From Alistipes indistinctus YIT 12060 (GTDB taxonomy: Bacteria > Bacteroidota > Bacteroidia > Bacteroidales > Rikenellaceae): a DNA stretch of 64,000 nt. The stretch covers positions 2,418,001 through 2,482,000 of the forward strand of contig NZ_CP102250.1 of the NCBI RefSeq assembly GCF_025144995.1, in the 5' to 3' direction. The notes beneath the pieces are model-generated. The model did no database searches. It saw only the letters and a program-made list of their open reading frames with translations, and was not told where the DNA came from. The translations under genes and the position numbers were made by a program. Numbering within the stretch: the first letter of the stretch is position 1; every line of letters begins with the position of its first letter. Shown here piece after piece: positions 1-64,000 of the stretch.

Positions 1-1
1 G

Positions 2-277
2 GGCGTGTTGCTGGAGGTGAATCCGAATACCGTGGTGCGGACGTGCGAATACCTGCTTTCGCAGGGCGTTATTTACAACCGACGCGGGCTCGGCTACTTT
101 GTCAGCGCGGATGCCGGCGAACGGATCCGCACCGAGGCGCGCCGCGTGTTTTACGAACAGGACCTCGCGAACCTCGCCCTCCGGATGCGGTCACTGGGTA
201 TTACGGTCGACGAAGTGGCGCGGCACCTGCGCGCGATAGGGGCGGACGGCGACGGTCCGGTATCGGCGGATGAGTGA
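2..277 (+). CDS. GntR-family transcriptional regulator, C-terminal part (cut by window start)
   Basis: The reading frame is open from base 2 to a TGA at 275-277; the 5' end lies outside the window. The visible 91 residues hold the second half of a winged-helix domain (NPNTVVRTCEYLLSQGVI is the recognition helix and RRGLGYFV the wing), then a helical tail of about 45 residues. A short tail with no ligand domain is typical of the YtrA subfamily of GntR repressors, which usually control neighbouring transporter genes; none is visible downstream, so any target would be upstream or elsewhere. Family call is good, subfamily call is inference. Confidence 0.8.
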   Translation, partial: GVLLEVNPNTVVRTCEYLLSQGVIYNRRGLGYFVSADAGERIRTEARRVFYEQDLANLALRMRSLGITVDEVARHLRAIGADGDGPVSADE

Positions 278-341
278 GGTCCGGCCGCCCGGGGGATGGC
301 GTTGTGGAGTACGGACGGCGGGTTGTGGACCCGTCGCCGGG

Positions 342-365
342 AGGGCGGCCTTTGCGGGCCGCCCT
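342..365 (+). terminator. Hairpin downstream of the GntR gene
   Basis: A perfect 9-bp stem (AGGGCGGCC at 342-350, GGCCGCCCT at 357-365) around a TTTGCG loop. No T-run follows, so it is a possible transcript end or mRNA-stabilising hairpin rather than a classic intrinsic terminator. Confidence 0.4.
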
Positions 366-703
366 TGCCGTTGCAGGAGGATACATGCCGGATGCTCGTT
401 ACCGGGACTTGATGCCTGGGTGGGCGCCGGAATACTTGCCGCCAGAGGTCCTGTTCTGGAGATTGTGTCGGTCTGGCCTTTGTCTGGCGCTTGTCGCGGG
501 GATGGCTCCCGGAGCGTGTCCATTGCGGGATGCCTGCCGCGATGGGGCGGTATCGGGATTTTCGTATGGATATTCGTTGCCGGTGTGGGGCTTTTGCCGG
601 GATTTCGGGTTGTTATCCGGCGGTTTTTGCCGGACAGGCCGCCGGAGTTTTCCGGAATAGCCGTTTGTAGGCGGTGTGGCCGCGATTTTGTCAAATAAAA
701 TCC

Positions 704-711
704 TATCTTTG
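704..711 (+). promoter_or_regulatory. Bacteroidota -7 promoter element, osmC-like gene
   Basis: TATCTTTG matches TAnnTTTG and lies 76 bases before the start codon. A TTTG is present at 687-690, only 13 bases upstream, closer than the usual 19-21. Confidence 0.55.
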
Positions 712-786
712 TTGACCGGAGCGCTCCGCTGCGGAGACGGCCCGGAAATCAGGAAAAATTCTGTAATCAACCAAAACAAATCGAAT

Positions 787-1194
787 ATGGCAACCGTAGA
801 GACCATTTACATGGGCGGGCTTCGCACCGAAGCGACCCATGTCCAGTCGGGCACGAAGATCGTGACCGACGCACCGACCGACAACCACGGCAAAGGCGAA
901 TCGTTCTCGCCGACCGACCTGGTGTCCGCCGCGCTCGGCAGCTGCATGATGACGCTGATGGGTATCGCGGCCGATACGCACGGCATTAACGTGGACGGTA
1001 CGCGCCTGAGCATAACCAAGGTGATGGCGGCCGATCCGCGCCGCATCGGCGAGATCGTTATCGACGTGCATTTCCCGTCGGCGTACGAACCCAAACAGCG
1101 CAAACTGCTCGAAAACGCCGCCGCGACCTGTCCGGTCGCCAAGACGCTGCATCCGGACTGCAAGCAGACGATCCGTTATTTTTACGCGGAATAG
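787..1194 (+). CDS. OsmC family peroxiredoxin-like protein
   Basis: 135 residues, the usual OsmC length. OsmC/Ohr proteins are cytoplasmic thiol peroxidases that reduce organic hydroperoxides with two conserved cysteines. Both are visible: one in ALGSCMMTLM (middle of the protein) and one in the C-terminal motif CPVAKTLHPD. I chose the ATG at 787 (MATVETIY) because homology starts there; the frame is open further upstream to 676 but crosses the promoter element at 704-711. It appears to be a single-gene unit. Exact substrate unknown; related OsmC proteins without peroxidase activity exist. Confidence 0.88.
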   Translation: MATVETIYMGGLRTEATHVQSGTKIVTDAPTDNHGKGESFSPTDLVSAALGSCMMTLMGIAADTHGINVDGTRLSITKVMAADPRRIGEIVIDVHFPSAYEPKQRKLLENAAATCPVAKTLHPDCKQTIRYFYAE

Positions 1195-1461
1195 TGCCGG
1201 TTCGGAAGCCGGCCGGTCGGCGGCGGGCGGCGAAGTAGTGCCGTCCGTGCCGGAGGGCTGTTTCGGACAGTGCTCCTTATCTGTGGAATATGGACCGGCA
1301 GAAAGCGTCCGTGATAGCGTTTTTCGCCTGGAGGGAAGCGGGGGAGGGGGTGCGGGCTTAGGTTCGCGGTCGGCCGGTAATGTGTGAATAGGTAATATAC
1401 TGTGAAATGGAGGCGGCTTGTTTTTGTACGGCAATGCCGCAGCAATGAGAATCTAACCTGA

Positions 1462-2931
1462 ATGAAACCGATTATGATGATGAGAAAAATGGGTCTCGCG
1501 GCAATGGCGCTGCTGTTGCTGGGAGGTAATGCCCCGGCCCAAACGGGCGGGGTGCGGCAAGGCGCGGCGCAAAAAGATGCCGCGCAGCAATACGGGCCCC
1601 TGCGGCCCGGTGTTCCCCAACGGGTGGACATGCAGTGGTGGCAGGACAGCCATTACGGGCTCTTCCTGCACATGGGCCTCTACACGGTCGCCGGAGGCGA
1701 GTGGAAAGGCAAGGGGGGCTTCGGGGAATTTATCCAGTTGAACAACAAGATTCCCGTTGCCGAGATGCGCGAAGAGGCGAAACGGTTCAATCCCGTGCAG
1801 TTCGATGCGAACGAGTGGGTGGCGGCGGCCCGGCGCGCCGGGATGAAATACATCGTGATGGGGTCGAAGCACCACGAAGGTTTCGCGATGTTCGATTCGC
1901 CGTGCAACGATTTCAACGTCGTAAAGGCGACTCCCTTCGGGCGGGATATCATCGGCGAACTGGCGGCGGCCTGCCAGCGGCAGGGGATGCCTTTCGGCGT
2001 ATACTACTCGCTCGGGCGCGACTGGGACGATCCCGACTGCCCGTCGAACTGGCCCCGCGAGGGCGGACGCAGCAACGACTGGGACTATCCGAACGAACGC
2101 GCCAAGGAGTTCTCGCGTTATTTCGAGCGCAAGGCGATGCCGCAGGTGCTGGAGCTGCTGCGGCAGTATCCCAACATCAGCATCCTGTGGTTCGATACGC
2201 CGGGTTACTGCTCGCCGGAACAGTCGCAGCGGATGATCGACACGATTCAGAAATACCGTCCCGGCTGCCTGATCAACGACCGTGTCGGCAACGGGCTCGG
2301 CGACTTTATCACCCCGGAGCAGACCGTCAGCGGCGGGCTCGATCCCGATCCGTGGGAATCGTGCATCACCATCGGCAGTTCGTGGGGGTACACCAAGCGC
2401 GACACCGTCTTCAAATCGCCGGAAATCGTCGCGCGGCTGCTGACCGATATCGTCTCGAAGGGCGGTAACCTGCTGCTGAATATCGGGCCGACGCCGTGGG
2501 GAACTTTCCCGGAGAAGGCGGTGGCGAACCTCGATGCGGTGGGCCGCTGGCTCGGCACCAACGGCGAGGCGGTGTACGGCACCCGTCCGTGGCGGGTTTA
2601 CGGCGAGAGTTTCGTGCGCGAGAAGATCGGCGGCAAGACCGGTGCCGAGAATCCCGACGAGGTGAAGGACGAGACGGCCAAGGGCACCGAACCGGACATC
2701 CGTTTTACGAAAAAGGATAACGTACTCTATGTCTTTGCCCGGAGCTGGAAAGCGCCTGCGGTGCGCGTGCAGGATCTGCTGCTGACCCCGCATGAATCGG
2801 TGAAGCGGGTGTCGCTGCTCGGCTACAAGGGAAAAATCGACTGGAAGATGGACGGCAACGGCATAGAAATGAGCCTGCCGGGCAAGTTCCGCCCAGAGGT
2901 GCCGGTCTATGTCTACAAACTCGAATTATAG
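1462..2931 (+). CDS. Alpha-L-fucosidase, glycoside hydrolase family 29
   Basis: 489 residues with an N-terminal signal peptide (residues 1 to about 26, ending near GGNAPAQ), so exported. GH29 enzymes remove alpha-L-fucose from host or plant glycans by a retaining mechanism. The catalytic barrel opens with WWQDSHYGLFLHMGLY and carries the family motif ILWFDTPGY, whose Asp (about residue 245) is the predicted nucleophile. The signature stretch around FSRYFERKAMPQ precedes it, and a beta-sandwich tail ends the protein. The next gene downstream is a lipoprotein with glycosidase-like features on the same strand, suggesting a small glycan-degradation unit. No SusC/SusD pair is visible. Confidence 0.92.
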   Translation: MKPIMMMRKMGLAAMALLLLGGNAPAQTGGVRQGAAQKDAAQQYGPLRPGVPQRVDMQWWQDSHYGLFLHMGLYTVAGGEWKGKGGFGEFIQLNNKIPVAEMREEAKRFNPVQFDANEWVAAARRAGMKYIVMGSKHHEGFAMFDSPCNDFNVVKATPFGRDIIGELAAACQRQGMPFGVYYSLGRDWDDPDCPSNWPREGGRSNDWDYPNERAKEFSRYFERKAMPQVLELLRQYPNISILWFDTPGYCSPEQSQRMIDTIQKYRPGCLINDRVGNGLGDFITPEQTVSGGLDPDPWESCITIGSSWGYTKRDTVFKSPEIVARLLTDIVSKGGNLLLNIGPTPWGTFPEKAVANLDAVGRWLGTNGEAVYGTRPWRVYGESFVREKIGGKTGAENPDEVKDETAKGTEPDIRFTKKDNVLYVFARSWKAPAVRVQDLLLTPHESVKRVSLLGYKGKIDWKMDGNGIEMSLPGKFRPEVPVYVYKLEL

Positions 2932-3063
2932 CGGGCCGGGACGTATTGTCCGCGACCCGATGCCGGGGATATGCTGTTCCGGGTATGCCGTGAATATCGG
3001 GCGAACCGATGGCGCCCTGTGTGTTGAAAACTACGACTGTGAAACCGATAAAACTGATTTGAA

Positions 3064-5235
3064 ATGAGAAAAAATTACGCCAAAGGGGTACTCGCCGGGC
3101 TGTTCGGCCTGCTGGCCGCCGCCTGCGGGCCCCGGGGCGCGGTGGAGTACGTCCCGCAGGTCGGGAACGTGAACTATCCCGAAGCGGCCGTCTGGTTCGC
3201 CCGGGGGGGCTTTCCGCAAAGCTGGCAGGGACAGCTCGACACGATGCTCGGTCAGCTGGAGCTCGACCTCTATGTCCTCTCTCCGCGCGGGGCCAACCTC
3301 GCCGATACGGCCGCGATGAATCCCATTTACCGTGAGATATGCCGGCAGGCTGCCGCGAAGGGCGTCCGCATCGGGATGCATGTCCCGGCCGGAACCAATC
3401 CGCTGCCCGAAGGGGTGCAGCGCCAGCAGGTAATCTTCGACGGCACGGGGCGCCTCGATGCCGATGGCAAGGGGAAAATTCGGGTAGACGGCTGGGGAAT
3501 CCGTAACGGGAAACCCGTCGGTGCGAAAGTTTACAAGGTCTATTCCTACCTGAGCCGTGGCGAGGGGCATTACGAGGCGGGGTCGCTCCGTGACATTACG
3601 GACCGCGCGAGCGTGCGCACACCCGATCCCGCACACCCGGAGTTGACGGAGGTGACCGTCGACGGCAATTCGTTTATCGGCGGGAGGCCGGTGCTCGCGA
3701 TGGTGGCCTATGAGTACGAGTATCCCGATATGTTCGCCGGCATGCCCGCCTATTTCGGCGCGATACTCGACCGTTTCGGCGATGTCGGGCTGACCTCCGC
3801 GGCACTTGACGAATTCACCTACCTGCGTACCGTGCCGCCCTGGCAGATCGGTGAGCGTCAGTACCGCGGCCGGTACTACTCGCCCGCGATGGATTCGGCT
3901 TTCCGGGCGAAATACCGTACCGATATGGCCGGGACGATGCTCGCGATGCGCATGGTGCCCGAACGGCAGGAGCAGCAGCGCATGCAGGCCGTCAACCGCT
4001 ACATGGACCTGATGCGTGAGGGGGTCGTGCGGGCGCAGGCCTCCTTCTACGACCAGGCGAAAGCGAAGTTGGGCAAGGACGCGTGGATCGGCTGGCACGA
4101 CACCTACCACAACCAGCTCGGCGGCGACGAACTGTGGACCACCGGCGCGACGTGGTGGAGCACCCGGCGCGACTATCCGATGACCGACGAGTGGACGCCG
4201 CTGCCCACGCAGATCGGCATGCTGTACGCCTATCCGTCCAAGGTGCTCTACAACATGTTTTACGATCCGAACGATTATATCCTCTATGAAAAGGTGCTGA
4301 CCGACCTGCGCTACGGCATCCGCACCGGCTACCACGCCATCGACGACGCACCGGTGCAGTACGGCGTGGATTTCAAGGCCCCGGACCAGATTCCGCAGGT
4401 GAACCGGCTCGTCGAGGCGGCGCGGCTGCTGAACCGTTTCGATCCCGGCAAACCCGACGCGAACGTGCTGGTGGTGTTCGGGACCGAAGCGCTCTGCAAC
4501 TGGTTCCCCGACACTGCGCAGCGTACCGCTTACGACGTGCGCAAACTGGCGATCGAGGAGAAGGCTGTGGAGCTGCAGCAGGCGGGGTACCTCACCGCGC
4601 TCGTGCCGACCGACCTGATTACCGACGGGCGGTTGACCCTCTCGAGGAGCAACCGTCCAGTGCTGGACGGCCACGAGTTCGACGCGATGATCTTCCTTTA
4701 TCCCGAGTATTCGCGTCCCGGGACGATGGAGCTGATGGAGCGCTATATGGCCGGCGGGGGTAAGCTGATGATCGAGGGTGAAATGAACTACGACTTCGAC
4801 GGCAATTACGTGAAAGACCGTTTCGGGGCGTGGAAGAAAAAGGCCGTTGCGACGGAGTTCAGCGTCGAGGATATGCCGAAGCTCGGCGTGCTTAAGAACG
4901 TGCTCGAAGGGGCCTCGCGCAACAACGACGGCTCGATCGTGCTGACCGACTATCCTTCGTTGTGCAGCGGCGAGCCTGTGGCCTTCTCGGTGGAGGTGGG
5001 GCGCGACGTCTTCAGCGGCGAGTATACCGGTATGCTGGCCTTCCTGCCCGAGCGCGGCGAGGTGGTGAAACTGGCCTCGACCGGACTCAGGAGCCTGCGC
5101 AAGAACGGCAAGGAGCTGCTCGTGTTCGACGCTCCGGTGAAACTCTATGGCGAGGAGGGCGACGGAGGGTTCCGCCTGACGGTCGTCGATCCCGATGGTG
5201 CCAAGCCCGTGCCTGCGGTCAACCGGCTGTTCTGA
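3064..5235 (+). CDS. Large lipoprotein of unknown function, glycosidase-like
   Basis: 723 residues. An N-terminal lipoprotein signal ends in LLAAAC (Cys21), so it is probably anchored at the cell surface or periplasmic face. I do not recognise the family by name. The central part looks like a hydrolase barrel, with aromatic and acidic clusters such as WIGWHDTYHNQLGGDELW and SAALDEFTYLR. A later region (roughly residues 460-590) resembles the class-I glutaminase-like Rossmann domain seen in GH42-type beta-galactosidases: ANVLVVFGTEA, FDAMIFLYPEYSRPG, YMAGGGKLMIEGE. It sits 132 bases after the GH29 gene on the same strand. A role in carbohydrate breakdown is inference from these features and the neighbour. 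Confidence 0.7.
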   Translation: MRKNYAKGVLAGLFGLLAAACGPRGAVEYVPQVGNVNYPEAAVWFARGGFPQSWQGQLDTMLGQLELDLYVLSPRGANLADTAAMNPIYREICRQAAAKGVRIGMHVPAGTNPLPEGVQRQQVIFDGTGRLDADGKGKIRVDGWGIRNGKPVGAKVYKVYSYLSRGEGHYEAGSLRDITDRASVRTPDPAHPELTEVTVDGNSFIGGRPVLAMVAYEYEYPDMFAGMPAYFGAILDRFGDVGLTSAALDEFTYLRTVPPWQIGERQYRGRYYSPAMDSAFRAKYRTDMAGTMLAMRMVPERQEQQRMQAVNRYMDLMREGVVRAQASFYDQAKAKLGKDAWIGWHDTYHNQLGGDELWTTGATWWSTRRDYPMTDEWTPLPTQIGMLYAYPSKVLYNMFYDPNDYILYEKVLTDLRYGIRTGYHAIDDAPVQYGVDFKAPDQIPQVNRLVEAARLLNRFDPGKPDANVLVVFGTEALCNWFPDTAQRTAYDVRKLAIEEKAVELQQAGYLTALVPTDLITDGRLTLSRSNRPVLDGHEFDAMIFLYPEYSRPGTMELMERYMAGGGKLMIEGEMNYDFDGNYVKDRFGAWKKKAVATEFSVEDMPKLGVLKNVLEGASRNNDGSIVLTDYPSLCSGEPVAFSVEVGRDVFSGEYTGMLAFLPERGEVVKLASTGLRSLRKNGKELLVFDAPVKLYGEEGDGGFRLTVVDPDGAKPVPAVNRLF

Positions 5236-5280
5236 ATGCGGTCTGCCCAGGAATAAGCCGAGGCCGGGACCGGAATTAAA

Positions 5281-5314
5281 CGAGAAGGGGTTGCGCATGC
5301 GCAACCCCTTCTCG
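5281..5314. terminator. Bidirectional terminator between convergent genes
   Basis: A perfect 34-bp palindrome (17-bp arms, first half cgagaaggggttgcgca) lies between the convergent lipoprotein gene and CotH-family gene, 46 bases after one stop and 33 bases from the other. It can serve both strands, although the T-runs are weak. Confidence 0.75.
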
Positions 5315-5346
5315 TCCTTATTCGGTGTGTCCTTGCGTTGCTGTGT

Positions 5347-6966
5347 TTACAGGGCGGCGATCTGGGCGTCCATCCACGCTAAGCGGTTCGCGTAGTTGGT
5401 TTGCAGCGCGGCCACCGCATCGTTCCACGAAAGCTTCTCGTCGTGGTTGACGTCCGAGCGGGCGATTTCGTATTCCCACATACCCCAGTTCTGCCACGCC
5501 GCTTTCTGGATGTAGGCGGCTTCGCTGTCGATGAAGGCGGGAATCTGCTCCAGAGAGGGCCTGATCGCCTGCCAGCGCTCCCGGACGCGCTGCCGGAAGG
5601 CCGGGTCGCGGAAGAGCCGGGGGAACCACGAGTGGTTGTTCGCGCTTTCGTCCTTCAGCAGGAAACTGCGGCTGTCGATGAAGGTGGTCAGGTCGAAATC
5701 CCACACCGGGCCCGCTTTCAGCTTGCCGAGCCGGTCCTTGTTCATGTAGCAGCTGCCCGGCAGCCGCGTGTCCTGGTTGTGCGTGAGTTCCTGCACGATC
5801 CACCAGTCGATGAACGAATCGGTGTCGAGCAGTTCGGCGTATTCGCCTGCGGCGGGGAAATCCGGGGCGTAGAGCAGTGCCTCGACCGCGTTGAAGTAGT
5901 CTTTCATGTAGTTGAACTGCGCGGAGTTGAGTCCTTCTTCGTCGGGTTCCTTGAAGTTGACGGGCAGGTCGGCGAAGGCCGAACGGAACTTGTTCACTTC
6001 GTCGAAATAACGGTCCAGCTCGAGCAGGTAACCGCCCGTGATCGCATCGCCCGAGGTTGCTGCCGGATCCATTTCCGCGAGGGCCACCCGGTTTTTGTCT
6101 ATCTTGATCTGCTCGGTGAGCAGGTAGTTGCCCAGGAACCGCCCGTTGAGGATTACGTCCACATAGCGGCTGTCGGGCGTCCAGTCCAGTGCCGTCGCAT
6201 GCTTCGCGATCTCGAACGCGACGCGGTTGCGCAGCAGGGTTTTGTCGCTCGCATTGGCCAGCAGTGCCCACCGTTTATGTTTGTTCATGCCCATAACCGG
6301 TTGTTTCTCGGCGAGCTTGATCGCATAGGGCTTTTTGTCTTTCGCCCAGCTGTTGTTGCCGCGCCCCTTGATTTCGATCTGTCCGGAAAACTCGTCGCAG
6401 TTGTTCTCCTGCCGGTCGATGCGCATCGTACCCTGGATCCATGTCTCCTTCGAGGAGACGGGCGCGGCACCTTCGGTGGAGAGCACCAGCAGCGGCAGCC
6501 CCGAATAGGAGTGGTTGCGCACCGTGACCTTGAACTCCCGGAATTGGCCCGCGGGGGTGTAAATCCGGTAGGCGATCGCTTTGGTGAAGTCGTTGACCGT
6601 AACGCCGCTTTTTTGCTCGGTGCTGCCGACGGTCACCTTCGCGCCGTTCGTCTCAAACGATGCGGCGAGCTGGGTAAGGTCGGTCCGGTAGTAGAGGATG
6701 TCGCCCGAAAGGGTGTTCCCGGAGGCGGTGAGCGCCACCTCGGAATAGATCTGGCCGTTGTGTTCCGGGGCGAACGAGAAGGAGAGGAATTTGAGCCTGG
6801 CCGGATCTGTCTCGACGACGGGTTTGTTATCGTCCTTGTCGTCGTCCTCCTGCTCCTGGTCTTTACCGGGAGTGGGTTTGGGGGCGGGTTGCTTGACGCA
6901 GGACGGAAGGCTTGCCAGCAACAGCAGGACTGTCAGGATGAGTAGTTTTGACAGGATGGTTTTCAT
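5347..6966 (-). CDS. CotH-family protein kinase-like lipoprotein
   Basis: 539 residues from the ATG at 6966, chosen because a lipoprotein signal starts there (LLLLASLPSC, Cys23); the frame continues upstream to 7014 without a better start. After an acidic linker (residues about 30-50) comes an N-terminal beta domain (about 55-150, with LKFLSFSFAPEHNG), then a CotH domain. CotH proteins have a protein-kinase-like fold and the spore-coat member phosphorylates coat protein. Family hallmarks are visible: IKGRGNNSWAKDKKPYAIKL with a candidate ATP-binding Lys, WALLANASDKTLLRN, and GPVWDFDLTTF whose DFD is a probable metal-binding motif. In Bacteroidota these are secreted proteins of unknown substrate. 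Confidence 0.85.
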   Translation of the reverse strand: MKTILSKLLILTVLLLLASLPSCVKQPAPKPTPGKDQEQEDDDKDDNKPVVETDPARLKFLSFSFAPEHNGQIYSEVALTASGNTLSGDILYYRTDLTQLAASFETNGAKVTVGSTEQKSGVTVNDFTKAIAYRIYTPAGQFREFKVTVRNHSYSGLPLLVLSTEGAAPVSSKETWIQGTMRIDRQENNCDEFSGQIEIKGRGNNSWAKDKKPYAIKLAEKQPVMGMNKHKRWALLANASDKTLLRNRVAFEIAKHATALDWTPDSRYVDVILNGRFLGNYLLTEQIKIDKNRVALAEMDPAATSGDAITGGYLLELDRYFDEVNKFRSAFADLPVNFKEPDEEGLNSAQFNYMKDYFNAVEALLYAPDFPAAGEYAELLDTDSFIDWWIVQELTHNQDTRLPGSCYMNKDRLGKLKAGPVWDFDLTTFIDSRSFLLKDESANNHSWFPRLFRDPAFRQRVRERWQAIRPSLEQIPAFIDSEAAYIQKAAWQNWGMWEYEIARSDVNHDEKLSWNDAVAALQTNYANRLAWMDAQIAAL

Positions 6967-7202
6967 GGTGGGAAGGTATCGGTAGTATGACAAAAATAGA
7001 TTATTTTTTGTCAATAATCAAGCTGGAAATAAGTAACATGCAGGTTAGGAATCGGCTGTTGTGCGAAGTTCCGGAGGCGTAATGAGTAATCGGGGAACGG
7101 GATTCTGGAGCACCGGATACTGGAGCACGGGGCCGTCAGGGTAGCGGACGCTTCCGGGCAGGGGAGTTGCGGGGTTATGCGGGGCAGTACAGGAACAAAA
7201 GA

Positions 7203-7231
7203 AAAAGGTGCCCGTCCAGCGGGCACCTTTT
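7203..7231 (-). terminator. Intrinsic terminator of gapA
   Basis: A 12-bp perfect stem (AAAAGGTGCCCG at 7203-7214, CGGGCACCTTTT at 7220-7231) with a 5-base loop. Read on the minus strand it ends in a T-rich run 34 bases after the gapA stop. Confidence 0.9.
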
Positions 7232-7264
7232 CCAGTGCATTACAAAATTTTCGGAAAGTCCGGA

Positions 7265-8317
<1,053 letters not shown>

Positions 8318-8320
8318 TCA

Positions 8321-8352
8321 CAAAAGTACATAAAAAACAAAAACCCTGCAAA
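8321..8352 (-). promoter_or_regulatory. Promoter of gapA
   Basis: On the minus strand TACTTTTG (8328 to 8321) fits TAnnTTTG, and TTTG (8352 to 8349) is the -33 element with 20 bases between them, an almost ideal Bacteroidota housekeeping promoter. The leader to the gapA ATG is about 45 bases. Confidence 0.8.
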
Positions 8353-8673
8353 AAATAATATTAAATTTTTTTATTAAAGTGCGGGCTGCGGTGCCGTACC
8401 CGTTGGCCGGGTTATAATCAGCGGGTTGTATTTTTTTTGTACGGCCGGATTTTGCTGCTGGCGGGGGCTGTTGTTGCCGCTGTGACGGCGGGGATCGAGC
8501 GGTGGCCGCGATGGGGGAAAGAGGGGAGAAAAGAGGTATCCGGCCGTGTCGGCTGCACGGTACGTCTGCCGGTATTTCCGTTGGCATGGAAAGCGGAAAC
8601 CTCCGGATCCGTTGCCGCGACTGGCTTTGCGCGGTTTTTAAGAATATTTATTTTGTATTTGATAATCAGAAAG

Positions 8674-8704
8674 TTGCGATTGCTTCGCGGTTTTCTTATC
8701 TTTG
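8674..8704 (+). promoter_or_regulatory. Promoter of the C10 protease module
   Basis: TTG at 8674-8676 and TATCTTTG at 8697-8704 are 20 bases apart, matching the Bacteroidota pattern. The ATG of the protease gene follows 57 bases after the -7 element. Confidence 0.7.
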
Positions 8705-8760
8705 TTTCAGGCACCGGTTGGTGCTGCTGTGAAATTGTTTAATCCCCAAACCTATCGCTT

Positions 8761-10230
8761 ATGAGAAGAGCTTTATGGTTAGTGGGGCTGCTGCTGTTGG
8801 CGGCGGCCTGTACCCGTGAGCCCGGCATCTCTCCGGGAGACGGAAATTCCGACCCTGCCGGAGCGTCGCGCAATCCGGTGATGTCGATGGAGCGCCTGCA
8901 GGAGCTGGCGCTCGAGCTTCCCGATGATTTTTCCGACGGCCTCTCCACACGCTCCGCGCGCAGGATGATCCGCGAAGTGGTTCCGGTGACCGATTTTATC
9001 GACGGTTCGTTGCTGGAACCTTTCGCCGCGTCTGTCGCGGCATCCGGTACCAAAGCCGCGGCCACGCGTGCCGGAGGAGTTGCCCCTGCGAATGCCTCCC
9101 CTGGCTCCCTTTCTGCCGAGGCGGATGTCGCCGCGACGCTGGGGCGTATCTATGTGGTCAATTACGAGGACGACGCGGGCTTCGCGATCCTGTCGGCCGA
9201 CCGGCAACTGCCCTCGGTGCTGGGATATGCCGACAGCGGCAACATCACCGACACGATGACCAATCCCGGCATCAAACTCTTCCTGGAGCGGCTGCCCGAT
9301 TTCGTGGCGACTTCGCTATTGTGGGATTCGCTGACCGATCCCGATCCTCCGGTCGATCCCGATCCGGGCGGCGGAGGCACCGACCCCGGGCCGGCGCCCG
9401 ATCCCTCCGATACGACCGTGGTGTACCGCTATCATCACAACCAATTCGTATGCACGACAACTGAGGGCCCTTATGTAAAAGTTGAATGGGGGCAGGGCTA
9501 TCCATTTAACAACAGAGTAACAACATTATGCCCTAATAAAATGACAGGTCGTGCACCGGCAGGGTGTACGATAACGGCTATGTTACAAATCATGTCTTCC
9601 CATTGCTATCCGACCTCTTACATTGAAATTCTTGATCTGACACGTGTAGAATTAGACTGGGCCACTTACATCTCTTATAAAAGAGGGCTTGACTTCGGCA
9701 GGGATCCTGCCGCCGAAAATAGAATAGCACGATTTACACATATGCTGGGGATTAATGCAAGTATTGACTATGGCTGTAACGGAAGCGGTGCTGCCGTGAA
9801 GAATATAAAAAAAACGTTTGAAGGTTACGGATATCATACCGACGGTGTAATGAGCTATACCTGGGATCGGGTCAGGGAAGATATTGATCATGGCCTACCG
9901 GTGTTTACGGCAGCTACTCCCCTGAGCGGAGACCGTCATGCTTGGGTAATAGACGGCTATAAATACGGTTACTATCTTACCGATGTGTTTATGGATGTGT
10001 ATGATGCTAACGGTAATTTAATCAGGGGATATTATCTGGGTGTCGAGCATGAATATCACACGCTGGCCCACTGCAACTGGGGTTGGGATGGAGATGGCAA
10101 CGGTTATTTCCTAAACGATTGTTACTCTCCGAGTGGTCCGATTATCCGGGATGAAGAAACGGGTAGTGCTCCGGCGAGTTCTCGTCCTTATATAAAGGAT
10201 TTTGAAATTATCAAAAACGTACATCCATGA
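8761..10230 (+). CDS. C10 family (streptopain-type) cysteine protease lipoprotein
   Basis: 489 residues. The lipoprotein signal ends in LLAAAC (Cys17). Residues about 35-190 resemble the Spi/streptopain propeptide (IYVVNYEDDAGFAILSADRQ), a Pro/Gly/Asp linker follows at about 196-218, and the mature catalytic domain runs from about 225 to 489. Active-site residues are visible: Cys269 in RAPAGCTITAMLQIM, His393 in GDRHAWVIDGY, and the HCNWGWDGDGNGYF tryptophan motif. C10 enzymes are secreted papain-fold proteases, including those of Bacteroides. Its stop overlaps the ATG of the next gene by four bases (ATGA), implying translational coupling. Base composition falls sharply near 9420: bases 8821-8880 are 68% GC, 9961-10020 only 33%. 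Confidence 0.93.
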   Translation: MRRALWLVGLLLLAAACTREPGISPGDGNSDPAGASRNPVMSMERLQELALELPDDFSDGLSTRSARRMIREVVPVTDFIDGSLLEPFAASVAASGTKAAATRAGGVAPANASPGSLSAEADVAATLGRIYVVNYEDDAGFAILSADRQLPSVLGYADSGNITDTMTNPGIKLFLERLPDFVATSLLWDSLTDPDPPVDPDPGGGGTDPGPAPDPSDTTVVYRYHHNQFVCTTTEGPYVKVEWGQGYPFNNRVTTLCPNKMTGRAPAGCTITAMLQIMSSHCYPTSYIEILDLTRVELDWATYISYKRGLDFGRDPAAENRIARFTHMLGINASIDYGCNGSGAAVKNIKKTFEGYGYHTDGVMSYTWDRVREDIDHGLPVFTAATPLSGDRHAWVIDGYKYGYYLTDVFMDVYDANGNLIRGYYLGVEHEYHTLAHCNWGWDGDGNGYFLNDCYSPSGPIIRDEETGSAPASSRPYIKDFEIIKNVHP

Positions 10231-10943
10231 AAAGATTACTGATCGCATTACCGTTTTTGGCAGCCTTTGCAACAGCGTGTTCGGATGAGCCGATCCCTTC
10301 ACCGCCACCTGCATCGGAACAATTGATAACGGAATATGACGATCCGCAAGAGATGATCTTCGGTTCATGGGCCAAAGAAATTGATCCTGTGCAACCGAAT
10401 CCGTTCACTGACGCGGTGTGGGTCATCTGTTCCGGAGGATGGAATCCGTTGCATCGGGGGCAAGGCTGGATTTCCAGGTCGTCTGATCCGGAACGTTTCG
10501 ACTCATTGGTGAAAGCGCATGGGGATACCCATTGGAATCGGAGCGATCCGATCAGCATTCCCTGTATGTTCCGTGTAACGGTGTCACTGCATGTGGTCTG
10601 CAATCGGGATTATGATGCTGACCATCCGACCGGCACATTGCTGGACGACATACTGACTGTCAAGTATCGGTCTGCGGACCAGATACTGGTAGACGGTGAA
10701 TATGTATGGACAGGAGTGACTGACCAACAACTTCAAAAAGGATATACAGGCTATGAATTCGATGCCCCGCTAACCGAATTTAACAGAAAACGGCTCAAAT
10801 TGTTGTCGATGTTGTTTACTTTCTGGCTTAACAAAGCTCCGACTGAGACGGGGGATTACGTCTTCACCTGCACCTGGATCAATGAGGACGGTAAAAAGCT
10901 GACCGCCTCGACTGATCCGTTGCGGATTCAGGGGGAACGATGA
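10227..10943 (+). CDS. Lipoprotein partner of the C10 protease, copy 1 (unknown family)
   Basis: 238 residues; lipoprotein signal with Cys18 (AFATAC). I do not recognise the family. The mature part contains YDDPQEMIFGSW, RFDSLVKAHGD, CNRDYDADHPTGTLLDD and ends KLTASTDPLRIQGER. It is clearly homologous along its whole length to the protein at 11235-11921. It overlaps the protease stop by four bases, so the two are made together. Small coupled genes next to C10 proteases in Bacteroides and Streptococcus encode inhibitors of the protease, but those are shorter; an inhibitor, chaperone or co-secreted role here is inference. Its last codon and TGA appear to come from the protease remnant that follows. 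Confidence 0.8.
   Translation: MKRLLIALPFLAAFATACSDEPIPSPPPASEQLITEYDDPQEMIFGSWAKEIDPVQPNPFTDAVWVICSGGWNPLHRGQGWISRSSDPERFDSLVKAHGDTHWNRSDPISIPCMFRVTVSLHVVCNRDYDADHPTGTLLDDILTVKYRSADQILVDGEYVWTGVTDQQLQKGYTGYEFDAPLTEFNRKRLKLLSMLFTFWLNKAPTETGDYVFTCTWINEDGKKLTASTDPLRIQGER
10863..10937 (+). repeat. Direct repeat, left copy (3' end of lipoprotein copy 1)
   Basis: About 75 bases beginning TTCACCTGCACCTGG nearly match 11841-11915, with a handful of third-position differences. The two copies mark the ends of the duplicated unit, 978 bases apart. Confidence 0.8.
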
Positions 10944-11238
10944 CGGAGGTCATGCATGGGTTGTTGACGGCTATAAAACGGAACGTAATCCGGTCGATGT
11001 GTTTATGGATGTGTACGACAGCAACGGCAACCTGCTCCGGGGGTATTATCTGGGCATTGAAAACGAGTATCATGATTTCGTGCATTGCAACTGGGGCTGG
11101 GACGGGAACGGCTATTTCCTGCACACGTGGTTGTTTCCCAAGAGTCCGGAGATACCGGACGCGGGGACGGGGCATGCGCATGTAAGCATTCGCCCGTATA
11201 CGAATGATTTGAAAATTATAAAAGGAATCTGGCGATGA
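10936..11238 (+). pseudogene. Remnant of a second C10 protease (C-terminal 100 residues only)
   Basis: An open frame running from the end of lipoprotein copy 1 encodes NDDGGHAWVVDGY, then VFMDVYDSNGNLLRGYYLG and HCNWGWDGNGYF, matching residues about 389-489 of the protease at 8761-10230. It keeps the active-site His and the Trp motif but lacks the catalytic Cys, the propeptide, the signal and a start codon in the expected place (first ATG at 10999). Its stop overlaps the next gene's ATG by four bases, exactly as in the intact module. It is best explained as the 3' stub of a duplicated protease gene after deletion of the rest. Confidence 0.85.
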
Positions 11239-11921
11239 GTACACGAATATTCATTTTTCTGGTTTGTTGCATGGGAATGTTCGGGTGTAAGGAGTGGTAT
11301 CCTGAGCCGACCTATCCGAATTTGATAAAAGAATACGATGATCCCCAGCAGATGAAATTTTACGGCTGGAAGGGGAACGCCAAAAACCCGGCAGGGCCGG
11401 TTGCCTTGGAGGATGTGATGTGGGTCGTCGGGAGCGACCATGAAGGTCTTATTTCGCAGGTGACCAATTCCAACCGTTTCGATTCGCTGGTTGTGGCGCA
11501 CGGCGACGATCATTGGAATAGATGGTTGCAGGTTGGGGGCTATATGTTCCGTTTGACGACAGGTTTGCATATCGTGTGCGACCGGGATTACGACGCCGGT
11601 CATCCGGCGGGGACGTTGCTGGACGACCTGATTTCCGTTTACTACAAGGGCCTCGACGATTTTCTGGTTCATGGCGAATATATGCTGCATTTCGTTACGG
11701 AGCAGCAGAAGAGAAATAAGTGGAGTTTTTATGAATTCGAAGAAATGCTGTCGGAGTTTAACCTGAAACGGCATAAACTGATCGGATCCTCTTTCGTTTT
11801 CAGGTTGAAAAAAGCTCCCGCAGTAACCGGGGAGTATGTGTTCACCTGCACCTGGACCAACGAGGACGGCAAAAAGCTGACCGCCTCGACCGATCCGTTG
11901 CGGATTCAGGGGGAGGAGTGA
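11235..11921 (+). CDS. Lipoprotein partner of the C10 protease, copy 2 (unknown family)
   Basis: 228 residues with a lipoprotein signal (MGMFGC, Cys18). Homologous to the protein at 10227-10943: shared blocks include YDDPQQMKFYGW, RFDSLVVAHGDDHWNR, CDRDYDAGHPAGTLLDD, EFNLKRHKL and the near-identical tail EDGKKLTASTDPLRIQGE. The N-terminal halves have diverged more than the C-terminal ends. It has been kept intact although its own protease is only a stub. That suggests selection on the lipoprotein itself, for example as an inhibitor of the remaining protease, but this is inference. Confidence 0.8.
   Translation: MSTRIFIFLVCCMGMFGCKEWYPEPTYPNLIKEYDDPQQMKFYGWKGNAKNPAGPVALEDVMWVVGSDHEGLISQVTNSNRFDSLVVAHGDDHWNRWLQVGGYMFRLTTGLHIVCDRDYDAGHPAGTLLDDLISVYYKGLDDFLVHGEYMLHFVTEQQKRNKWSFYEFEEMLSEFNLKRHKLIGSSFVFRLKKAPAVTGEYVFTCTWTNEDGKKLTASTDPLRIQGEE
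11841..11915 (+). repeat. Direct repeat, right copy (3' end of lipoprotein copy 2)
   Basis: Partner of the repeat at 10863-10937. High DNA identity confined to the 3' end suggests recent duplication or gene conversion between the two lipoprotein genes. Confidence 0.8.
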
Positions 11922-11961
11922 TTCCGGACCGTTTGCATGCGGGACAGACCGCGCAAAAGAG

Positions 11962-11990
11962 AACAGACCTGCTCGTGGGGCAGGCCTGTT
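11962..11990. terminator. Terminator hairpin between lipoprotein copy 2 and the MlaF-like gene
   Basis: Arms AACAGACCTGC (11962-11972) and GCAGGCCTGTT (11980-11990), one A-C mismatch on the plus strand that becomes a G-T wobble on the minus strand. It lies between two convergent genes and can end both transcripts. Confidence 0.7.
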
Positions 11991-12030
11991 TGTGTCTTGT
12001 CGCTATGTCCTGTGCCGTTATGCCACCGGC

Positions 12031-12810
12031 TTATCGGCCGGTTTCGGAGATGTGCAACCCGCTGCAGGCTTTGGCACGTTTGGCCATTGTCGAGGCGAAA
12101 ACGAATTCGTTGAGCTCCCGGTTGTCGGAATTCAGGATGTCGTGCTTGTTGCCTTCCCACCACTTCTCCCCTTTGTAGATGAAGATCACGTGTTCGCCGA
12201 TCTCGAGCACCGAGTTCATGTCGTGCGTGTTGATGATCGTGGTGATGTTGTACTCCTCGGTGATCTCCTTGATCAGGTTGTCAATCACCACCGAGGTCAT
12301 CGGGTCGAGGCCCGAATTGGGCTCGTCGCAGAAGAGGTATTTGGGGTTCATCACGATCGCGCGTGCGATGGCTACGCGCTTGATCATACCGCCGCTCAGC
12401 TCGGCGGGGTAGAGGTCGTTCACATCCTTGAGGTTGACCCTTTGCAGGCAAAAATTCACGCGGTCGCGTTTCTCTTTCGAGCTTTGGTTGGTGAACAGGT
12501 CGAGCGGCAGGCGCACGTTCTCTTCGACCGTGGAGGAGTCGAGCAGTGCGCCGCCCTGGAAGATCATGCCGATCTGCTGGCGGATCGCCTTGCGCTCGGT
12601 GAACGAGAGGGAGGTGTAACAGACGTCGTCGTAATAGATTTGCCCGCTGTCGATCGCGTGGAGCCCGACCAGCGATTTGAGCAGCACGGTTTTGCCCGAT
12701 CCGCTCTGGCCGATGATCAGGTTCGTCTTACCGGTGGCGAACGTGGCGGAGATGTCTTTCAGCACGACCCTTCCGTCGAAGGATTTTACGATATGTTCGG
12801 CTCGGATCAT
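12031..12810 (-). CDS. ABC transporter ATP-binding protein, MlaF type
   Basis: 259 residues. ATPase of an Mla-type phospholipid/lipid transport system that acts at the inner face of the inner membrane. Walker A is GQSGSGKT (residues about 34-41), the ABC signature is LSGGM, and Walker B is YLFCDEP with the switch His in INTHD. The start codon lies 1 base after the stop of the upstream permease gene, so the two form an operon. The family normally works with an MlaE permease and an MCE-domain (MlaD) protein; the latter is not visible here. Confidence 0.92.
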   Translation of the reverse strand: MIRAEHIVKSFDGRVVLKDISATFATGKTNLIIGQSGSGKTVLLKSLVGLHAIDSGQIYYDDVCYTSLSFTERKAIRQQIGMIFQGGALLDSSTVEENVRLPLDLFTNQSSKEKRDRVNFCLQRVNLKDVNDLYPAELSGGMIKRVAIARAIVMNPKYLFCDEPNSGLDPMTSVVIDNLIKEITEEYNITTIINTHDMNSVLEIGEHVIFIYKGEKWWEGNKHDILNSDNRELNEFVFASTMAKRAKACSGLHISETGR

Positions 12811-12811
12811 C

Positions 12812-13555
12812 TTAAGTCAGCATGATTTGGGTGAGGATCAGGTTGAAAATCAGGATCACGATGCTGCTCACCACCACGGCTTTCGTGCTGGCGCGGCCCA
12901 CTTCGAGCGAGTTGCCGTTGGCGTAGTAGCCGTAGAAGCCCGAAATGGAGGTGATGATGAAGGCGAAGACCGACGACTTGACCAGTGAATAGGTGATGTA
13001 GAACGGCTTGAAGTCGTAGCGGATGCCGGTGAGGTAGGCCTCGGGGTTGACCGCACCGGTCAGCAGCGAGATCACGTAACCGCCCGCCACGCCGATGCCC
13101 ATGCTCATGATCGTCAGGAACGGGAAAAAAAAGACGGTGGCGATGATCTTGGGCAGGATCAGGTAGCTGGCCGAGTTGACGCCCATGATCTCCAGCGCGT
13201 CGATCTGTTCGGTGATGCGCATCGTGCCGATTTCGGAGGCGATGTTCGACCCCACTTTGCCGGCGAGGATCAGCGCGACGACCGTCGACGAGAACTCCAG
13301 CAGCATCGACTCGCGCGTGGCATAGCCGATCAGGTATTTCGGAATGAACGGCGACTGCAGGTTCAGCGCCATCTGGATCGTGATTACGGCGCCCATGAAC
13401 ACCGAGATGATCGCGACGATGCCGATCGAGTTGAGCCCGAGGCTCGCCATCTCGACCAGGATCCGCTTGCGGTAGATCGAGAACTTCTCCGGACGGGAGA
13501 AGGCCTTGCTCATCAGCATGAAGTAGCGCCCGATCAGTTCAAAAAAGTTTTTCAT
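12812..13555 (-). CDS. MlaE-family lipid ABC transporter permease
   Basis: 247 residues with about five to six hydrophobic segments. It starts at 13555 with an amphipathic N-terminal helix (FFELIGRYFMLMSKAF) and contains the conserved MlaE stretch EIGTMRITEQIDALEIMGV followed by YLILPKIIA. It is the membrane partner of the ATPase encoded directly downstream. Together they should move phospholipids or related lipids between inner and outer membrane; direction is not deducible from sequence. Confidence 0.93.
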   Translation of the reverse strand: MKNFFELIGRYFMLMSKAFSRPEKFSIYRKRILVEMASLGLNSIGIVAIISVFMGAVITIQMALNLQSPFIPKYLIGYATRESMLLEFSSTVVALILAGKVGSNIASEIGTMRITEQIDALEIMGVNSASYLILPKIIATVFFFPFLTIMSMGIGVAGGYVISLLTGAVNPEAYLTGIRYDFKPFYITYSLVKSSVFAFIITSISGFYGYYANGNSLEVGRASTKAVVVSSIVILIFNLILTQIMLT

Positions 13556-13787
13556 CCGCCTGTTGCTTTCAGGGTTTCCCGGGGTCGGCCCCCGGTTGCG
13601 GTTCTATTGTGGTCCCGGACAGGCCGCAGGACGGGGCGTCCGGTTGTTCTGTTGCTTTGTCGTTCAGTCGTGTTTTTCCGCTGCCGTTTTCCGCTGCCGT
13701 TTGCGCAAAAGCACGCTCAATTTCCGTTCCCTTTTTGTGTTCGACGGGATTCTTGCGTGGGAGTACACCCTGATCCCGGCGGGATCT

Positions 13788-14132
13788 TTATTTTTGCTGC
13801 GGTTCCCGGCCGGAAGCATCCGCATCGGTTCCGCTTTCTGTTTCGCGGCTGACCTTGATCTCCTCGTATTCGACGTAGTCGCCCACATCGCCGCTGACAC
13901 GCTTCTGGGTCATGCGCGTCTGTTCGACGGTCACCTTGCCTTCGGGCTTCGGTTTAGCGTTGCGGGAGTGTCCGCCCCCTCCCCAGGTGTAGGTGCGGAA
14001 AAACGGGTTGCCGCCCTGTTCGAACTCCTTTTGCTTGCGGATGATCCAACGGCGCAGCAGGAGCCGCCCGAGGAGCCCCGCGAGGTAAAAGCCGACGATA
14101 AGGAAAAATATAAAGCTCAGCACGCTGTCCAT
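13788..14132 (-). CDS. DUF4834 family small membrane protein
   Basis: 114 residues: one N-terminal membrane segment (residues about 4-25, VLSFIFFLIVGFYLAGLLG), a basic stretch RRWIIRKQKEFEQG, and a polar tail containing DYVEYEEIKV. This matches the Bacteroidota family DUF4834, of unknown function. It lies upstream of the mlaE-like gene on the same strand, separated by about 230 bases with no clear gene or terminator. Confidence 0.8.
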   Translation of the reverse strand: MDSVLSFIFFLIVGFYLAGLLGRLLLRRWIIRKQKEFEQGGNPFFRTYTWGGGGHSRNAKPKPEGKVTVEQTRMTQKRVSGDVGDYVEYEEIKVSRETESGTDADASGREPQQK

Positions 14133-14337
14133 AGTTTATAGGTGGTGTTCCGTTAGCGGGAAGCGGGAGGCCGCTGCGGGAGGCGTACCCGGACGGGCCA
14201 CCTTCCTGCGGGCGGAGGGCACTCCCGTAGTGCTCCGCACACACTCCTGCAATTCACAAAGGTAACGGTTTTATCCGAAAACACAACGTTGCACGGGAGG
14301 ACTTCCGTGTGCAGGCGGAGGAAGTTTTGGTAATAAT

Positions 14338-14368
14338 TTTGCAGTGAACCGGATTAAACCTATATTTG
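14338..14368 (+). promoter_or_regulatory. Promoter of purB
   Basis: TTTG at 14338-14341 and TATATTTG at 14361-14368 with 19 bases between them, a textbook Bacteroidota promoter, 17 bases before the ATG. Confidence 0.85.
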
Positions 14369-14385
14369 TAATCCGTTAAAACGCT

Positions 14386-15747
14386 ATGGAAAACATGGAA
14401 TTGACAAAGCTGACCGCTATATCCCCGATCGACGGCCGCTACCGCGACAAGTGCGAGGTGCTGGCCGATTATTTCTCCGAATATGCGCTGATCCGCTACC
14501 GTGTGCTGGTGGAAGTGGAGTATTTCATCGCGCTGTGCGAACTGCCGCTGCCCCAGCTCGCCGGCGTGGACAAGGCCGCCATGGAGAAGCTGCGCGACGT
14601 TTACCGCGACTTCAGCGAAGCCGATGCGCTCCGGGTCAAGGAGATCGAGCAGACGACCAACCACGACGTGAAGGCGGTCGAGTACCTGATCAAAGAGAAG
14701 ATGGACGGATTGGGATTGCAGCCGTTCAAGGAGTTCGTGCACTTCGGGCTCACCTCGCAGGATATCAACAACACCGCGATTCCGTACAGCCTCAAGGAGG
14801 CGACCAACGACGTTTACTATCCGCTGCTCGAGGAGCTGATCGCGAAACTCGTTTCGCTGGCCAAGGAGTGGGGCGAGATTCCGCTGCTGGCCCATACGCA
14901 CGGACAGCCCGCATCGCCCACGAAACTGGGCAAGGAGATATGTGTCTTCGTGGACCGGCTCAAAAAACAGCTCGCGATGCTGCGGTCGATTCCGGCCCCG
15001 GCGAAGTTCGGCGGCGCGACCGGCAACTTCAACGCACACATGGCGGCCTATCCGCAGGTGGATTGGGTGGCGTTCGCGAACCGCTTCGTGAACGGCGTGC
15101 TGCGCCTCGACCGTTCGCAGGTGACCACCCAGATCGAGCATTACGACAATATCGCCGCGATCTTCGACGGGTTCCGGCGTATCAATACGATCCTGATCGA
15201 TATGTGCCGCGACATCTGGACGTACGTGTCGATGGAGTATTTCAAACAGAAGATCAAAGCCGGCGAGGTGGGTTCGTCGGCCATGCCGCACAAGGTGAAC
15301 CCGATCGACTTCGAGAATGCGGAGGGCAACCTCGGTATCGCCAACGCGATCTTCAACCACCTGTCGGGCAAACTGCCCGTATCGCGTTTGCAGCGCGATT
15401 TGACCGATTCGACCGTGCTGCGTAACGTCGGCGTGCCGATGGCGCATACCGTGGTGTCGTTCAAGTCGATCCTCAAGGGGCTGAATAAGCTGATCATCAA
15501 CCTCGACAAGATCAACGAAGACCTCGAAAACAACTGGGCCGTGGTAGCCGAAGGTATCCAGACGATCCTGCGCCGCGAAAGCTATCCGAACCCTTACGAG
15601 GCGCTTAAAGCGCTGACCCGGACGAACAAGGCGATCACGCACGAGGATATCCGCAAGTTCATCGATACGCTCGATGTCTCGGAGAGCGTGAAGGAGGAGC
15701 TGCGCCGCCTCTCGCCGCAGACCTATACCGGCGTGTGCAACTATTAG
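14386..15747 (+). CDS. purB: Adenylosuccinate lyase
   Basis: 453 residues. It cleaves SAICAR to AICAR in purine synthesis and adenylosuccinate to AMP, releasing fumarate. The N-terminus (LTAISPIDGRYRDK) is of the E. coli PurB type, and the superfamily signature GSSAMPHKVNPIDFENAEGN contains the catalytic flexible loop. HTHGQPASPTKLGKE carries the conserved catalytic His. The gene is monocistronic, with a strong promoter directly upstream and a terminator downstream. Confidence 0.97.
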   Translation: MENMELTKLTAISPIDGRYRDKCEVLADYFSEYALIRYRVLVEVEYFIALCELPLPQLAGVDKAAMEKLRDVYRDFSEADALRVKEIEQTTNHDVKAVEYLIKEKMDGLGLQPFKEFVHFGLTSQDINNTAIPYSLKEATNDVYYPLLEELIAKLVSLAKEWGEIPLLAHTHGQPASPTKLGKEICVFVDRLKKQLAMLRSIPAPAKFGGATGNFNAHMAAYPQVDWVAFANRFVNGVLRLDRSQVTTQIEHYDNIAAIFDGFRRINTILIDMCRDIWTYVSMEYFKQKIKAGEVGSSAMPHKVNPIDFENAEGNLGIANAIFNHLSGKLPVSRLQRDLTDSTVLRNVGVPMAHTVVSFKSILKGLNKLIINLDKINEDLENNWAVVAEGIQTILRRESYPNPYEALKALTRTNKAITHEDIRKFIDTLDVSESVKEELRRLSPQTYTGVCNY

Positions 15748-15768
15748 CCTCCGGATATGACAAAGCGG

Positions 15769-15796
15769 GCGGCGGGAGCGATCCTGCCGCTTTTTT
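15769..15796 (+). terminator. Intrinsic terminator of purB
   Basis: Stem GCGGCGGGA (15769-15777) with TCCTGCCGC (15782-15790), GCGA loop, then six T. It lies 22 bases after the stop. Confidence 0.9.
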
Positions 15797-15994
15797 GTGC
15801 CGCAAAAGTGCTTTTCGTGCGGTCTTCAGGTGTTTTGCATGCGTCTGCTGTGCGCTGTTTATGTGCTGTTTGTCATCGCCGCTCGGTACCGGGCGAATTT
15901 TATGCACGAGGGCGGCCATCTTGGAACGGAATGTGTAAGGATTACAACCGTCTGATCTTCGGGAAGGAGGCTGCGGCGGAAAAACGATAAGCCG

Positions 15995-16435
15995 ATGGTG
16001 AAGGAGGTGACGCCCCGGGAGTGGGGCGAATTGCTCGAAGTGTGGGAGAGCGCCGTGCGCGCCACGCACGATTTTATCAGCGAAGAGGATTTGCAGTTCT
16101 ATAAAAAAGCGATTCCGGAACGTTATTTGCCGGAATTATGCGTATATTGTCTACGGAATGAGGCCGGGCGCATGCTGGGCTTTTTAGGCGTATCGGCCTC
16201 GGAGATCGAGATGCTGTTCGTCCGCGACGAAGCGCGGGGACGGGGCGTGGGCCGTGAGTTGCTGGAGTATGCGACCGGGGTATTGGGCCTGACGCGGCTC
16301 TGGGTGAACAGCCATAACGGGCAGGCCGCCGGCTTTTACCGCCGGATGGGATTCCGCGAGACCGGGCGTTGCGAGCGGGATCCGGAAGGGAAACCCTATC
16401 CGCTGTTGCGGATGGAACTGCCCGGGGGGCGGTAA
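15995..16435 (+). CDS. GNAT family N-acetyltransferase
   Basis: 146 residues, a single GNAT domain that transfers acetyl from acetyl-CoA to an unknown amine. The acetyl-CoA pyrophosphate loop is visible as RDEARGRGVGRELL (motif A, residues about 76-89) and NGQAAGFYRRMGFRETGR is motif B. N-terminal residues ATHDFISEEDLQFY resemble the YjaB-like subgroup. The ATG at 15995 gives the full family length. No promoter was recognised; the gene seems to stand alone. Confidence 0.85.
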   Translation: MVKEVTPREWGELLEVWESAVRATHDFISEEDLQFYKKAIPERYLPELCVYCLRNEAGRMLGFLGVSASEIEMLFVRDEARGRGVGRELLEYATGVLGLTRLWVNSHNGQAAGFYRRMGFRETGRCERDPEGKPYPLLRMELPGGR

Positions 16436-16616
16436 ACGGGCCGGAGGGCGCTGAAGTCCGGTGTGCATGGTGCGGATGCCGGAAAGCTCGGGCGTTGCCC
16501 GAAGGACGGGGCGCACCGGTTCCGGTGCCGTTGATTGTGGAATGATTTGTTTGAATCAGGATAGGAAATAATTGTCAGTAAGAAAAATTGTCTAATCGAT
16601 TAAAAGTAACGAAAAG

Positions 16617-16775
16617 ATGAAAAAGTACAAATGCGAAGTGTGCGGATACATTTACGACCCCGCCGTAGGCGATCCCGATAACGGTATCGAACCGGGTACA
16701 CCGTTCGAAGATCTGCCTGAAGATTGGGTGTGCCCCGTTTGCCAGGAAGGCAAGGAGGTTTTCGAAGAGGTCTAA
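16617..16775 (+). CDS. Rubredoxin
   Basis: A 52-residue gene. Two knuckles, CEVCG (Cys6, Cys9) and CPVC (Cys39, Cys42), bind a single iron, and the spacer [18 protein letters not shown] is typical. Rubredoxin is a cytoplasmic one-electron carrier, in anaerobes often feeding peroxide- or superoxide-reducing enzymes. It stands alone between a GNAT gene and a terminator; no redox partner is adjacent. The usual Gly after the second CxxC knuckle is Gln here (CPVCQEGK), a small deviation. Confidence 0.96.
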
Positions 16776-16798
16776 GAGGTTCTCGTACCGTCAAAAGA

Positions 16799-16828
16799 AC
16801 AGGAGCGTCCCTTGCGGGGCGCTCCTGT
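16799..16828 (+). terminator. Intrinsic terminator of the rubredoxin gene
   Basis: A 13-bp stem (16799-16811 with 16816-16828, one G-T pair) and TTGC loop, 23 bases after the stop. The T-run is poor (TCGTATTTGG). Confidence 0.75.
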
Positions 16829-17042
16829 CGTATTTGGATCAGAGCTGCGGAATGCATCACCGGTCAGGAACAAGCACGAAGCAAATGCAGGCGGGGACAG
16901 ACGGCCCGATGCGTCTCTCGGGGGCCGCGATGATACGTGTTTCCGGGCTGCATGACTGTGCGTGTTCTTTATAATTGCGCATATTCTCCGGTTGGGGTAT
17001 GTTCCTGTATTTACTGATATGGTTATATTAACTATATGATTA

Positions 17043-19568
17043 TTAAATGTTTATATTATTTAAGCCCGGCGAGAGGGCGATCTCGCGGCCGTTCCAGACG
17101 AAGCGCCCGGTGAGCGTGCCGGGAAGGGTCACTTCGCCCCGGAGCCCACCGTGGCCGGAGACGGTGCTGTTCCGGCCGCCGCTGTTCCGGTTGCCGGGCT
17201 GCGTACGGCGCAGTTCGACCCGGATGTCGCCCTGCGGGTGCGGCACGACGCCGGAAATCCGGTTCAGGTGCCCCGGGTGCGGCTCGATCCTGACGCTGGC
17301 GAAACCGGGGGCGTCGGGTTCGACGCCGAGGATCGTCGCGAGGAAGTCGTAATTGGGGCTGGAGCTCCATGCGTGGCAGTCCGACCGGGTCGGTTCAGGA
17401 TTCTCGGCGAAGGTGCTGAGGCCCATGTCGATCATGTCGTACCATGGTTGCAGCATCGAGCTGTAACGGTCGGCCAGCCCGGTCTTTTTCAGCGCGCGGG
17501 TCAGATAGAAACGGTAGTAGAAAGTGGCCTGCGAGATGGTCGTGTCGCTGTCGATGCGGTTGAAGACCTCCTGCTGCTGTTCCGCGGGAATCGCATCGGT
17601 GAGGATGCCCATGATGTTCGCGTGCTGGCTGAAGGTGGGACTGCCGATGTAGTCGTGCAGCATGCCGCGCTGCTCGTCCCAGCACTGTTCGTAAGTGGTG
17701 GCGGCCAACTGCCTGCCGATCGAATCGTAGCGCGCGGCACCCGCCCGGTCGCCGAAGCGGGCGAGCAGTTCGGCCCCGTCGCGCATGGCCGAGGAGAGGT
17801 TCAGCGTAATGATCGACGACCCGGCTTTTTCACCTTCGGGCGGGCAGCCGGGACGTTCGGGCACCCACCAGGCGCGTACCCAGTCGACGAAACTCCAGTG
17901 CGGCATCCGGCTGCGGAGCATACCGGTTGCGGGGTCGATCTGGCCGACGTACCATTCGAGTACGGACCGTATCCCGGGCAGGAACTGCCGCACGAACGCC
18001 TCGTCGTCGCGGTGCATCCAGTAGTCGTGCACCATGTTGATCCAGTAGAGCGAGAAGGGCGGGATGTACTGCATCTGCAGGTTCGGGTAGCGGCTGGCGG
18101 TGATTCCCTCCGGCGAGCGCGAGAGGTCGAAAGCGCGGATCGCCTGCCGCATGAGGCGGTCGTCGCCCGATACGTAGAGCGAAATGAGCGCCTGGATACG
18201 CGTGTCGCCCACGTACTGCAACTGTTCGTAGTAGGGGCAGTCGAAATAGGTTTCCATCGCGCAGAGGCGTGCTGTGCGCCAGCCCACCTCCCAGATCTTG
18301 GCCAGCCCCGGGTCGTCGCACGAGAACGAACCGCGTTCGGTGAAGGGGTATCCGGTGAAGCGGCCGTAGAGGTCCTCGATGGTGAGCGGGTCGCCGGTGG
18401 TGGTGATGTCGAGCTGGATGTAGCGGTAGGTGCGGAACCACACCGGGCGGTAGAGGCGTCCCTCGGCGCCGTCCGGGCGGACGATGTCGTAATGGGTCAG
18501 TTCGATCGTACGGCCGTCGATTTCGTTGCGGTTGCCTTTTTGTTTATGGCTGTCGAAGAGCGCTTCGCCGTAGGCGAGGCGTACCGTCGCGCCCTTGCCG
18601 CCGCTGAGGATCAGTTCCGGATAGGCATTGGTCAGGAAGGTCTGGTCGAGCAGGATCGAGCAGGTGGTGCGGGCGGGAATTTGCAGCGGGTCACAGCCCG
18701 AGATGAAGTCGCTCACCCGGGCGAGTCCTTCGCTGCGGCGGATCTGCGGGATGCGCAGCGGGGTCTCCTCCATCAGCGGAATCTGGCGCGGCACGAGCGC
18801 CCGCTGGTAACCGCCGTAGATCGAATGGCCGAACGGGATGCCTTCACCCTCGGCACGCACGGCGTGCCACGAACTGTCGTCGTAACCGGGCTGTTCCCAT
18901 CCCCACGGATAGCGGCTGCCGTCGATCTGTTCGAAGAATCCGACGTAGGAAACCGGGGTCGGGGCGATCGCTTCGTTGCGGAAAACCTTCCATTCGCCCG
19001 GGGTGTTGACGGCCGATTCGGCCTCGGTGTTACCCTGCACGAGCAGGCCGCTCATGAACGATACCTGCGCCTGCGGTTTCAGCTCGCCGCCGTTCCACAC
19101 CTGCACCGCAAGCGTGTTGCGGCCCGCATGCAGCAGCGGTGCGATGTCCACCGTCTCGTAATACCAGCTGCGCAGGTCGCCGCGCGCCGAACCCCAGCAG
19201 GCCGGGGTGCCGTTCACGAAGAGGCGGTAGCGGTTGTCGGCCGTGATGTTGATGACGAACGTTTCGGGCCGTGCGGCCAGGTCGAAGCTGCGCCGGAAAT
19301 GGTAGACGCCGAAGTCATAGGGCGACGATTCCCCGTCGCGGGCCCAGCGGGTTTCCCATGTGGCCGTCAGCAGGCCGGAGTCGGGAGCCGCGGTGCGGAC
19401 GGCGGGAAACGCGGCGATCGGCCGGGTGTTGCGTATGGCGGTTTTCGGTTCCGCCGCCCCGGCGGCGGCGATGACGGTGGAAGGCGAGGCGGCTGCACGG
19501 ATTTCCGGGGAAGAGGCGCTCCAGCAGAGCAACAAGCCGAGGCAGGCAAACGGGAAGGTCGGTTTCAT
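17043..19568 (-). CDS. Alpha-L-rhamnosidase, glycoside hydrolase family 78
   Basis: 841 residues with an N-terminal signal peptide (residues 1 to about 25). GH78 enzymes release terminal alpha-L-rhamnose from plant glycosides and pectic or bacterial polysaccharides by inversion. N-terminal beta-sandwich modules (about 60-330) include the lectin-like ADNRYRLFVNGTPACWGSARGD. An (alpha/alpha)6 barrel follows, with the GH78 signature DCPYYEQLQYVGD near residue 440, and a C-terminal beta domain (GVVPHPQGDIRVEL). It is a lone gene with no susC/D or other rhamnose genes nearby. A TATCTTTG element at 19983-19976 on the minus strand may be its promoter, which would give a leader of about 400 bases. 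Confidence 0.93.
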   Translation of the reverse strand: MKPTFPFACLGLLLCWSASSPEIRAAASPSTVIAAAGAAEPKTAIRNTRPIAAFPAVRTAAPDSGLLTATWETRWARDGESSPYDFGVYHFRRSFDLAARPETFVINITADNRYRLFVNGTPACWGSARGDLRSWYYETVDIAPLLHAGRNTLAVQVWNGGELKPQAQVSFMSGLLVQGNTEAESAVNTPGEWKVFRNEAIAPTPVSYVGFFEQIDGSRYPWGWEQPGYDDSSWHAVRAEGEGIPFGHSIYGGYQRALVPRQIPLMEETPLRIPQIRRSEGLARVSDFISGCDPLQIPARTTCSILLDQTFLTNAYPELILSGGKGATVRLAYGEALFDSHKQKGNRNEIDGRTIELTHYDIVRPDGAEGRLYRPVWFRTYRYIQLDITTTGDPLTIEDLYGRFTGYPFTERGSFSCDDPGLAKIWEVGWRTARLCAMETYFDCPYYEQLQYVGDTRIQALISLYVSGDDRLMRQAIRAFDLSRSPEGITASRYPNLQMQYIPPFSLYWINMVHDYWMHRDDEAFVRQFLPGIRSVLEWYVGQIDPATGMLRSRMPHWSFVDWVRAWWVPERPGCPPEGEKAGSSIITLNLSSAMRDGAELLARFGDRAGAARYDSIGRQLAATTYEQCWDEQRGMLHDYIGSPTFSQHANIMGILTDAIPAEQQQEVFNRIDSDTTISQATFYYRFYLTRALKKTGLADRYSSMLQPWYDMIDMGLSTFAENPEPTRSDCHAWSSSPNYDFLATILGVEPDAPGFASVRIEPHPGHLNRISGVVPHPQGDIRVELRRTQPGNRNSGGRNSTVSGHGGLRGEVTLPGTLTGRFVWNGREIALSPGLNNINI

Positions 19569-20161
19569 CGGTATGGGTCTTTTTGAGGTTTAGCGGTTTT
19601 GTCCGAGTCTGGGTTCGGGTGATTCAGGTCGTTTGGGTAGGTGCGGTAATTTGGTCGATTCGGGTTCTTCACGTCATTCAGGTACTTCGGTCGGACCGGC
19701 AGGCTCGGGCTATTCGGCTGGTGTCGGCCGCACGGATGGTTGGGGCACCCGGACGGTTGGGGAAAGGGGGCGGAAACTGAAACCTTTCCGGAGTGCGGAA
19801 TGTCCCGGAAAAGGGGCGCCTGGCGGGGGGGAACGCTCTACAACCGGCGGAAACTCACCGGAAAAATCGGATGGGTTCGTTTTTTTTTGCACGGCGGCGG
19901 AATTTTTTTCGCCCTTCCGCGCGACGGCCGGAAACCCTTTCAAGCCCCGTAAATCCTAATGCCGGACCCTGTAAGCAAAGATAGCAAAATCGTTCGGAAT
20001 ACCGCCCCGTGAAAACAGTTTTTCGCGCTAAAAAGAGGGTAAACGGCTTATAGCCAAAATTCAGGCAGGGAATTTGATATTATCCCCTGCAAATGGGTAA
20101 CTACTGATAAACGTATAGAGACTCCCAATAACTTTATTCAATATTTTAATCTTTTAAAGCT
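19569..20161. other. Intergenic region between divergent GH78 and DUF4251 genes
   Basis: About 590 bases without a supported gene. On the minus strand TATCTTTG (19983-19976) is a possible GH78 promoter. The 160 bases before 20162 are AT-rich compared with the surroundings and probably hold the DUF4251 promoter, but no TAnnTTTG match is convincing there. Short G-rich open frames at 19583-19984 have no recognisable domain. Confidence 0.5.
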
Positions 20162-20701
20162 ATGAAAAACTTATTCCTTGTGATGGCAGCCAGCCTGTTC
20201 GGCCTGAGCGCATCCGCCCAAGTCCTGATTACCGACGCCGAATACCTTTCGCGCCGTACGGAACGCGTCGAAGCCCGCGCTGCGCGGAATTCCGCCGACC
20301 TGAAGCGCATGGACTCGATCGTGATGTCCAAAGGCTACCGTTTCGTGCCCGACCAGTTCCAGCAGATGCCCGCCGGCGTGGCACACACCATTTACAATCC
20401 CAACTTCATGCTGACGGTAAAACCGTCGTATGTGGACATCGACCTGCCGTATATCCAGAACGCCGTTGCAGGTCCCGCCATCATCACTTCGCTCAATGCG
20501 CTGATGCCGCAGGTGCAAGGCTATGCCGCCGTGCAGAACTCCGACGGCTGGACGATTACCTTCCAGACCGATGCGATGACCGAATACACGTATACTTTCA
20601 CGCTGACGATCTATTCGCTCACGCAGGAAGGCGTACTGACCGTCGCTACCGACCAGTTCAATACCGTGACCTACCAGGGTACGGTCAAAGCGCTGTTCTA
20701 A
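20162..20701 (+). CDS. DUF4251 domain-containing secreted protein
   Basis: 179 residues: signal peptide (residues 1-20, ending LSASAQ), a charged helical segment rich in Arg/Ala, then a beta-rich DUF4251 domain (SKGYRFVPDQFQQMP, then GWTITFQTDA and TYTFTLTIYS). The family is common in Bacteroidota and has no known biochemical role; proteins are exported and probably periplasmic or outer-membrane associated. It is followed 19 bases later by a paralogue, so the two form an operon that ends at the hairpin at 21324. Confidence 0.85.
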   Translation: MKNLFLVMAASLFGLSASAQVLITDAEYLSRRTERVEARAARNSADLKRMDSIVMSKGYRFVPDQFQQMPAGVAHTIYNPNFMLTVKPSYVDIDLPYIQNAVAGPAIITSLNALMPQVQGYAAVQNSDGWTITFQTDAMTEYTYTFTLTIYSLTQEGVLTVATDQFNTVTYQGTVKALF

Positions 20702-20720
20702 AAGTAAAACCACTACGGCG

Positions 20721-21302
20721 ATGAAAAAAGGGATTTTGTCGGTTTTGATGCTGCTCGCGGGAACCGTGGTTTTCGCCCAGCGGCCCTCTCTGCCGGTCAC
20801 TTCTGCGGAGTTCGCTCCGGGAACGGTGCGCCGGCAGGCCCGGGCCGAAGAACGGGCCGAACGCAACGCACGTTTCATAGCCCGGCAGGACAGCCTGGTG
20901 CAGTCACGCAACTTCCAGTTCCTGCCCGTCAGCGTGCTCGAGGTGCCCGGCGGAGGCGAGCAGACGATCAACAACATCTACTACTACCTCGCCGTTTTCC
21001 CCGACCATATCGAGGTGCACCTGCCTACGCTGAGGGGCTACCTGAATCCTTATGTCGAGGTACTCAATTTCGATGCGCCGCGACCGAAGGATTACAAGGC
21101 TTCGAAGACCCAGTCGGGCTGGAATATTTCGTTCAATGCGGCCGACGGGGAGGGGAATGTCTACACATTCGGCATCAACCTTTTCACGGCTACGGGCGAG
21201 GCGATCATGACGATGCTGACTCCGCGGAGTACCATCAAGTACGTGGGGTCGCTGGCGGCCAATGAGCCGCTGCTGAACACGCCGCCGTCCGGGGCGAGGT
21301 AA
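20721..21302 (+). CDS. DUF4251 domain-containing secreted protein, paralogue
   Basis: 193 residues: signal peptide to about residue 19 (GTVVFAQ) and the same plan as the upstream gene: an Arg/Ala-rich segment (RRQARAEERAERNARF), SRNFQFLPVSVLEVP, and SGWNISFNAADG. The shared order of motifs shows it arose by tandem duplication, but the sequences have diverged considerably. Function unknown. A strong terminator follows. Confidence 0.85.
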   Translation: MKKGILSVLMLLAGTVVFAQRPSLPVTSAEFAPGTVRRQARAEERAERNARFIARQDSLVQSRNFQFLPVSVLEVPGGGEQTINNIYYYLAVFPDHIEVHLPTLRGYLNPYVEVLNFDAPRPKDYKASKTQSGWNISFNAADGEGNVYTFGINLFTATGEAIMTMLTPRSTIKYVGSLAANEPLLNTPPSGAR

Positions 21303-21629
21303 GCGCAGGTATTGAAACAGGGAAGGCCCTCCGCATTTGCGGAGGGCCTTTTTGTCTGGGTCCTTCCCTTTTGAACTTTTCCCTTTTTTGGAAAGGTAAG
21401 GCCATTTGCGGGTCGCTCGCTTCGGAACCGGTGACCTGCTGAAGCACTCGGTCGCGGGGGAACTGAACTAGCCAGGATCGGACAAGGAGCCGAAGACGAA
21501 ACCGGAGCGATAAGCCGCATGTATGAAGAGCGAGATGCGTGACGAATCGGATCCGGTTGATGTCGATAATCTCGTGGCTCAGTGAACGCATGGTTGCCTC
21601 CCGTGCGCGGAGCGTCCGGGGGGCGGGGA
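21303..21629. other. Gap between DUF4251 pair and flippase gene
   Basis: Holds the terminator at 21324-21356. The remaining 270 bases contain a minus-strand open frame beginning at 21591 (MRSLSHEIIDINRIRF) that I do not recognise; it runs into the terminator and has no supporting signal. Confidence 0.45.
21324..21356 (+). terminator. Intrinsic terminator of the DUF4251 operon
   Basis: Stem AAGGCCCTCCGCA (21324-21336) with its exact complement (21339-21351), followed by TTTTTG. Confidence 0.93.
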
Positions 21630-23120
21630 CTACCGGGGCAGGCGGATGCCGATGCGGGCGAGCAGGCCGTCGAGGGTGGCGTTGAGTTGCGGGCTCGCGT
21701 TGGTGTAGTAGACTGTGGCGCCGAACAGCAGCGAAATGACCAGCGTGCGTACGGCGGCGTCGAGGATGAAATTGCCCAGGTAGGGGATCAGTGCCGAGAG
21801 GCCCACCATGGCCCCTGTGAGCAGCACGATCCAGCAGTCGGTGGCGGCGAACGGTTGGATGCGGAAAAATTTCCACACGAAACCGATGCGGATCAGGTTG
21901 TAGACGATCACGGTGCTCATCGTGGCGATCGCCGCACCGTTCATGCCCAGCGACGGGATCAGCGCGGCGTTCGACGCGACGGTCATGCCCACCAGCAGCA
22001 CCGAGAAGGTGAAGTCGTAGCGGTAGCGCTTGCTCGTGATGAGAATCACTCCCGTGAGGCCCGCGTACATTTCGAAGATGCGTCCCAGTCCCAGGAAAAG
22101 GAATACGTAGCGTCCGGCCGAGTAAGAGGCGGGCATCAGCGAGAAGATGTTGTCCAGGTTGATCCAAATCGCGAGGAAAAAGAAGCAGCCTACGATCAGG
22201 TTCATCAGCGACACGTCGCGGTGGATGCGCTGCATGCCGGCCATATCGCGCTCTTTCCACAGGTTCGTCACCACCGGCGTGGCTACCTTCACCATCGAGC
22301 GGTAGGGGATCAGCATCGCGCTGACCATGTACATCATGATCGCATAGATACCGCCCTGCATCAGCCCTTCCATACCTGCCAGCATCGTCTGGTCGATCAC
22401 GTTGGTCAGGAACACCGACGCGCCGCCGAGGTACTGCCACAGACCGTAGATGCCTGCGATCGTGACGAGCTTTTTGGTGCGCGAGGTAATTACCGGATGC
22501 AGGTGGGATTCGCGCAGGTAGAGCGTGTAGAGCAGCAGGATCAGCATCGGGACGAAGTAGATCGCGATGTAACCGACGATGAACTGTTCGAAGTTGAGCA
22601 CCCCCAGCGCATAGAGCGAAATTTCGGCGGTAATCAGCAGCCGCAGCAGCACTTCGTTGACCGCCGACGAAATGATCGTGCGCGAGAGCGCCTGCAGCCA
22701 CGCGCTGTAAAAGTTATAGAAAAGGGTCGCCAGCCCGAGCGGGATCAGCAGCAGGTAATATTCCGACAACAGGGGGGACTCCTTGGCGAAGTAGTGCATC
22801 ACCGGCTCGCGGAAGATCAGGAAGAGCGCCGTGAAGAGCACGAAACCGACGCTGACCCCCAGTGCCGACCAGAAGAAGAGGCCGTTGTGACGTTTGTCCG
22901 CAGTGCGGAAAAACGGGAAGAACTTGACGACCGTCGAGTTGATGCCGAGGGCCGAGAACTGCGCGTACATCACCGCCAGAGAAACGAGGATGCTGGTCAG
23001 GCCGACCTGCTCCTCGCTCAGGAAGTTCGGGAACAGCAGAATCTTGTTGACATAGCCCACCACGACTCCCACATAGGAGAGGACGGTGATCGCGATGCTG
23101 TCCCGCTTGACGATGCCCAT
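21630..23120 (-). CDS. Polysaccharide/oligosaccharide flippase family membrane protein
   Basis: 496 residues with about 12-14 membrane segments, matching the MATE-like Wzx/polysaccharide biosynthesis family that flips lipid-linked oligosaccharides across the inner membrane. N-terminal IAITVLSYVGVVVGYVNKIL and the loop GVNSTVV-like LGINSTVVKFFPFF are typical. It lies 142 bases downstream of argS on the same strand, so it may be co-transcribed with it. No glycosyltransferase is nearby, so the substrate cannot be predicted. Confidence 0.85.
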   Translation of the reverse strand: MGIVKRDSIAITVLSYVGVVVGYVNKILLFPNFLSEEQVGLTSILVSLAVMYAQFSALGINSTVVKFFPFFRTADKRHNGLFFWSALGVSVGFVLFTALFLIFREPVMHYFAKESPLLSEYYLLLIPLGLATLFYNFYSAWLQALSRTIISSAVNEVLLRLLITAEISLYALGVLNFEQFIVGYIAIYFVPMLILLLYTLYLRESHLHPVITSRTKKLVTIAGIYGLWQYLGGASVFLTNVIDQTMLAGMEGLMQGGIYAIMMYMVSAMLIPYRSMVKVATPVVTNLWKERDMAGMQRIHRDVSLMNLIVGCFFFLAIWINLDNIFSLMPASYSAGRYVFLFLGLGRIFEMYAGLTGVILITSKRYRYDFTFSVLLVGMTVASNAALIPSLGMNGAAIATMSTVIVYNLIRIGFVWKFFRIQPFAATDCWIVLLTGAMVGLSALIPYLGNFILDAAVRTLVISLLFGATVYYTNASPQLNATLDGLLARIGIRLPR

Positions 23121-23262
23121 GGCGCTTCGGTTTCGGTGTTGGTGTTCGGTTTGCGTGGCGGCCCGATCCGGGGGCTCTCGGCTGCGGCTCGGGCAGCGGT
23201 GCCGGGAGCATTCGCGTTTCGCCGCTGTGCGGTCGTGCCGCCGGGAGCCCGCTGCCGGTATG

Positions 23263-25044
23263 CTACATTCTTTCCGGTACGCCGATGCCCAGCAGGCGCA
23301 TCGATGCGGAGAGCGTGCGGGCTACCGTCGCGGCCAGCGTCAGGCGCAGCGCCTGCTTGGCCGGGTCGCTTTCGCGGATCACCGGGAAGTCGTGGTAGTA
23401 GCTGTTGTAGCTTTTGGCCAATTCGAACGCGTAGTTCGCGATGATCGACGGGGCGAAATTATCGGCGGCGGCGGTTACCGTCGCGGGGTAGTCGGTCAGC
23501 ATGCCGATCAGCGCCACCTCCTCGGGAACGAGCAGCGAGCCGTCGACCTGCCCGGCGGGGGCGATGCCCTGTGCGGCGGCTTTGCGCAGCACGGACTTGA
23601 TCCGCGCGTGGGTGTATTGGATAAAGGGGCCGGTGTTGCCGTTGAAGTCGATCGACTCGCGCGGGTCGAAGAGCATCGTCTTGCGCGGATCGACCTTCAA
23701 AATAAAATATTTCAGTGCGCCGAGGCCCACCATGTGGCAGATGTCGGAGATTTCCCGTTCGCTCAGGCCGTCGAGCTTGCCCAGCTCCTGCGACATTTCG
23801 CGGGCCGTGGAGACCATCTCGCCGATCAGGTCGTCGGCGTCCACCACCGTTCCTTCACGCGATTTCATCTTGCCTTCGGGTAGTTCGACCATCCCGTACG
23901 AGAGGTGCGTGATCTGGTCGGCCCACGGGTAGCCCAGCTTGCCGAGGATCAGTTTCAGCACCTGAAAATGGTAATTCTGTTCGTTACCCACGACGTAGAT
24001 CATCGCGTCGAGGCGCTCCTCCTTGAAACGTGTGAAAGCGGTGCCGAGGTCCTGGGTCATGTAGACCGACGTGCCGTCGCCCCGCAGCAGCAGTTTCTGG
24101 TCGAGGCCGTCTTCGGCCAGGTCGATCCAGACCGAGTTGTCCTCCTTGCGGAAGAAGACGCCCTTGGCGAGCCCCTCTTCGACGAGCGACTTGCCCAGCA
24201 GGTAGGTCTGCGATTCGTAGTATACCTTGTCGAAGTCGACCCCCATCGCTTCGTAGGTCTTGTCGAAACCCTCGTATACCCAGCCGTTCATCGTCTCCCA
24301 CAGCTTGTAGACTTCCGGGTCTTTGGCTTCCCACTTGCGCAGCATCTCCTGGGCCTGCTGCATGATCGGGGCCTCTTTTTTCGCGTCGTCCTCGCTTATG
24401 CCTTTGGCCGTTAACTCTTTGATTTGTTGTTTGTAGGCTTTGTCGAAAGCGACGTAGTATTTGCCCACGAGGTGGTCGCCCTTCATTCCCGACGAGGCCG
24501 GGGTCTCGCCGTTACCGAACAGCTGCCAGGCCAGCATCGACTTGCAGATGTGGATGCCGCGGTCGTTGACGAGGTTCGCCTTGATCACTTTGTTGCCCGC
24601 TTCGGAGAGTATCTGCGCGACCGAGTATCCGAGCAGGTTGTTGCGGATGTGGCCTAGGTGCAGCGGCTTGTTGGTGTTGGGCGACGAATATTCGACCATC
24701 ACCGTTTTGCCGGTGGGGGAGCCTTTGCCGAAATCGGCGTCGGCCACCACCTCGGCGAGCCTTTCGCCCCAGAACGCGTTGCTCAACGAGAGGTTCAGGA
24801 AGCCCTTGATGACGTTATAGCCTTTGATTTCGGGAACGTTTTTCACCAGCGCTTCGCCGATCTCCGTGGCGGTTTCTTCGGGTTTTTTGCGGCTGAGTTT
24901 CAGCAGCGGGAAGACCACGAGCGTGTAGTCGCCCTCGAATTCCTTGCGGGTTTTCTGGATCTGGACGGCGGCCGGATCGGCCGGCCCGTATAGTGCGGCG
25001 ATGGTGTCGGCCGCCTGCTGTTGCAGGAAATTTTCAATGTTCAT
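23263..25044 (-). CDS. argS: Arginyl-tRNA synthetase
   Basis: 593 residues from the ATG at 25044 (MNIENFLQQQA); the frame stays open upstream to 25359 but that part crosses the promoter and has no homology. It charges tRNA(Arg) with arginine. The N-terminal tRNA-recognition domain is followed by the class I HIGH motif (PLHLGHIRNN), and the KMSKS loop is the degenerate GKMKSREG common in this enzyme. The C-terminal anticodon-binding domain ends LLGIGVPERM, with the conserved Met end. Confidence 0.96.
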   Translation of the reverse strand: MNIENFLQQQAADTIAALYGPADPAAVQIQKTRKEFEGDYTLVVFPLLKLSRKKPEETATEIGEALVKNVPEIKGYNVIKGFLNLSLSNAFWGERLAEVVADADFGKGSPTGKTVMVEYSSPNTNKPLHLGHIRNNLLGYSVAQILSEAGNKVIKANLVNDRGIHICKSMLAWQLFGNGETPASSGMKGDHLVGKYYVAFDKAYKQQIKELTAKGISEDDAKKEAPIMQQAQEMLRKWEAKDPEVYKLWETMNGWVYEGFDKTYEAMGVDFDKVYYESQTYLLGKSLVEEGLAKGVFFRKEDNSVWIDLAEDGLDQKLLLRGDGTSVYMTQDLGTAFTRFKEERLDAMIYVVGNEQNYHFQVLKLILGKLGYPWADQITHLSYGMVELPEGKMKSREGTVVDADDLIGEMVSTAREMSQELGKLDGLSEREISDICHMVGLGALKYFILKVDPRKTMLFDPRESIDFNGNTGPFIQYTHARIKSVLRKAAAQGIAPAGQVDGSLLVPEEVALIGMLTDYPATVTAAADNFAPSIIANYAFELAKSYNSYYHDFPVIRESDPAKQALRLTLAATVARTLSASMRLLGIGVPERM

Positions 25045-25070
25045 GGGTGATACGGTTGCGATTTTGTCGT

Positions 25071-25078
25071 CAAAGATA
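25071..25078 (-). promoter_or_regulatory. -7 promoter element of argS
   Basis: TATCTTTG on the minus strand, 27 bases before the argS ATG. No clear -33 element. Confidence 0.65.
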
Positions 25079-25080
25079 GC

Positions 25081-25088
25081 TATTTTTG
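25081..25088 (+). promoter_or_regulatory. Possible -7 promoter element of dusB
   Basis: TATTTTTG on the plus strand, two bases from the divergent argS element. The leader to dusB would be about 175 bases, which is long, so the assignment is tentative. Confidence 0.4.
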
Positions 25089-25267
25089 CGCGGAAGCGCA
25101 TCGCGTCGTACGTTTTTTGCCTGCCCGTACCGGCAAAAGGAGGCGGATGAAGCAGGCGTACGGTCCGGGCGGCCCGGATAACTCCGGGAAAACTGTAAAA
25201 CATCCCGGCGCTGCCGGAAGGTATGGGTGCATATCCGCATGTAACCTGAAATTTAATATCCGAACCT

Positions 25268-26290
25268 GTGAAAATAGCAACGATCGACCTCGGCGAGAAG
25301 CCGCTCTTTCTGGCTCCGATGGAGGATGTGACCGACCCTTCGTTCCGCTTCATGTGCAAGCGGTACGGGGCCGATATGGTCTATACCGAGTTTATCCCCA
25401 GCGACGGGTTGATCCGCGACGCGTCGAAGGCGCTCGCCAAACTCAACATCTTCGACTACGAACGGCCGGTGGGCATCCAGCTGTACGGCCACGAGATCGA
25501 ACCGATGGTCGAGGCCGCGCGCATGGCCGAAGCGGCCGGACCCGACCTGATCGACATCAATTTCGGCTGTCCGGTGCGCAAGATCGCCGGGCGCGGGGCG
25601 GGCAGCGGCATGATGCGCGACGTGCCGAAGATGGTCGAGATGACGCGCCGGATCGTCGGGGCGGTGAAACTGCCCGTGACGGTCAAGACGCGGCTGGGGT
25701 GGGACGACGATTCGAAGAATATCGTCGAGATCGCCGAGCGGTTGCAGGACGTGGGCATTGCGGCGCTGACGATCCACGGCCGCACCCGGGCGCAGATGTA
25801 CCGCGGCGAGGCGGACTGGACGCTGATCGGCGAGGTGAAGCGCAATCCGCGCATGACGATTCCCGTCATCGGCAACGGCGACATCGGTTCGCCGCAACAG
25901 GCCGCCGGGGCGTTCGACCGCTACGGCGTGGACGGCGTGATGATCGGGCGGGCCACCTACGGCCGTCCGTGGATCTTTACTGAAATACGTCATTACTTGA
26001 CCACAGGTCGGCTTATGCCACAGCCCTCGGTGCGCGAGCGGGTCGAGCTGGCGAAACTGCACCTGGACAAGTCGCTGGAATTCAAAGGGGAAAAGGGGGG
26101 CGTGCTGGAGATGCGCCGCCACTTGTCGTGTTATTTCAAAGGACTGCCCGATTTCAAGGCGACGCGGCTGAAGCTGGTGACGCTGTTCGATCCGGACGAA
26201 ATCCGCGCGACGCTCGACTATGTGGCCGAGACGTGGGGCGACTTCGACGCGTCGGAGATCGTGCCGCAACCGCTTTCGCACAACGTGTGA
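25268..26290 (+). CDS. dusB: tRNA-dihydrouridine synthase B
   Basis: 340 residues. FMN-dependent reduction of specific uridines in the tRNA D-loop. The barrel starts with LFLAPMEDVTDPSFR, the catalytic Cys is in DINFGCPVRKI (about residue 99), FMN-phosphate binding is at VIGNGDI and GVMIGRATYGRPW, and a helical C-terminal tRNA-binding domain follows. Translation begins at a GTG (25268), the first start in frame with the family N-terminus. Confidence 0.95.
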   Translation: MKIATIDLGEKPLFLAPMEDVTDPSFRFMCKRYGADMVYTEFIPSDGLIRDASKALAKLNIFDYERPVGIQLYGHEIEPMVEAARMAEAAGPDLIDINFGCPVRKIAGRGAGSGMMRDVPKMVEMTRRIVGAVKLPVTVKTRLGWDDDSKNIVEIAERLQDVGIAALTIHGRTRAQMYRGEADWTLIGEVKRNPRMTIPVIGNGDIGSPQQAAGAFDRYGVDGVMIGRATYGRPWIFTEIRHYLTTGRLMPQPSVRERVELAKLHLDKSLEFKGEKGGVLEMRRHLSCYFKGLPDFKATRLKLVTLFDPDEIRATLDYVAETWGDFDASEIVPQPLSHNV

Positions 26291-26370
26291 GTAGCGGGCG
26301 AACCCGTGCAAGGTTCCGGCGTCGTACGTCCCGGAGCGGCAGCGAAAGAGGCGACGAAGCGATAAGGCAG

Positions 26371-26401
26371 AAAAAACGAGGCGGCCATGATCGGCCGCCT
26401 C
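26371..26401 (-). terminator. Terminator of the fimbrial operon
   Basis: Stem GAGGCGGCC (26378-26386) with GGCCGCCTC (26393-26401). On the minus strand six T follow (26376-26371), the right orientation to stop transcripts coming from the fimbrillin gene. Confidence 0.85.
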
Positions 26402-26496
26402 GCTGCTGTTCGTATGTCCCGTACTTCGGTCGCCTTATTTAGGTTTGCCGGGCCGATGGCCGCGGCGGAGCCGCTGTACGGGGCATCGTCAGGTTG

Positions 26497-27507
26497 TTAC
26501 AGGGAGGGCTGATCGGTGATTGTACCTTCGGTCCAAGGTTTGACACTCGGATCGAGCGTAATCTGCTTAGCATCCGAAACAAGGGTCAGGTCGTAGGTGT
26601 ACTTCATGCCCGGAGCCCAGGTTCCTTTGAGTTCCACATTTTCTTTGGTCACGTCGAAAGTCTGCGCGGTTTCGCCGGTGCCGAGGGTAACAGAATAAAC
26701 CACCTTGAGTTTCGCGCCCGTGAGCGCCTGCGGCATCAGCATCAGTGCGCCGTTGGTGCCCGCGATCGGATCGCTGGTCGTTTTGGCGATCGCTGCAGTG
26801 CCGTTCGTCAGGTAAGCGTAGCTTGCGGTACCGGAGACACTGCTCCATGCGCCTTCGATGGCGGTGCCTTCAGAGGCGGAGGTTGCGTAAGTATAGGTAC
26901 CCGCGTTCTGGATACCGCTCAGCTCGATCGTCTTGACCACTGCGGTAAAATCGGCGTTTGCACATTTGGCCGAGAAGAGGATTTGCGAGAGCGCGTGGTT
27001 GAAATTCAGCGCCACGCTGCCGTTGTTCGAAGTTGCGTCCTGGCTGGTGCGCTGCGCCACGACCAGGTCCGCCTGGGATGCTTCTGCCGCTACCGTGTAG
27101 GTAAAGCCGGGCCAGCCTGCGCCCGTGGGAGCGACATAAGTCACATCGGTGGCAGGCGCGTAAGCGAAGAAGGAGACCTTTTTGCCCTGCGGCCAGTACT
27201 GCGGGCCGGTATAAGGCCAGCTGTAAGGGCTGCTCTCGCCGGTACGCGATACTAATTGCGATGCGATGAAAGGGGTGGGTTCATCGGTCGAAGCCGTACC
27301 CGGGAACGCGGCAGAGGTGGTGTAAGCCGTCATCTGGAAAGCTGTCAGGTTGTCGGTCTTCGTTTCCGTAGCTTTGACCGATTTACCCACGAAGGTTTTC
27401 AGTTTGATCGGGGTGTTACCGTCGCCGTTGGGGGTATCCACGACTTCGCTCTTCGAACAACCTGCCATAGCTGCTATGGCAAGAAGCATCATCATTTGTT
27501 TTTTCAT
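26497..27507 (-). CDS. Fimbrillin family lipoprotein (Mfa-like)
   Basis: 336 residues. Lipoprotein signal with Cys17 (AIAAMAGC), as in Bacteroidota type V pilins that are lipidated, exported and then processed at the surface. The N-terminal domain has FVGKSVKATETKTDNL and GKKVSFFAYAP; the middle NFNHALSQILFSAKCANAD is a hallmark of the fimbrillin/Mfa-like family; the end is KYTYDLTL. It is the last gene of a three-gene operon behind DUF5119 (35-base gap). It may be a pilus shaft or tip subunit or an adhesin. Confidence 0.88.
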   Translation of the reverse strand: MKKQMMMLLAIAAMAGCSKSEVVDTPNGDGNTPIKLKTFVGKSVKATETKTDNLTAFQMTAYTTSAAFPGTASTDEPTPFIASQLVSRTGESSPYSWPYTGPQYWPQGKKVSFFAYAPATDVTYVAPTGAGWPGFTYTVAAEASQADLVVAQRTSQDATSNNGSVALNFNHALSQILFSAKCANADFTAVVKTIELSGIQNAGTYTYATSASEGTAIEGAWSSVSGTASYAYLTNGTAAIAKTTSDPIAGTNGALMLMPQALTGAKLKVVYSVTLGTGETAQTFDVTKENVELKGTWAPGMKYTYDLTLVSDAKQITLDPSVKPWTEGTITDQPSL

Positions 27508-27542
27508 AAATAAAAAGGGTTTGGTTGGTTAATGAATATTGA

Positions 27543-28664
27543 TTAACTGGTTGGTTTTCTGGTTGTAAGTTCGCCTGTCCGCGGTGCTTCGGGGGTGGTT
27601 GTGCGGCGCCGGTATCCTATGGGGCTGCCCACTGTCGTACGGCGGCCCGGCACAGCGCGGGTGCCCAGCGGGAGCGGAACGATCTCCTCGCCCCAGTCGC
27701 CGACCCCGACATCCACACCGCCTCCGCCTTCGGGCGGGGTGTACTCGATGACGATCTGGTCGGGAACCGGCGTAGGTGCGGGCGGATCGGTCGTCGGATC
27801 GGACGGTGCGGCCTGCGCCACGACCTGCGTGACGTTGGTCTGCGCTACCTGCCGCGATGCGTCCGGTAGCGTCAGTTCGAGCGTGATCGTGACCGGTTTC
27901 GGCTCTTCCTGCAGGACGGCGGTGCCGAAGCAGGTAAAGGTGGCCGTGACCACGTTGCCTTCGGTTCGGGCGCAGTCGGCCGGGATGTACGAAGCCGCGG
28001 CCACGGGTCGCTGGCTGCCGAGCATGATCGAGCAGGGAACGCCTGCGACGGCGCCGCGGACGCGCTGCACGAACTCGCCGCCGACGACCTGCTGGCACAG
28101 GCAGTATTGCGAGACGAGCGCAGCGGGCTTGACCCGCAACGCCTGCTCGCTGCCGCGCGAGGTTTCGCCGCCCACGGACAGTTCGCCGATCGACACGCCG
28201 AACAGTTTGTCCGGACGGTTCACCACCGGAATCCCGGCGGCCGTTTCGGCGCGTGCGTCGAGCAGGCCGCCGCCCGATCCCACGTTCGCCAGGGAAGGGT
28301 CGACCGTGGTTACCGTGCGCGTGTAGGCCCGGATCGTACCGAAACTCTTCTCGCCGTCGATCAGGATCGTCTCGGAGTCGTTGTTGAACATCACTACTGC
28401 GTAACGGCCCGAAGGCAGTTCGACGGTGCCCCCGTCCGGAGCGATATTGTCGACGTAGGGAGTGCCCTCGCGGTCGAGCGGGTAGAAGATCACCCGCATG
28501 CCTTCGGGTTTGGCGCCCACGCCCTCCCAGTCGAAAGAGACGCGTACCGGGATGCCCCGGTAATCGTAGGTGAGCGTCTTGCGGCAGGCGTTGCAGCACA
28601 GGGCGGCGAGGCAGGCGGCGGTGACGGCGGCGGCGCGGAGGATATGTGGCCTGCGGATATTCAT
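27543..28664 (-). CDS. DUF5119 domain-containing lipoprotein
   Basis: 373 residues from the ATG at 28664; lipoprotein signal ends LCCNAC (Cys27). The N-terminal half has the DUF5119 pattern (VSFDWEGVGAKPEGMRVIFYP, VELPSGRYAVVMFNNDSETI, VVNRPDKLFGVS), and the C-terminal third is proline/glycine-rich. DUF5119 proteins accompany fimbrillins in Bacteroidota fimbrial operons; their exact job is not established. Its ATG overlaps the TGA of the upstream DUF3575 gene (ATGA at 28664-28661), so the two are translationally coupled. Confidence 0.85.
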   Translation of the reverse strand: MNIRRPHILRAAAVTAACLAALCCNACRKTLTYDYRGIPVRVSFDWEGVGAKPEGMRVIFYPLDREGTPYVDNIAPDGGTVELPSGRYAVVMFNNDSETILIDGEKSFGTIRAYTRTVTTVDPSLANVGSGGGLLDARAETAAGIPVVNRPDKLFGVSIGELSVGGETSRGSEQALRVKPAALVSQYCLCQQVVGGEFVQRVRGAVAGVPCSIMLGSQRPVAAASYIPADCARTEGNVVTATFTCFGTAVLQEEPKPVTITLELTLPDASRQVAQTNVTQVVAQAAPSDPTTDPPAPTPVPDQIVIEYTPPEGGGGVDVGVGDWGEEIVPLPLGTRAVPGRRTTVGSPIGYRRRTTTPEAPRTGELTTRKPTS

Positions 28665-30128
28665 AACCGTCCCCCTTTCCCGCCGAAACGCCACAGCAGT
28701 GAGATACGGGCTTTGGTCAGCCCGGTATATCGGATGCGTTTGGTCTGTTGGTAGACATAGAGGCCGTCCCGCGGTTCGTAAGTTTTGTAACTGGAGCCGA
28801 TCATGCCGGCGCCGACGGCGAATTCGACCCCGAAACTGCGGCCTACCGGAAGCTGGTAGCCGTAAGTGATTCCCGCCGACCAGAAATCCCCCTGGTAGCC
28901 GGTCTTCCGGTTTTCGAGGTCGTAGAATCCCGCGCTGCCGTACAGGCCGACGTAATGGCCGTGGAAACGCCCGGGCCCGGCGAAGCGGAACCGCACCTCG
29001 GGGCCGGCGGCGAACAGCTGGTAGTAGCGGTGGGCTCTTTCGTTCGACCACCAGGCGCACAACGCTTCGAGGCCTACCGACCAACGGTGGCCCAGGCCGA
29101 GTTCGGCTTCGAGGTTGGGGGCGAGTGCCGCCCAATATAAAAGGTTGGTTTTGATTGCCCAGCGGGCGGGCGGGGAATCCTGCCGCTGGCGACGGTCGTT
29201 TTGTCCGACCGGTGAAAGGGATGCGAAGTGAGTGGGTGTGGAAGGGGACGATGCAGAAGCCGTTGAGGGGGGGCCGGCGGTTCGGGACGGAGAGGCCGGG
29301 GGGAGCCGTTTCCGGGAGCGATGCCGGAACAGGAGGGAGCGCCGGTTGCGGGGTTGTCGTCTGCGGGGTTGCGGACCCGTGTAACGGAGGCTTTTCCTCC
29401 GCTGTGTAGATGACCTCTTTTTCGGGAGCGTCCGCGATGGCGGCGGAGAAGGCGTCCGATTGGATTCCCGCGGTCAGGACGTCCGGAACGGAATCTTTCC
29501 AGTAGATGCGCACGATGGCCCTGCGCAGCGACGGGAAAAGCGTCGATTGCAGGTAGCGGTACGACTGGCTGTCGATTAGTATCCGGAACCGGTTTTTGAG
29601 CTCTTCTTCCGACAGGCCTGTGTCGAACAGATTTGCTATCTGGTCGCGGGAAGGCAGATCCGGCATATCGGATAACCGGCGAAGGAGACCGGCCCAATCC
29701 TCGCCCTGCGGATGAATATAAATTCTGTACTGGTTCAGGTGCGGATATTTCCAGACCAAGTAACCTTTGACGGCCCGGCCCCGGTCACGCGCCAGCTGTC
29801 CGTTGTGCCAGCCGTAACCTTCCATGGAAGAGTAGGAAAAAATGCCGATCGAATCGATCCGTGATGCGCAGCAGGAGGGTCCGAGCCAGTTTCGCAGCGT
29901 ATGCAATGCGCTGGAGTTGTCGCGGTAGGCGCTGTCGAGCAGCGAACGGTCGAAACGGAAACTGAGTTCGACATGCTGTACGGTGTCGGATCGGTTTCCG
30001 GAAAGGGGGGCGGGAGGAGCCGCAAGGGCGGCTTGCGGGAGAACGGTGCCCGGCAGGAGGGCGCACAGGCCGGACTGCCGGACCAGAACGGCCAGCAGCA
30101 ACCATACTATATGCGCAGCTCTCCTCAT
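28661..30128 (-). pseudogene. DUF3575 domain protein gene with a frameshift
   Basis: Two reading frames together make one DUF3575-type outer-membrane protein. The first, from the ATG at 30128 (MRRAAHIVWLLLAVLV, a signal peptide), covers the N-terminal domain to about 29300 (SFRFDRSLLDSAY, NRFRILIDSQSYRYLQ) and a Pro/Thr linker. The second, offset by one base, contains the diagnostic RWAIKTNLLYWAALAPNLE, GLGHRWSVGLEALCAWW, FHGHYVGLYG and ends WRFGGKGGRL at 28661. The switch is needed in a Pro/Ser-rich linker containing two homopolymers, G7 at 29267-29273 and G6 at 29298-29303 (plus strand). Without the shift the first frame stays open all the way into DUF5119. It may be a true mutation, phase variation, or an assembly error. 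Confidence 0.82.
29267..29273. repeat. G7 homopolymer at the DUF3575 frameshift
   Basis: Seven G on the plus strand (C on the coding strand) where the reading frame has to change by one base. A six-G run at 29298-29303 is the alternative site. Confidence 0.7.
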
Positions 30129-30689
30129 ATGAATATAATGTGACAAAAAGTCTACCTTACGCAATCTTCTGCTCGTATTATGCCGGTAAGCAGAAAAGAA
30201 CGATGTCGAGTTGGTTGGTAGTTGTAAAGTCCTGTTTTTTGGGGTATTATGCGGCATGAATCGGGTCTCCGGAATCATCTCCGGATGGCCGGCAGGGGAG
30301 TCCCGTCCCGTTTTTGTTGTAGTAAAAATAACCTATTCGGGTCAAATAACCAAGAATAAAATACTCGTATTTCCCTGATTAGAAAGATTATATTGGTTGT
30401 TTTACGCTAACATTTATGTAATAAATTGATAGTGTTTATTTTGGATGGTATATTTCTTTGAAGATTATGCGTTAAGTGTGTCAAAAATAGGTGCCCGTCG
30501 ACGGATGGACGACGGGTGTGAGGGATAATAATCTGAAAATGAGTCCCTAATGGGGGGGCTGCATTGCGGATCGTACAGGCAAATGGAAAGGGAAAGGGAA
30601 AGAAAAAAGAGAAGGAGAATAGAGAATAAGGAAAGGAAGGGCGTAAGAGTAGAAGGAAAAAGGAGCATTTCCTCAAAGGCGAGGCCGGA
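30129..30689. other. Gene-free region upstream of the fimbrial operon
   Basis: About 560 bases. 30300-30490 is markedly AT-rich and probably contains the fimbrial operon promoter, though I found no good TAnnTTTG on the minus strand. A hairpin (CCCGTCG at 30494-30500, CGACGGG at 30510-30516) could be a minus-strand terminator for the RNA upstream. 30580-30675 is almost pure purine on the plus strand, with repeats of GGAAA. No gene is supported. Confidence 0.5.
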
Positions 30690-30916
30690 AAAAGAAGACG
30701 TGAGACTGCTGCCACCCATCCGGTCAAAGGCCTTAGGAACCCACCACGAGACAAGCACAGCAGCTCACGCCTAGAGCATGGCCACTAACCCAGTGCCGCC
30801 ACAGCACTTACCATGCCAAGGCGTGAGCCTCAGCAGAAGCGCTGTGCCTGTTACCCGTGGTGAAAAATTTCCTAAGTTTTTGACCAGGTAACGGCCCGGC
30901 ACCCTAGTGCCGGTAA
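30690..30916 (-). ncRNA. Long rod-like structured RNA (6S-like / Bacteroidales-1-like candidate)
   Basis: On the minus strand the sequence folds into one long interrupted hairpin. Nested pairings, outside to inside: GTCAAA (30884-30879) with TTTGAC (30728-30723), CTTAGGAA with TTCCTAAG, CACCACG with CGTGGTG, GCACAGC with GCTGTGC, CTCACGCC with GGCGTGAG, and GCATGG with CCATGC, over 162 bases. Asymmetric bulges separate the stems, the largest near the centre, as in 6S RNA. A near-consensus promoter lies directly upstream. There is no good open frame. The 3' end is uncertain; a T-rich stretch lies near 30690-30700. The conserved Bacteroidales-1 RNA also follows such promoters; identity with it or with 6S RNA is inference. 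Confidence 0.6.
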
Positions 30917-30919
30917 TAA

Positions 30920-30949
30920 CAAAGGTAATTAAAAAAACGACATGGCAAA
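30920..30949 (-). promoter_or_regulatory. Promoter of the structured RNA
   Basis: TACCTTTG (30927 to 30920, minus strand) with TTTG (30949 to 30946) 18 bases upstream. Predicted transcription start near 30914-30916. Confidence 0.65.
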
Positions 30950-31389
30950 CAAAAACAATGGTTTTTGAGACCGTACGGCGTATTGGAATGCTGCCGGCCG
31001 CGGTGTGCCGGAAGCGGTGGCGGGCAGGTAAAAATGCGGAGGAGAAGGAGTGGGGGAGAAAGAGGACAGGGGCGGGATGCACGTGGACTGGAAACGGACG
31101 AAACATGAATAGGACGTGAATCGGAAATGAACAGAAGGGGCGGGGAGTGAAGGAGAAAGGAAAGGCTGAAGGGGAGAAAAGGGAAGAACCGCATTCAGAA
31201 GGATGTATTAACTAACAAATAGGGAAAACAGGAAGAAGAGGCAGGATATAAGGGTAAAAGAGCGCCGCCGGACGCGGAAGAGAAACGGGCAACGCCTGGA
31301 AAACAGCGAAGTCCGGGCAGGCGGGGACGCGTGGAGAGAAACAACTCCGGAAATGTGCCGCAGGGGGGGATTCGTATCGAAAAATAGTG
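30950..31389. other. Purine-skewed gene-free region before ftsL
   Basis: About 440 bases with a strong purine bias on the plus strand (for example 31128-31185) and no supported gene. mraZ and rsmH, which usually precede ftsL, are not here. Confidence 0.5.
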
Positions 31390-31397
31390 TATTTTTG
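31390..31397 (+). promoter_or_regulatory. -7 promoter element at the head of the dcw cluster
   Basis: TATTTTTG fits TAnnTTTG and lies 22 bases before the ftsL ATG; no clear -33 element. It would give a leader of under 20 bases. Confidence 0.55.
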
Positions 31398-31419
31398 TCT
31401 CCGGATACCACCACCAGCA

Positions 31420-31944
31420 ATGAGCGAAAAGAGCAGACATAGCGTGTCGGAGGAGTGGCATGAAGCGGCAGCCGCGGATGGGTGCGTTCCAGGCACTTCG
31501 GGCACTTCCGGAGTTTCGGGCGCGTCAGGCATGGCATCGCACGGGCGGGGACACGCATCCGAAATCCCGGCTTCCGGACGGGACAATGTTTCCGGCGACG
31601 CGGAAACCCCGCGGCCGAAACGGCCGTCGTGGGTCGAACGCAATGTGGCGCAAGTGCTGTCGGGTAACATTCTCACGCGTGCCGAGGTACGTCGTATGTA
31701 TCCCTACGTGCTGTTTATCGCGGTGCTGATGTTCCTCTATATCGCCAACGGCTACCACATTCAGAAACTGCACCGCCGGCACGACCGGATTTCCGAACAG
31801 ATCAAAGAACTGCGCTCGCGTTCGCTCACCCTCTCGTCGATCCGGATGACCGCGACGCGCCAGAGCGAGATCATCAAGGAACTCGAGGCGCGCGGAATTC
31901 CGCTCCAGGAGTCGCTCACCCCGCCCAAAATCATCGACAAATAA
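31420..31944 (+). CDS. ftsL: FtsL-like cell division protein
   Basis: 174 residues from the ATG at 31420. Bitopic divisome protein that, with FtsB/FtsQ, activates FtsW-FtsI septal synthesis. One membrane segment (residues about 94-110, YVLFIAVLMFLYIANGY) is followed by a periplasmic coiled coil (HRRHDRISEQIKELRSRSLTLSS) and the family end ESLTPPKIID. The roughly 90-residue cytoplasmic part is unusually long and low in complexity, with GTSGTSGVSGASG near 25-37. It starts the dcw cluster, 3 bases before ftsI. A shorter start at a later ATG (residue 38) is possible. Confidence 0.85.
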   Translation: MSEKSRHSVSEEWHEAAAADGCVPGTSGTSGVSGASGMASHGRGHASEIPASGRDNVSGDAETPRPKRPSWVERNVAQVLSGNILTRAEVRRMYPYVLFIAVLMFLYIANGYHIQKLHRRHDRISEQIKELRSRSLTLSSIRMTATRQSEIIKELEARGIPLQESLTPPKIIDK

Positions 31945-31947
31945 CCC

Positions 31948-34161
31948 ATGGCCGAGCCACGCAAACCCGATATCAAGAAGAGCATCCTGAACCGTGTGCG
32001 GATGCTTTACATCCTCTTTTTTGCGGTGGGGGTGGCCATTGCCGGCAAAATACTATATATCCAATACGGGCCCGGCGGCGAAAGCCTGCGCAGCAAGGGC
32101 GAGCGGATCTCCTACGAACGGGTGGCCATAGAGGCCGACCGCGGAGATGTCCTCGCGTGGGACGGACGGCTGCTGGCCACCTCCGTGCCGATGTACGAAG
32201 TGCGGATGGATTTCGCGGCACAGGGGCTCGCCGATTCGGTGTTCCGCAAATATGCCGATTCGCTGGCCGGGGCGCTGGCTACCTTTTTCGGCGACAAAAG
32301 CAAGAACGCTTACCTGATCCTGCTTAACCGCGCTTACAGCAACAAGAGCAAGAATCGTTTCACGCAGATCGCTCCGCGTCGTGTAAATCACCTTGAAATC
32401 AAACAAATATCCCAATTCCCGATCCTAAGGCTCGGCCAGAACCGGGGCGGGTTTATTCCCGTGCAGATCAACAAACGACTGCTGCCCAACGGGCCGATGG
32501 CCTCGCGCACGATCGGCCGCGTCAACGAGGCGGGACGAAAATGGGGCGTCGAGGGAGCGTTCGACAGCGTGCTGCGCGGGACCGACGGCAATATGCTGAT
32601 GCAGCGCATTTCGGGCAGTTTCAAGATTCCTGTGCCCGACGCGCTGAGCGTGGCGCCGGTGGACGGGATCGACGTGGTGACGACGCTCGATATCGACGTG
32701 CAGGACGTGGCCGAAAACGCGCTGCGCAAACAGTTGGAGCTGGGTGATGCCGACTGGGGTACGGCCGTGCTGATGGAGGTTTCCACCGGCGAGATACGTG
32801 CGATCACGAACCTGACGCGCAAGGGGGAGGGTAAGTTTGTCGAGGATTTCAATTATGCCGTCGGCATGAACCTCGAACCGGGTTCCACGTTTAAACTGGC
32901 GTCGCTGATGACGCTGCTCGACGATGCGGGCGCGAGCCTCGAGGAGCATTACGACACGGGCGACGGGCGGATGATGATCGGCCGGGCGCGGGTGGTCGAT
33001 TCGCACGCGTGCGGAGACGTGACCCTGCGCGAGGTGTTCGAACACTCGTCGAACGTGGGTTTCGCGCTGGCCGTGAACAAATATTATAAAGAGAACCCCC
33101 GGCGTTTTGTCGATCACCTTTATAAAATGGGGCTCGGTATGCCGCTCGATTTGCAGATTCCCGGCGGGGCGGACCCGGTTATTTTCCGGCCGGGCGACGC
33201 TTCGTGGAGCGGCGTGACCCTTACGATGATGTCCTACGGGTATGCGCTGCGGCTGACGCCGCTCAAAACGCTCAGCTTTTACAACGCGGTGGCCAACGAC
33301 GGCAAGATGGTGCGCCCGATGTTCGTCAAGGAGCTCAAACAGTACGGCCAGACGCTGCGCACCTTCCCGCCCGAGGTGATGGTCCCTTCGATCGGTTCGC
33401 CCAAGGTGATCGCGCAGGTGCAGGAGGCGCTGCGCGGAGTGGTGAACGACGGTACCGCGCGCGGGCTCAAGAATCCCTATTATTCGGTGGCGGGCAAGAC
33501 CGGAACCGCGCAGATCGCGATGGGCCGGCACGGTTATACTGACCGTTTCGGCGGCCGGCACTACCTGGCCACGCTGGTGGGGTATTTCCCGGCCGACAAG
33601 CCCCGCTACAGTTGTATTGTCGCGATCAAGACCTACAACGGGCCGGGCCGCCGCGGCACCTATTACGGCGCATCGCTGGCCGGGCCGGTGTTCCGTGCGA
33701 TTGCCGACCGCGTTTACGCCCGCAACACGTCGTGGCAGACGCCGCTGTCGGAGCGGAGCGATAAGGCGGACGGAGTTCCGGCGCTCAAAAGCGGCCGGGC
33801 CGACGAGGTGCGCCGCGTGGCGCGCCGGTTCGACGTGCCCTATACACCGGAACGGGGCGTGCAGTGGCAGTGCCTTGCGAAAGCCGATTCGACCGGAATG
33901 GAACTGGCGCCCCTCTCCGGGGAGCCGTCCGGAGCCGTGCCCCAGGTGGTCGGCATGGGGATCAAAGAGGCGATCTACCTGCTCGAGCGCGAGGGGCTGC
34001 GCGTCGCGTTCAGCGGCACGGGCTGTGTCCGGAGCCAGTCCATTCCCGCGGGCGCTCCCGCGCAGCGGGGCGCGCTGGTGGTGTTGCAGCTGGGGGCCGG
34101 GCGGCCCGAGGTGCGCCCCCGGGCCGTGAAATCCGATGCGTCCGCCGGGCCTGAGCGGTAG
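31948..34161 (+). CDS. ftsI: Septal peptidoglycan transpeptidase (penicillin-binding protein 3) with PASTA domain
   Basis: 737 residues. Class B PBP that cross-links septal peptidoglycan with FtsW. Cytoplasmic tail and one membrane anchor (about 18-45), a dimerisation domain, then the transpeptidase with Ser313-x-x-Lys316 (GSTFK), Ser367-x-Asn369 (HSSNVGF) and Lys517-Thr-Gly (GKTGTAQ). A single C-terminal PASTA domain (about 668-715, PQVVGMGIKEAIYLLEREG) is normal for Bacteroidota members. It lies 3 bases after ftsL. About 300 bases of non-coding sequence follow before the next gene. Confidence 0.96.
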   Translation: MAEPRKPDIKKSILNRVRMLYILFFAVGVAIAGKILYIQYGPGGESLRSKGERISYERVAIEADRGDVLAWDGRLLATSVPMYEVRMDFAAQGLADSVFRKYADSLAGALATFFGDKSKNAYLILLNRAYSNKSKNRFTQIAPRRVNHLEIKQISQFPILRLGQNRGGFIPVQINKRLLPNGPMASRTIGRVNEAGRKWGVEGAFDSVLRGTDGNMLMQRISGSFKIPVPDALSVAPVDGIDVVTTLDIDVQDVAENALRKQLELGDADWGTAVLMEVSTGEIRAITNLTRKGEGKFVEDFNYAVGMNLEPGSTFKLASLMTLLDDAGASLEEHYDTGDGRMMIGRARVVDSHACGDVTLREVFEHSSNVGFALAVNKYYKENPRRFVDHLYKMGLGMPLDLQIPGGADPVIFRPGDASWSGVTLTMMSYGYALRLTPLKTLSFYNAVANDGKMVRPMFVKELKQYGQTLRTFPPEVMVPSIGSPKVIAQVQEALRGVVNDGTARGLKNPYYSVAGKTGTAQIAMGRHGYTDRFGGRHYLATLVGYFPADKPRYSCIVAIKTYNGPGRRGTYYGASLAGPVFRAIADRVYARNTSWQTPLSERSDKADGVPALKSGRADEVRRVARRFDVPYTPERGVQWQCLAKADSTGMELAPLSGEPSGAVPQVVGMGIKEAIYLLEREGLRVAFSGTGCVRSQSIPAGAPAQRGALVVLQLGAGRPEVRPRAVKSDASAGPER

Positions 34162-34470
34162 CGCGACCAGCCTGCCTTGTATCGCTTGTTCGTCCTGGGT
34201 CTGTCCATTTTGGATGGTTTCCCTTCCTGTGTGTATGCCCTGTGTTTTGCGTCCGGGTGAAACGGGGAGGTGGCTGCACAAAAACGGGATGGATTGCGTG
34301 TGGCTAAAATACTTGGAATCGGGTCGCTCCCGAAAACTTAACATTAACTTAACGGCGGGGCGGGGCGTCGTTCCGGGAATTTTGCCCGGAAAGCTTTATC
34401 TTTGTACACCTGCCGGAAAAACGTGCGACGGAGTGCTCTCCGGGTACGGTTTTTGACGGCTTACGGATCG
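34162..34470. other. Intergenic region after ftsI
   Basis: About 310 bases with no gene that I can support; it contains the promoter element at 34397-34404. Confidence 0.5.
34397..34404 (+). promoter_or_regulatory. -7 promoter element upstream of the small exported protein gene
   Basis: TATCTTTG, 67 bases before the ATG at 34471. TTTG at 34381-34384 is 12 bases upstream. Confidence 0.55.
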
Positions 34471-34893
34471 ATGATGAAACGGTTACTGGGACATATCGCT
34501 TTGTGGGTGTGCTGCCTGTTCGGCGCGTTGAGCCTTTCGGGGGCGGAGGTGCCGCAGCGATTGCCGCATGACAGCGGTTCCCCGCGCACTGCCGCCGAGC
34601 TGGTCTGCTCGCTGGATACGCAGGGTGCGGCGATGCGCCAGTTTATCCACGACTCGCTGCGCAGCGATAACCTGCCTGCCGCACAGGGCGTGAACGGTTC
34701 GCGTGTCCTGACACCGGTATTCAGGCTCGATCCCCGCCTCGACTTCCTGACCGGAGCGATGCCCGCCATGCTGCGGAACACCCCGGCCCCCATGTTGCAA
34801 TATCGTGTGCAGGAACAGTTCTGCACCCTCTTTCGTTCATCGCTCGATGCGTCGGGGTATTACATCTTTGCCCTGCGCAAAATCATCGTTTAG
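34471..34893 (+). CDS. Small exported protein of unknown function
   Basis: 140 residues from the ATG at 34471 (MMKRLLGHIALWV); the frame is open upstream to 34402 but that overlaps the promoter element. A signal peptide ends near residue 26 (GALSLSGAEV). The rest is a short soluble domain with TPVFRLDPRLDFLTG and two Cys. I recognise no family. It lies inside the dcw cluster, between ftsI and murE, but has its own promoter element, so a link to cell division is not implied. Confidence 0.65.
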   Translation: MMKRLLGHIALWVCCLFGALSLSGAEVPQRLPHDSGSPRTAAELVCSLDTQGAAMRQFIHDSLRSDNLPAAQGVNGSRVLTPVFRLDPRLDFLTGAMPAMLRNTPAPMLQYRVQEQFCTLFRSSLDASGYYIFALRKIIV

Positions 34894-35009
34894 CCCGCAT
34901 TTGAATCGGTTTCCGGCCCCGGCATGTTCGTGCCGGCCCTGCCGCCGCTCCCTTTGAACGAGGGGAGCGCAACTAATTCTTATGTCGAATTTAACGATGA
35001 TTTTAAATT

Positions 35010-35555
35010 ATGAGCAATTACCATTTGTTGACAGATGTCCTTTATCACCAGGACGGTGTCGTAGCCCGCAAGAAAAACCCCGTTTTCCCCCTCGTTGTAG
35101 TCGCAGCCGGTATCGGTCTGTCTATTTGGAGCCTGAACGCTCCTGCACTGGAAGACAGCAAGAACCTTTCCGCATCGCTGATGCTGGTGGGCGGCGTCGT
35201 GGCGCTGCTCGGACTGATCCGGCTGGTGATGGCCTTCACCGGCAAGAAACCCGTTTACGGGCCTACCGGTGAGACGCTGACCCGCAAGGAGCTCTTTTTC
35301 GAGGCGCAGGACCGACAGGCGCTGCTGGCGGCTTTCCAGGCCGGAGACATGGAAAAAATCGAGCGGATCCCGCACGGCCACAGCTCCAATGTGCTGCTGA
35401 TGATTTACACTACTCCCAGCGGTTCCTGCACACTGGCTCAGGTGCAGGAGTACGTACCGCACGAATTCGTCGCCGTGACCGATGTGGCGCGGTTTTCGCA
35501 GGCTGCCGTTAAAGAACCGCAGACAGCCGCCAAAAACGTAGCCGTTTCGGCCTGA
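35010..35555 (+). CDS. Two-segment membrane protein of unknown function
   Basis: 181 residues: a short N-terminal cytoplasmic part (MSNYHLLTDVLYHQDG), two membrane segments (about 25-43, FPLVVVAAGIGLSIWSL, and about 54-75, SLMLVGGVVALLGLIRLVM), then a soluble domain of about 100 residues with GETLTRKELFFEAQDRQ. I do not recognise the family. It precedes the thioesterase gene by about 60 bases on the same strand, so they may share a transcript. Confidence 0.7.
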   Translation: MSNYHLLTDVLYHQDGVVARKKNPVFPLVVVAAGIGLSIWSLNAPALEDSKNLSASLMLVGGVVALLGLIRLVMAFTGKKPVYGPTGETLTRKELFFEAQDRQALLAAFQAGDMEKIERIPHGHSSNVLLMIYTTPSGSCTLAQVQEYVPHEFVAVTDVARFSQAAVKEPQTAAKNVAVSA

Positions 35556-35616
35556 AAACTGCGGGACCGCGGGAGGCGGCTCCTTTACCGATAACTAAGC
35601 AATAATACGAATTAAA

Positions 35617-36057
35617 ATGGCATTGGAAGCATTGAAAACCTGCCGCCTGATCAAGAGCGAAGACCTGAACCACCACGGGACGCTCTTCGCCGGCAGGTGT
35701 GCGGAGTGGTTTGTGGAGTCGGGTTTTATCGCCGTGGCGGCGAAACTTGACCCGCGAACGGTGGTTTGTCTCAAAATTCATGGAATGGAGTTCCTGCACC
35801 CGGTGACGCTCGGCAGTGTGCTTACCTTCGAGAGCCGCATCGTTGCGACGGGACGCAGCACGATTGTCGTTTACGTCAAATCGTTCGAGAGCAAGACCCC
35901 CGATCGTATCTATTCCGACGGGTTCATCACGTTCTGCCATGTGGACGAGCATACGCACGCCTGTCCGCACGGATTGTCGGCCAGTCCCGAGACGCCCGAG
36001 GAGATCGAACTGAACCTCGCCGCCAAAGAGTTGCTGGCACGCAGGAAAAAAGCGTGA
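35617..36057 (+). CDS. Acyl-CoA thioesterase, hotdog fold
   Basis: 146 residues. Hydrolyses acyl-CoA to free acid and CoA; chain-length preference unknown. The single hotdog domain has the catalytic-region motif NHHGTLFAGRCAEWFVESG (Asn, His and Asp/Glu region of YciA/BFIT-type enzymes) and FLHPVTLGSVLTFESRIV. It is followed by an intrinsic terminator at 36217. One of several metabolic genes lying inside the dcw cluster. Confidence 0.85.
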   Translation: MALEALKTCRLIKSEDLNHHGTLFAGRCAEWFVESGFIAVAAKLDPRTVVCLKIHGMEFLHPVTLGSVLTFESRIVATGRSTIVVYVKSFESKTPDRIYSDGFITFCHVDEHTHACPHGLSASPETPEEIELNLAAKELLARRKKA

Positions 36058-36216
36058 TGCCGAAGAATTTATCGAATATCGGTATGGAAGAGTCTGTTTA
36101 ATAATCTATTGAATAAATTTATTTTATATTATTTAGAGGATATCCGATTGAGTACGATTATCGTGTTTTAAGTTTGAATTATAAAAATTTAAGGTTAGTA
36201 AAAGTATTTCTCAGCG

Positions 36217-36249
36217 AGGGCCGGTGCCGTGAAGGTGCCGGCCCTTTTT
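36217..36249 (+). terminator. Intrinsic terminator downstream of the thioesterase gene
   Basis: AGGGCCGG (36217-36224) pairs with CCGGCCCT (36238-36245), followed by TTTTTG. It lies 160 bases after the stop. Confidence 0.8.
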
Positions 36250-36503
36250 GTATGCAGCGAGTGGCGATTGCCAGGCGGGGCGGTTCGTGGTTCCCGGTTC
36301 GTTGGTGGTTTGTTTTCGGTTCGTTTGCGGGGCTGCGGTCCTGTCCGTTGTATAGGGTGCGTTTGTCGTGTCGGCGGAGGTTTGTGAGGGGAAGGCGACT
36401 TGTCCCGCACGCCGTCGGGCGGGGGTAAACGGTATGGCACGGAGCATCGGAAAATCGCGGCGATTTATTCGTCACGGGGCGGTGCATTTTGCGCGGAAAT
36501 GGC

Positions 36504-36511
36504 TACTTTTG
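36504..36511 (+). promoter_or_regulatory. -7 promoter element of the antiporter gene
   Basis: TACTTTTG, 140 bases before the ATG at 36651. TTTG at 36488-36491 is 12 bases upstream. Confidence 0.5.
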
Positions 36512-36650
36512 CAGTGAAGTTCCGAGGCACCCGGGCTCTTTTTTTTGTGCAGCCGGCTTTCCACCCCCGTTTGCCAGTATGCAGGGCCGGGGTTGTGCAA
36601 AGCCTGTTCCGCATGGGGATGTCCCGGACTTCCAAATCCGAATCCGAAAG

Positions 36651-38966
36651 ATGGCACACCTTAATCCGCTGATTTCCGACCTCGCGCTGATTCTGGGCGT
36701 GGCGGGTATCATCACACTGCTGTTCAAAAAACTGAAACAGCCGGTCGTGCTGGGCTACATCGTCGCCGGATTCCTTTGCAGCGGGAATTTCCTGCTCGAA
36801 GGGGTGTCGAACGTGGATAACGTGAATATCTGGGCCGAGATCGGCATCATCTTCCTGCTCTTTTCGCTCGGGCTCGAGTTCAGCTTCAACAAATTGATGG
36901 AGGTGGGCGGCCCCGCGCTGATGACGGCGATGGTGATCATCGCCGGGATGATGTGCACCGGCTTTATGGCCGGACGCATGCTGCACTGGACCACGACCGA
37001 CAGTATTTTCCTCGGCGGCATGCTGTCCATGTCCTCGACCACGATCATCATCAAGGCGTTCGACGACCTGGGCCTGCGTAACCGCAAATTTACCGGGCAG
37101 GTGTTCGGCGTACTGATCGTCGAAGACCTGTTCGCCGTGGTGCTGCTCGTGCTGTTTTCGACCCTTTACATGCAGAAGAACGTCGAAGAGGCAGATATTG
37201 CAGGACGGTTGTTCAAACTGCTCTTTTTCCTCGTTTCGTGGTTCGTTGTGGCGATTTACCTGATCCCGTCGCTGTTGCGGCGCGTACGGCGGTTGCTCAA
37301 TGCCGAGACGTTGCTGGTCATTTCGCTGGGCCTGTGCCTCGGTATGGTCGTGCTGGCCAATTCGGTCGGCTTTTCGTCGGCCCTCGGCGCGTTCGTAATG
37401 GGCTCGGTACTGGCCGGGACCTCCGAAGCCAAAGCGATCGAAAAAGTGATGGCGCCGGTCAAAGACCTCTTTGGGGCGGTTTTTTTCGTGTCGGTCGGCA
37501 TGCTGGTCGAACCTCCGCTGCTGTGGCAGTATATGGGACCGATCCTGTTGCTTACCCTCGTGGTGATTGCAGGGCAGATTTTTTACGGGACGATCGGTTT
37601 CCTGATTTCGGGACAGGATTTGCGCTTGTCGCTGCAATCCTCTTTTTCGCTCGCGCAGATCGGAGAGTTCGCCTTTATTATCGCGGCGCTCGGGCTTACG
37701 CTCGGTGTGACCAGTTCGTTCCTCTATCCGGTGGCGGTGGCCGTTTCGGTGATTACCACCTTCACAACGCCTTTCGTAATTAAGCAGAGCGAGCCTGCCT
37801 ACCGCTGGCTCGAGGGGCATTTGCCTCGGAGGTTCAAGATGTTTCTCGCCCGGTACAGTGCGGCGTCGCAGAGCGCCGAGAACCAGAGCGCATGGCGGCA
37901 GCTGCTCAAGCGCTCGCTGCTCAGCATATCGTTTTACAGCATCCTGCTGGGAGGGTTGGTGTGGGTGGCCGTGACCTACTATATGCCGTGGGTCGAGGAG
38001 TGGGTCCCGGGATTCTGGGGGAATATCCTCTCGACCACGACGACGATCCTGGCGATGGCGCCGCTGCTGTGGGCACTGGCGCTGAGACATTTGAACCGCA
38101 AGTTGTTCGCGGCGCTGTGGAAAGATCCGCGTTTCAACCACGGCCTGCTCGTCGGGCTGATGCTGCTGAGGTTCTTCCTTTCGGCCGCATTCGTGATGGC
38201 GGTACTTGTGCATCTTTATTCGTACCGCTGGGGGACGATCATCGGTTTCCTGCTGATCCTGCTTTCGATAGCGGTCTTCTGGAAACGGATCAAACATAAT
38301 TTTCTCCATTTCGAAAGGCGTTTCTACGCGAACCTACATGCGGTTGACCGCGATAAGATCACGGTGCTGGACAAGCGCACGAAGTTCCTGCACCTGGCAC
38401 GGCTTACCGTTTCGGCCGACAGCCGTTTCGTCGGCAAGAGCCTGCGGACGCTCGACCTGCGCACGCGCAGGGGCATCACCATCGTGTCGATCCAGCGCGG
38501 CAGCCGTAAGATCAACATTCCCCATTCGGACGATATCCTGCTGCCGGCCGACCGGATTGCGGTGGTGGGTACGGATGCCGAACTGAAGCGTTTTGCCGCC
38601 GAAGTGGAGGTCGAACCCGCTGCACCTACTTCCGGAGTGGACGAAGTGGTGATGCGGCAGTTTTCGGTAAGTCCTTCTTCGGTGCTGGTGGGGATGACCG
38701 TCTCGCAGTTCGTCGTGATGTGCGGCGGCGAGGGGATCGTGATCGGGATCGAACGGCAGGACGGGACTTTCGTCGAGCCGCTGGGGCTGGTCCGTTTCCG
38801 TCCCTACGACCTGGTGTGGGTGGCGGGTACCCGGGAACCCCTGCGCAAACTGCTCGGCAGCGATGCGCTTCCGGTTCGGAAGGACCCGGGAAAAGGCGCC
38901 GGTCACGGACTCCTGATGCGGATCGGCGCGCGGCTGTGGCTGTGGCTTACCGGGCGGAGCCGTTAA
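36651..38966 (+). CDS. CPA2-family cation:proton antiporter (KefB-like) with TrkA-C domains
   Basis: 771 residues from the ATG at 36651 (MAHLNPLISDLALILG); the frame is open upstream to 36489, but that part overlaps the promoter and has no homology. Residues about 5-380 form the 12-13-helix Na+/H+ exchanger domain (FSLGLEFSF, SMSSTTIIIKAF, VLIVEDLFAVV with the ion-binding Asp, GAFVMGSVLAGT). More membrane segments follow at about 425-550, then two RCK_C/TrkA-C-like ligand domains (about 570-650 and 670-740). Likely exports K+ or Na+ for protons at the inner membrane. An NAD-binding TrkA-N domain is not evident between them. Confidence 0.88.
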   Translation: MAHLNPLISDLALILGVAGIITLLFKKLKQPVVLGYIVAGFLCSGNFLLEGVSNVDNVNIWAEIGIIFLLFSLGLEFSFNKLMEVGGPALMTAMVIIAGMMCTGFMAGRMLHWTTTDSIFLGGMLSMSSTTIIIKAFDDLGLRNRKFTGQVFGVLIVEDLFAVVLLVLFSTLYMQKNVEEADIAGRLFKLLFFLVSWFVVAIYLIPSLLRRVRRLLNAETLLVISLGLCLGMVVLANSVGFSSALGAFVMGSVLAGTSEAKAIEKVMAPVKDLFGAVFFVSVGMLVEPPLLWQYMGPILLLTLVVIAGQIFYGTIGFLISGQDLRLSLQSSFSLAQIGEFAFIIAALGLTLGVTSSFLYPVAVAVSVITTFTTPFVIKQSEPAYRWLEGHLPRRFKMFLARYSAASQSAENQSAWRQLLKRSLLSISFYSILLGGLVWVAVTYYMPWVEEWVPGFWGNILSTTTTILAMAPLLWALALRHLNRKLFAALWKDPRFNHGLLVGLMLLRFFLSAAFVMAVLVHLYSYRWGTIIGFLLILLSIAVFWKRIKHNFLHFERRFYANLHAVDRDKITVLDKRTKFLHLARLTVSADSRFVGKSLRTLDLRTRRGITIVSIQRGSRKINIPHSDDILLPADRIAVVGTDAELKRFAAEVEVEPAAPTSGVDEVVMRQFSVSPSSVLVGMTVSQFVVMCGGEGIVIGIERQDGTFVEPLGLVRFRPYDLVWVAGTREPLRKLLGSDALPVRKDPGKGAGHGLLMRIGARLWLWLTGRSR

Positions 38967-39043
38967 AGGGACGCGGTCGGAAAGTGTCAATAAGATGTCA
39001 GCTAATTGCCCGGGGCCGGACGGGACGGTATTGTGCAAAAGCC

Positions 39044-39051
39044 TATATTTG
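39044..39051 (+). promoter_or_regulatory. -7 promoter element of murE
   Basis: TATATTTG, 17 bases before the ATG at 39069. Suggests murE and the genes after it have their own promoter inside the cluster. Confidence 0.6.
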
Positions 39052-39068
39052 TATATTGCAAATTTTGT

Positions 39069-40523
39069 ATGCGGATGTTAGATAAATTGTTGCAGGGCGT
39101 CGAGGTGCGCTCGCTCGTGGGTGACGGGACCGTCGCGGTCGGCCGCCTCGAGTTCGATTCGAGGAAGGTGGTGCCGGGTACGCTCTTTTTCGCTACGCGG
39201 GGCACGCAGGCCGACGGCCATGCCTATATTCCTGCCGCGGTCGCAGCCGGGGCGGCGGCCGTGGTGTGCGAGGAGCTGCCCGCCGAACGGCCCGCCGGGG
39301 TGACTTTCGTACAGGTGCCCGATTCGACCGTTGCGCTGGGGCAGGTCGCGTCGGCTTTTTACGGGCATCCGAGCCGCCGGTTGAAGCTGGTGGGCGTGAC
39401 CGGGACGAACGGCAAAACCACTACCGCGACGCTGCTCTACCGCATGTTCCGCAGGTTGGGCTATAAAGCCGGGCTGATCTCGACCGTGGTCTACTGCGTG
39501 GACGACCGCGAGATCCCTTCTACGCATACCACTCCCGACAGCATCCGGCTCAACGCGATGATGGCCGAAATGGTCGAAGCGGGCTGCGACTACTGTTTCA
39601 TGGAGGTGAGCTCGCACTCGCTGGTGCAGCACCGCACGGCGGGGCTGGCCTTCGTGGGCGGAATCTTCAGCAACATCACGCACGACCACCTCGATTACCA
39701 CAAGACATTCGCCGAATATATCCGGGCCAAGAAGCTCTTTTTCGACGGACTGCCCGCCGGGGCTTTCGCGCTGACAAACGCCGACGACCGCAACGGAATG
39801 GTGATGGTGCAAAATACGAAAGCGACCGTCAAGACCTACGCGCTGCAATCGTTCGCCGACTTCCGGTGCCGCATTGTCGAGACGCTGCTGGACGGTATGC
39901 TGCTGAATCTCGACGGCAGCGAGGTGTGGGTTAAATTCCTCGGCCGCTTCAACGCCTATAACCTCACGAGCGTTTATGCGACGGCTCTGCTTTTGGACGC
40001 CCGGCGGGACGAAGTGCTGCGTATCCTCAGTGACCTGACCTCGGTGGACGGACGTTTCGAGCCGATCCATTCAAAGGAGGGGGTCACCGCGATCGTCGAT
40101 TACGCCCATACGCCCGATGCGTTGCAGAACGTGATCGGCACGATCAATGAAATCCGCAAGAAGGACCAGAGATTATACGTGGTCGTGGGGTGCGGCGGTA
40201 ACCGCGACGCGACCAAGCGACCCGAGATGGCCAAAATCGCCGTCGACGGCAGCGATATGGCCGTACTGACTTCCGACAATCCGCGGCTGGAGGAACCGGG
40301 GGCGATTATCGAGCAGATGAAGTCCGGGTTGGAGCCCGGTGCGCGCTACCTGGCGATTACGGACCGCCGCGAGGCGATCAAAGCGGCTGTTGCGCTGGCC
40401 CGTCCGGGCGATATTATCCTCGTGGCCGGCAAAGGACACGAAACCTACCAGGACGTCGGCGGCGTGAAGCACCACTTCGACGACCGGGAGGAGGTGCGCG
40501 CGGCGTTCGGGACGGTGTTTTGA
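39069..40523 (+). CDS. murE: UDP-N-acetylmuramoyl-L-alanyl-D-glutamate--2,6-diaminopimelate ligase
   Basis: 484 residues from ATG 39069 (MRMLDKLLQG); the ATG at 39075 is equally possible. Adds meso-diaminopimelate to the peptidoglycan precursor in the cytoplasm. The ATP-binding loop is GTNGKTTTATL, the carbamylated-Lys region follows (DYHKTFAEYIRAKKLFF), and the substrate-specificity motif is SDNPRLEEP. The DNPR form indicates DAP rather than lysine. The C-terminal GKGHETYQ is conserved. Confidence 0.96.
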   Translation: MRMLDKLLQGVEVRSLVGDGTVAVGRLEFDSRKVVPGTLFFATRGTQADGHAYIPAAVAAGAAAVVCEELPAERPAGVTFVQVPDSTVALGQVASAFYGHPSRRLKLVGVTGTNGKTTTATLLYRMFRRLGYKAGLISTVVYCVDDREIPSTHTTPDSIRLNAMMAEMVEAGCDYCFMEVSSHSLVQHRTAGLAFVGGIFSNITHDHLDYHKTFAEYIRAKKLFFDGLPAGAFALTNADDRNGMVMVQNTKATVKTYALQSFADFRCRIVETLLDGMLLNLDGSEVWVKFLGRFNAYNLTSVYATALLLDARRDEVLRILSDLTSVDGRFEPIHSKEGVTAIVDYAHTPDALQNVIGTINEIRKKDQRLYVVVGCGGNRDATKRPEMAKIAVDGSDMAVLTSDNPRLEEPGAIIEQMKSGLEPGARYLAITDRREAIKAAVALARPGDIILVAGKGHETYQDVGGVKHHFDDREEVRAAFGTVF

Positions 40524-40598
40524 GGGCATGACCGGCCGGTATGGCGGGGGCCCGGGCCTGGTAAGCGTGTGAAAAATGACGAGGTATAACCCGCATGA

Positions 40599-42272
40599 AT
40601 GTATATGGGGACTTTGAGACGACATATAATCCTGTGGTTGCTGCTGGTGCCGGTAGGACTTTGCGGGCAGAAAAACACACCCGTGACGGTGACGTGTGAA
40701 AACCGTTTCGTCGGCAGGGATTGTGTTTCGGGAGATAGTATTCCGGCTGTGCTGTACCGGTTCAACCGGCGGGTGGAGCGTATTCCGGTGCTGGATACTG
40801 TCGCGGGCAGGGCGATTGTACAGTTCCGGGATATTACCAAGAACGGGAAGTATCTGGAGCCTGTGGGACCGATGATCTCGATGGAACTGTCGGACGGAGC
40901 GGTCTTATGGCAGCGTGACATTGGCTATATATTCGGTCATACGTGGATCGATGAGGAGTTGATCGTAGAAACCGATTTGCAAAAGTCACGGCGGATCGAT
41001 CCGGAAACGGGTACGGACCTGTGGGAAAAGAAAATCCGCCTGTATGCGCTTCCGGACGATTGGTCGGGAGCGGAACCGAAAATTGGATTGGGATATGCCC
41101 AGATTATGGGTGCAAGGGGCGAGAAGGCTCAGGGATTCAATCTGGCGGACGGTTCGACGCTTTGGAAACGCCCGCTCAATTTCCAGTCCGGATGGAGCGC
41201 TTGTGATATGGTAAGCGATTCGGTCGTGCTGGTACAAGCGGACGGCCTGCACCTGTTCAATCTCTATACGGGCCAGGGATGGGATTACGAGGCGGTGATG
41301 AGCGCGCCGTATGATAAGCGGATCGCGTTGCAGGTGCTGGGGTTTGCCAGCAGTTCTTTTGCGACGGGAGGGGCGTACATGATCAAGGAGTTGCATTCCA
41401 ATGCCATCCTGTCGGATAGTGTGCTCTACTGGGCTTCGCGTGAGGAAATTGTGGCACTCGACAGTACCGACGGGCATTTGTTGTGGAAAACCCGTTTACC
41501 GGAAAAAGCCGGAAGCCGTTCGAATATTTTTGAAACGGATACGTCGATTTTCCTGATTAACCGTGGGGTAGCCGTATTCCAAAACCGGTATGTCGAGTAC
41601 GGCAGACCGTTTCTGGCTGCATACGAGAAGGCTACGGGACGGATGACGATGCTGCAGGTGGTCGACCAGCGCCGGTGCCGGATCATGGATTACGCATTCC
41701 ACGAAGGCAGTGTTTTGTTGGCTTTACAGGACCGGATTGCGGTGCATGACCTGCATACGGGTGAATTGCAGCGCGAAACGCAAATCGATACGGCCGTCGT
41801 CGGGAGGATCCTGCGGGAGGATAACGAACGTTACTGCCTGTACGATTCGGTGAAGGACCGTTTTGAATTCGTTTCGGGGGGATTGGACGACTGGACGCTG
41901 AGGACTGACAAAGATAACCTGTTGAGGTGGAATGTGCTTCGTGATGAAGCCCGGATCGTGCCCGTCGATTCCTGTTGGGTTCAGCGGGACCGATATGACA
42001 ACCTGCTGCTGGTCGGCTTGGGTGACAAGAGCTGCCTGATCGACGATAACGGTTGCAGATATGCGGAACTGGCTCTCCCGGCGACGAGGTTGCGGGGTAC
42101 GACGATGTATTCTTATACTGAGGAGGGGTTGGCCAAAGTCGATTTGAAACCTTTGCTGGATCGTCGCTATGAGCGGCCTGCCGTGCCGCAGGAGCGGGCG
42201 GCCGGAACGGCGTTGGCACTGTATGGAAGGGGGCGGGGGGCCCTGTGCGCCTCCCCAAACGATAAAATGTAG
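40599..42272 (+). CDS. Secreted PQQ-like beta-propeller protein of unknown function
   Basis: 557 residues. It begins with a signal peptide (to about residue 23, [11 protein letters not shown]). The rest is a chain of propeller blades with the PQQ/pyrrolo-quinoline-like pattern of small residues and a terminal [45 protein letters not shown]. No enzyme signature is visible, so a scaffold or binding role is likely. It sits between murE and mraY, 5 bases before the mraY ATG, and is the most surprising guest in this cluster. The family BamB is also a PQQ-like propeller, but nothing here supports that identity. GC looks slightly lower than in its neighbours. Confidence 0.75.
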
Positions 42273-42277
42273 TTATT

Positions 42278-43525
42278 ATGTTATACCACCTGATCAAGTA
42301 TCTTTCATTGCATTTCGATATTCCCGGCGCGGGCATGTTCCTCTCGCTGTCGTTCCGGGCCGCGATGGGCATTATCCTCGCGTTGGTGATCGGCATGATC
42401 TTCGGCAAACGGATCATCCGCATGCTGCAGCGCCGCCAGATCGGCGAGGAGATCCGCAACCTCGGCCTCGAAGGACAGCTCCAGAAGCGCGGCACGCCGA
42501 CCATGGGCGGGATTATCATCCTCGCGTCGATCCTGATCCCGATCCTGCTGTTCGGCGACCTGACCAACATCTACGTCCTGCTGATGATCGTTTCGACCGT
42601 GTGGCTCGGGCTGATCGGTTTCCTGGACGACTATATCAAGGTGTTCCGCAAGAACAAAGAGGGGCTCAACGGTCGTTTCAAGATTATCGGACAGGTGGGC
42701 CTGGGCATTATCGTGGGCCTGGTCATGTGGCTCAGCCCGCAAGTGGTCGTCAAACAGAAGCTCGACCGTCATGCGCCGAAAGCGCAGGTCGAGTACGTGA
42801 ACAACAACGGCGCGCGCGCGGCCGTCTACATGGGCCCTGCGGAGAAGACCACCAAGACGACGATCCCGTTTGTCAAAGACAACGAATTCGATTATCACTG
42901 GCTGATTCCCGGCGACAGCGACGGCTGCGACCGGGCCGGGTGGCTGGTCTATGTGCTGGTGGCGATCTTCGTCATCACGGCCGTGTCGAACGGCGCGAAC
43001 CTGACCGACGGGCTCGACGGGCTCGCTTCGGGCGTCTCGGCCACGATCGTCGTGATCCTCGGCATCCTGGCGTGGCTCTCCGGTAACGTGATCTATGCCG
43101 ACTACCTGAATATCATGTACATTCCTTCGAGCGGCGAGCTTATCGTTTTCGCCGCGGCATTCGCGGGGGCCCTGTTCGGTTTCCTGTGGTACAACTGCTA
43201 TCCGGCGCAGGTCTTTATGGGCGACACCGGGTCGCTGGCCATCGGCGGCATCATCGCGGTTTTCGCGCTGCTGATCCGCAAGGAGCTGTTGTTGCCGCTG
43301 CTCTGCGGTATCTTCCTGGTCGAGGCGCTGTCGGTGCTGATCCAGCGGGGATGGTTCAAATACACCAAACGCAAATACGGCGAAGGGCGGCGCGTCTTCC
43401 TGATGGCGCCCATCCATCACCATTACCAGAAGAAGGGCTACTTCGAATCGAAGATCGTCGTACGCTTCTGGATCGTGCAGCTGTTGTTGGCTGCCATTAC
43501 GCTCGCAACGCTTAAAATCAGATAA
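42278..43525 (+). CDS. mraY: Phospho-N-acetylmuramoyl-pentapeptide-transferase
   Basis: 415 residues with about ten membrane segments. Transfers phospho-MurNAc-pentapeptide to undecaprenyl phosphate, forming lipid I. Family motifs: [13 protein letters not shown], the DD motif [23 protein letters not shown], and [21 protein letters not shown] near the end. A hydrophilic insert of about 70 residues (near 150-220, [20 protein letters not shown]) is typical of Bacteroidota MraY. The murD ATG follows after 2 bases. Confidence 0.97.
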
Positions 43526-43527
43526 CG

Positions 43528-44886
43528 ATGGCTCGGATTGTAGTGCTCGGAGGGGGCGAAAGCGGCTGCGGCTCGGCCGTGCTGGCTAAGGTCAAGGGGT
43601 TCGACGTGTTCCTGTCGGACCGGGGGGCGATCGCCCCGAAATACAGGGGACAACTCGAAGAGTGGCGCGTGTCGTATGAAGAGGGACGCCATACCGAAGA
43701 GTTGATTTTCGATGCCGACGAGGTGGTCAAAAGCCCCGGCATTCCGGAGAGCGCTCCGATTGTGAAGGCGCTGCGTGAGCGCGGGATTCCGGTAGTCTCG
43801 GAGATCGAATTCGCCGGGCGCTACACGGACGGTTCGCGCACGATTTGCATCACCGGCAGCAACGGCAAGACGACCACCACTACGCTCGCCTACGAAATGC
43901 TGCGGCAGGCCGACCTGAGCGTGGGCCTTGCTGGCAACATCGGGCAGAGCTTCGCGCTGGAGGTGGCCACCGAGTATTTCGACTGGTACGTGATCGAGCT
44001 GAGCAGTTTCCAACTTGACGGCATGTACGATTTCCGGGCCGACGTGGGAGTGCTGATGAACATTACGCCCGACCACCTCGACCGCTACGACCACAAGCTG
44101 CAGAATTACGTGGACAGCAAGTTTCGCATCCTTCAGAACCAGCGAGCGACCGATAAGTTCGTCTATTGCGCGGACGATCCGCTGACGCTCGAAAACCTCG
44201 GCAGGCACGATCGGAACATGGAGGTGCTGCCCTTCGGCGTGAAATGCACGGAAGGTTGTGCGGCGAGTCTCGACGGAGACACGATCCGTGTGCGGGTGGA
44301 CGGCAAGGAGCTGTCGATCGGCGTGGATGAGCTGAAGATAAAAGGGGTACACAATATTTACAACGCGATGGCCGCGTCGATCGCGGCGCTTTCGGCCGGA
44401 GTACCCCCCGAGAGCATTTGTCAGACCTTGCGCACCTTCACCGGCGTCGAACACCGGCTGGAGCCGTGCGGCGAGTACGGCGGCGTGCAGTACATTAACG
44501 ACTCGAAGGCGACGAACGTCGACTCGGTGTGGTATGCGCTCGACAGCATGCGCCGTCCGACGGTGTGGATCGCCGGGGGAACGGACAAGGGCAACGATTA
44601 CTCGCGGCTCTTCCCGCTCGTCGAAGGCCGGGTCAAGACATTGGTCTGCATGGGTGTGGACAATGCGAAGCTGATGCGCGAGTTCGCGGGACGCATACCG
44701 GAGATCGTCGACACGCATTCGCTTGGCGAAGCGATGGAGGCTGCGGTGCGGAGCGCCGCTCCGGGGGATACGGTGTTGTTATCTCCGGCCTGTGCGAGTT
44801 TCGACCTGTTCAAAAATTACGAGCAGCGCGGCGAACAGTTCAAAGCCTGGGTGGCGAAACATGCCGTCGGGAAAAAGGGCCGGTAA
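43528..44886 (+). CDS. murD: UDP-N-acetylmuramoyl-L-alanine--D-glutamate ligase
   Basis: 452 residues. Adds D-glutamate to UDP-MurNAc-L-Ala. N-terminal Rossmann domain (IVVLGGGESGCGSA), ATP loop GSNGKTTTTTL (about residue 110), ELSSFQLDGM and NITPDHLDRYD in the central domain, and the C-terminal GGTDKGNDY. It overlaps nothing and follows mraY by two bases. Confidence 0.96.
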   Translation: MARIVVLGGGESGCGSAVLAKVKGFDVFLSDRGAIAPKYRGQLEEWRVSYEEGRHTEELIFDADEVVKSPGIPESAPIVKALRERGIPVVSEIEFAGRYTDGSRTICITGSNGKTTTTTLAYEMLRQADLSVGLAGNIGQSFALEVATEYFDWYVIELSSFQLDGMYDFRADVGVLMNITPDHLDRYDHKLQNYVDSKFRILQNQRATDKFVYCADDPLTLENLGRHDRNMEVLPFGVKCTEGCAASLDGDTIRVRVDGKELSIGVDELKIKGVHNIYNAMAASIAALSAGVPPESICQTLRTFTGVEHRLEPCGEYGGVQYINDSKATNVDSVWYALDSMRRPTVWIAGGTDKGNDYSRLFPLVEGRVKTLVCMGVDNAKLMREFAGRIPEIVDTHSLGEAMEAAVRSAAPGDTVLLSPACASFDLFKNYEQRGEQFKAWVAKHAVGKKGR

Positions 44887-45336
44887 GACGTTTCGGGCCG
44901 GTTGTGCGGCGAGTCCCGGAGGCGTGCGGCTTTGAAAGGCCGGTTCACGGAGGTGCGGGATCGCGTCCTGTCCGGTAACGGCCGGGGGAGATGCACGGCG
45001 GATATGCGGTGAATGTGCAGTCCCGGCACCCGGCGATCTGCCGATAGGCCGGCGAAATGTCCGGAAGAGGCCGGAGTACAAGCATTTGGCAGGGAGCCGC
45101 AGATGCCGATGGGATGCGGGGACTTACGGTCCGGTTGCGGCGAGCGGATGGGGATCGTGATTCGGAAGGGATTTACGGAAAGCTCGTGATAAGGCAGCCG
45201 TGGATTTGCAGCCGACGCACCGGTAAACGGGCGACAGATTCTGTAGAAATAAACCGGAAGAGTATCCGTGGATGGAAGGACGAAGCGTTCACGGGAAAAC
45301 CCCTGAAAAATAATTTACGAGCGAGGACAGAGACTA
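44887..45336. other. Intergenic region between murD and ftsW
   Basis: 450 bases, GC-rich except for the last 100. A plus-strand frame at 45057-45419 overlaps the ftsW start and has no recognisable domain; I reject it. No promoter or terminator is clear. Confidence 0.5.
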
Positions 45337-46638
45337 ATGGCGGAACAACAGCAACTGCAACCGGGGCAGACCGAAGAACCGGCGGAAACGGGCTTTTTCG
45401 ACCGTTTGTTCAGCGGTGACAAGCCGTTGTGGATCATCGTTATCTCACTGGCCATCATTTCGCTGCTGGTGGTCTATTCCTCGACTGCGTCGATGGCCTA
45501 CAAAAATGCCGGGGGCAACACCGCACATTACTTCTTCAACCAGCTCAAATTCATCGCCATCGGCTTCGTGATCATGTGGTTCGTTCACCGGATCAACTAC
45601 CAGCGCTATGTGCGCTTTACCGTGGTGCTGTTCATCCTGGCACTCGGCTTCATGCTGCTTACGTTCGTGATCGGCGTGAACCTGAACAGCGCGTCGCGCT
45701 GGATACGTATCCCGATCATCGGGATGACCTTCCAGCCTTCGGATTTTATGCGTGTGACGCTGGTGGCGCTGCTCGCGCAGCAACTCGCCAAACGCCAGAA
45801 GGTGATCGACAAGATCCCGATCCTGCCCGCACTGACTCCCGGCGGCTGGCGCAAGAACCCGCGCAAGAACCGCGACATTCTTTTCGATACGACGATTCCG
45901 CTGCTGGGACCCGTGGTCGTAGCCTGCGGCGCGATCTTCTTTTCGAACTTCTCGACCGCAGCGCTCACTTTTTTCACCTGCTGGGTGATGCTCTTCATCG
46001 GCCGGGTGCGGGTGCGGGAACTCTGGCGGCTCATTGCGCTGGTGGTCGTGGTGATGGCGGCGGCCGTGACGGTGATGTACATGTTCAACATCGGCCGTTC
46101 GCATACGTGGGTCAACCGCCTCGGATTGGGCGACGCGCTCAGTAAAACGGAACAGGTGCAGGTCCAGAACGACGAGGACAACCTGCAGGAGGAGCAGGCG
46201 CAGATCGCGATCGCCTCGGGAGGTATCACCGGCAAGGGGCCGGGTAACAGCACGCAGCGGTCGAATCTGCCGCACGCCTATTCCGATTTCGCTTACGCAT
46301 TCATTGTCGAAGAGTACGGTTTGGTCGGCTCGTGTCTGATCCTGTTTTTGTACCTGTGTGTCTTTTTCAGGGGAATCGTAATCTTCCAGCGGTGCGGAAC
46401 GGCGCTGCCGAGCCTGCTGGTTTTGGGCCTCAGCCTGATGATCACGTTGCAGGCGCTGATCAATATGATGGTGTCGGTGGGCTATTTTCCGGTGACCGGG
46501 CAGACGTTGCCGCTGATCAGTCTCGGAGGTTCGTCTGTGGTATTTACGAGTTTGTCGTTGGGGATTATCCTCGGCGTGAGCCGCCAGATGAAAGAGCAGT
46601 CGCTCGACCGCCCCAAAGGCGAGTCCTTGCTGGAGTAG
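45337..46638 (+). CDS. ftsW: Septal peptidoglycan polymerase FtsW
   Basis: 433 residues, SEDS family glycosyltransferase with about ten membrane segments, the partner of FtsI. Signature features: SASRWIRIPIIGMTFQPSDFM, GPGNSTQRSNLPHAYSDFAY with the conserved region before the FIVEEYG motif, and GQTLPLISLGGSS near the C-terminus. An N-terminal soluble stretch (MAEQQQLQPGQTEEP) precedes the first helix. Confidence 0.95.
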   Translation: MAEQQQLQPGQTEEPAETGFFDRLFSGDKPLWIIVISLAIISLLVVYSSTASMAYKNAGGNTAHYFFNQLKFIAIGFVIMWFVHRINYQRYVRFTVVLFILALGFMLLTFVIGVNLNSASRWIRIPIIGMTFQPSDFMRVTLVALLAQQLAKRQKVIDKIPILPALTPGGWRKNPRKNRDILFDTTIPLLGPVVVACGAIFFSNFSTAALTFFTCWVMLFIGRVRVRELWRLIALVVVVMAAAVTVMYMFNIGRSHTWVNRLGLGDALSKTEQVQVQNDEDNLQEEQAQIAIASGGITGKGPGNSTQRSNLPHAYSDFAYAFIVEEYGLVGSCLILFLYLCVFFRGIVIFQRCGTALPSLLVLGLSLMITLQALINMMVSVGYFPVTGQTLPLISLGGSSVVFTSLSLGIILGVSRQMKEQSLDRPKGESLLE

Positions 46639-46797
46639 GGGTGCGGCGAAAGGGCCGGAGAACCGCAGTCGGTACCTGGATTTGGAAAACCGTTGGTTTG
46701 TGGCGGGAAAGGCCCTGAATCGGGAAGCGGGAAAAGAGAGTGTGAAAGGGCAAAATAAACAGGGATACTTACATAGGGATATTTGAAAGATAGCCGG

Positions 46798-47148
46798 ATG
46801 AAGAAGCGATTGATAGCTTGTTGCGGATTGGATTGCGAAAGCTGCGACGCCCGCAGGGCTACCCTCACCGATGACAATGAATTGAGGGAAACGACAGCCC
46901 GGAAGTGGAGTGAAATGAACGGTGCGCCGGAGATTACCGCAGCGACTGTAAATTGCATGGGGTGTCGTACGGAGGGGGTGAAATTTGCCTATTGCAGCGA
47001 GTATTGCGAAATCCGCAAATGCGTATATGCGAAAGGATTCGAAACCTGCGGGGATTGTAAAGAGTTGGATGGTTGTCGGATAGTCGGTGCGGTTTTGCAG
47101 CATGCTCCCGGCGCAAAGGAGAATCTTTTATCCGGACTGTATGTATAA
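46798..47148 (+). CDS. DUF3795 domain-containing protein
   Basis: 116 residues from the ATG at 46798 (MKKRLIACCG). Cysteine-rich: CCGLDCESCDARRAT at the start, CMGCRTEG, CSEYCEIRKC and CGDCKELDGC later, the classic DUF3795 pattern and probably a metal- or Fe-S-binding fold. Function unknown. It sits between ftsW and murG, an unrelated guest in the cluster, 34 bases before murG. The ATG is the only one that starts at the conserved region; an upstream in-frame ATG at 46783 is possible. Confidence 0.85.
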   Translation: MKKRLIACCGLDCESCDARRATLTDDNELRETTARKWSEMNGAPEITAATVNCMGCRTEGVKFAYCSEYCEIRKCVYAKGFETCGDCKELDGCRIVGAVLQHAPGAKENLLSGLYV

Positions 47149-47182
47149 GATCCCGGTATGTGAACTGTAAACAGGTGTGGTT

Positions 47183-48304
47183 ATGGACAAAATAAAAATC
47201 ATTCTGAGCGGCGGCGGTACGGGAGGCCATATCTACCCGGCGGTCGCGGTGGCCGAAGCGTTGCAGCGCCGGCTGGGCGACGGTGTGGAACTGCTGTTCG
47301 TCGGTGCCGAGGGTAAGATGGAGATGGAGAAGATTCCCGCATTGGGTTACCGCATCGAGGGGTTGCCCGTGGCGGGGCTGCAACGGCGGCTGACGGCCCG
47401 CAACCTGTCGTTGCCGTTCAAGGTCGCCGCGTCGCTCCGAAAGGCCCGTCGCGTGATCCGCAGCTTCGGGGCCGACGTAGTGGTCGGTTTCGGCGGCTAT
47501 GCGAGCGCACCGGTGCTGTGGAGCGCCCAGCGCATGGGTATTCCGACGCTGATCCAGGAGCAGAACTCCTACGCCGGGGTGACGAACAAGCTGCTCGCAT
47601 CGCGGGCTAGACGCATCTGTGTGGCTTACGAGGGGATGGAGCGTTTCTTTCCGAAGGAGCGCATCGTGATGACGGGCAATCCGTTGCGCGGACGTTTTGC
47701 CGAAGGGGCGGACCCGGCAGCACGGAAGGCCGAAGCATTGGCCTATTTCGGGCTCGAAGCGGATAAGCCGGTGGTACTGGTCGTGGGCGGCAGCCTCGGT
47801 ACGCGCACGCTGAACAACATGATGAAAGCCAATGTGGAACGTATTACCGCCGAAGGACGCCTGCAGGTGATCTGGCAGACCGGTAAATTCTACGAGCGCG
47901 AGATGACCGAATTTATGCAGGGCCGTTCGTCGGAAGGTATCTGGCGCGGTGCGTTCATCGACAGGATGGACCTCGCTTATGCCGCTGCCGACGTGGTGGT
48001 CGGGCGTTCCGGGGCCGGAACGGTGTCGGAACTGTGCCTGATCGGAAAGCCGGCGATTTTCGTGCCGTCGCCCAATGTGGCCGAAGACCACCAGACCAAG
48101 AATGCGCTGGCCCTCGTGGAGAAGGGTGCGGCGCTGCTGGTGCGCGACGGCGAGGCGGTTTCGGGGCTTTTCCCGGTGGTCGATGCGTTGTTGGCCGACC
48201 CGGAGCGGATGCGGCGCATGGCCGCCAATATCCGCGTGCTGGGCATCGCGGACTCTGCCGAACGGATCGTCGACGAGATCGTGGCGGTGGTGCGGAAAAA
48301 TTAA
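47183..48304 (+). CDS. murG: UDP-N-acetylglucosamine--N-acetylmuramyl-(pentapeptide) pyrophosphoryl-undecaprenol GlcNAc transferase
   Basis: 373 residues from ATG 47183 (MDKIKIILSGGGTGGH); a GTG at 47177 is in frame. Converts lipid I to lipid II at the inner face of the inner membrane. GT28 motifs: GGGTGGHIYPAVAVAEAL at the N-terminus, GFGGYASAPVLWSAQ, QEQNSYAGVTNKLL, and the UDP-binding GRSGAGTVSEL in the C-terminal domain. Confidence 0.97.
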   Translation: MDKIKIILSGGGTGGHIYPAVAVAEALQRRLGDGVELLFVGAEGKMEMEKIPALGYRIEGLPVAGLQRRLTARNLSLPFKVAASLRKARRVIRSFGADVVVGFGGYASAPVLWSAQRMGIPTLIQEQNSYAGVTNKLLASRARRICVAYEGMERFFPKERIVMTGNPLRGRFAEGADPAARKAEALAYFGLEADKPVVLVVGGSLGTRTLNNMMKANVERITAEGRLQVIWQTGKFYEREMTEFMQGRSSEGIWRGAFIDRMDLAYAAADVVVGRSGAGTVSELCLIGKPAIFVPSPNVAEDHQTKNALALVEKGAALLVRDGEAVSGLFPVVDALLADPERMRRMAANIRVLGIADSAERIVDEIVAVVRKN

Positions 48305-48515
48305 ATCGGGATCCAAACGTTCGTAAATTATCCGCCGGTTATTTATCGCAGGTGTGCCGACTCTGTACGGTACGGCAGGAGGATTCCGGCAGAGGATAGG
48401 GGAAAGACGGTGCGCATACACGAGAGGTAGAGGATGGCTTCTTATCCACAATGAGTTTACTCGACTGAAGAACCTGTCGTCCGATAAGGGGGCGGTGTTG
48501 CAAAATCAATAAAAC

Positions 48516-49877
48516 ATGGAGTTTCAAAACGTATATTTTCTGGGGATCGGCGGGATCGGCATGAGTGCGCTGGCGCGCTATTTCCTCCACGAAGGCAAAC
48601 GGGTGGCGGGCTACGACCGCACCGAAAGCGAACTGACCGGCCTGCTCTCGGCGGAAGGGGCCGCGGTAACCTATGATGAAGCGGTGGCGGCGATTCCCGA
48701 GCCGTTCCGGGACCGGGCATCGACGCTGGTGGTCTATACTCCGGCCGTACCGCACGACCATCCGCAGTGGGAGTGGTTCCTGGCGCAGGGTTTCGAGATC
48801 GTGAAGCGGTCGCGGATGCTGGGTGTCGTTGCACAGGGCAAATATGTAATGGCGGTGGCCGGTACCCACGGCAAAACCACCACTACGACGCTGACCGCCT
48901 GGCTGAACCACGAAGCCGGCGGGGGCGGAAGCGCTTTCCTCGGCGGTATTTCGAAGAATTTCGCTTCCAACCTGGTGCTGGGGCCGGGGCCGAGGCTGGT
49001 GGTCGAGGCCGATGAGTTCGACCGTTCGTTCCTGCAACTGTGGCCCGATGCGGCGGTGGTGACGTCGGCCGATGCCGACCACCTCGATATTTACGGTACG
49101 CACGAAGCGGTCAGGGAGGCCTTCGCGCAGTTTATTTCGCAGATCAAACCGGGCGGCGCGCTGATCCTTAAGAAGGGCGTGGAACTGGCGATCCGCAACC
49201 GGGAGATAACGGTTTACCGGTATAGTTACGATTCGCCGTGCGACTTTTATGCGAGGAATATCCGTGTTGGAAGCGACGGGCGCTATACGTTCGATCTGGT
49301 CTGTCCCGACCGGGTGCTGGCGGATTGTACGCTGGGCGTGCCGGGATGGGTTAATGTCGAGAATGCCGTGGCCGCCGCCGCCCTGCTGTGGGTGGCCGGA
49401 TTCGACGAAGCAAAACTGAAAGGCGCGCTGGCGTCGTTCGGGGGCGTGAAGCGCCGTTTCGATTTTTACATCAATACGCCGCAGCGCATCTATATGGATG
49501 ACTATGCGCACCATCCCAACGAACTGAAAGCCGCGATCACCTCGTTCCGGGAGATGTTTCCCGGGCGGCGGCTCACCGTGGTGTTCCAGCCGCACCTCTA
49601 TACCCGTACCCGCGACTTCTGCCGCGAGTTCGCCGCCGTGTTGTCCCTGGCCGACGAGGTGCTGCTGCTGCCGATCTATCCGGCCCGTGAAGAGCCGATC
49701 GAGGGGGTTTGCTCGGAGATGTTGCTGCCGCTGATTACGGCTCCCGCGCGAGTGGTTCCCAAAAATGAACTGCTGGCACTGCTGGGCGCGGAAAATCCCG
49801 ATACGATTATTACCTTTGGGGCGGGCGATATCGACCGTTTTTGCGAGCCGATCGCGGAATTGTTGGGAAAGAGATAA
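48516..49877 (+). CDS. murC: UDP-N-acetylmuramate--L-alanine ligase
   Basis: 453 residues. Adds L-alanine to UDP-MurNAc, the first Mur ligase step. N-terminal GIGGIGMSALARYFL, ATP loop GTHGKTTTTTL, VEADEFDRSFLQL, DADHLDIYG and DYAHHPNELKA are all typical. It follows murG after about 210 bases without a supported gene. Confidence 0.97.
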   Translation: MEFQNVYFLGIGGIGMSALARYFLHEGKRVAGYDRTESELTGLLSAEGAAVTYDEAVAAIPEPFRDRASTLVVYTPAVPHDHPQWEWFLAQGFEIVKRSRMLGVVAQGKYVMAVAGTHGKTTTTTLTAWLNHEAGGGGSAFLGGISKNFASNLVLGPGPRLVVEADEFDRSFLQLWPDAAVVTSADADHLDIYGTHEAVREAFAQFISQIKPGGALILKKGVELAIRNREITVYRYSYDSPCDFYARNIRVGSDGRYTFDLVCPDRVLADCTLGVPGWVNVENAVAAAALLWVAGFDEAKLKGALASFGGVKRRFDFYINTPQRIYMDDYAHHPNELKAAITSFREMFPGRRLTVVFQPHLYTRTRDFCREFAAVLSLADEVLLLPIYPAREEPIEGVCSEMLLPLITAPARVVPKNELLALLGAENPDTIITFGAGDIDRFCEPIAELLGKR

Positions 49878-49993
49878 GTGCCCTTTCGTCCGTCGGGACT
49901 GCAGGGCTGCGGACGCTTTCCGGTATTCATGGGCTGTTGTTACCGTTACGGTCGACAGACGTTCATGTCGCACCGGCATAAGTCAATAAAGCT

Positions 49994-50827
49994 TTGAAAA
50001 GGATCTTCTCCATAACGCTGGGCGTGTTGTCGTGGGCGGTGATCGTAGGTTACCTGATCGCCGCGTCGCGGTATTGTCATGCGCAGCAGGAACAGACCCT
50101 TTGCCGGGGTCTCCGTGTGAAGGTGCTCGACAGTGCCGAACGGGGATTCATCACTCCGGCGATGGTGAAGAACTGGTTTGCCGCCGAGCAGAAGGAGTTT
50201 CTCCGCGAGCCGGTCGGCAAAGTCAACACGCTGGAGGTCGAAGCGTTCGTCCGCCGTCGCGGGTTCGTCAAAACGGTGCGCGCCTATACGTCGATGGACG
50301 GCATGCTGAACATCGAGCTTACCCAGCGGAAACCCGTTCTAAGGGTCAACAGCGTAAACGGTTACGATTTCTACGTGACCGACGACAATTATATCCTGCC
50401 TACGCAGCGCTACTATTCGGTCTATGTACCGGTTGTCACGGGGATGATCGTGCCGCCTTTCGGCCCGGACTTTGTGGGAAGTTTGGACGATTGGTCGAAA
50501 AAGGGCGAAAAAAAAGTGTCCGAAAATTATTTGTTTTTGGCTAATCTGATTAATTTTGTGAAATTCGTGGAGAGTGATGGCTTCTGGAGCGCTTTTTGGG
50601 TGCAGATCAATGTCCGGGACGGCGGTTCGGAAGGTCGGTATGATCCTCAGATCGAGCTGGTTCCGCGTGCTGGAGACCAGATCGTCTGTTTAGGATCGCT
50701 CGACGATTACCGCTCCAAGCTCGACAAGCTGACGAGCTTCTACCGCAACGGCCTCGCTTACGAAGGATGGGAGGCGTGCCGTTATATCAACCTGGCTTAC
50801 CGCGGGCAGGTCGTCTGCTCCGATTAA
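49994..50827 (+). CDS. ftsQ: Cell division protein FtsQ
   Basis: 277 residues. Bitopic divisome protein that links early and late components through its periplasmic POTRA and beta domains. N-terminal membrane helix (about 5-25, FSITLGVLSWAVIVGYLIAA), POTRA-like region (about 35-100) and the beta domain ending GQVVCSD. Translation starts at a TTG (49994): no ATG or GTG is placed to include the conserved basic residues before the helix. Position between murC and ftsA supports the call, since sequence conservation is weak. Confidence 0.88.
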   Translation: MKRIFSITLGVLSWAVIVGYLIAASRYCHAQQEQTLCRGLRVKVLDSAERGFITPAMVKNWFAAEQKEFLREPVGKVNTLEVEAFVRRRGFVKTVRAYTSMDGMLNIELTQRKPVLRVNSVNGYDFYVTDDNYILPTQRYYSVYVPVVTGMIVPPFGPDFVGSLDDWSKKGEKKVSENYLFLANLINFVKFVESDGFWSAFWVQINVRDGGSEGRYDPQIELVPRAGDQIVCLGSLDDYRSKLDKLTSFYRNGLAYEGWEACRYINLAYRGQVVCSD

Positions 50828-50944
50828 GGCCCGGTTCCTCCGGAAAGAGTGCCGGGGGTCGATGCGGCTTGCGGGGTGGGGAGTACGGAATATGTTTTAT
50901 TATCACAAGTGCAGGAAACTGTACGCTAAATACAGGGCTGAGAA

Positions 50945-52378
50945 GTGGAAAACGGAGATTATGTAGTTGCAATTGATTTGGGCACCAACACGGTGGCGAC
51001 GGTAGTCGGCACGCGCGGCGAGGGCGGCAAAGTCCGCATCATTGATTGCGAAATCTCCCCCGTGCAGGGCGTCGTCCGCAGCGAGATCAAGAACGTCGAA
51101 CTGGTCGCCCAGAGCATCAAACGAACCATCGAGGCGATCGAGGCCCGCCAGCAGATCACGATCCGGGAAGCCTATGCGGGCATTTCGGGACAGCACATCC
51201 GCTGCGTCAAATATCCCTATTACGTTTTTGTCGGCCGCGACGGCGAGATCCGCGAGGAGGACGTCCAGAAGCTTCACGAGAGCATGGGCAATGTGCAGGC
51301 TCCCGACGGAGAGACCATCATCCAGATCATTCCGCAGAATTATATCGTCGACGACGAGGAGACGATGAACCCCGTGGGCGCGTTCGGCAACAAGCTCGAG
51401 GCGGTGTTCAACTTCGTGCTCGGCGACAACAACGCCGTCAGCCGTGTGAAACGCGCGTTGCAAAAGGTCGAAATCCGGCAGGCAGGGCTTTTCCTCAACG
51501 CCGTCGCTTCGGCCGAGGCTGTGGCCACCGAGGACGAGAAGGAGGAGGGTGTGGCCGTGGTCGATATCGGAGGCGGTACGACCGACGTGACCGTATTCTA
51601 CAAGAACAGCGTCCGCCATGTGGGCATCGTGCCGATGGGCGGCAACGCGATCAACCGCGATATCCGTTCCTACGGCATTCTCGAACGCCATGTCGAGAGC
51701 CTGAAGGTGCGTTACGGCAGCGCGATGCGCGACCAGATCAAGACCGAAATGTCGATCAAGACCCCGGGACTGAACGCACGCATGCCCAAAGAAATTTCGC
51801 TGCTGAACCTCGCGGCGATCATCGAGGCGCGGATGCTCGACATCATCGACTTCGTAATGGCCGAGATCAAGGCGTCGGGCTGCCAGCAGAAGCTCGGTGC
51901 GGGCGTCGTGCTTACCGGCGGTGCCGCGCAGATGAAAGACCTCGACCTGCTGTTTAAGAATTATACCGGGATCGACGTACGCGTCGCTACGCCCGATACG
52001 GTCATCGAGCCGGGAAGCATCGAGTCCGCATCGAATCCCGCGTTGGCTACGGCAGTGGGCCTGTTGCTGAAAGGGCTTAGCTCGGGCAGACCGGTCCGGG
52101 GCAGCCGTCCCCAGACGCGTCCGGCCCGCCAGGAGGCGCAGCCGGAGCTCGGCGGCAATTCCTACGGGGCGGCTTCGACCGAGAATCCGCAGCGCCGCAC
52201 GATCAACACGCTGTACCGCGAACGCAAGGCCGCGGCCGACCGCGAACAGGAGTTTATCGATGAAGAAACTCAGGAAGAACCCGTTACAGGCAAGACCAAA
52301 AAGGGGGGCGGCCTTTTCGGACGCCTCAAACAGAAGATCGACAACATGTTCGATGTGATCGAAGATAACGAAATATAG
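50945..52378 (+). CDS. ftsA: Cell division protein FtsA
   Basis: 477 residues. Actin-like membrane tether of FtsZ. Phosphate-1 motif AIDLGTNTVATVVG near the N-terminus, AVVDIGGGTTDVTVF (phosphate-2) near residue 200, VVLTGGAAQMKDL (adenosine motif) later, and a C-terminal amphipathic helix (FGRLKQKIDNMFDVIE) for membrane binding. Starts with GTG at 50945. Residues about 380-445 are a low-complexity linker (Arg/Gln/Pro-rich). Confidence 0.95.
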   Translation: MENGDYVVAIDLGTNTVATVVGTRGEGGKVRIIDCEISPVQGVVRSEIKNVELVAQSIKRTIEAIEARQQITIREAYAGISGQHIRCVKYPYYVFVGRDGEIREEDVQKLHESMGNVQAPDGETIIQIIPQNYIVDDEETMNPVGAFGNKLEAVFNFVLGDNNAVSRVKRALQKVEIRQAGLFLNAVASAEAVATEDEKEEGVAVVDIGGGTTDVTVFYKNSVRHVGIVPMGGNAINRDIRSYGILERHVESLKVRYGSAMRDQIKTEMSIKTPGLNARMPKEISLLNLAAIIEARMLDIIDFVMAEIKASGCQQKLGAGVVLTGGAAQMKDLDLLFKNYTGIDVRVATPDTVIEPGSIESASNPALATAVGLLLKGLSSGRPVRGSRPQTRPARQEAQPELGGNSYGAASTENPQRRTINTLYRERKAAADREQEFIDEETQEEPVTGKTKKGGGLFGRLKQKIDNMFDVIEDNEI

Positions 52379-52391
52379 TACACAGAGAATT

Positions 52392-53960
52392 ATGCCGCAG
52401 CAAGAGAATATGCCCGATATCATAGAATTCGACCGTCCGAGGATCTCTCCCTCGATCATCATGGTGACCGGCGTGGGCGGCGGCGGCAGCAATGCCGTCA
52501 ACCACATGTTCGACCTGGGGATAGCCGATGTGTCGTTCATGGTCTGCAATACCGACCGGCAGGCGCTTTACCGCAGTCCGGTGCCGATCAAAGTCCGGCT
52601 CGGCGAGAGCCTCACGCAGGGGCTCGGCGCGGGCAACAACCCCGAAAGGGGACGCGAGGCCGCTCTCGAAAGCCTCGACGAAATCGTCGAAATCTACAAG
52701 CGCGAAGGAACCAAGATGGTCTTCATTACGGCCGGAATGGGCGGCGGTACCGGTACGGGTGCCGCACCGGTGATCGCCAAGGCTGCCAAGGAACTGGGCA
52801 TTCTGACGGTCGCCATCGTGACGCTGCCGTTCAAGACCGAGGGCCCGAAGCGGATGAAACATGCTTACGAGGGTATCGACGAGTTGCGGCAGTATGTGGA
52901 TTCGCTGCTGCTGATCAACAACGAGAACATTCAGGATATTTACGGCAAGCTGACCCTTTCGGAGGCGTTCGGCAAGGCCGATGATATTTTGGCCACGGCG
53001 GCCAAGAGCATTGCCGAGGTGATTACGCGTGACAATACGGTGAACGTCGACTTCGCCGATGTGCAGACCGTGATGAAGGACAGCGGCATCGCGCTGATGG
53101 GTTCGGGCCGCGCTTCGGGCGACGACCGTGCGATGAAAGTGGCCGATGCGGCGCTCGCCTCTCCGCTGCTGAACCACAACGACATTATCGGGGCACGCAA
53201 TATCCTGATCAACATAACTTCCGGTGAAGAGGAAATCACCCTCGAAGAGACTTACCTGATTACCGAATATATCCAGACGCGTTCGGGCAACAATGCCGAC
53301 ATCATTTGGGGCGCCGGCACAGATGAGGCGCTCGGCCAGGATATCGAGGTGACGATCATCGCCACCGGGTTCGACATCGATACGCTGCCTCAGTCGTTCG
53401 ACCGCATGACCTCGTCGCCGTTGCAGGCGCGTATTGACAGTTCGGTTTTGCAGGAGGATGTGCCGGCCGGAGACGAAGTTCCCGCAGAGGAGGAGACGCC
53501 TGCCGCCGAGATACCGCGCCGCCACGGCCCCTTCGCTCCGCGGCCGAGGTGGACGCCCCCGACCGAAAATTCCGCAGCACCGCAGGGAATGAATCCGTTG
53601 CAGGATCGTCCCGGTTTCAACCGTCCCGTCCAGCCGGGAGTGCAGAAGCCGGGTGCGGGCGAGTCCCAGGCAGGCGTTCCCGGACAAAATCCGTTCGGCA
53701 TGCCGGGAGGGCAAAACGCCAATGCCGCCGGAGGATCGAATCCGCTGAGCCGCCCGGCCGCAGCACCGCAGGTGATCGAGGCCAAGCGCCCGGATTCGGA
53801 CGTCAATATCGACGAATTGGAGAATGTCCCCGCTTTCGTGCGACGTAACATGAAGTTCGTCAAGGATAGCTCCGACGAAGGCGGACGCGCCACCCGCGTC
53901 GTGCTCAAGGACGATGCCCCTCAAAACGACAACCCCGGGGGCGGGTCACTGTTCGATTAA
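52392..53960 (+). CDS. ftsZ: Cell division GTPase FtsZ
   Basis: 522 residues. Tubulin-like GTPase that forms the Z-ring. GTP-binding signature [20 protein letters not shown] (about residues 116-135), synergy loop [13 protein letters not shown] and the T7 loop are intact. The globular part ends near residue 340; a Pro/Gly/Gln-rich linker of about 130 residues follows, then the conserved C-terminal peptide as [13 protein letters not shown] (about 475-487), followed by about 35 more residues to NPGGGSLFD. Fourteen bases separate it from ftsA; a terminator follows, marking the end of the dcw cluster. Confidence 0.96.
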
Positions 53961-54182
53961 AAGGGCGGGAATCTGGTTCGTAAGCGGGTTGACCCGTTGA
54001 TAGCCGGACGGTCGGATGCGGTGCGGGAGAAATCCTGCGGAACCGGATCGGCGTCGTGATAGCGGCATTATCCGGACGGCAGCGGAAGGCTCGGCGCATT
54101 TCACCCGGTGATACGGGGTTCCGTAAGGGAAAGGCGAAGCTGGTGTTGCCTGCGTCGCCTGCGGAAAAAAGGCTTACAGTAA

Positions 54183-54212
54183 CCGGGACACCAGTGTTCC
54201 GGCGCTTTTTTT
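54183..54212 (+). terminator. Intrinsic terminator at the end of the dcw cluster
   Basis: CCGGGACAC (54183-54191) pairs with GTGTTCCGG (54194-54202, one G-T), then CGC and seven T. It lies about 220 bases after the ftsZ stop and just before the gldE-like start. Confidence 0.88.
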
Positions 54213-54226
54213 AGGTTTTTTAAGGT

Positions 54227-55522
54227 TTGATACATTCTATTCCGGCAGTCGTGTTCCATACGCTCGCTCCGCAGGATTTTCTCCTGCTGGGGGGTGTTGC
54301 CGTGCTGCTTTGCTGTTCCGCGCTGGTCTCGGCTTCCGAAACCGCCTTTTTCTCGCTCTCTCCGCATCAGGCGGAGGGACTTCGCAACCGTCCCTCACGC
54401 AGCAACAGCGCGGCACTGAGACTGTTGGACAAGTCCGATTACCTGCTCTCGACGATCCTCATCGCCAATAACCTGGTCAATATCTGCATCGTGATCCTGT
54501 CGAACGCGCTGATCAATTCGTGGATCGATTTCGGCGGTGCCACGGGACTGGAATTTGCCGTGAAAATGGTGGTCGTTACTTTCCTGCTGCTGCTCTTCGG
54601 CGAGATCATGCCTAAAATTTTCGCCACCTATAACTCTCTGCGTGTCATCGGGCTGATGGCGGTGCCGCTCAGGTTTCTCTGTGCGCTGTTCCGTCCGGTA
54701 TCGTACCTGCTGATCCGTTCGGGGAGTCTGATTAACCGCCGCATGGCGCAGAAAAAGGTCAATATCTCGATGGACGAGCTTTCGAATGCGATCGAGATGA
54801 CTTCGGACCAGACCGTCGAGGAGAAGAAAATCCTTTCGGGTATCGTCGAGTTCGTCAATACGGAAGTAGGGGAGATCATGCGCTCGCGGGTCGAGGTGGT
54901 CGCGCTCGACGAAACGGAGGACTTCGCACGGGTCAAGGAGGTGATCATGCAGTCGGGCTATTCGCGTATTCCGGTTTACGAGGAAAACCTGGACAATGTG
55001 CGAGGCATTCTCTATGTAAAGGATGTGTTGCCTTATATTTCCGCCGCGGACGATTTCGGCTGGACGAACCTTTGCCGCAAGCCCTATTTCGTGCCGGAAC
55101 ACAAGAAGATCAACAGCCTGCTCGAGGAGTTCCAGACCCAGAAAATCCACATTGCCATCGTTGTCGACGAGTACGGTTCGACGCTCGGTTTGATCTCCCT
55201 GGAGGATATCCTCGAGGAGATCGTGGGCGAGATCACCGACGAGTCGGATATCGAGCAGCAGTTTTATACGAAGGTTGCCCCCAATACCTATATTTTCGAC
55301 GGCAAGACGCACCTGAACGACCTGTTGAAAGTGTTGGAACTGGATGACGGATACCTCGACAACTTCCGTGGCGATGCCGAAACGGTAGCGGGGCTGATGC
55401 TCGAAATCCGCCGCGATTTCCTGCGGCAGGGCGAGGTGCTCTACTGCCGCAAGCTGACCCTGACGGCCGAAGCGGTCGACGGGCACCGGATCGACAAGGT
55501 GCGCGTGGCGCTCGGGGAGTAA
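54227..55522 (+). CDS. GldE-like CBS-domain membrane protein (CNNM/CorC-HlyC family)
   Basis: 431 residues. N-terminal CNNM transmembrane domain with about three to four helices (about 10-170, VSASETAFFSLSP and NLVNICIVILSNALI), a CBS pair (about 195-320, VVALDETEDFARVKEVI, SGYSRIPVYEENLDNV) and a C-terminal CorC/HlyC domain (YFVDDGYLDNF-like LDDGYLDNFRG, EVLYCRKLTLT). In gliding Bacteroidota this protein is GldE; here a role in divalent cation transport or envelope function is more general. The start is uncertain: the longest plausible one is a TTG at 54227, 15 bases after a terminator. Confidence 0.82.
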   Translation: MIHSIPAVVFHTLAPQDFLLLGGVAVLLCCSALVSASETAFFSLSPHQAEGLRNRPSRSNSAALRLLDKSDYLLSTILIANNLVNICIVILSNALINSWIDFGGATGLEFAVKMVVVTFLLLLFGEIMPKIFATYNSLRVIGLMAVPLRFLCALFRPVSYLLIRSGSLINRRMAQKKVNISMDELSNAIEMTSDQTVEEKKILSGIVEFVNTEVGEIMRSRVEVVALDETEDFARVKEVIMQSGYSRIPVYEENLDNVRGILYVKDVLPYISAADDFGWTNLCRKPYFVPEHKKINSLLEEFQTQKIHIAIVVDEYGSTLGLISLEDILEEIVGEITDESDIEQQFYTKVAPNTYIFDGKTHLNDLLKVLELDDGYLDNFRGDAETVAGLMLEIRRDFLRQGEVLYCRKLTLTAEAVDGHRIDKVRVALGE

Positions 55523-55580
55523 GTATCCGGAGGGTGCCGGAGCCGAATGGGAGGGATTGGAAAGGCAAAAAGCGGCAGCA

Positions 55581-55616
55581 GAACAAGAACAAGAACAAGA
55601 ACAAGAACAAGAACAA
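55581..55616 (+). repeat. Hexanucleotide repeat (GAACAA) x6 upstream of the M28 peptidase
   Basis: Six exact GAACAA units end 45 bases before the ATG at 55662, in the 5' leader or promoter region. Such tracts vary in length by slippage and could tune expression. In frame with the gene it would encode Glu-Gln repeats (EQEQEQ), but I consider it untranslated. Confidence 0.85.
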
Positions 55617-55661
55617 CAAAACCATAATCAAACAGCTACTAAAACGATTAATCAAACCGTA

Positions 55662-57152
55662 ATGAAAAAACTGATTTTAATTTTGATGGTGGCGGTCTTT
55701 GCCGGGCGGATTTCGGCAGCGGATCAGCCGTCGCAATTGACAGACCAGCAAAAAGCCATGATGACCGCATTCCATGCGGCGACACCCGAGGACATCCACA
55801 CCTGGGCGCATGAATTGCTCAAGGACGAGTACCGCGGCCGCCGTTCGGGAGATGTCGGTTACGACAAGGCGGTGACTTATGTGATCGACCATTTCAAGAA
55901 ATGGGGCCTCAAGCCGATGGGTGACAACGGCACATACGAGAACACCTTTGCGCAGCCCTACAACGACGTGCAGAGCGTGGGACACCTGAAAGCCTTTTAC
56001 CTGTTGGGCAAAGATACCGTCGTGAAAGACTACCTGCCGCGCAAGGATTATTTCCCGACCGCTCTTTCCGGCAACGGCGACGTGACCGGCGAGCTGGTTT
56101 ATGTGGGTTACGGCGTGACTGCGCCCGAACTCAAATACGACGATTACAAAGGTGTCGACGTGCGCGGCAAGATCGTCTTGTGCGAAGGAGGTTACCCCTA
56201 TCAGGGCAAAAACCTCGATACGCTGAAGATGTGGAGCGAGCACCAGCGTGCCGGGGCCAAGATCGCTGCGGCGGCCGAGGCGGGTGCGGCCGGAGTGCTC
56301 TTCGTGTCGAAATATGCCAATCCTTTTCCCCGCCGTGCGGAGGACGACGTGGTGGTGGCTTTCATCAGCGAGGCTACGGCCAAGGAACTGATGGCCGGTA
56401 CGGGACGTACGCTCGGCCAGTGGCGTGACCGTTTCAAAGCCTTCAAAGGTAAGCCCGTTTTCACCGGACGTACCGTGAGCGTGGCGGCCGATACCAAATT
56501 CTATCCCGACAATACGACGGCCAATGTCGTCGGCGTCATCGAAGGTACCGATCCGGTACTCAAGAACGAATACATCATTCTCGGTGCGCACCTCGACCAC
56601 CTGGGTATGCTGCCGGAGATGTATCCCGGTGCGCTGGACAATGTTTCGGGTTCGGTGATTATGATGGCGGCGGCCAAGGCGCTCGCTACCTCGGGCGTGC
56701 AGATGAAGCGCAGCGTGATCGTCGTGCTGTTCGCCGCAGAGGAACTCGGCGTGCTCGGAGCCGGGCACTATCTCAAAAGCATGCCTTTCCCGAAAGATAA
56801 AATCACCTGCATGGTCAACATCGATATGCTGGGAAAGGGTAACGGCCTGATGGTGAATACGGCGACCGAATGGAAAGATCTGGTACCCTATTTTCGTGAC
56901 GGATCGGAGAATTGGGCGCGCCGTCCTTTCTCGACGGTGATGAACGATTGGAGCTATGCGACGCGGATGTTCACCGACGGCAATGCGTTCCAGAATGAAA
57001 AGATCCCGACTATCGAGATGCGTGCGACCGGCGGTCCGTGGCCGCAGGCTTACCACGTGCCCGAAGATACGATCGACCAGCTCGATCCCGTTATTATGGC
57101 CGATGCCGCCCGGGCGCTCTGCATCGCGGTGATCAACATTGCGAATAAATAA
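55662..57152 (+). CDS. M28 family metallopeptidase with PA domain
   Basis: 496 residues from the ATG at 55662, where a signal peptide begins (MKKLILILMVAVFAGRISAA); the frame continues upstream through the hexanucleotide repeat. Zinc aminopeptidase family, exported. A PA (protease-associated) insert (about 140-260, VYVGYGVTAPELKYDDYKG) precedes the catalytic core: GAHLDHLG with first zinc ligand His, the bridging Asp in GALDNVSGS, AAEELG with catalytic Glu, NIDMLG, and the last zinc His in QAYHVPEDT. Substrate unknown. Ends at a palindromic terminator. Confidence 0.92.
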   Translation: MKKLILILMVAVFAGRISAADQPSQLTDQQKAMMTAFHAATPEDIHTWAHELLKDEYRGRRSGDVGYDKAVTYVIDHFKKWGLKPMGDNGTYENTFAQPYNDVQSVGHLKAFYLLGKDTVVKDYLPRKDYFPTALSGNGDVTGELVYVGYGVTAPELKYDDYKGVDVRGKIVLCEGGYPYQGKNLDTLKMWSEHQRAGAKIAAAAEAGAAGVLFVSKYANPFPRRAEDDVVVAFISEATAKELMAGTGRTLGQWRDRFKAFKGKPVFTGRTVSVAADTKFYPDNTTANVVGVIEGTDPVLKNEYIILGAHLDHLGMLPEMYPGALDNVSGSVIMMAAAKALATSGVQMKRSVIVVLFAAEELGVLGAGHYLKSMPFPKDKITCMVNIDMLGKGNGLMVNTATEWKDLVPYFRDGSENWARRPFSTVMNDWSYATRMFTDGNAFQNEKIPTIEMRATGGPWPQAYHVPEDTIDQLDPVIMADAARALCIAVINIANK

Positions 57153-57183
57153 GTCCCGGTCGGGCTTGGTTTAAACCTAAATA

Positions 57184-57221
57184 AACAAGGGAACCGCATC
57201 GATCGATGCGGTTCCCTTGTT
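57184..57221. terminator. Bidirectional terminator between the M28 peptidase gene and fabI
   Basis: A perfect 38-bp palindrome (first half aacaagggaaccgcatcga), 31 bases after the M28 stop and 150 bases from the end of the convergent fabI gene. Confidence 0.85.
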
Positions 57222-57372
57222 GTTGTACGGTCCGGATTGTGCCGGGTTGCCTTTCGCCCGAGGCTGACTTGCCGCCGTTTCCGGTCTTGTGATTCTTATT
57301 GTCACCGCAAGTTTGTAAGGCCGGTGAAGTCTCAGGAGGAGGCTGCCTTTGTCGTTCAGTTATTTTTGTGGC

Positions 57373-58224
57373 TTATTTCTTCAGCCGGATGTCCTCGTAT
57401 TCCACTTCGAGGCCTTTGCCATAGGTGGTCATCGCCTTGCGGCTCATGCCCATGCTCGAGAAACCGCCGTCGTGGAACAGGTTCTGCATTGTTACCTTAC
57501 GCGTCAGGTCCGAGAAAAGCGTCAGCACGTAGCCGGCACAGTCGTCGGCCGAAGCGTTGCCTAGCGGGGAAACGCGTTCTGCGTAGTCGAGCAGGTCTTC
57601 CATGCCCAATACGCCCTTGCCGGCCGTGGTCGGGGTGGGCGACTGCGAGACGGTATTGATGCGTACGCACTTTTCACGGCCGTAGATGTAGCCGAAACTG
57701 CGTGCGATCGATTCGAGCAGAGCTTTCGCGTCAGCCATGTCGTTATAGCCGTAAAGCGTACGCTGCGCTGCGATGTAGGTCAGTGCGACGATCGAGCCCC
57801 AATCGTTGATCGCATCTTTTTTGCGTGCGACCTGAATGACTTTGTGGAACGAGATGGCCGAAATGTCGAGCGTTTTGGCGAGGTAGTCGTAATCGAGGTC
57901 GTCGTAGGTGCGTCCCTTGCGGACGTTGGGCGACATGCCTATCGAGTGGAGGATGAAATCGAACTTGCCTCCGAAATGTTCCATGGTTTGGTCGATCAGG
58001 TTCTCGAGGTCTTTTACGCTGGTCGCGTCGGCCGCGATCACCGGGGCGTTGCACGCCTTTGCCAGTTCGTCGATTGTGCCCATGCGGATCGAGACGGGAG
58101 TATTGGTCAGTACGATCTCGGCGCCCTCTTCCACGGCCCGTTGTGCCACTTTCCATGCGATCGACTGTTCGTTCAGTGCCCCGAAGACGAGGCCCTTTTT
58201 CCCTTTAAGAAGATTGTATGCCAT
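57373..58224 (-). CDS. fabI: Enoyl-[acyl-carrier-protein] reductase (NADH)
   Basis: 283 residues, short-chain dehydrogenase fold. Reduces trans-2-enoyl-ACP in the last step of type II fatty acid elongation; target of triclosan-like inhibitors. FabI-specific features: GKKGLVFGALNEQSIAWKVAQ at the NAD loop, LHSIGMSPN, the catalytic Tyr and Lys in RTLYGYNDMADAKALLE, and VNTVSQSPTPTTAGKGV. The gene stands alone with a good promoter upstream. Confidence 0.97.
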   Translation of the reverse strand: MAYNLLKGKKGLVFGALNEQSIAWKVAQRAVEEGAEIVLTNTPVSIRMGTIDELAKACNAPVIAADATSVKDLENLIDQTMEHFGGKFDFILHSIGMSPNVRKGRTYDDLDYDYLAKTLDISAISFHKVIQVARKKDAINDWGSIVALTYIAAQRTLYGYNDMADAKALLESIARSFGYIYGREKCVRINTVSQSPTPTTAGKGVLGMEDLLDYAERVSPLGNASADDCAGYVLTLFSDLTRKVTMQNLFHDGGFSSMGMSRKAMTTYGKGLEVEYEDIRLKK

Positions 58225-58249
58225 ATGTTTTTCTATAAATTGGTCGGGG

Positions 58250-58279
58250 CAAAGGTACTAAAATATCCCGGAAAGCAAA
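58250..58279 (-). promoter_or_regulatory. Promoter of fabI
   Basis: TACCTTTG (58257 to 58250, minus strand) and TTTG (58279 to 58276) with 18 bases between them, 25 bases before the ATG. Confidence 0.75.
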
Positions 58280-58458
58280 CTCCGTGCCGCTATTCGGCTT
58301 ATGCTGAAATGCTTATCCTGTTTGAGCCGGTGTGCTTTTTCCTGTCGGTACGGGGACTCCGGTGCGTTTTGGCGCGTTCTTTTTTAGTGGGATATGGTCC
58401 TGTAACTCCGCCCGGAGGAAAACCTGTGGCCGGGAAGAGAGACCGGTTGCAATGAAAA

Positions 58459-59355
58459 TTACTGCCGCTGGAACAGGTAGGTGATCGTGCCGGACTGGCT
58501 CGCGGGAGCTGACGCGTCGACATTGAAGCGCGACAGGCGTGCGGCTTCCAGTGCACGTTCCGAGAGGCATTCCTCGCCGGAAGTGGAGCTCCGCACGCTG
58601 GCCGAGGTGACCTTGCCGTTGCGGTTGACGCTGATGGAAACGACCACCTGGCCGCTTCCCTCGCACTGGTAAGCGGGGACGTGCATGTAGGTAAACGTAC
58701 GCCCGGCCAGCGAAAAAGAGATCAAGACGTTACCTGTGACGCGGACATCCTCCTGTTTTTTGCCCTGGTTGTCCTTGCTCCGCTTGCCGGCGTTGTGCGC
58801 GTCGATCATCGCCTGTTCTTCGCGCAGGCCGCGTTCGTAGGCTTCGCGCGAGGCGCGCATGCGCGCCGCCACGGCGTCGGCCTCGTCGGCGATATTGTCC
58901 GGGATCGGGCTGCCGTTCGAACTGCCCTGCGAGCCGCCCGAACCGGCCCCGCTGGTGCGTTCGTTCTGGCGGGAGGCTTCGTTGCGGGCGTCTTCGTTGG
59001 AAATGGCGTTATGCGCATTGCTCAGGTCGGCCTCCATTTGCCGGCGCTCTTCGGGTGTCAGCTCCTGTTTTTGCTCGGGAGGCGGGGGAACCATGTCCAG
59101 GTAGATCGTATGTTGGTCGGGCGGAGCGCCTCCTACGACCAGTTTGGTCGTGACGAAAATGATGCCGAGCACCAGATAAGCGATGATCATCACACAGAGT
59201 CCCACCTTGTGTTCGTAGGTCCATGTGCCCAGGTCGACCGGCTGCGGATCGAACGGCAAAACGATCCGGCCCCGCCTCGGATCGCGGGGCGCGGCGGGCT
59301 GTTGCTGTCCGGAGAAAGCTGCCTGAGTGGAGGTTGGACGGGGATCTGGATTCAT
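58459..59355 (-). CDS. TonB-like energy-transducing protein
   Basis: 298 residues from the ATG at 59355 (MNPDPRPTST); the frame stays open upstream but overlaps the divergent lpxC promoter. Layout: a basic, Pro-rich N-terminus, one membrane helix (about 60-80, VGLCVMIIAYLVLGIIFVTT), a short proline stretch (VPPPPEQKQELTPEE), a helical/charged linker, and a C-terminal TonB-like beta domain (VVVSISVNRNGKVTSASV). Such proteins pass proton-motive force to outer-membrane TonB-dependent transporters; no exbB or exbD is adjacent. It is a monocistronic unit. Confidence 0.82.
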   Translation of the reverse strand: MNPDPRPTSTQAAFSGQQQPAAPRDPRRGRIVLPFDPQPVDLGTWTYEHKVGLCVMIIAYLVLGIIFVTTKLVVGGAPPDQHTIYLDMVPPPPEQKQELTPEERRQMEADLSNAHNAISNEDARNEASRQNERTSGAGSGGSQGSSNGSPIPDNIADEADAVAARMRASREAYERGLREEQAMIDAHNAGKRSKDNQGKKQEDVRVTGNVLISFSLAGRTFTYMHVPAYQCEGSGQVVVSISVNRNGKVTSASVRSSTSGEECLSERALEAARLSRFNVDASAPASQSGTITYLFQRQ

Positions 59356-59376
59356 CGCTTTGTTACAAAAGAGAAG

Positions 59377-59384
59377 CAAAATTA
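59377..59384 (-). promoter_or_regulatory. Possible -7 promoter element of the TonB-like gene
   Basis: TAATTTTG on the minus strand, 22 bases before the ATG at 59355. Confidence 0.45.
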
Positions 59385-59406
59385 CGATTTCTTTGAAAAA
59401 AAATAA

Positions 59407-59414
59407 TACCTTTG
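59407..59414 (+). promoter_or_regulatory. -7 promoter element of lpxC/fabZ
   Basis: TACCTTTG, 24 bases before the ATG at 59438. TTTG at 59392-59395 is 11 bases upstream. Divergent with the TonB-like gene; the two elements are 22 bases apart. Confidence 0.65.
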
Positions 59415-59437
59415 CACCTAAATTATTTACAAAAATC

Positions 59438-60829
59438 ATGTCGCAGAAACAACAGACATTGAACGGCCCCCTCTCTTTTCAGGGAAAAGGGCTACATACC
59501 GGGCTTAATGTACAGATGACTTTCCTGCCTGCCGAGGCGGGTAGCGGGATCCGGTTCCGCCGGACGGATTTGGAAGGGGCTCCCGAAGTGGAGGCCCTGG
59601 CCGATTACGTGGTCGACACCTCGAGGGGGACGACCATTGAGCGCAAAGGCGTGCGCGTGAGCACGATCGAGCATGTGATGGCCGCGCTGTGGTCGTGCGG
59701 CGTGGATAATGCGGTGGTAGAGGTCGATGCGCCCGAAACGCCGATTATGGACGGTTCGGCCCGCGAATATGCCGAGGCGATCGCCTCCGTAGGGCTTCAG
59801 GAGCAGGATGCCGACCGGGTGTACTACGACATCAACGAAAAGACGGTCTTTTCGATCGAGGACAAAGGGGTCGAAATCGCGGCCTATCCCGACGACAAGT
59901 TCACGGTCAATGTCAACATAGATTTCAATTCGAAAATTTTGGGCAACCAGTATGCCCGGCTCGACAACATCGAGAATTTTTCCTCGGGAATCGCCCCGTG
60001 CCGGACGTTCGTTTTCCTGCACGAGATCGAGCAGCTGTTGCAGCACAACCTGATCAAAGGCGGCGACCTGGACAATGCGATCGTGATCGTCGAGCGCGAC
60101 ATCACGCCCGAAGAGCTCGAACGCCTTTCGAAGCTCTGCAACAAGGCCGATATCAAGGTTACCAAAGGATACCTCAACAACCTCAAGCTGCGCTTCCCGA
60201 ACGAATGCGCGCGCCACAAACTGCTCGACGTACTGGGCGATCTGGCGCTGATCGGGGTGCGTATCCGGGGCAGCATCGTGGCCAACAAACCGGGTCACTT
60301 CGCCAATACCGAGTTCGCGAAGCTGGTGCGCAAGAACATCAAGCGTGATTCGGTGCGGCCTTCCTACCGGTACAATCCCAATACGGAACCCGAATACGAT
60401 ATCAACCAGATCCGGTCGATGCTGCCGCACCGCCCTCCGTTCCTGTTGGTCGACAAAGTGATGCATGTCGATTCGGAACATGTGATCGGCATCAAGAACG
60501 TGACGATGAACGAACCGTTCTTCGTGGGACACTTTCCGCAGGAGCCGGTGATGCCGGGCGTGCTGATCATCGAAGCGATGGCCCAGTGCGGGGGAATCCT
60601 GGCGCTGCACGATATTCCCGATCCGGAGAACTATTCGACCTATTTCATGAAGATTGACGGCGTGAAGTTCCGCGGCAAGGTGGTTCCGGGCGACACGCTG
60701 CAGTTCGAACTGAGGCTGGTGGAACCGATCCGGCGCGGTATCGTGCTGATGGAAGCCAAGGCGTTCGTCGGCGACCAGCTCAAAACCGAGGCGCTGATGA
60801 TGGCGCAGGTGGCCCGCAATAAAGCATAA
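59438..60829 (+). CDS. lpxC/fabZ: Bifunctional UDP-3-O-acyl-N-acetylglucosamine deacetylase / 3-hydroxyacyl-ACP dehydratase
   Basis: 463 residues from ATG 59438 (MSQKQQTLNGPLSF). N-terminal LpxC domain (about 1-310) performs the committed step of lipid A synthesis with zinc: ligands in STIEHVMAAL and HKLLDVLGD. C-terminal FabZ domain (about 318-463): LPHRPPFLLVDKV with the catalytic His region GHFPQEPVMPGVLIIEAMAQ. The fusion is normal for Bacteroidota and balances lipid A against fatty acid synthesis. lpxA follows after 44 bases; lpxD is not in view. Confidence 0.97.
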   Translation: MSQKQQTLNGPLSFQGKGLHTGLNVQMTFLPAEAGSGIRFRRTDLEGAPEVEALADYVVDTSRGTTIERKGVRVSTIEHVMAALWSCGVDNAVVEVDAPETPIMDGSAREYAEAIASVGLQEQDADRVYYDINEKTVFSIEDKGVEIAAYPDDKFTVNVNIDFNSKILGNQYARLDNIENFSSGIAPCRTFVFLHEIEQLLQHNLIKGGDLDNAIVIVERDITPEELERLSKLCNKADIKVTKGYLNNLKLRFPNECARHKLLDVLGDLALIGVRIRGSIVANKPGHFANTEFAKLVRKNIKRDSVRPSYRYNPNTEPEYDINQIRSMLPHRPPFLLVDKVMHVDSEHVIGIKNVTMNEPFFVGHFPQEPVMPGVLIIEAMAQCGGILALHDIPDPENYSTYFMKIDGVKFRGKVVPGDTLQFELRLVEPIRRGIVLMEAKAFVGDQLKTEALMMAQVARNKA

Positions 60830-60873
60830 TAGCACAGAGTTACGAATACATTCATATATCCTTATCCGCAAGC

Positions 60874-61677
60874 ATGATTAGCAAATTGGCTTACGTTTCC
60901 GGCAAGGCTCAGCTCGGAGCGAACGTTACCGTAGAACCTTTCGCCTATATTGCCGACGACGTAATCGTAGGCGACGGTTGCTGGATCGGCCCCGGGGCCG
61001 TATTGATGGACGGAGCCCGGTTGGGCAGGAACTGTCAGGTGCATACTGCCGCCGTGGTGGCCGGCATCCCGCAGGACCTCAAGTTCAAAGGCGAATATAC
61101 GACAGCCGAAGTAGGGGACAATACGATGATCCGCGAGAGTGTGACGATCAGCCGGGGAACGGCGGCTAAAGGAAAGACCGTGGTAGGCAGCAATGTGTTG
61201 CTGATGGCTTATGTGCATGTGGGACACGATTGTGTGGTGGGCGACCGCTGCATCCTCGCCAATCGCGTATCGCTGGGCGGTGAGGTCGAGATCGACGACT
61301 GGGCGATTCTGGGCGGCCATTGCGCCGTGCACCAATTCTCGCGTATCGGCGCGCACGTGATGGTGAGCGGAGGCTCGCTCATCAGCAAGGATATCCCCCC
61401 GTTCGTGACGGCGGCGCACAATCCGCTTTCGTTCGTGGGCATCAATTCGATCGGCCTGCGCCGGCGCGACTTTACCAACGAGCAGATCGAGCAGATCCAG
61501 GAGATGTGCCGCATCTTGTTCCAATCGGGGTACTCCTACACGAAAGGGTGCGAGTTGGTCGAGAGAGAGATGCCGCAGGGTCCTGAGCGGGATATGATGC
61601 TGAGTTTTATCCGTAATTCGAAGCGCGGCATCATCAAACCGTACAATCCGCGCAAAAAAAACGAGGATATCGGCTAA
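60874..61677 (+). CDS. lpxA: Acyl-[ACP]--UDP-N-acetylglucosamine O-acyltransferase
   Basis: 267 residues. First acylation in lipid A synthesis, cytoplasmic trimer. Left-handed beta-helix of hexapeptide repeats (GANVTVEPFAYIADDVIVGDG), the catalytic His in the GGHCAVHQFSRIG loop, and a helical C-terminal domain (TNEQIEQIQEMCRILFQSG). Co-transcribed with lpxC/fabZ; a terminator follows. Confidence 0.96.
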   Translation: MISKLAYVSGKAQLGANVTVEPFAYIADDVIVGDGCWIGPGAVLMDGARLGRNCQVHTAAVVAGIPQDLKFKGEYTTAEVGDNTMIRESVTISRGTAAKGKTVVGSNVLLMAYVHVGHDCVVGDRCILANRVSLGGEVEIDDWAILGGHCAVHQFSRIGAHVMVSGGSLISKDIPPFVTAAHNPLSFVGINSIGLRRRDFTNEQIEQIQEMCRILFQSGYSYTKGCELVEREMPQGPERDMMLSFIRNSKRGIIKPYNPRKKNEDIG

Positions 61678-61824
61678 ATCCTTTCCGGGGCGGCTGGTAT
61701 TGCTATGGGCTGCGTTCTTAATCTCCCGTGCGTGTACAGATATTTCTGCATGGTGGGGTCCGGAGTGGTTCGTTCGCCGGATGAAGAAGATCCAAACAGG
61801 TTATAAGCTTGTAATATTTCCGCT

Positions 61825-61865
61825 AATATTCCCGGCGATCGGACGTTCGCCGGGAATATTTTTGT
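61825..61865 (+). terminator. Intrinsic terminator of the lpx operon
   Basis: AATATTCCCGGCGA (61825-61838) pairs with TCGCCGGGAATATT (61847-61860), then TTTTG. Ends 25 bases before the acyltransferase ATG, so that gene needs another promoter or read-through. Confidence 0.9.
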
Positions 61866-61889
61866 TATTTTACCGGAAAAATTTGACTC

Positions 61890-63002
61890 ATGTCCCCTGC
61901 TGCGAAAACCTACTACCCCTATCTGGATAAATTGCGGGTCTTTTTGACCTGTCTGGTTATCTTTCATCATACAGCTATTGCGTTCGGGGCTTCCGGCGGC
62001 TGGTACTATAAATCGCCCGACCTTTGGAGCGGCTGGAGCGAGAGACTGATGTCGCTGGTCATGGGGATCGATCAGTCCTATTTTATGGCCCTCTTTTTCT
62101 TTATTTCCGCCTGGTTGATGCCCGCATCGTACGAGCGGAAAGGAGCGATGGCATTTGTCAGGGACCGGCTGGTGCGGCTGGGTGTTCCTCTGCTGGTTTT
62201 TATCCTGGTGCTGAATCCTGCGTTGGTCGGTATCATTCGGTTCTATAAGGGAGTGCCGGTGGATTGGGTGCAGGTGTTCTTGCACAACCATTACCCGGGC
62301 CCGATGTGGTTCGTGCTGACGTTACTCGTTTTCGAATTGTTGTATGTCGTGTACCGCTCCTGTCGCAAAACCGTTCCGAAGATCTCCGCTGCAACTAAGT
62401 TGCCGTCCGTCCGGACGGTCGTCGCATTTATTGTGGTGATGGGATTGGTTGCGTTTGCTATCCGGTTGGTATGTCCGGCCGGGAAGAGCTGGTTCGGGTT
62501 GCAATTCGGATATTTCCCGTTGTATGTGGGCATGTTTTGTGCCGGTATCGTTGCCTGGCGCGACGGGTGGCTCGAACGGATGCAGGTGCGCAACGCCCTG
62601 GGTTGGTTCGGGCTGGCATGGGTCGCCATTGTCGCGTTTGTGGCGTTTTATTTCGTGAACCGTTCGTCCGGAGATTCCGATTCGGGAGGTTGGAACCGGA
62701 TGGCTTTTGCTTATGCCATGTGGGAGCCGATTCTGTGTGTCGGGTTTTCGTATTTTCTGCTGGCAGCATTCAAACGCTGGGGGAATGAGGCCGACCGGTT
62801 CTTCCGGGCTTTGGCCGCCGATAGTTACATGACTTATGTGTTGCATCCGTTTTTCGTCGTGGGAGCCACATTCCTGGCCCAGTGCCGGGGAATGGGGCCG
62901 TGGGTAGGAGCGGCATTCGTCTGTGTCGCTGCGATCGTTACCGGATTCGGTGCCGCCCATCTGATCCGGCGGATTCCGGCCGTGCGGCGGTGGGGGTGGT
63001 GA
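61890..63002 (+). CDS. Acyltransferase 3 family integral membrane protein
   Basis: 370 residues with about ten membrane segments. The family acylates surface polysaccharides, peptidoglycan or other glycans; the conserved His motif is visible as LVIFHHTAIAFG near the N-terminus, followed by ARDRLVRLGVPLLVF-like FVRDRLVRLGVPLLVF. Helices end with SYMTYVLHPFFVVGATF. The acceptor is unknown; position after the lpx genes hints at envelope modification but the terminator between them suggests an independent unit. GC is slightly lower than in neighbouring genes. Confidence 0.88.
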   Translation: MSPAAKTYYPYLDKLRVFLTCLVIFHHTAIAFGASGGWYYKSPDLWSGWSERLMSLVMGIDQSYFMALFFFISAWLMPASYERKGAMAFVRDRLVRLGVPLLVFILVLNPALVGIIRFYKGVPVDWVQVFLHNHYPGPMWFVLTLLVFELLYVVYRSCRKTVPKISAATKLPSVRTVVAFIVVMGLVAFAIRLVCPAGKSWFGLQFGYFPLYVGMFCAGIVAWRDGWLERMQVRNALGWFGLAWVAIVAFVAFYFVNRSSGDSDSGGWNRMAFAYAMWEPILCVGFSYFLLAAFKRWGNEADRFFRALAADSYMTYVLHPFFVVGATFLAQCRGMGPWVGAAFVCVAAIVTGFGAAHLIRRIPAVRRWGW

Positions 63003-63192
63003 GTGCGGCGCGGCTAACTGGACCCGTGCGGCGGACAAGGGATGTGAGCCGGGGCCGGAACTGTACAAGGTCGGCGAATCCATGGCGGGATCGGGGCGGT
63101 TCGCCAGGGACGGTTCGTAAGGGGCGTCCGGATAGAAACTCGCCTCAGGTTCGTAGGAACCGGAAAAAGTGGAATAAAATCGGGGCGGAGTA

Positions 63193-63222
63193 TTGTTTTT
63201 TATGGGGAAATAGCTATATTTG
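63193..63222 (+). promoter_or_regulatory. Promoter of the rimP-nusA operon
   Basis: TTG at 63193-63195 and TATATTTG at 63215-63222 with 19 bases between. Leader of about 70 bases before the rimP ATG. Confidence 0.75.
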
Positions 63223-63245
63223 CACCATATTCTACGCGATGGGAT

Positions 63246-63270
63246 GGGGGACGGTAAGTCCCCCGTTTTG
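63246..63270 (+). promoter_or_regulatory. Leader hairpin upstream of rimP, possible attenuator
   Basis: Stem GGGGGAC (63246-63252) with GTCCCCC (63258-63264), five-base loop, followed by GTTTTGTT. It lies between the promoter and the rimP start, so it could act as a conditional terminator. Confidence 0.55.
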
Positions 63271-63295
63271 TTAACTATATGAAACCGAATCGATT

Positions 63296-63763
63296 ATGAT
63301 TGACGCTGTACGGATACGCGAAATCGCCGAGGCGCAGATGGACGGTACCGACCTCTTTGTGGTCGACGTACGCGTTGCGCCGGGGAACGGGATCGAAGTG
63401 GTCGTCGACAGCGATACGCAGGTGGGCATCGACCGTTGCGTCGCGCTGAGCCGGGCGATCGAGGCGTCGCTCGACCGCGAGCAGGAGGATTTCGAACTGA
63501 CGGTCACTTCGGCCGGAATCGGGCAGCCGCTGAGAATGCTGCGCCAGTACCGCAAACTGATCGGCCGCGAGGTCGAAGTGGTGCTCAAGGAGGGCGGTAA
63601 GCTGGTGGCCACCCTGACCGATGCGACCGGTGAGGCGATTACGGTGGAGTACCAGGAGAAGGCGGTTGTCGAGGGTAAAAAGCGCAAGGAGCTCGTTACC
63701 CGCCGGCGCGAGTTGCCGCTCGCCGAGGTCAAATCGACCTGCGAACATCTTAGCTTTAAGTGA
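63296..63763 (+). CDS. rimP: Ribosome maturation factor RimP
   Basis: 155 residues. Needed for late assembly of the 30S subunit. The N-terminal alpha/beta domain (VVDVRVAPGNGIEVVVDSD, then DRCVALSRAIEASLD, then FELTVTSAGIGQPL) matches RimP; the C-terminal SH3-like barrel is ended by LAEVKSTCEHLSFK. The nusA gene starts 30 bases downstream, the conserved rimP-nusA-infB order. Confidence 0.92.
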   Translation: MIDAVRIREIAEAQMDGTDLFVVDVRVAPGNGIEVVVDSDTQVGIDRCVALSRAIEASLDREQEDFELTVTSAGIGQPLRMLRQYRKLIGREVEVVLKEGGKLVATLTDATGEAITVEYQEKAVVEGKKRKELVTRRRELPLAEVKSTCEHLSFK

Positions 63764-63793
63764 AAACATACAAATTCAGAATAAGTTACAGTT

Positions 63794-64000
63794 ATGGACA
63801 ACCTCAATCTGATAAGCACTTTTGCGGAGTTCAAAGAGCTTAAGAATATCGACAAGAGCACGATGATCGGTGTGTTGGAGGACGTGTTCCGCCACTTGTT
63901 GATCAAGACCTATGAGACCGACGAGAATTTCGACGTGATCATCAACCCCGAGAAAGGCGACCTCGAAATCTGGCGGAACCGCACGATCGTCGAGGACGGC
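63794..64000 (+). CDS. nusA: Transcription termination/antitermination protein NusA, N-terminal part (cut by window end)
   Basis: The first 69 codons are present and open to the window edge. The sequence MDNLNLISTFAEFKELKNID, then TMIGVLEDVFRHLLIKTYE, matches the NusA N-terminal RNA-polymerase-binding domain in Bacteroidota. Position behind rimP supports this. S1, KH and C-terminal parts lie beyond the window. Confidence 0.92.
   Translation, partial: MDNLNLISTFAEFKELKNIDKSTMIGVLEDVFRHLLIKTYETDENFDVIINPEKGDLEIWRNRTIVEDG

What the first reader, a model, noticed from the sequence alone, without database searches (positions are those of the whole stretch)
8761..11921. Duplicated [C10 protease + lipoprotein] module whose second protease survives only as a stub
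Two consecutive units have the same layout: a C10 protease gene whose stop overlaps the ATG of a lipoprotein gene by four bases (10227-10230 and 11235-11238). In unit 2 only the last 100 or so codons of the protease remain, including the His and Trp motifs but no catalytic Cys. Both lipoproteins are intact, lipidated (Cys18 in each) and homologous. Seen directly: the order, overlaps, homologous motifs and loss of the protease. Established: C10 proteases in Bacteroides and streptococci are often coupled to small inhibitor genes. Inference: this larger lipoprotein family (about 210 mature residues) may be a different kind of inhibitor, immunity or co-secreted partner, and keeping two copies against one protease suggests dosage or specificity. 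This is my best candidate for an undescribed system.
Basis: partly seen in the sequence, partly recalled or inferred. Interest (0 to 1): 0.72.

Follow-up and report, generated by a model that had tools for sequence, protein, structure and literature searches.

The report
Swappable protease-and-shield cassettes in gut bacteria
In these gut bacteria a secreted protease gene is paired with a lipoprotein gene, the two appear to be swapped as one block, and lipoproteins are sometimes kept after their protease is lost, as expected if they protect the cell from that protease, though this has not been tested.

Summary
Observation confirmed: an intact SpeB-like C10 protease (8761-10230), a lipoprotein (10227-10943), an in-frame 3' protease stub with His and Trp motifs but no Cys (to 11238), and a second lipoprotein (11235-11921). 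The lipoproteins match no Pfam, NCBIfam or PDB family. Of 105 lipoprotein clusters, 40 have a C10 gene or piece just upstream on the same strand; 65 do not. (1) In two related genomes, promoter and propeptide are nearly identical between units, identity collapses at or within the catalytic domain, stays low into the lipoprotein, and returns at its 3' end; the window shows the same 3' anchor. (2) Protease tails lie beside lipoproteins in four other genomes; 11 extra or solo lipoproteins (six from one site) carry a short protease 3' scar, controls 0 of 372. (3) At one orthologous site, one species has protease plus two lipoproteins; a sister keeps both lipoproteins and the scar, not the protease. 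(4) One genome holds lipoproteins resembling partners of protease types it lacks. Reading: cognate inhibitor or immunity lipoproteins exchanged with the catalytic domain; the stub is a leftover. Inhibition is untested; genome-level co-occurrence is not significant.

The parts
8761..10230 (+). P1: full-length C10 (SpeB-like) protease precursor: lipobox LAAAC (by eye), Spi-like propeptide, catalytic domain with Cys269, His393 and NWGW
8761..9429 (+). head of P1 (leader and propeptide), 64.7% GC, third-position GC 73%
   Evidence: 30 of 33 units (window included) have higher fourfold-site GC in the head than in the catalytic domain
9430..10230 (+). catalytic domain of P1, 44.7% GC, third-position GC 41%; the part that varies together with the lipoprotein in related arrays
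10227..10943 (+). lipo1: 238-aa lipoprotein, Cys18, proposed cognate inhibitor/immunity protein of P1
10869..10936 (+). conserved 3' end of lipo1, 64 of 68 nt identical to 11847-11914 in lipo2; proposed recombination anchor
10903..11238 (+). stub: open frame with the C-terminal part of a second C10 protease (His and Trp motifs, no Cys half); protease-like reading from about 10936; in-frame internal starts GTG 10999 and ATG 11005
11235..11921 (+). lipo2: 228-aa lipoprotein, Cys18, without a full protease of its own; dN/dS against lipo1 0.21 (dS saturated at 2.1)
8270..12030 (.). 3.76-kb stretch between a GAPDH gene and an MlaF-like ATPase gene that holds the module; the two genes are close neighbours without it in 7 of 8 genus relatives (the eighth, a 69% complete assembly, had no GAPDH match)
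   Evidence: names of the flanking genes recalled, not from a call

Best explanation
The locus is a protease/immunity-type module. P1 is made as a lipidated SpeB-like zymogen; lipo1, probably translated by coupling at the ATGA overlap, is an envelope lipoprotein that binds and blocks the catalytic domain of matching type and so protects the producer. Catalytic domain and lipoprotein are inherited and exchanged as one cassette between a conserved head (promoter, leader, propeptide) and a conserved lipoprotein 3' end. The stub plus lipo2 are what is left of a second unit: its protease was truncated, its lipoprotein kept because it still protects against that protease type made by other cells. 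Shown by comparison: order, recurrence, the head/cassette/3'-anchor pattern in two genomes, scars, and lipoproteins present without protease at a site where a sister species has both. Inferred: that the lipoprotein inhibits, that inhibition is type-specific, that the window unit arose by exchange, and why lipo2 is retained.
For: C10 gene or piece just upstream of the lipoprotein, same strand, in 40 of 105 clusters; 38 of 45 C10-to-lipoprotein gaps between profile hits are 33 nt or less, the largest 219. G200 pair: 0.94-1.00 into the catalytic domain, then 0.49-0.93, then 1.00. By protein, G064 array heads 86-92%, catalytic domains 44-48%, adjacent lipoproteins 49-50%. 3' anchor in 14 of 43 within-array pairs, 9 of them from the G064 array, 6 arrays in all, P. 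loveana included. Protease tails beside lipoproteins in four other genomes. Scars of 8 bits or more: 8 of 68 solo, 3 of 20 extra, 0 of 372 controls. Orthologous site: protease in G233, absent in G240, G230 and G231, lipoproteins and 3' scar kept. G166: one protease of this group and four lipoproteins; no. 1 is 75% to the partner of the closest G077 protease (82%), no. 2 is 79% to the partner of another G077 protease, no. 3 is 76% and 67% to partners of two G200 proteases; within the array 33-55%; G166's two other C10s are 29-36% to these proteases. dN/dS of the G166 extra copies against relatives 0.13-0.32.
Against: No inhibition data. Genome-level co-occurrence not significant. Across 30 units the lipoprotein follows the propeptide at least as well as the catalytic domain (patristic rho 0.40 against 0.31; partial 0.32 against 0.17); an identity-based test gave rho 0.04, p 0.24 for catalytic domain and lipoprotein, and 0.20, p 0.001 for propeptide and lipoprotein. 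60 of 68 solo and 17 of 20 extra lipoproteins score under 8 bits for a scar, extra ones as a set do not differ from controls (p 0.10), and 6 of the 11 scars are from one orthologous site. The lipoprotein beside the L126 tail is itself broken across frames, and the one after the L112 tail is not the partner expected from that tail. No surface-export motif enrichment (38 of 124 against 7 of 20). The GC drop is so general (30 of 33 units) that it need not mean exchange. In the window exchange is inferred only from GC and the 3' anchor; no second strain was available. Several key genomes are draft or metagenome assemblies (G166 88% complete).
Confidence: 0.6

Rival explanations
1. Plain tandem duplication followed by deletion of most of the second protease; the lipoprotein may be an inhibitor, but there is no cassette exchange, and lipo2 is a neutral leftover or raises dosage.
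For: Intact tandem arrays exist (L091), and the junction at lipo1's end looks like a simple deletion (my reading).
Against: Does not explain near-identical heads with collapsed catalytic and lipoprotein identity, the recurring 3' anchor, or G166 lipoproteins resembling partners of other proteases. Low dN/dS argues against neutrality, though most divergence may predate truncation.
Confidence: 0.15
2. The pair faces the animal host: the protease cuts host proteins, and catalytic domain and lipoprotein diversify under host inhibitors or antibodies; the lipoprotein is only a self-protection shield.
For: Known C10 proteases such as SpeB and interpain A act on host proteins (passages of PMC2873492). 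A co-varying inhibitor would be needed here too.
Against: Does not readily explain lipoproteins in genomes with no C10 match (30 of 70, some of them incomplete assemblies) or those resembling partners of proteases of other species, which fit protection from neighbours better.
Confidence: 0.2
3. The lipoprotein is not an inhibitor but a chaperone, anchor or co-secreted cofactor of the protease.
For: Strict order and gene overlap fit any partner.
Against: A cofactor should be lost with its protease; instead it persists without it at one orthologous site and in genomes without a C10 match.
Confidence: 0.12
4. The lipoproteins have a function of their own and sit beside C10 genes only through shared mobility.
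For: 65 of 105 clusters lack C10; solo copies showed no recurrent neighbour family (largest group 3); linked and solo copies are partly sorted on the tree (24 changes against a shuffled mean of 44.5).
Against: Fixed position directly downstream of C10, scars upstream of some solo copies, at least 24 switches between linked and solo on a FastTree tree of 133.
Confidence: 0.08

Closest known systems
Bacteroides C10 proteases with staphostatin-like inhibitors (Bfp/Bfi, Btp/Bti)
   Same: C10 zymogen gene next to a co-transcribed, exported, often lipidated small gene thought to inhibit it (passages of PMC2873492 and PMC3462683).
   Different: Those inhibitors are 116-138 aa; the window lipoproteins are 238 and 228 aa and match no Pfam family. 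Cassette exchange, orphan copies and scars are not described in the passages read. A direct sequence comparison with Bfi/Bti was not made.
SpeB/Spi of Streptococcus pyogenes
   Same: P1 resembles the SpeB zymogen over propeptide and catalytic motifs.
   Different: Spi is a propeptide analogue; the lipoproteins do not match Inhibitor_I69.
Rhs toxin/immunity loci with orphan C-terminal fragments
   Same: Full gene followed downstream by displaced toxin-end fragments with their own immunity genes (passages of PMC3967940).
   Different: Here the toxin-like part is a secreted papain-like protease; the window stub lacks half the active site; antibacterial action is unproven.
Orphan immunity gene arrays (rAID) of gut Bacteroidales
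   Same: Arrays of diverged immunity genes without their effectors (abstract of PMC12247911).
   Different: Those are recombinase-associated and answer type VI effectors; no recombinase was noticed in the window insert, but none was searched for by profile.

Membership tests
C10 peptidase (PF01640) | family profile above the curated cut-off | tested here: met
   P1 98.6 bits, stub 27.8 bits, cut-off 26
C10 peptidase (PF01640) | catalytic Cys and His, NWGW | tested here: met
   P1 yes; the stub has His and NWGW but no Cys half, so it is not an enzyme
C10 peptidase (PF01640) | SpeB-like propeptide | tested here: met
   PF13734 49 bits in P1
C10 peptidase (PF01640) | proteolytic activity | not testable with these tools
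   no bench data
Spi / Inhibitor_I69 | lipoprotein matches the inhibitor profile | tested here: not met
   no match for lipo1 or lipo2, nor among 11 family members
Staphostatin-like Bfi/Bti | 116-138 aa | tested here: not met
   238 and 228 aa
Staphostatin-like Bfi/Bti | staphostatin (lipocalin-like) fold | tested here: inconclusive
   two models (pLDDT 84.9 and 87.9) gave no PDB match at E <= 0.001; no staphostatin among the 50 rows listed for either
Polymorphic toxin/immunity with orphan ends | conserved head, variable end plus partner gene | tested here: met
   G064 and G200; in the window only indirect
Polymorphic toxin/immunity with orphan ends | orphan end fragments with partner gene | tested here: met
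   window and four other genomes; in one of the four the lipoprotein is broken, in one it is cut by the contig end
Polymorphic toxin/immunity with orphan ends | toxicity to bacteria and specific immunity | not testable with these tools
   bench test needed
rAID orphan immunity | recombinase beside the array | not tested
   no recombinase profile was run on the window or on other arrays

The most novel reading that the evidence does not exclude
SpeB-like C10 proteases of gut Bacteroidales form a polymorphic antibacterial system: catalytic domain and lipoprotein immunity gene are swapped as a block, and the orphan lipoproteins, some marked by protease 3' scars, are an inherited record of protease types met in kin and neighbours.
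Probability: 0.35. Interest if true: 0.88.

Novelty: new variant of a known kind. Interest (0 to 1): 0.7.

Why it matters
C10 proteases are mostly discussed as host-directed virulence factors in the papers seen here. A protease whose catalytic domain diversifies and travels with a dedicated lipoprotein, and lipoproteins retained without it, would point to competition between gut bacteria as a driver of this family, would define an unnamed family of likely cysteine-protease inhibitors, and gives ready-made matched and mismatched natural pairs for testing specificity.

Tried and rejected
Known-family match for the lipoproteins: none in Pfam, NCBIfam (one 18.9-bit hit far under its 290-bit cut-off) or PDB sequences; DUF5034 gave E 0.045 for one of 11 members and occurs in 1 of 119 order genomes, so it was dropped. 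Genome-level co-occurrence: not significant. Natural C10-lipoprotein fusion for a complex model: none among the frames of the 93 loci plus window. Specific co-divergence of catalytic domain and lipoprotein over deep distances: not separable from the propeptide. A recurrent partner gene of solo lipoproteins: none. Surface-export motif: no enrichment. Dosage as the reason for two copies: disfavoured by divergence. A second copy of the window head in its own genome: only a 73% match over 124 nt at the other C10 locus. The stub-against-P1 dN/dS printed used a wrong frame for P1 and is not used. The order-wide search lists 91 of 393 genomes, but most of its matches are under 30 bits over part of the profile, so it is not used as a count. 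The look at genes after the 600-aa C10 group read only loci whose match lay on the + strand and so covers part of the 30.

Papers: PMC2873492, PMC3462683 and PMC3967940 seen as passages, PMC12247911 as abstract and outline, others as search listings. No print description of this lipoprotein family or cassette pattern turned up in the searches, which cover open PMC papers only and were read as listings.
Full report
WHAT IS THERE. All coordinates of the finding hold. P1 is a complete C10 precursor: lipobox, Spi-like propeptide, catalytic domain with the active-site motifs. Lipo1 and lipo2 are 53% identical lipoproteins with Cys18. Between them lies an in-frame C10 tail with His and NWGW but without the Cys half. 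The junction is informative: the ends of lipo1 and lipo2 are nearly identical over 68 nt, up to CAGGGGGA; from about there lipo1's end lies in DNA that reads GNDDGGHAW in the stub frame, which I take for protease although the part before HAW was not aligned to P1. This is what a deletion from the end of lipo1 into a second protease would leave.

THE LIPOPROTEIN FAMILY. It has no match in Pfam, NCBIfam or PDB sequences. Members share a conserved acidic motif around D-Y-D-A-x-H-P-A-G-T-x-L-x-D. Two models (pLDDT 84.9 and 87.9) are rich in strands and have no PDB match at E <= 0.001. In 225 genomes of the same family at 80% completeness or more, 70 have the lipoprotein and 113 a C10; overlap is 40, not significant. 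Part of the reason may be a separate C10 group of about 600 aa: in the 30 loci brought in with the best C10 matches only three weak lipoprotein-profile hits (14-18 bits) turned up, whose orientation to the C10 I did not work out.

NEIGHBOURHOODS. I fetched 13 loci and 80, chosen by lipoprotein hits except L020 and L113, which are C10 loci; the hit list was capped and not all listed hits were fetched. I added 10 of the 29 named loci (the others have contig lengths of loci already fetched) and the window. They give 105 lipoprotein clusters and 2 C10-only clusters: 40 with C10, 54 solo, 11 solo but within 1 kb of a contig or locus end. Where C10 is present it is upstream on the same strand, with one to four lipoproteins after it. 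Porphyromonas loveana DSM 28520 has C10 plus two lipoproteins, Rikenella microfusus C10 plus one. Lipoproteins in one array are mostly diverged (43 pairs, median 0.47, range 0.33-0.98).

CASSETTE PATTERN. Three tandem units in G064 are 0.84-1.00 identical in blocks of 90 columns from the promoter to near the end of the propeptide, with one block at 0.75 for unit 1 and, for unit 3, 0.73-0.74 in the block just before the catalytic start; identity is 0.39-0.76 through catalytic domain and lipoprotein and returns to 0.89-0.97 at its end. A pair of units in G200 is 0.94-1.00 identical into the first part of the catalytic domain, 0.49-0.93 from there to within the lipoprotein, and 1.00 at its end. 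Usually a catalytic domain is better conserved than a propeptide (recalled); here it is the reverse among close copies. The 3' anchor recurs: 14 of 43 within-array pairs, from 6 arrays but 9 of them from the G064 array, have at least 0.85 over the last 66 nt with under 0.75 before (that alignment is permissive, its floor being about 0.70). The window gives 0.88 and 0.75 there, so it misses that cut-off narrowly; on a codon alignment it is 61 of 69 against 341 of 612. Fourfold-site GC is higher in the head than in the catalytic domain in 30 of 33 units, of 35 examined, 2 without a head; the window is a strong case (0.80 and 0.44). Because the drop is so general it may also reflect something other than exchange.

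ORPHANS AND SCARS. C10 tails lie beside lipoproteins in L112 (G200), L126 (G227, the lipoprotein itself broken across frames), L147 (G064) and L100 (G087, short, 36 model positions); two further tails (L094, L127) are cut by contig ends and not counted. The L112 tail is 87% identical over 75 residues to a full protease in G077, but the lipoprotein after it, cut by the contig end, is not that protease's partner, so that place is a mosaic. A profile of the last 24 residues of 29 C10 proteins scores 8 bits or more just upstream of 37 of 45 adjacent lipoproteins (expected, since it was built from such proteases), 3 of 20 extra and 8 of 68 solo ones, and 0 of 372 control genes. Six of these 11 are from the one orthologous site below, two from the G064 array, two from G111 and one from G236, so they are not 11 independent events.

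ONE SITE, FOUR SPECIES. Between the same flanking genes (an agmatinase-like and an NhaA-like gene by eye, recalled), G233 has C10 plus two lipoproteins; G240 has the same two (95% and 87% of nucleotides) and no C10 by tblastn, but keeps the last 14 codons of it; G230 has two lipoproteins and G231 one, again after the scar. Retention of the scar suggests loss of the protease rather than its arrival.

A LIBRARY OF LIPOPROTEINS. G166 has one C10 of the group and four lipoproteins. The first resembles (75%) the partner of the G077 protease to which its own is closest (82%). The second is 79% to the partner of the other G077 protease (68% to G166's). The third is 76% and 67% to the partners of two G200 proteases (56% and 52%). 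The fourth has no close match. Heads tell another story: G166's head is closer to the second G077 unit (0.82) than to the first (0.64), so here the lipoprotein follows the catalytic domain, not the head. G166's two other C10s are unrelated to these types (29-36%), though the assembly is 88% complete. Low dN/dS for the extra copies (0.13-0.32, one with saturated dS) suggests maintained function. Over all 30 units, however, this specific link cannot be separated from overall relatedness.

THE WINDOW IN ITS GENUS. GAPDH and the MlaF-like gene are neighbours, 108-554 nt between the matches, in 7 of 8 relatives (the eighth lacked a GAPDH match), with no convincing remnant of C10 or lipoprotein (best E 0.010). 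The module therefore appears specific to this genome among those sampled. No C10 match was found in the 6 genus relatives that the family survey listed, while three of them (G001, G004, G008) have lipoproteins; the G008 copy has an in-frame stop. The own genome has a second C10-lipoprotein pair (catalytic domain 71% and lipoprotein 64% to those of R. microfusus) and a third C10 split by a TAA.

READING. I take the lipoprotein as a cognate inhibitor or immunity protein (about 0.75 likely), exchanged with the catalytic domain as a cassette (about 0.7 for the arrays, lower for the window), and the stub with lipo2 as the remainder of a second unit whose lipoprotein is kept. That the protease acts on other bacteria is a further step (about 0.35-0.4). 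The closest parallels are orphan Rhs fragments and orphan immunity arrays of Bacteroidales; in function the closest are the C10/staphostatin-like pairs of Bacteroides, from which this family differs in size, and whose sequences I did not compare directly.

Noticed in passing
L020 2655-3605 (own genome C1:2517654-2518604): Third C10 gene of the window genome, broken by an in-frame TAA and without a lipoprotein of the family beside it.
   Followed up: partly
L019 2483-4559 (own genome C1:2292482-2294558): Second intact C10-lipoprotein pair of the window genome, related to that of Rikenella microfusus.
   Followed up: partly
L068, L074, L077, L084, L085, L089: In at least 6 of 30 loci a separate C10 group of about 600 aa is followed within 12-28 nt by a lipoprotein of about 245 aa that looks fimbrillin-like by eye and does not match this family's profile.
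   Followed up: partly
L111, L109, L110, L158 (orthologous site): Short intergenic repeats of about 80-90 bp recur around the lipoprotein genes and may help rearrangement.
   Followed up: no
window 5347-7014 (- strand): A gene that looks CotH-like by eye (recalled, not searched).
   Followed up: no
L093 5605-6240 (reverse-strand coordinates): A broken lipoprotein between two intact C10-lipoprotein units in G077.
   Followed up: no
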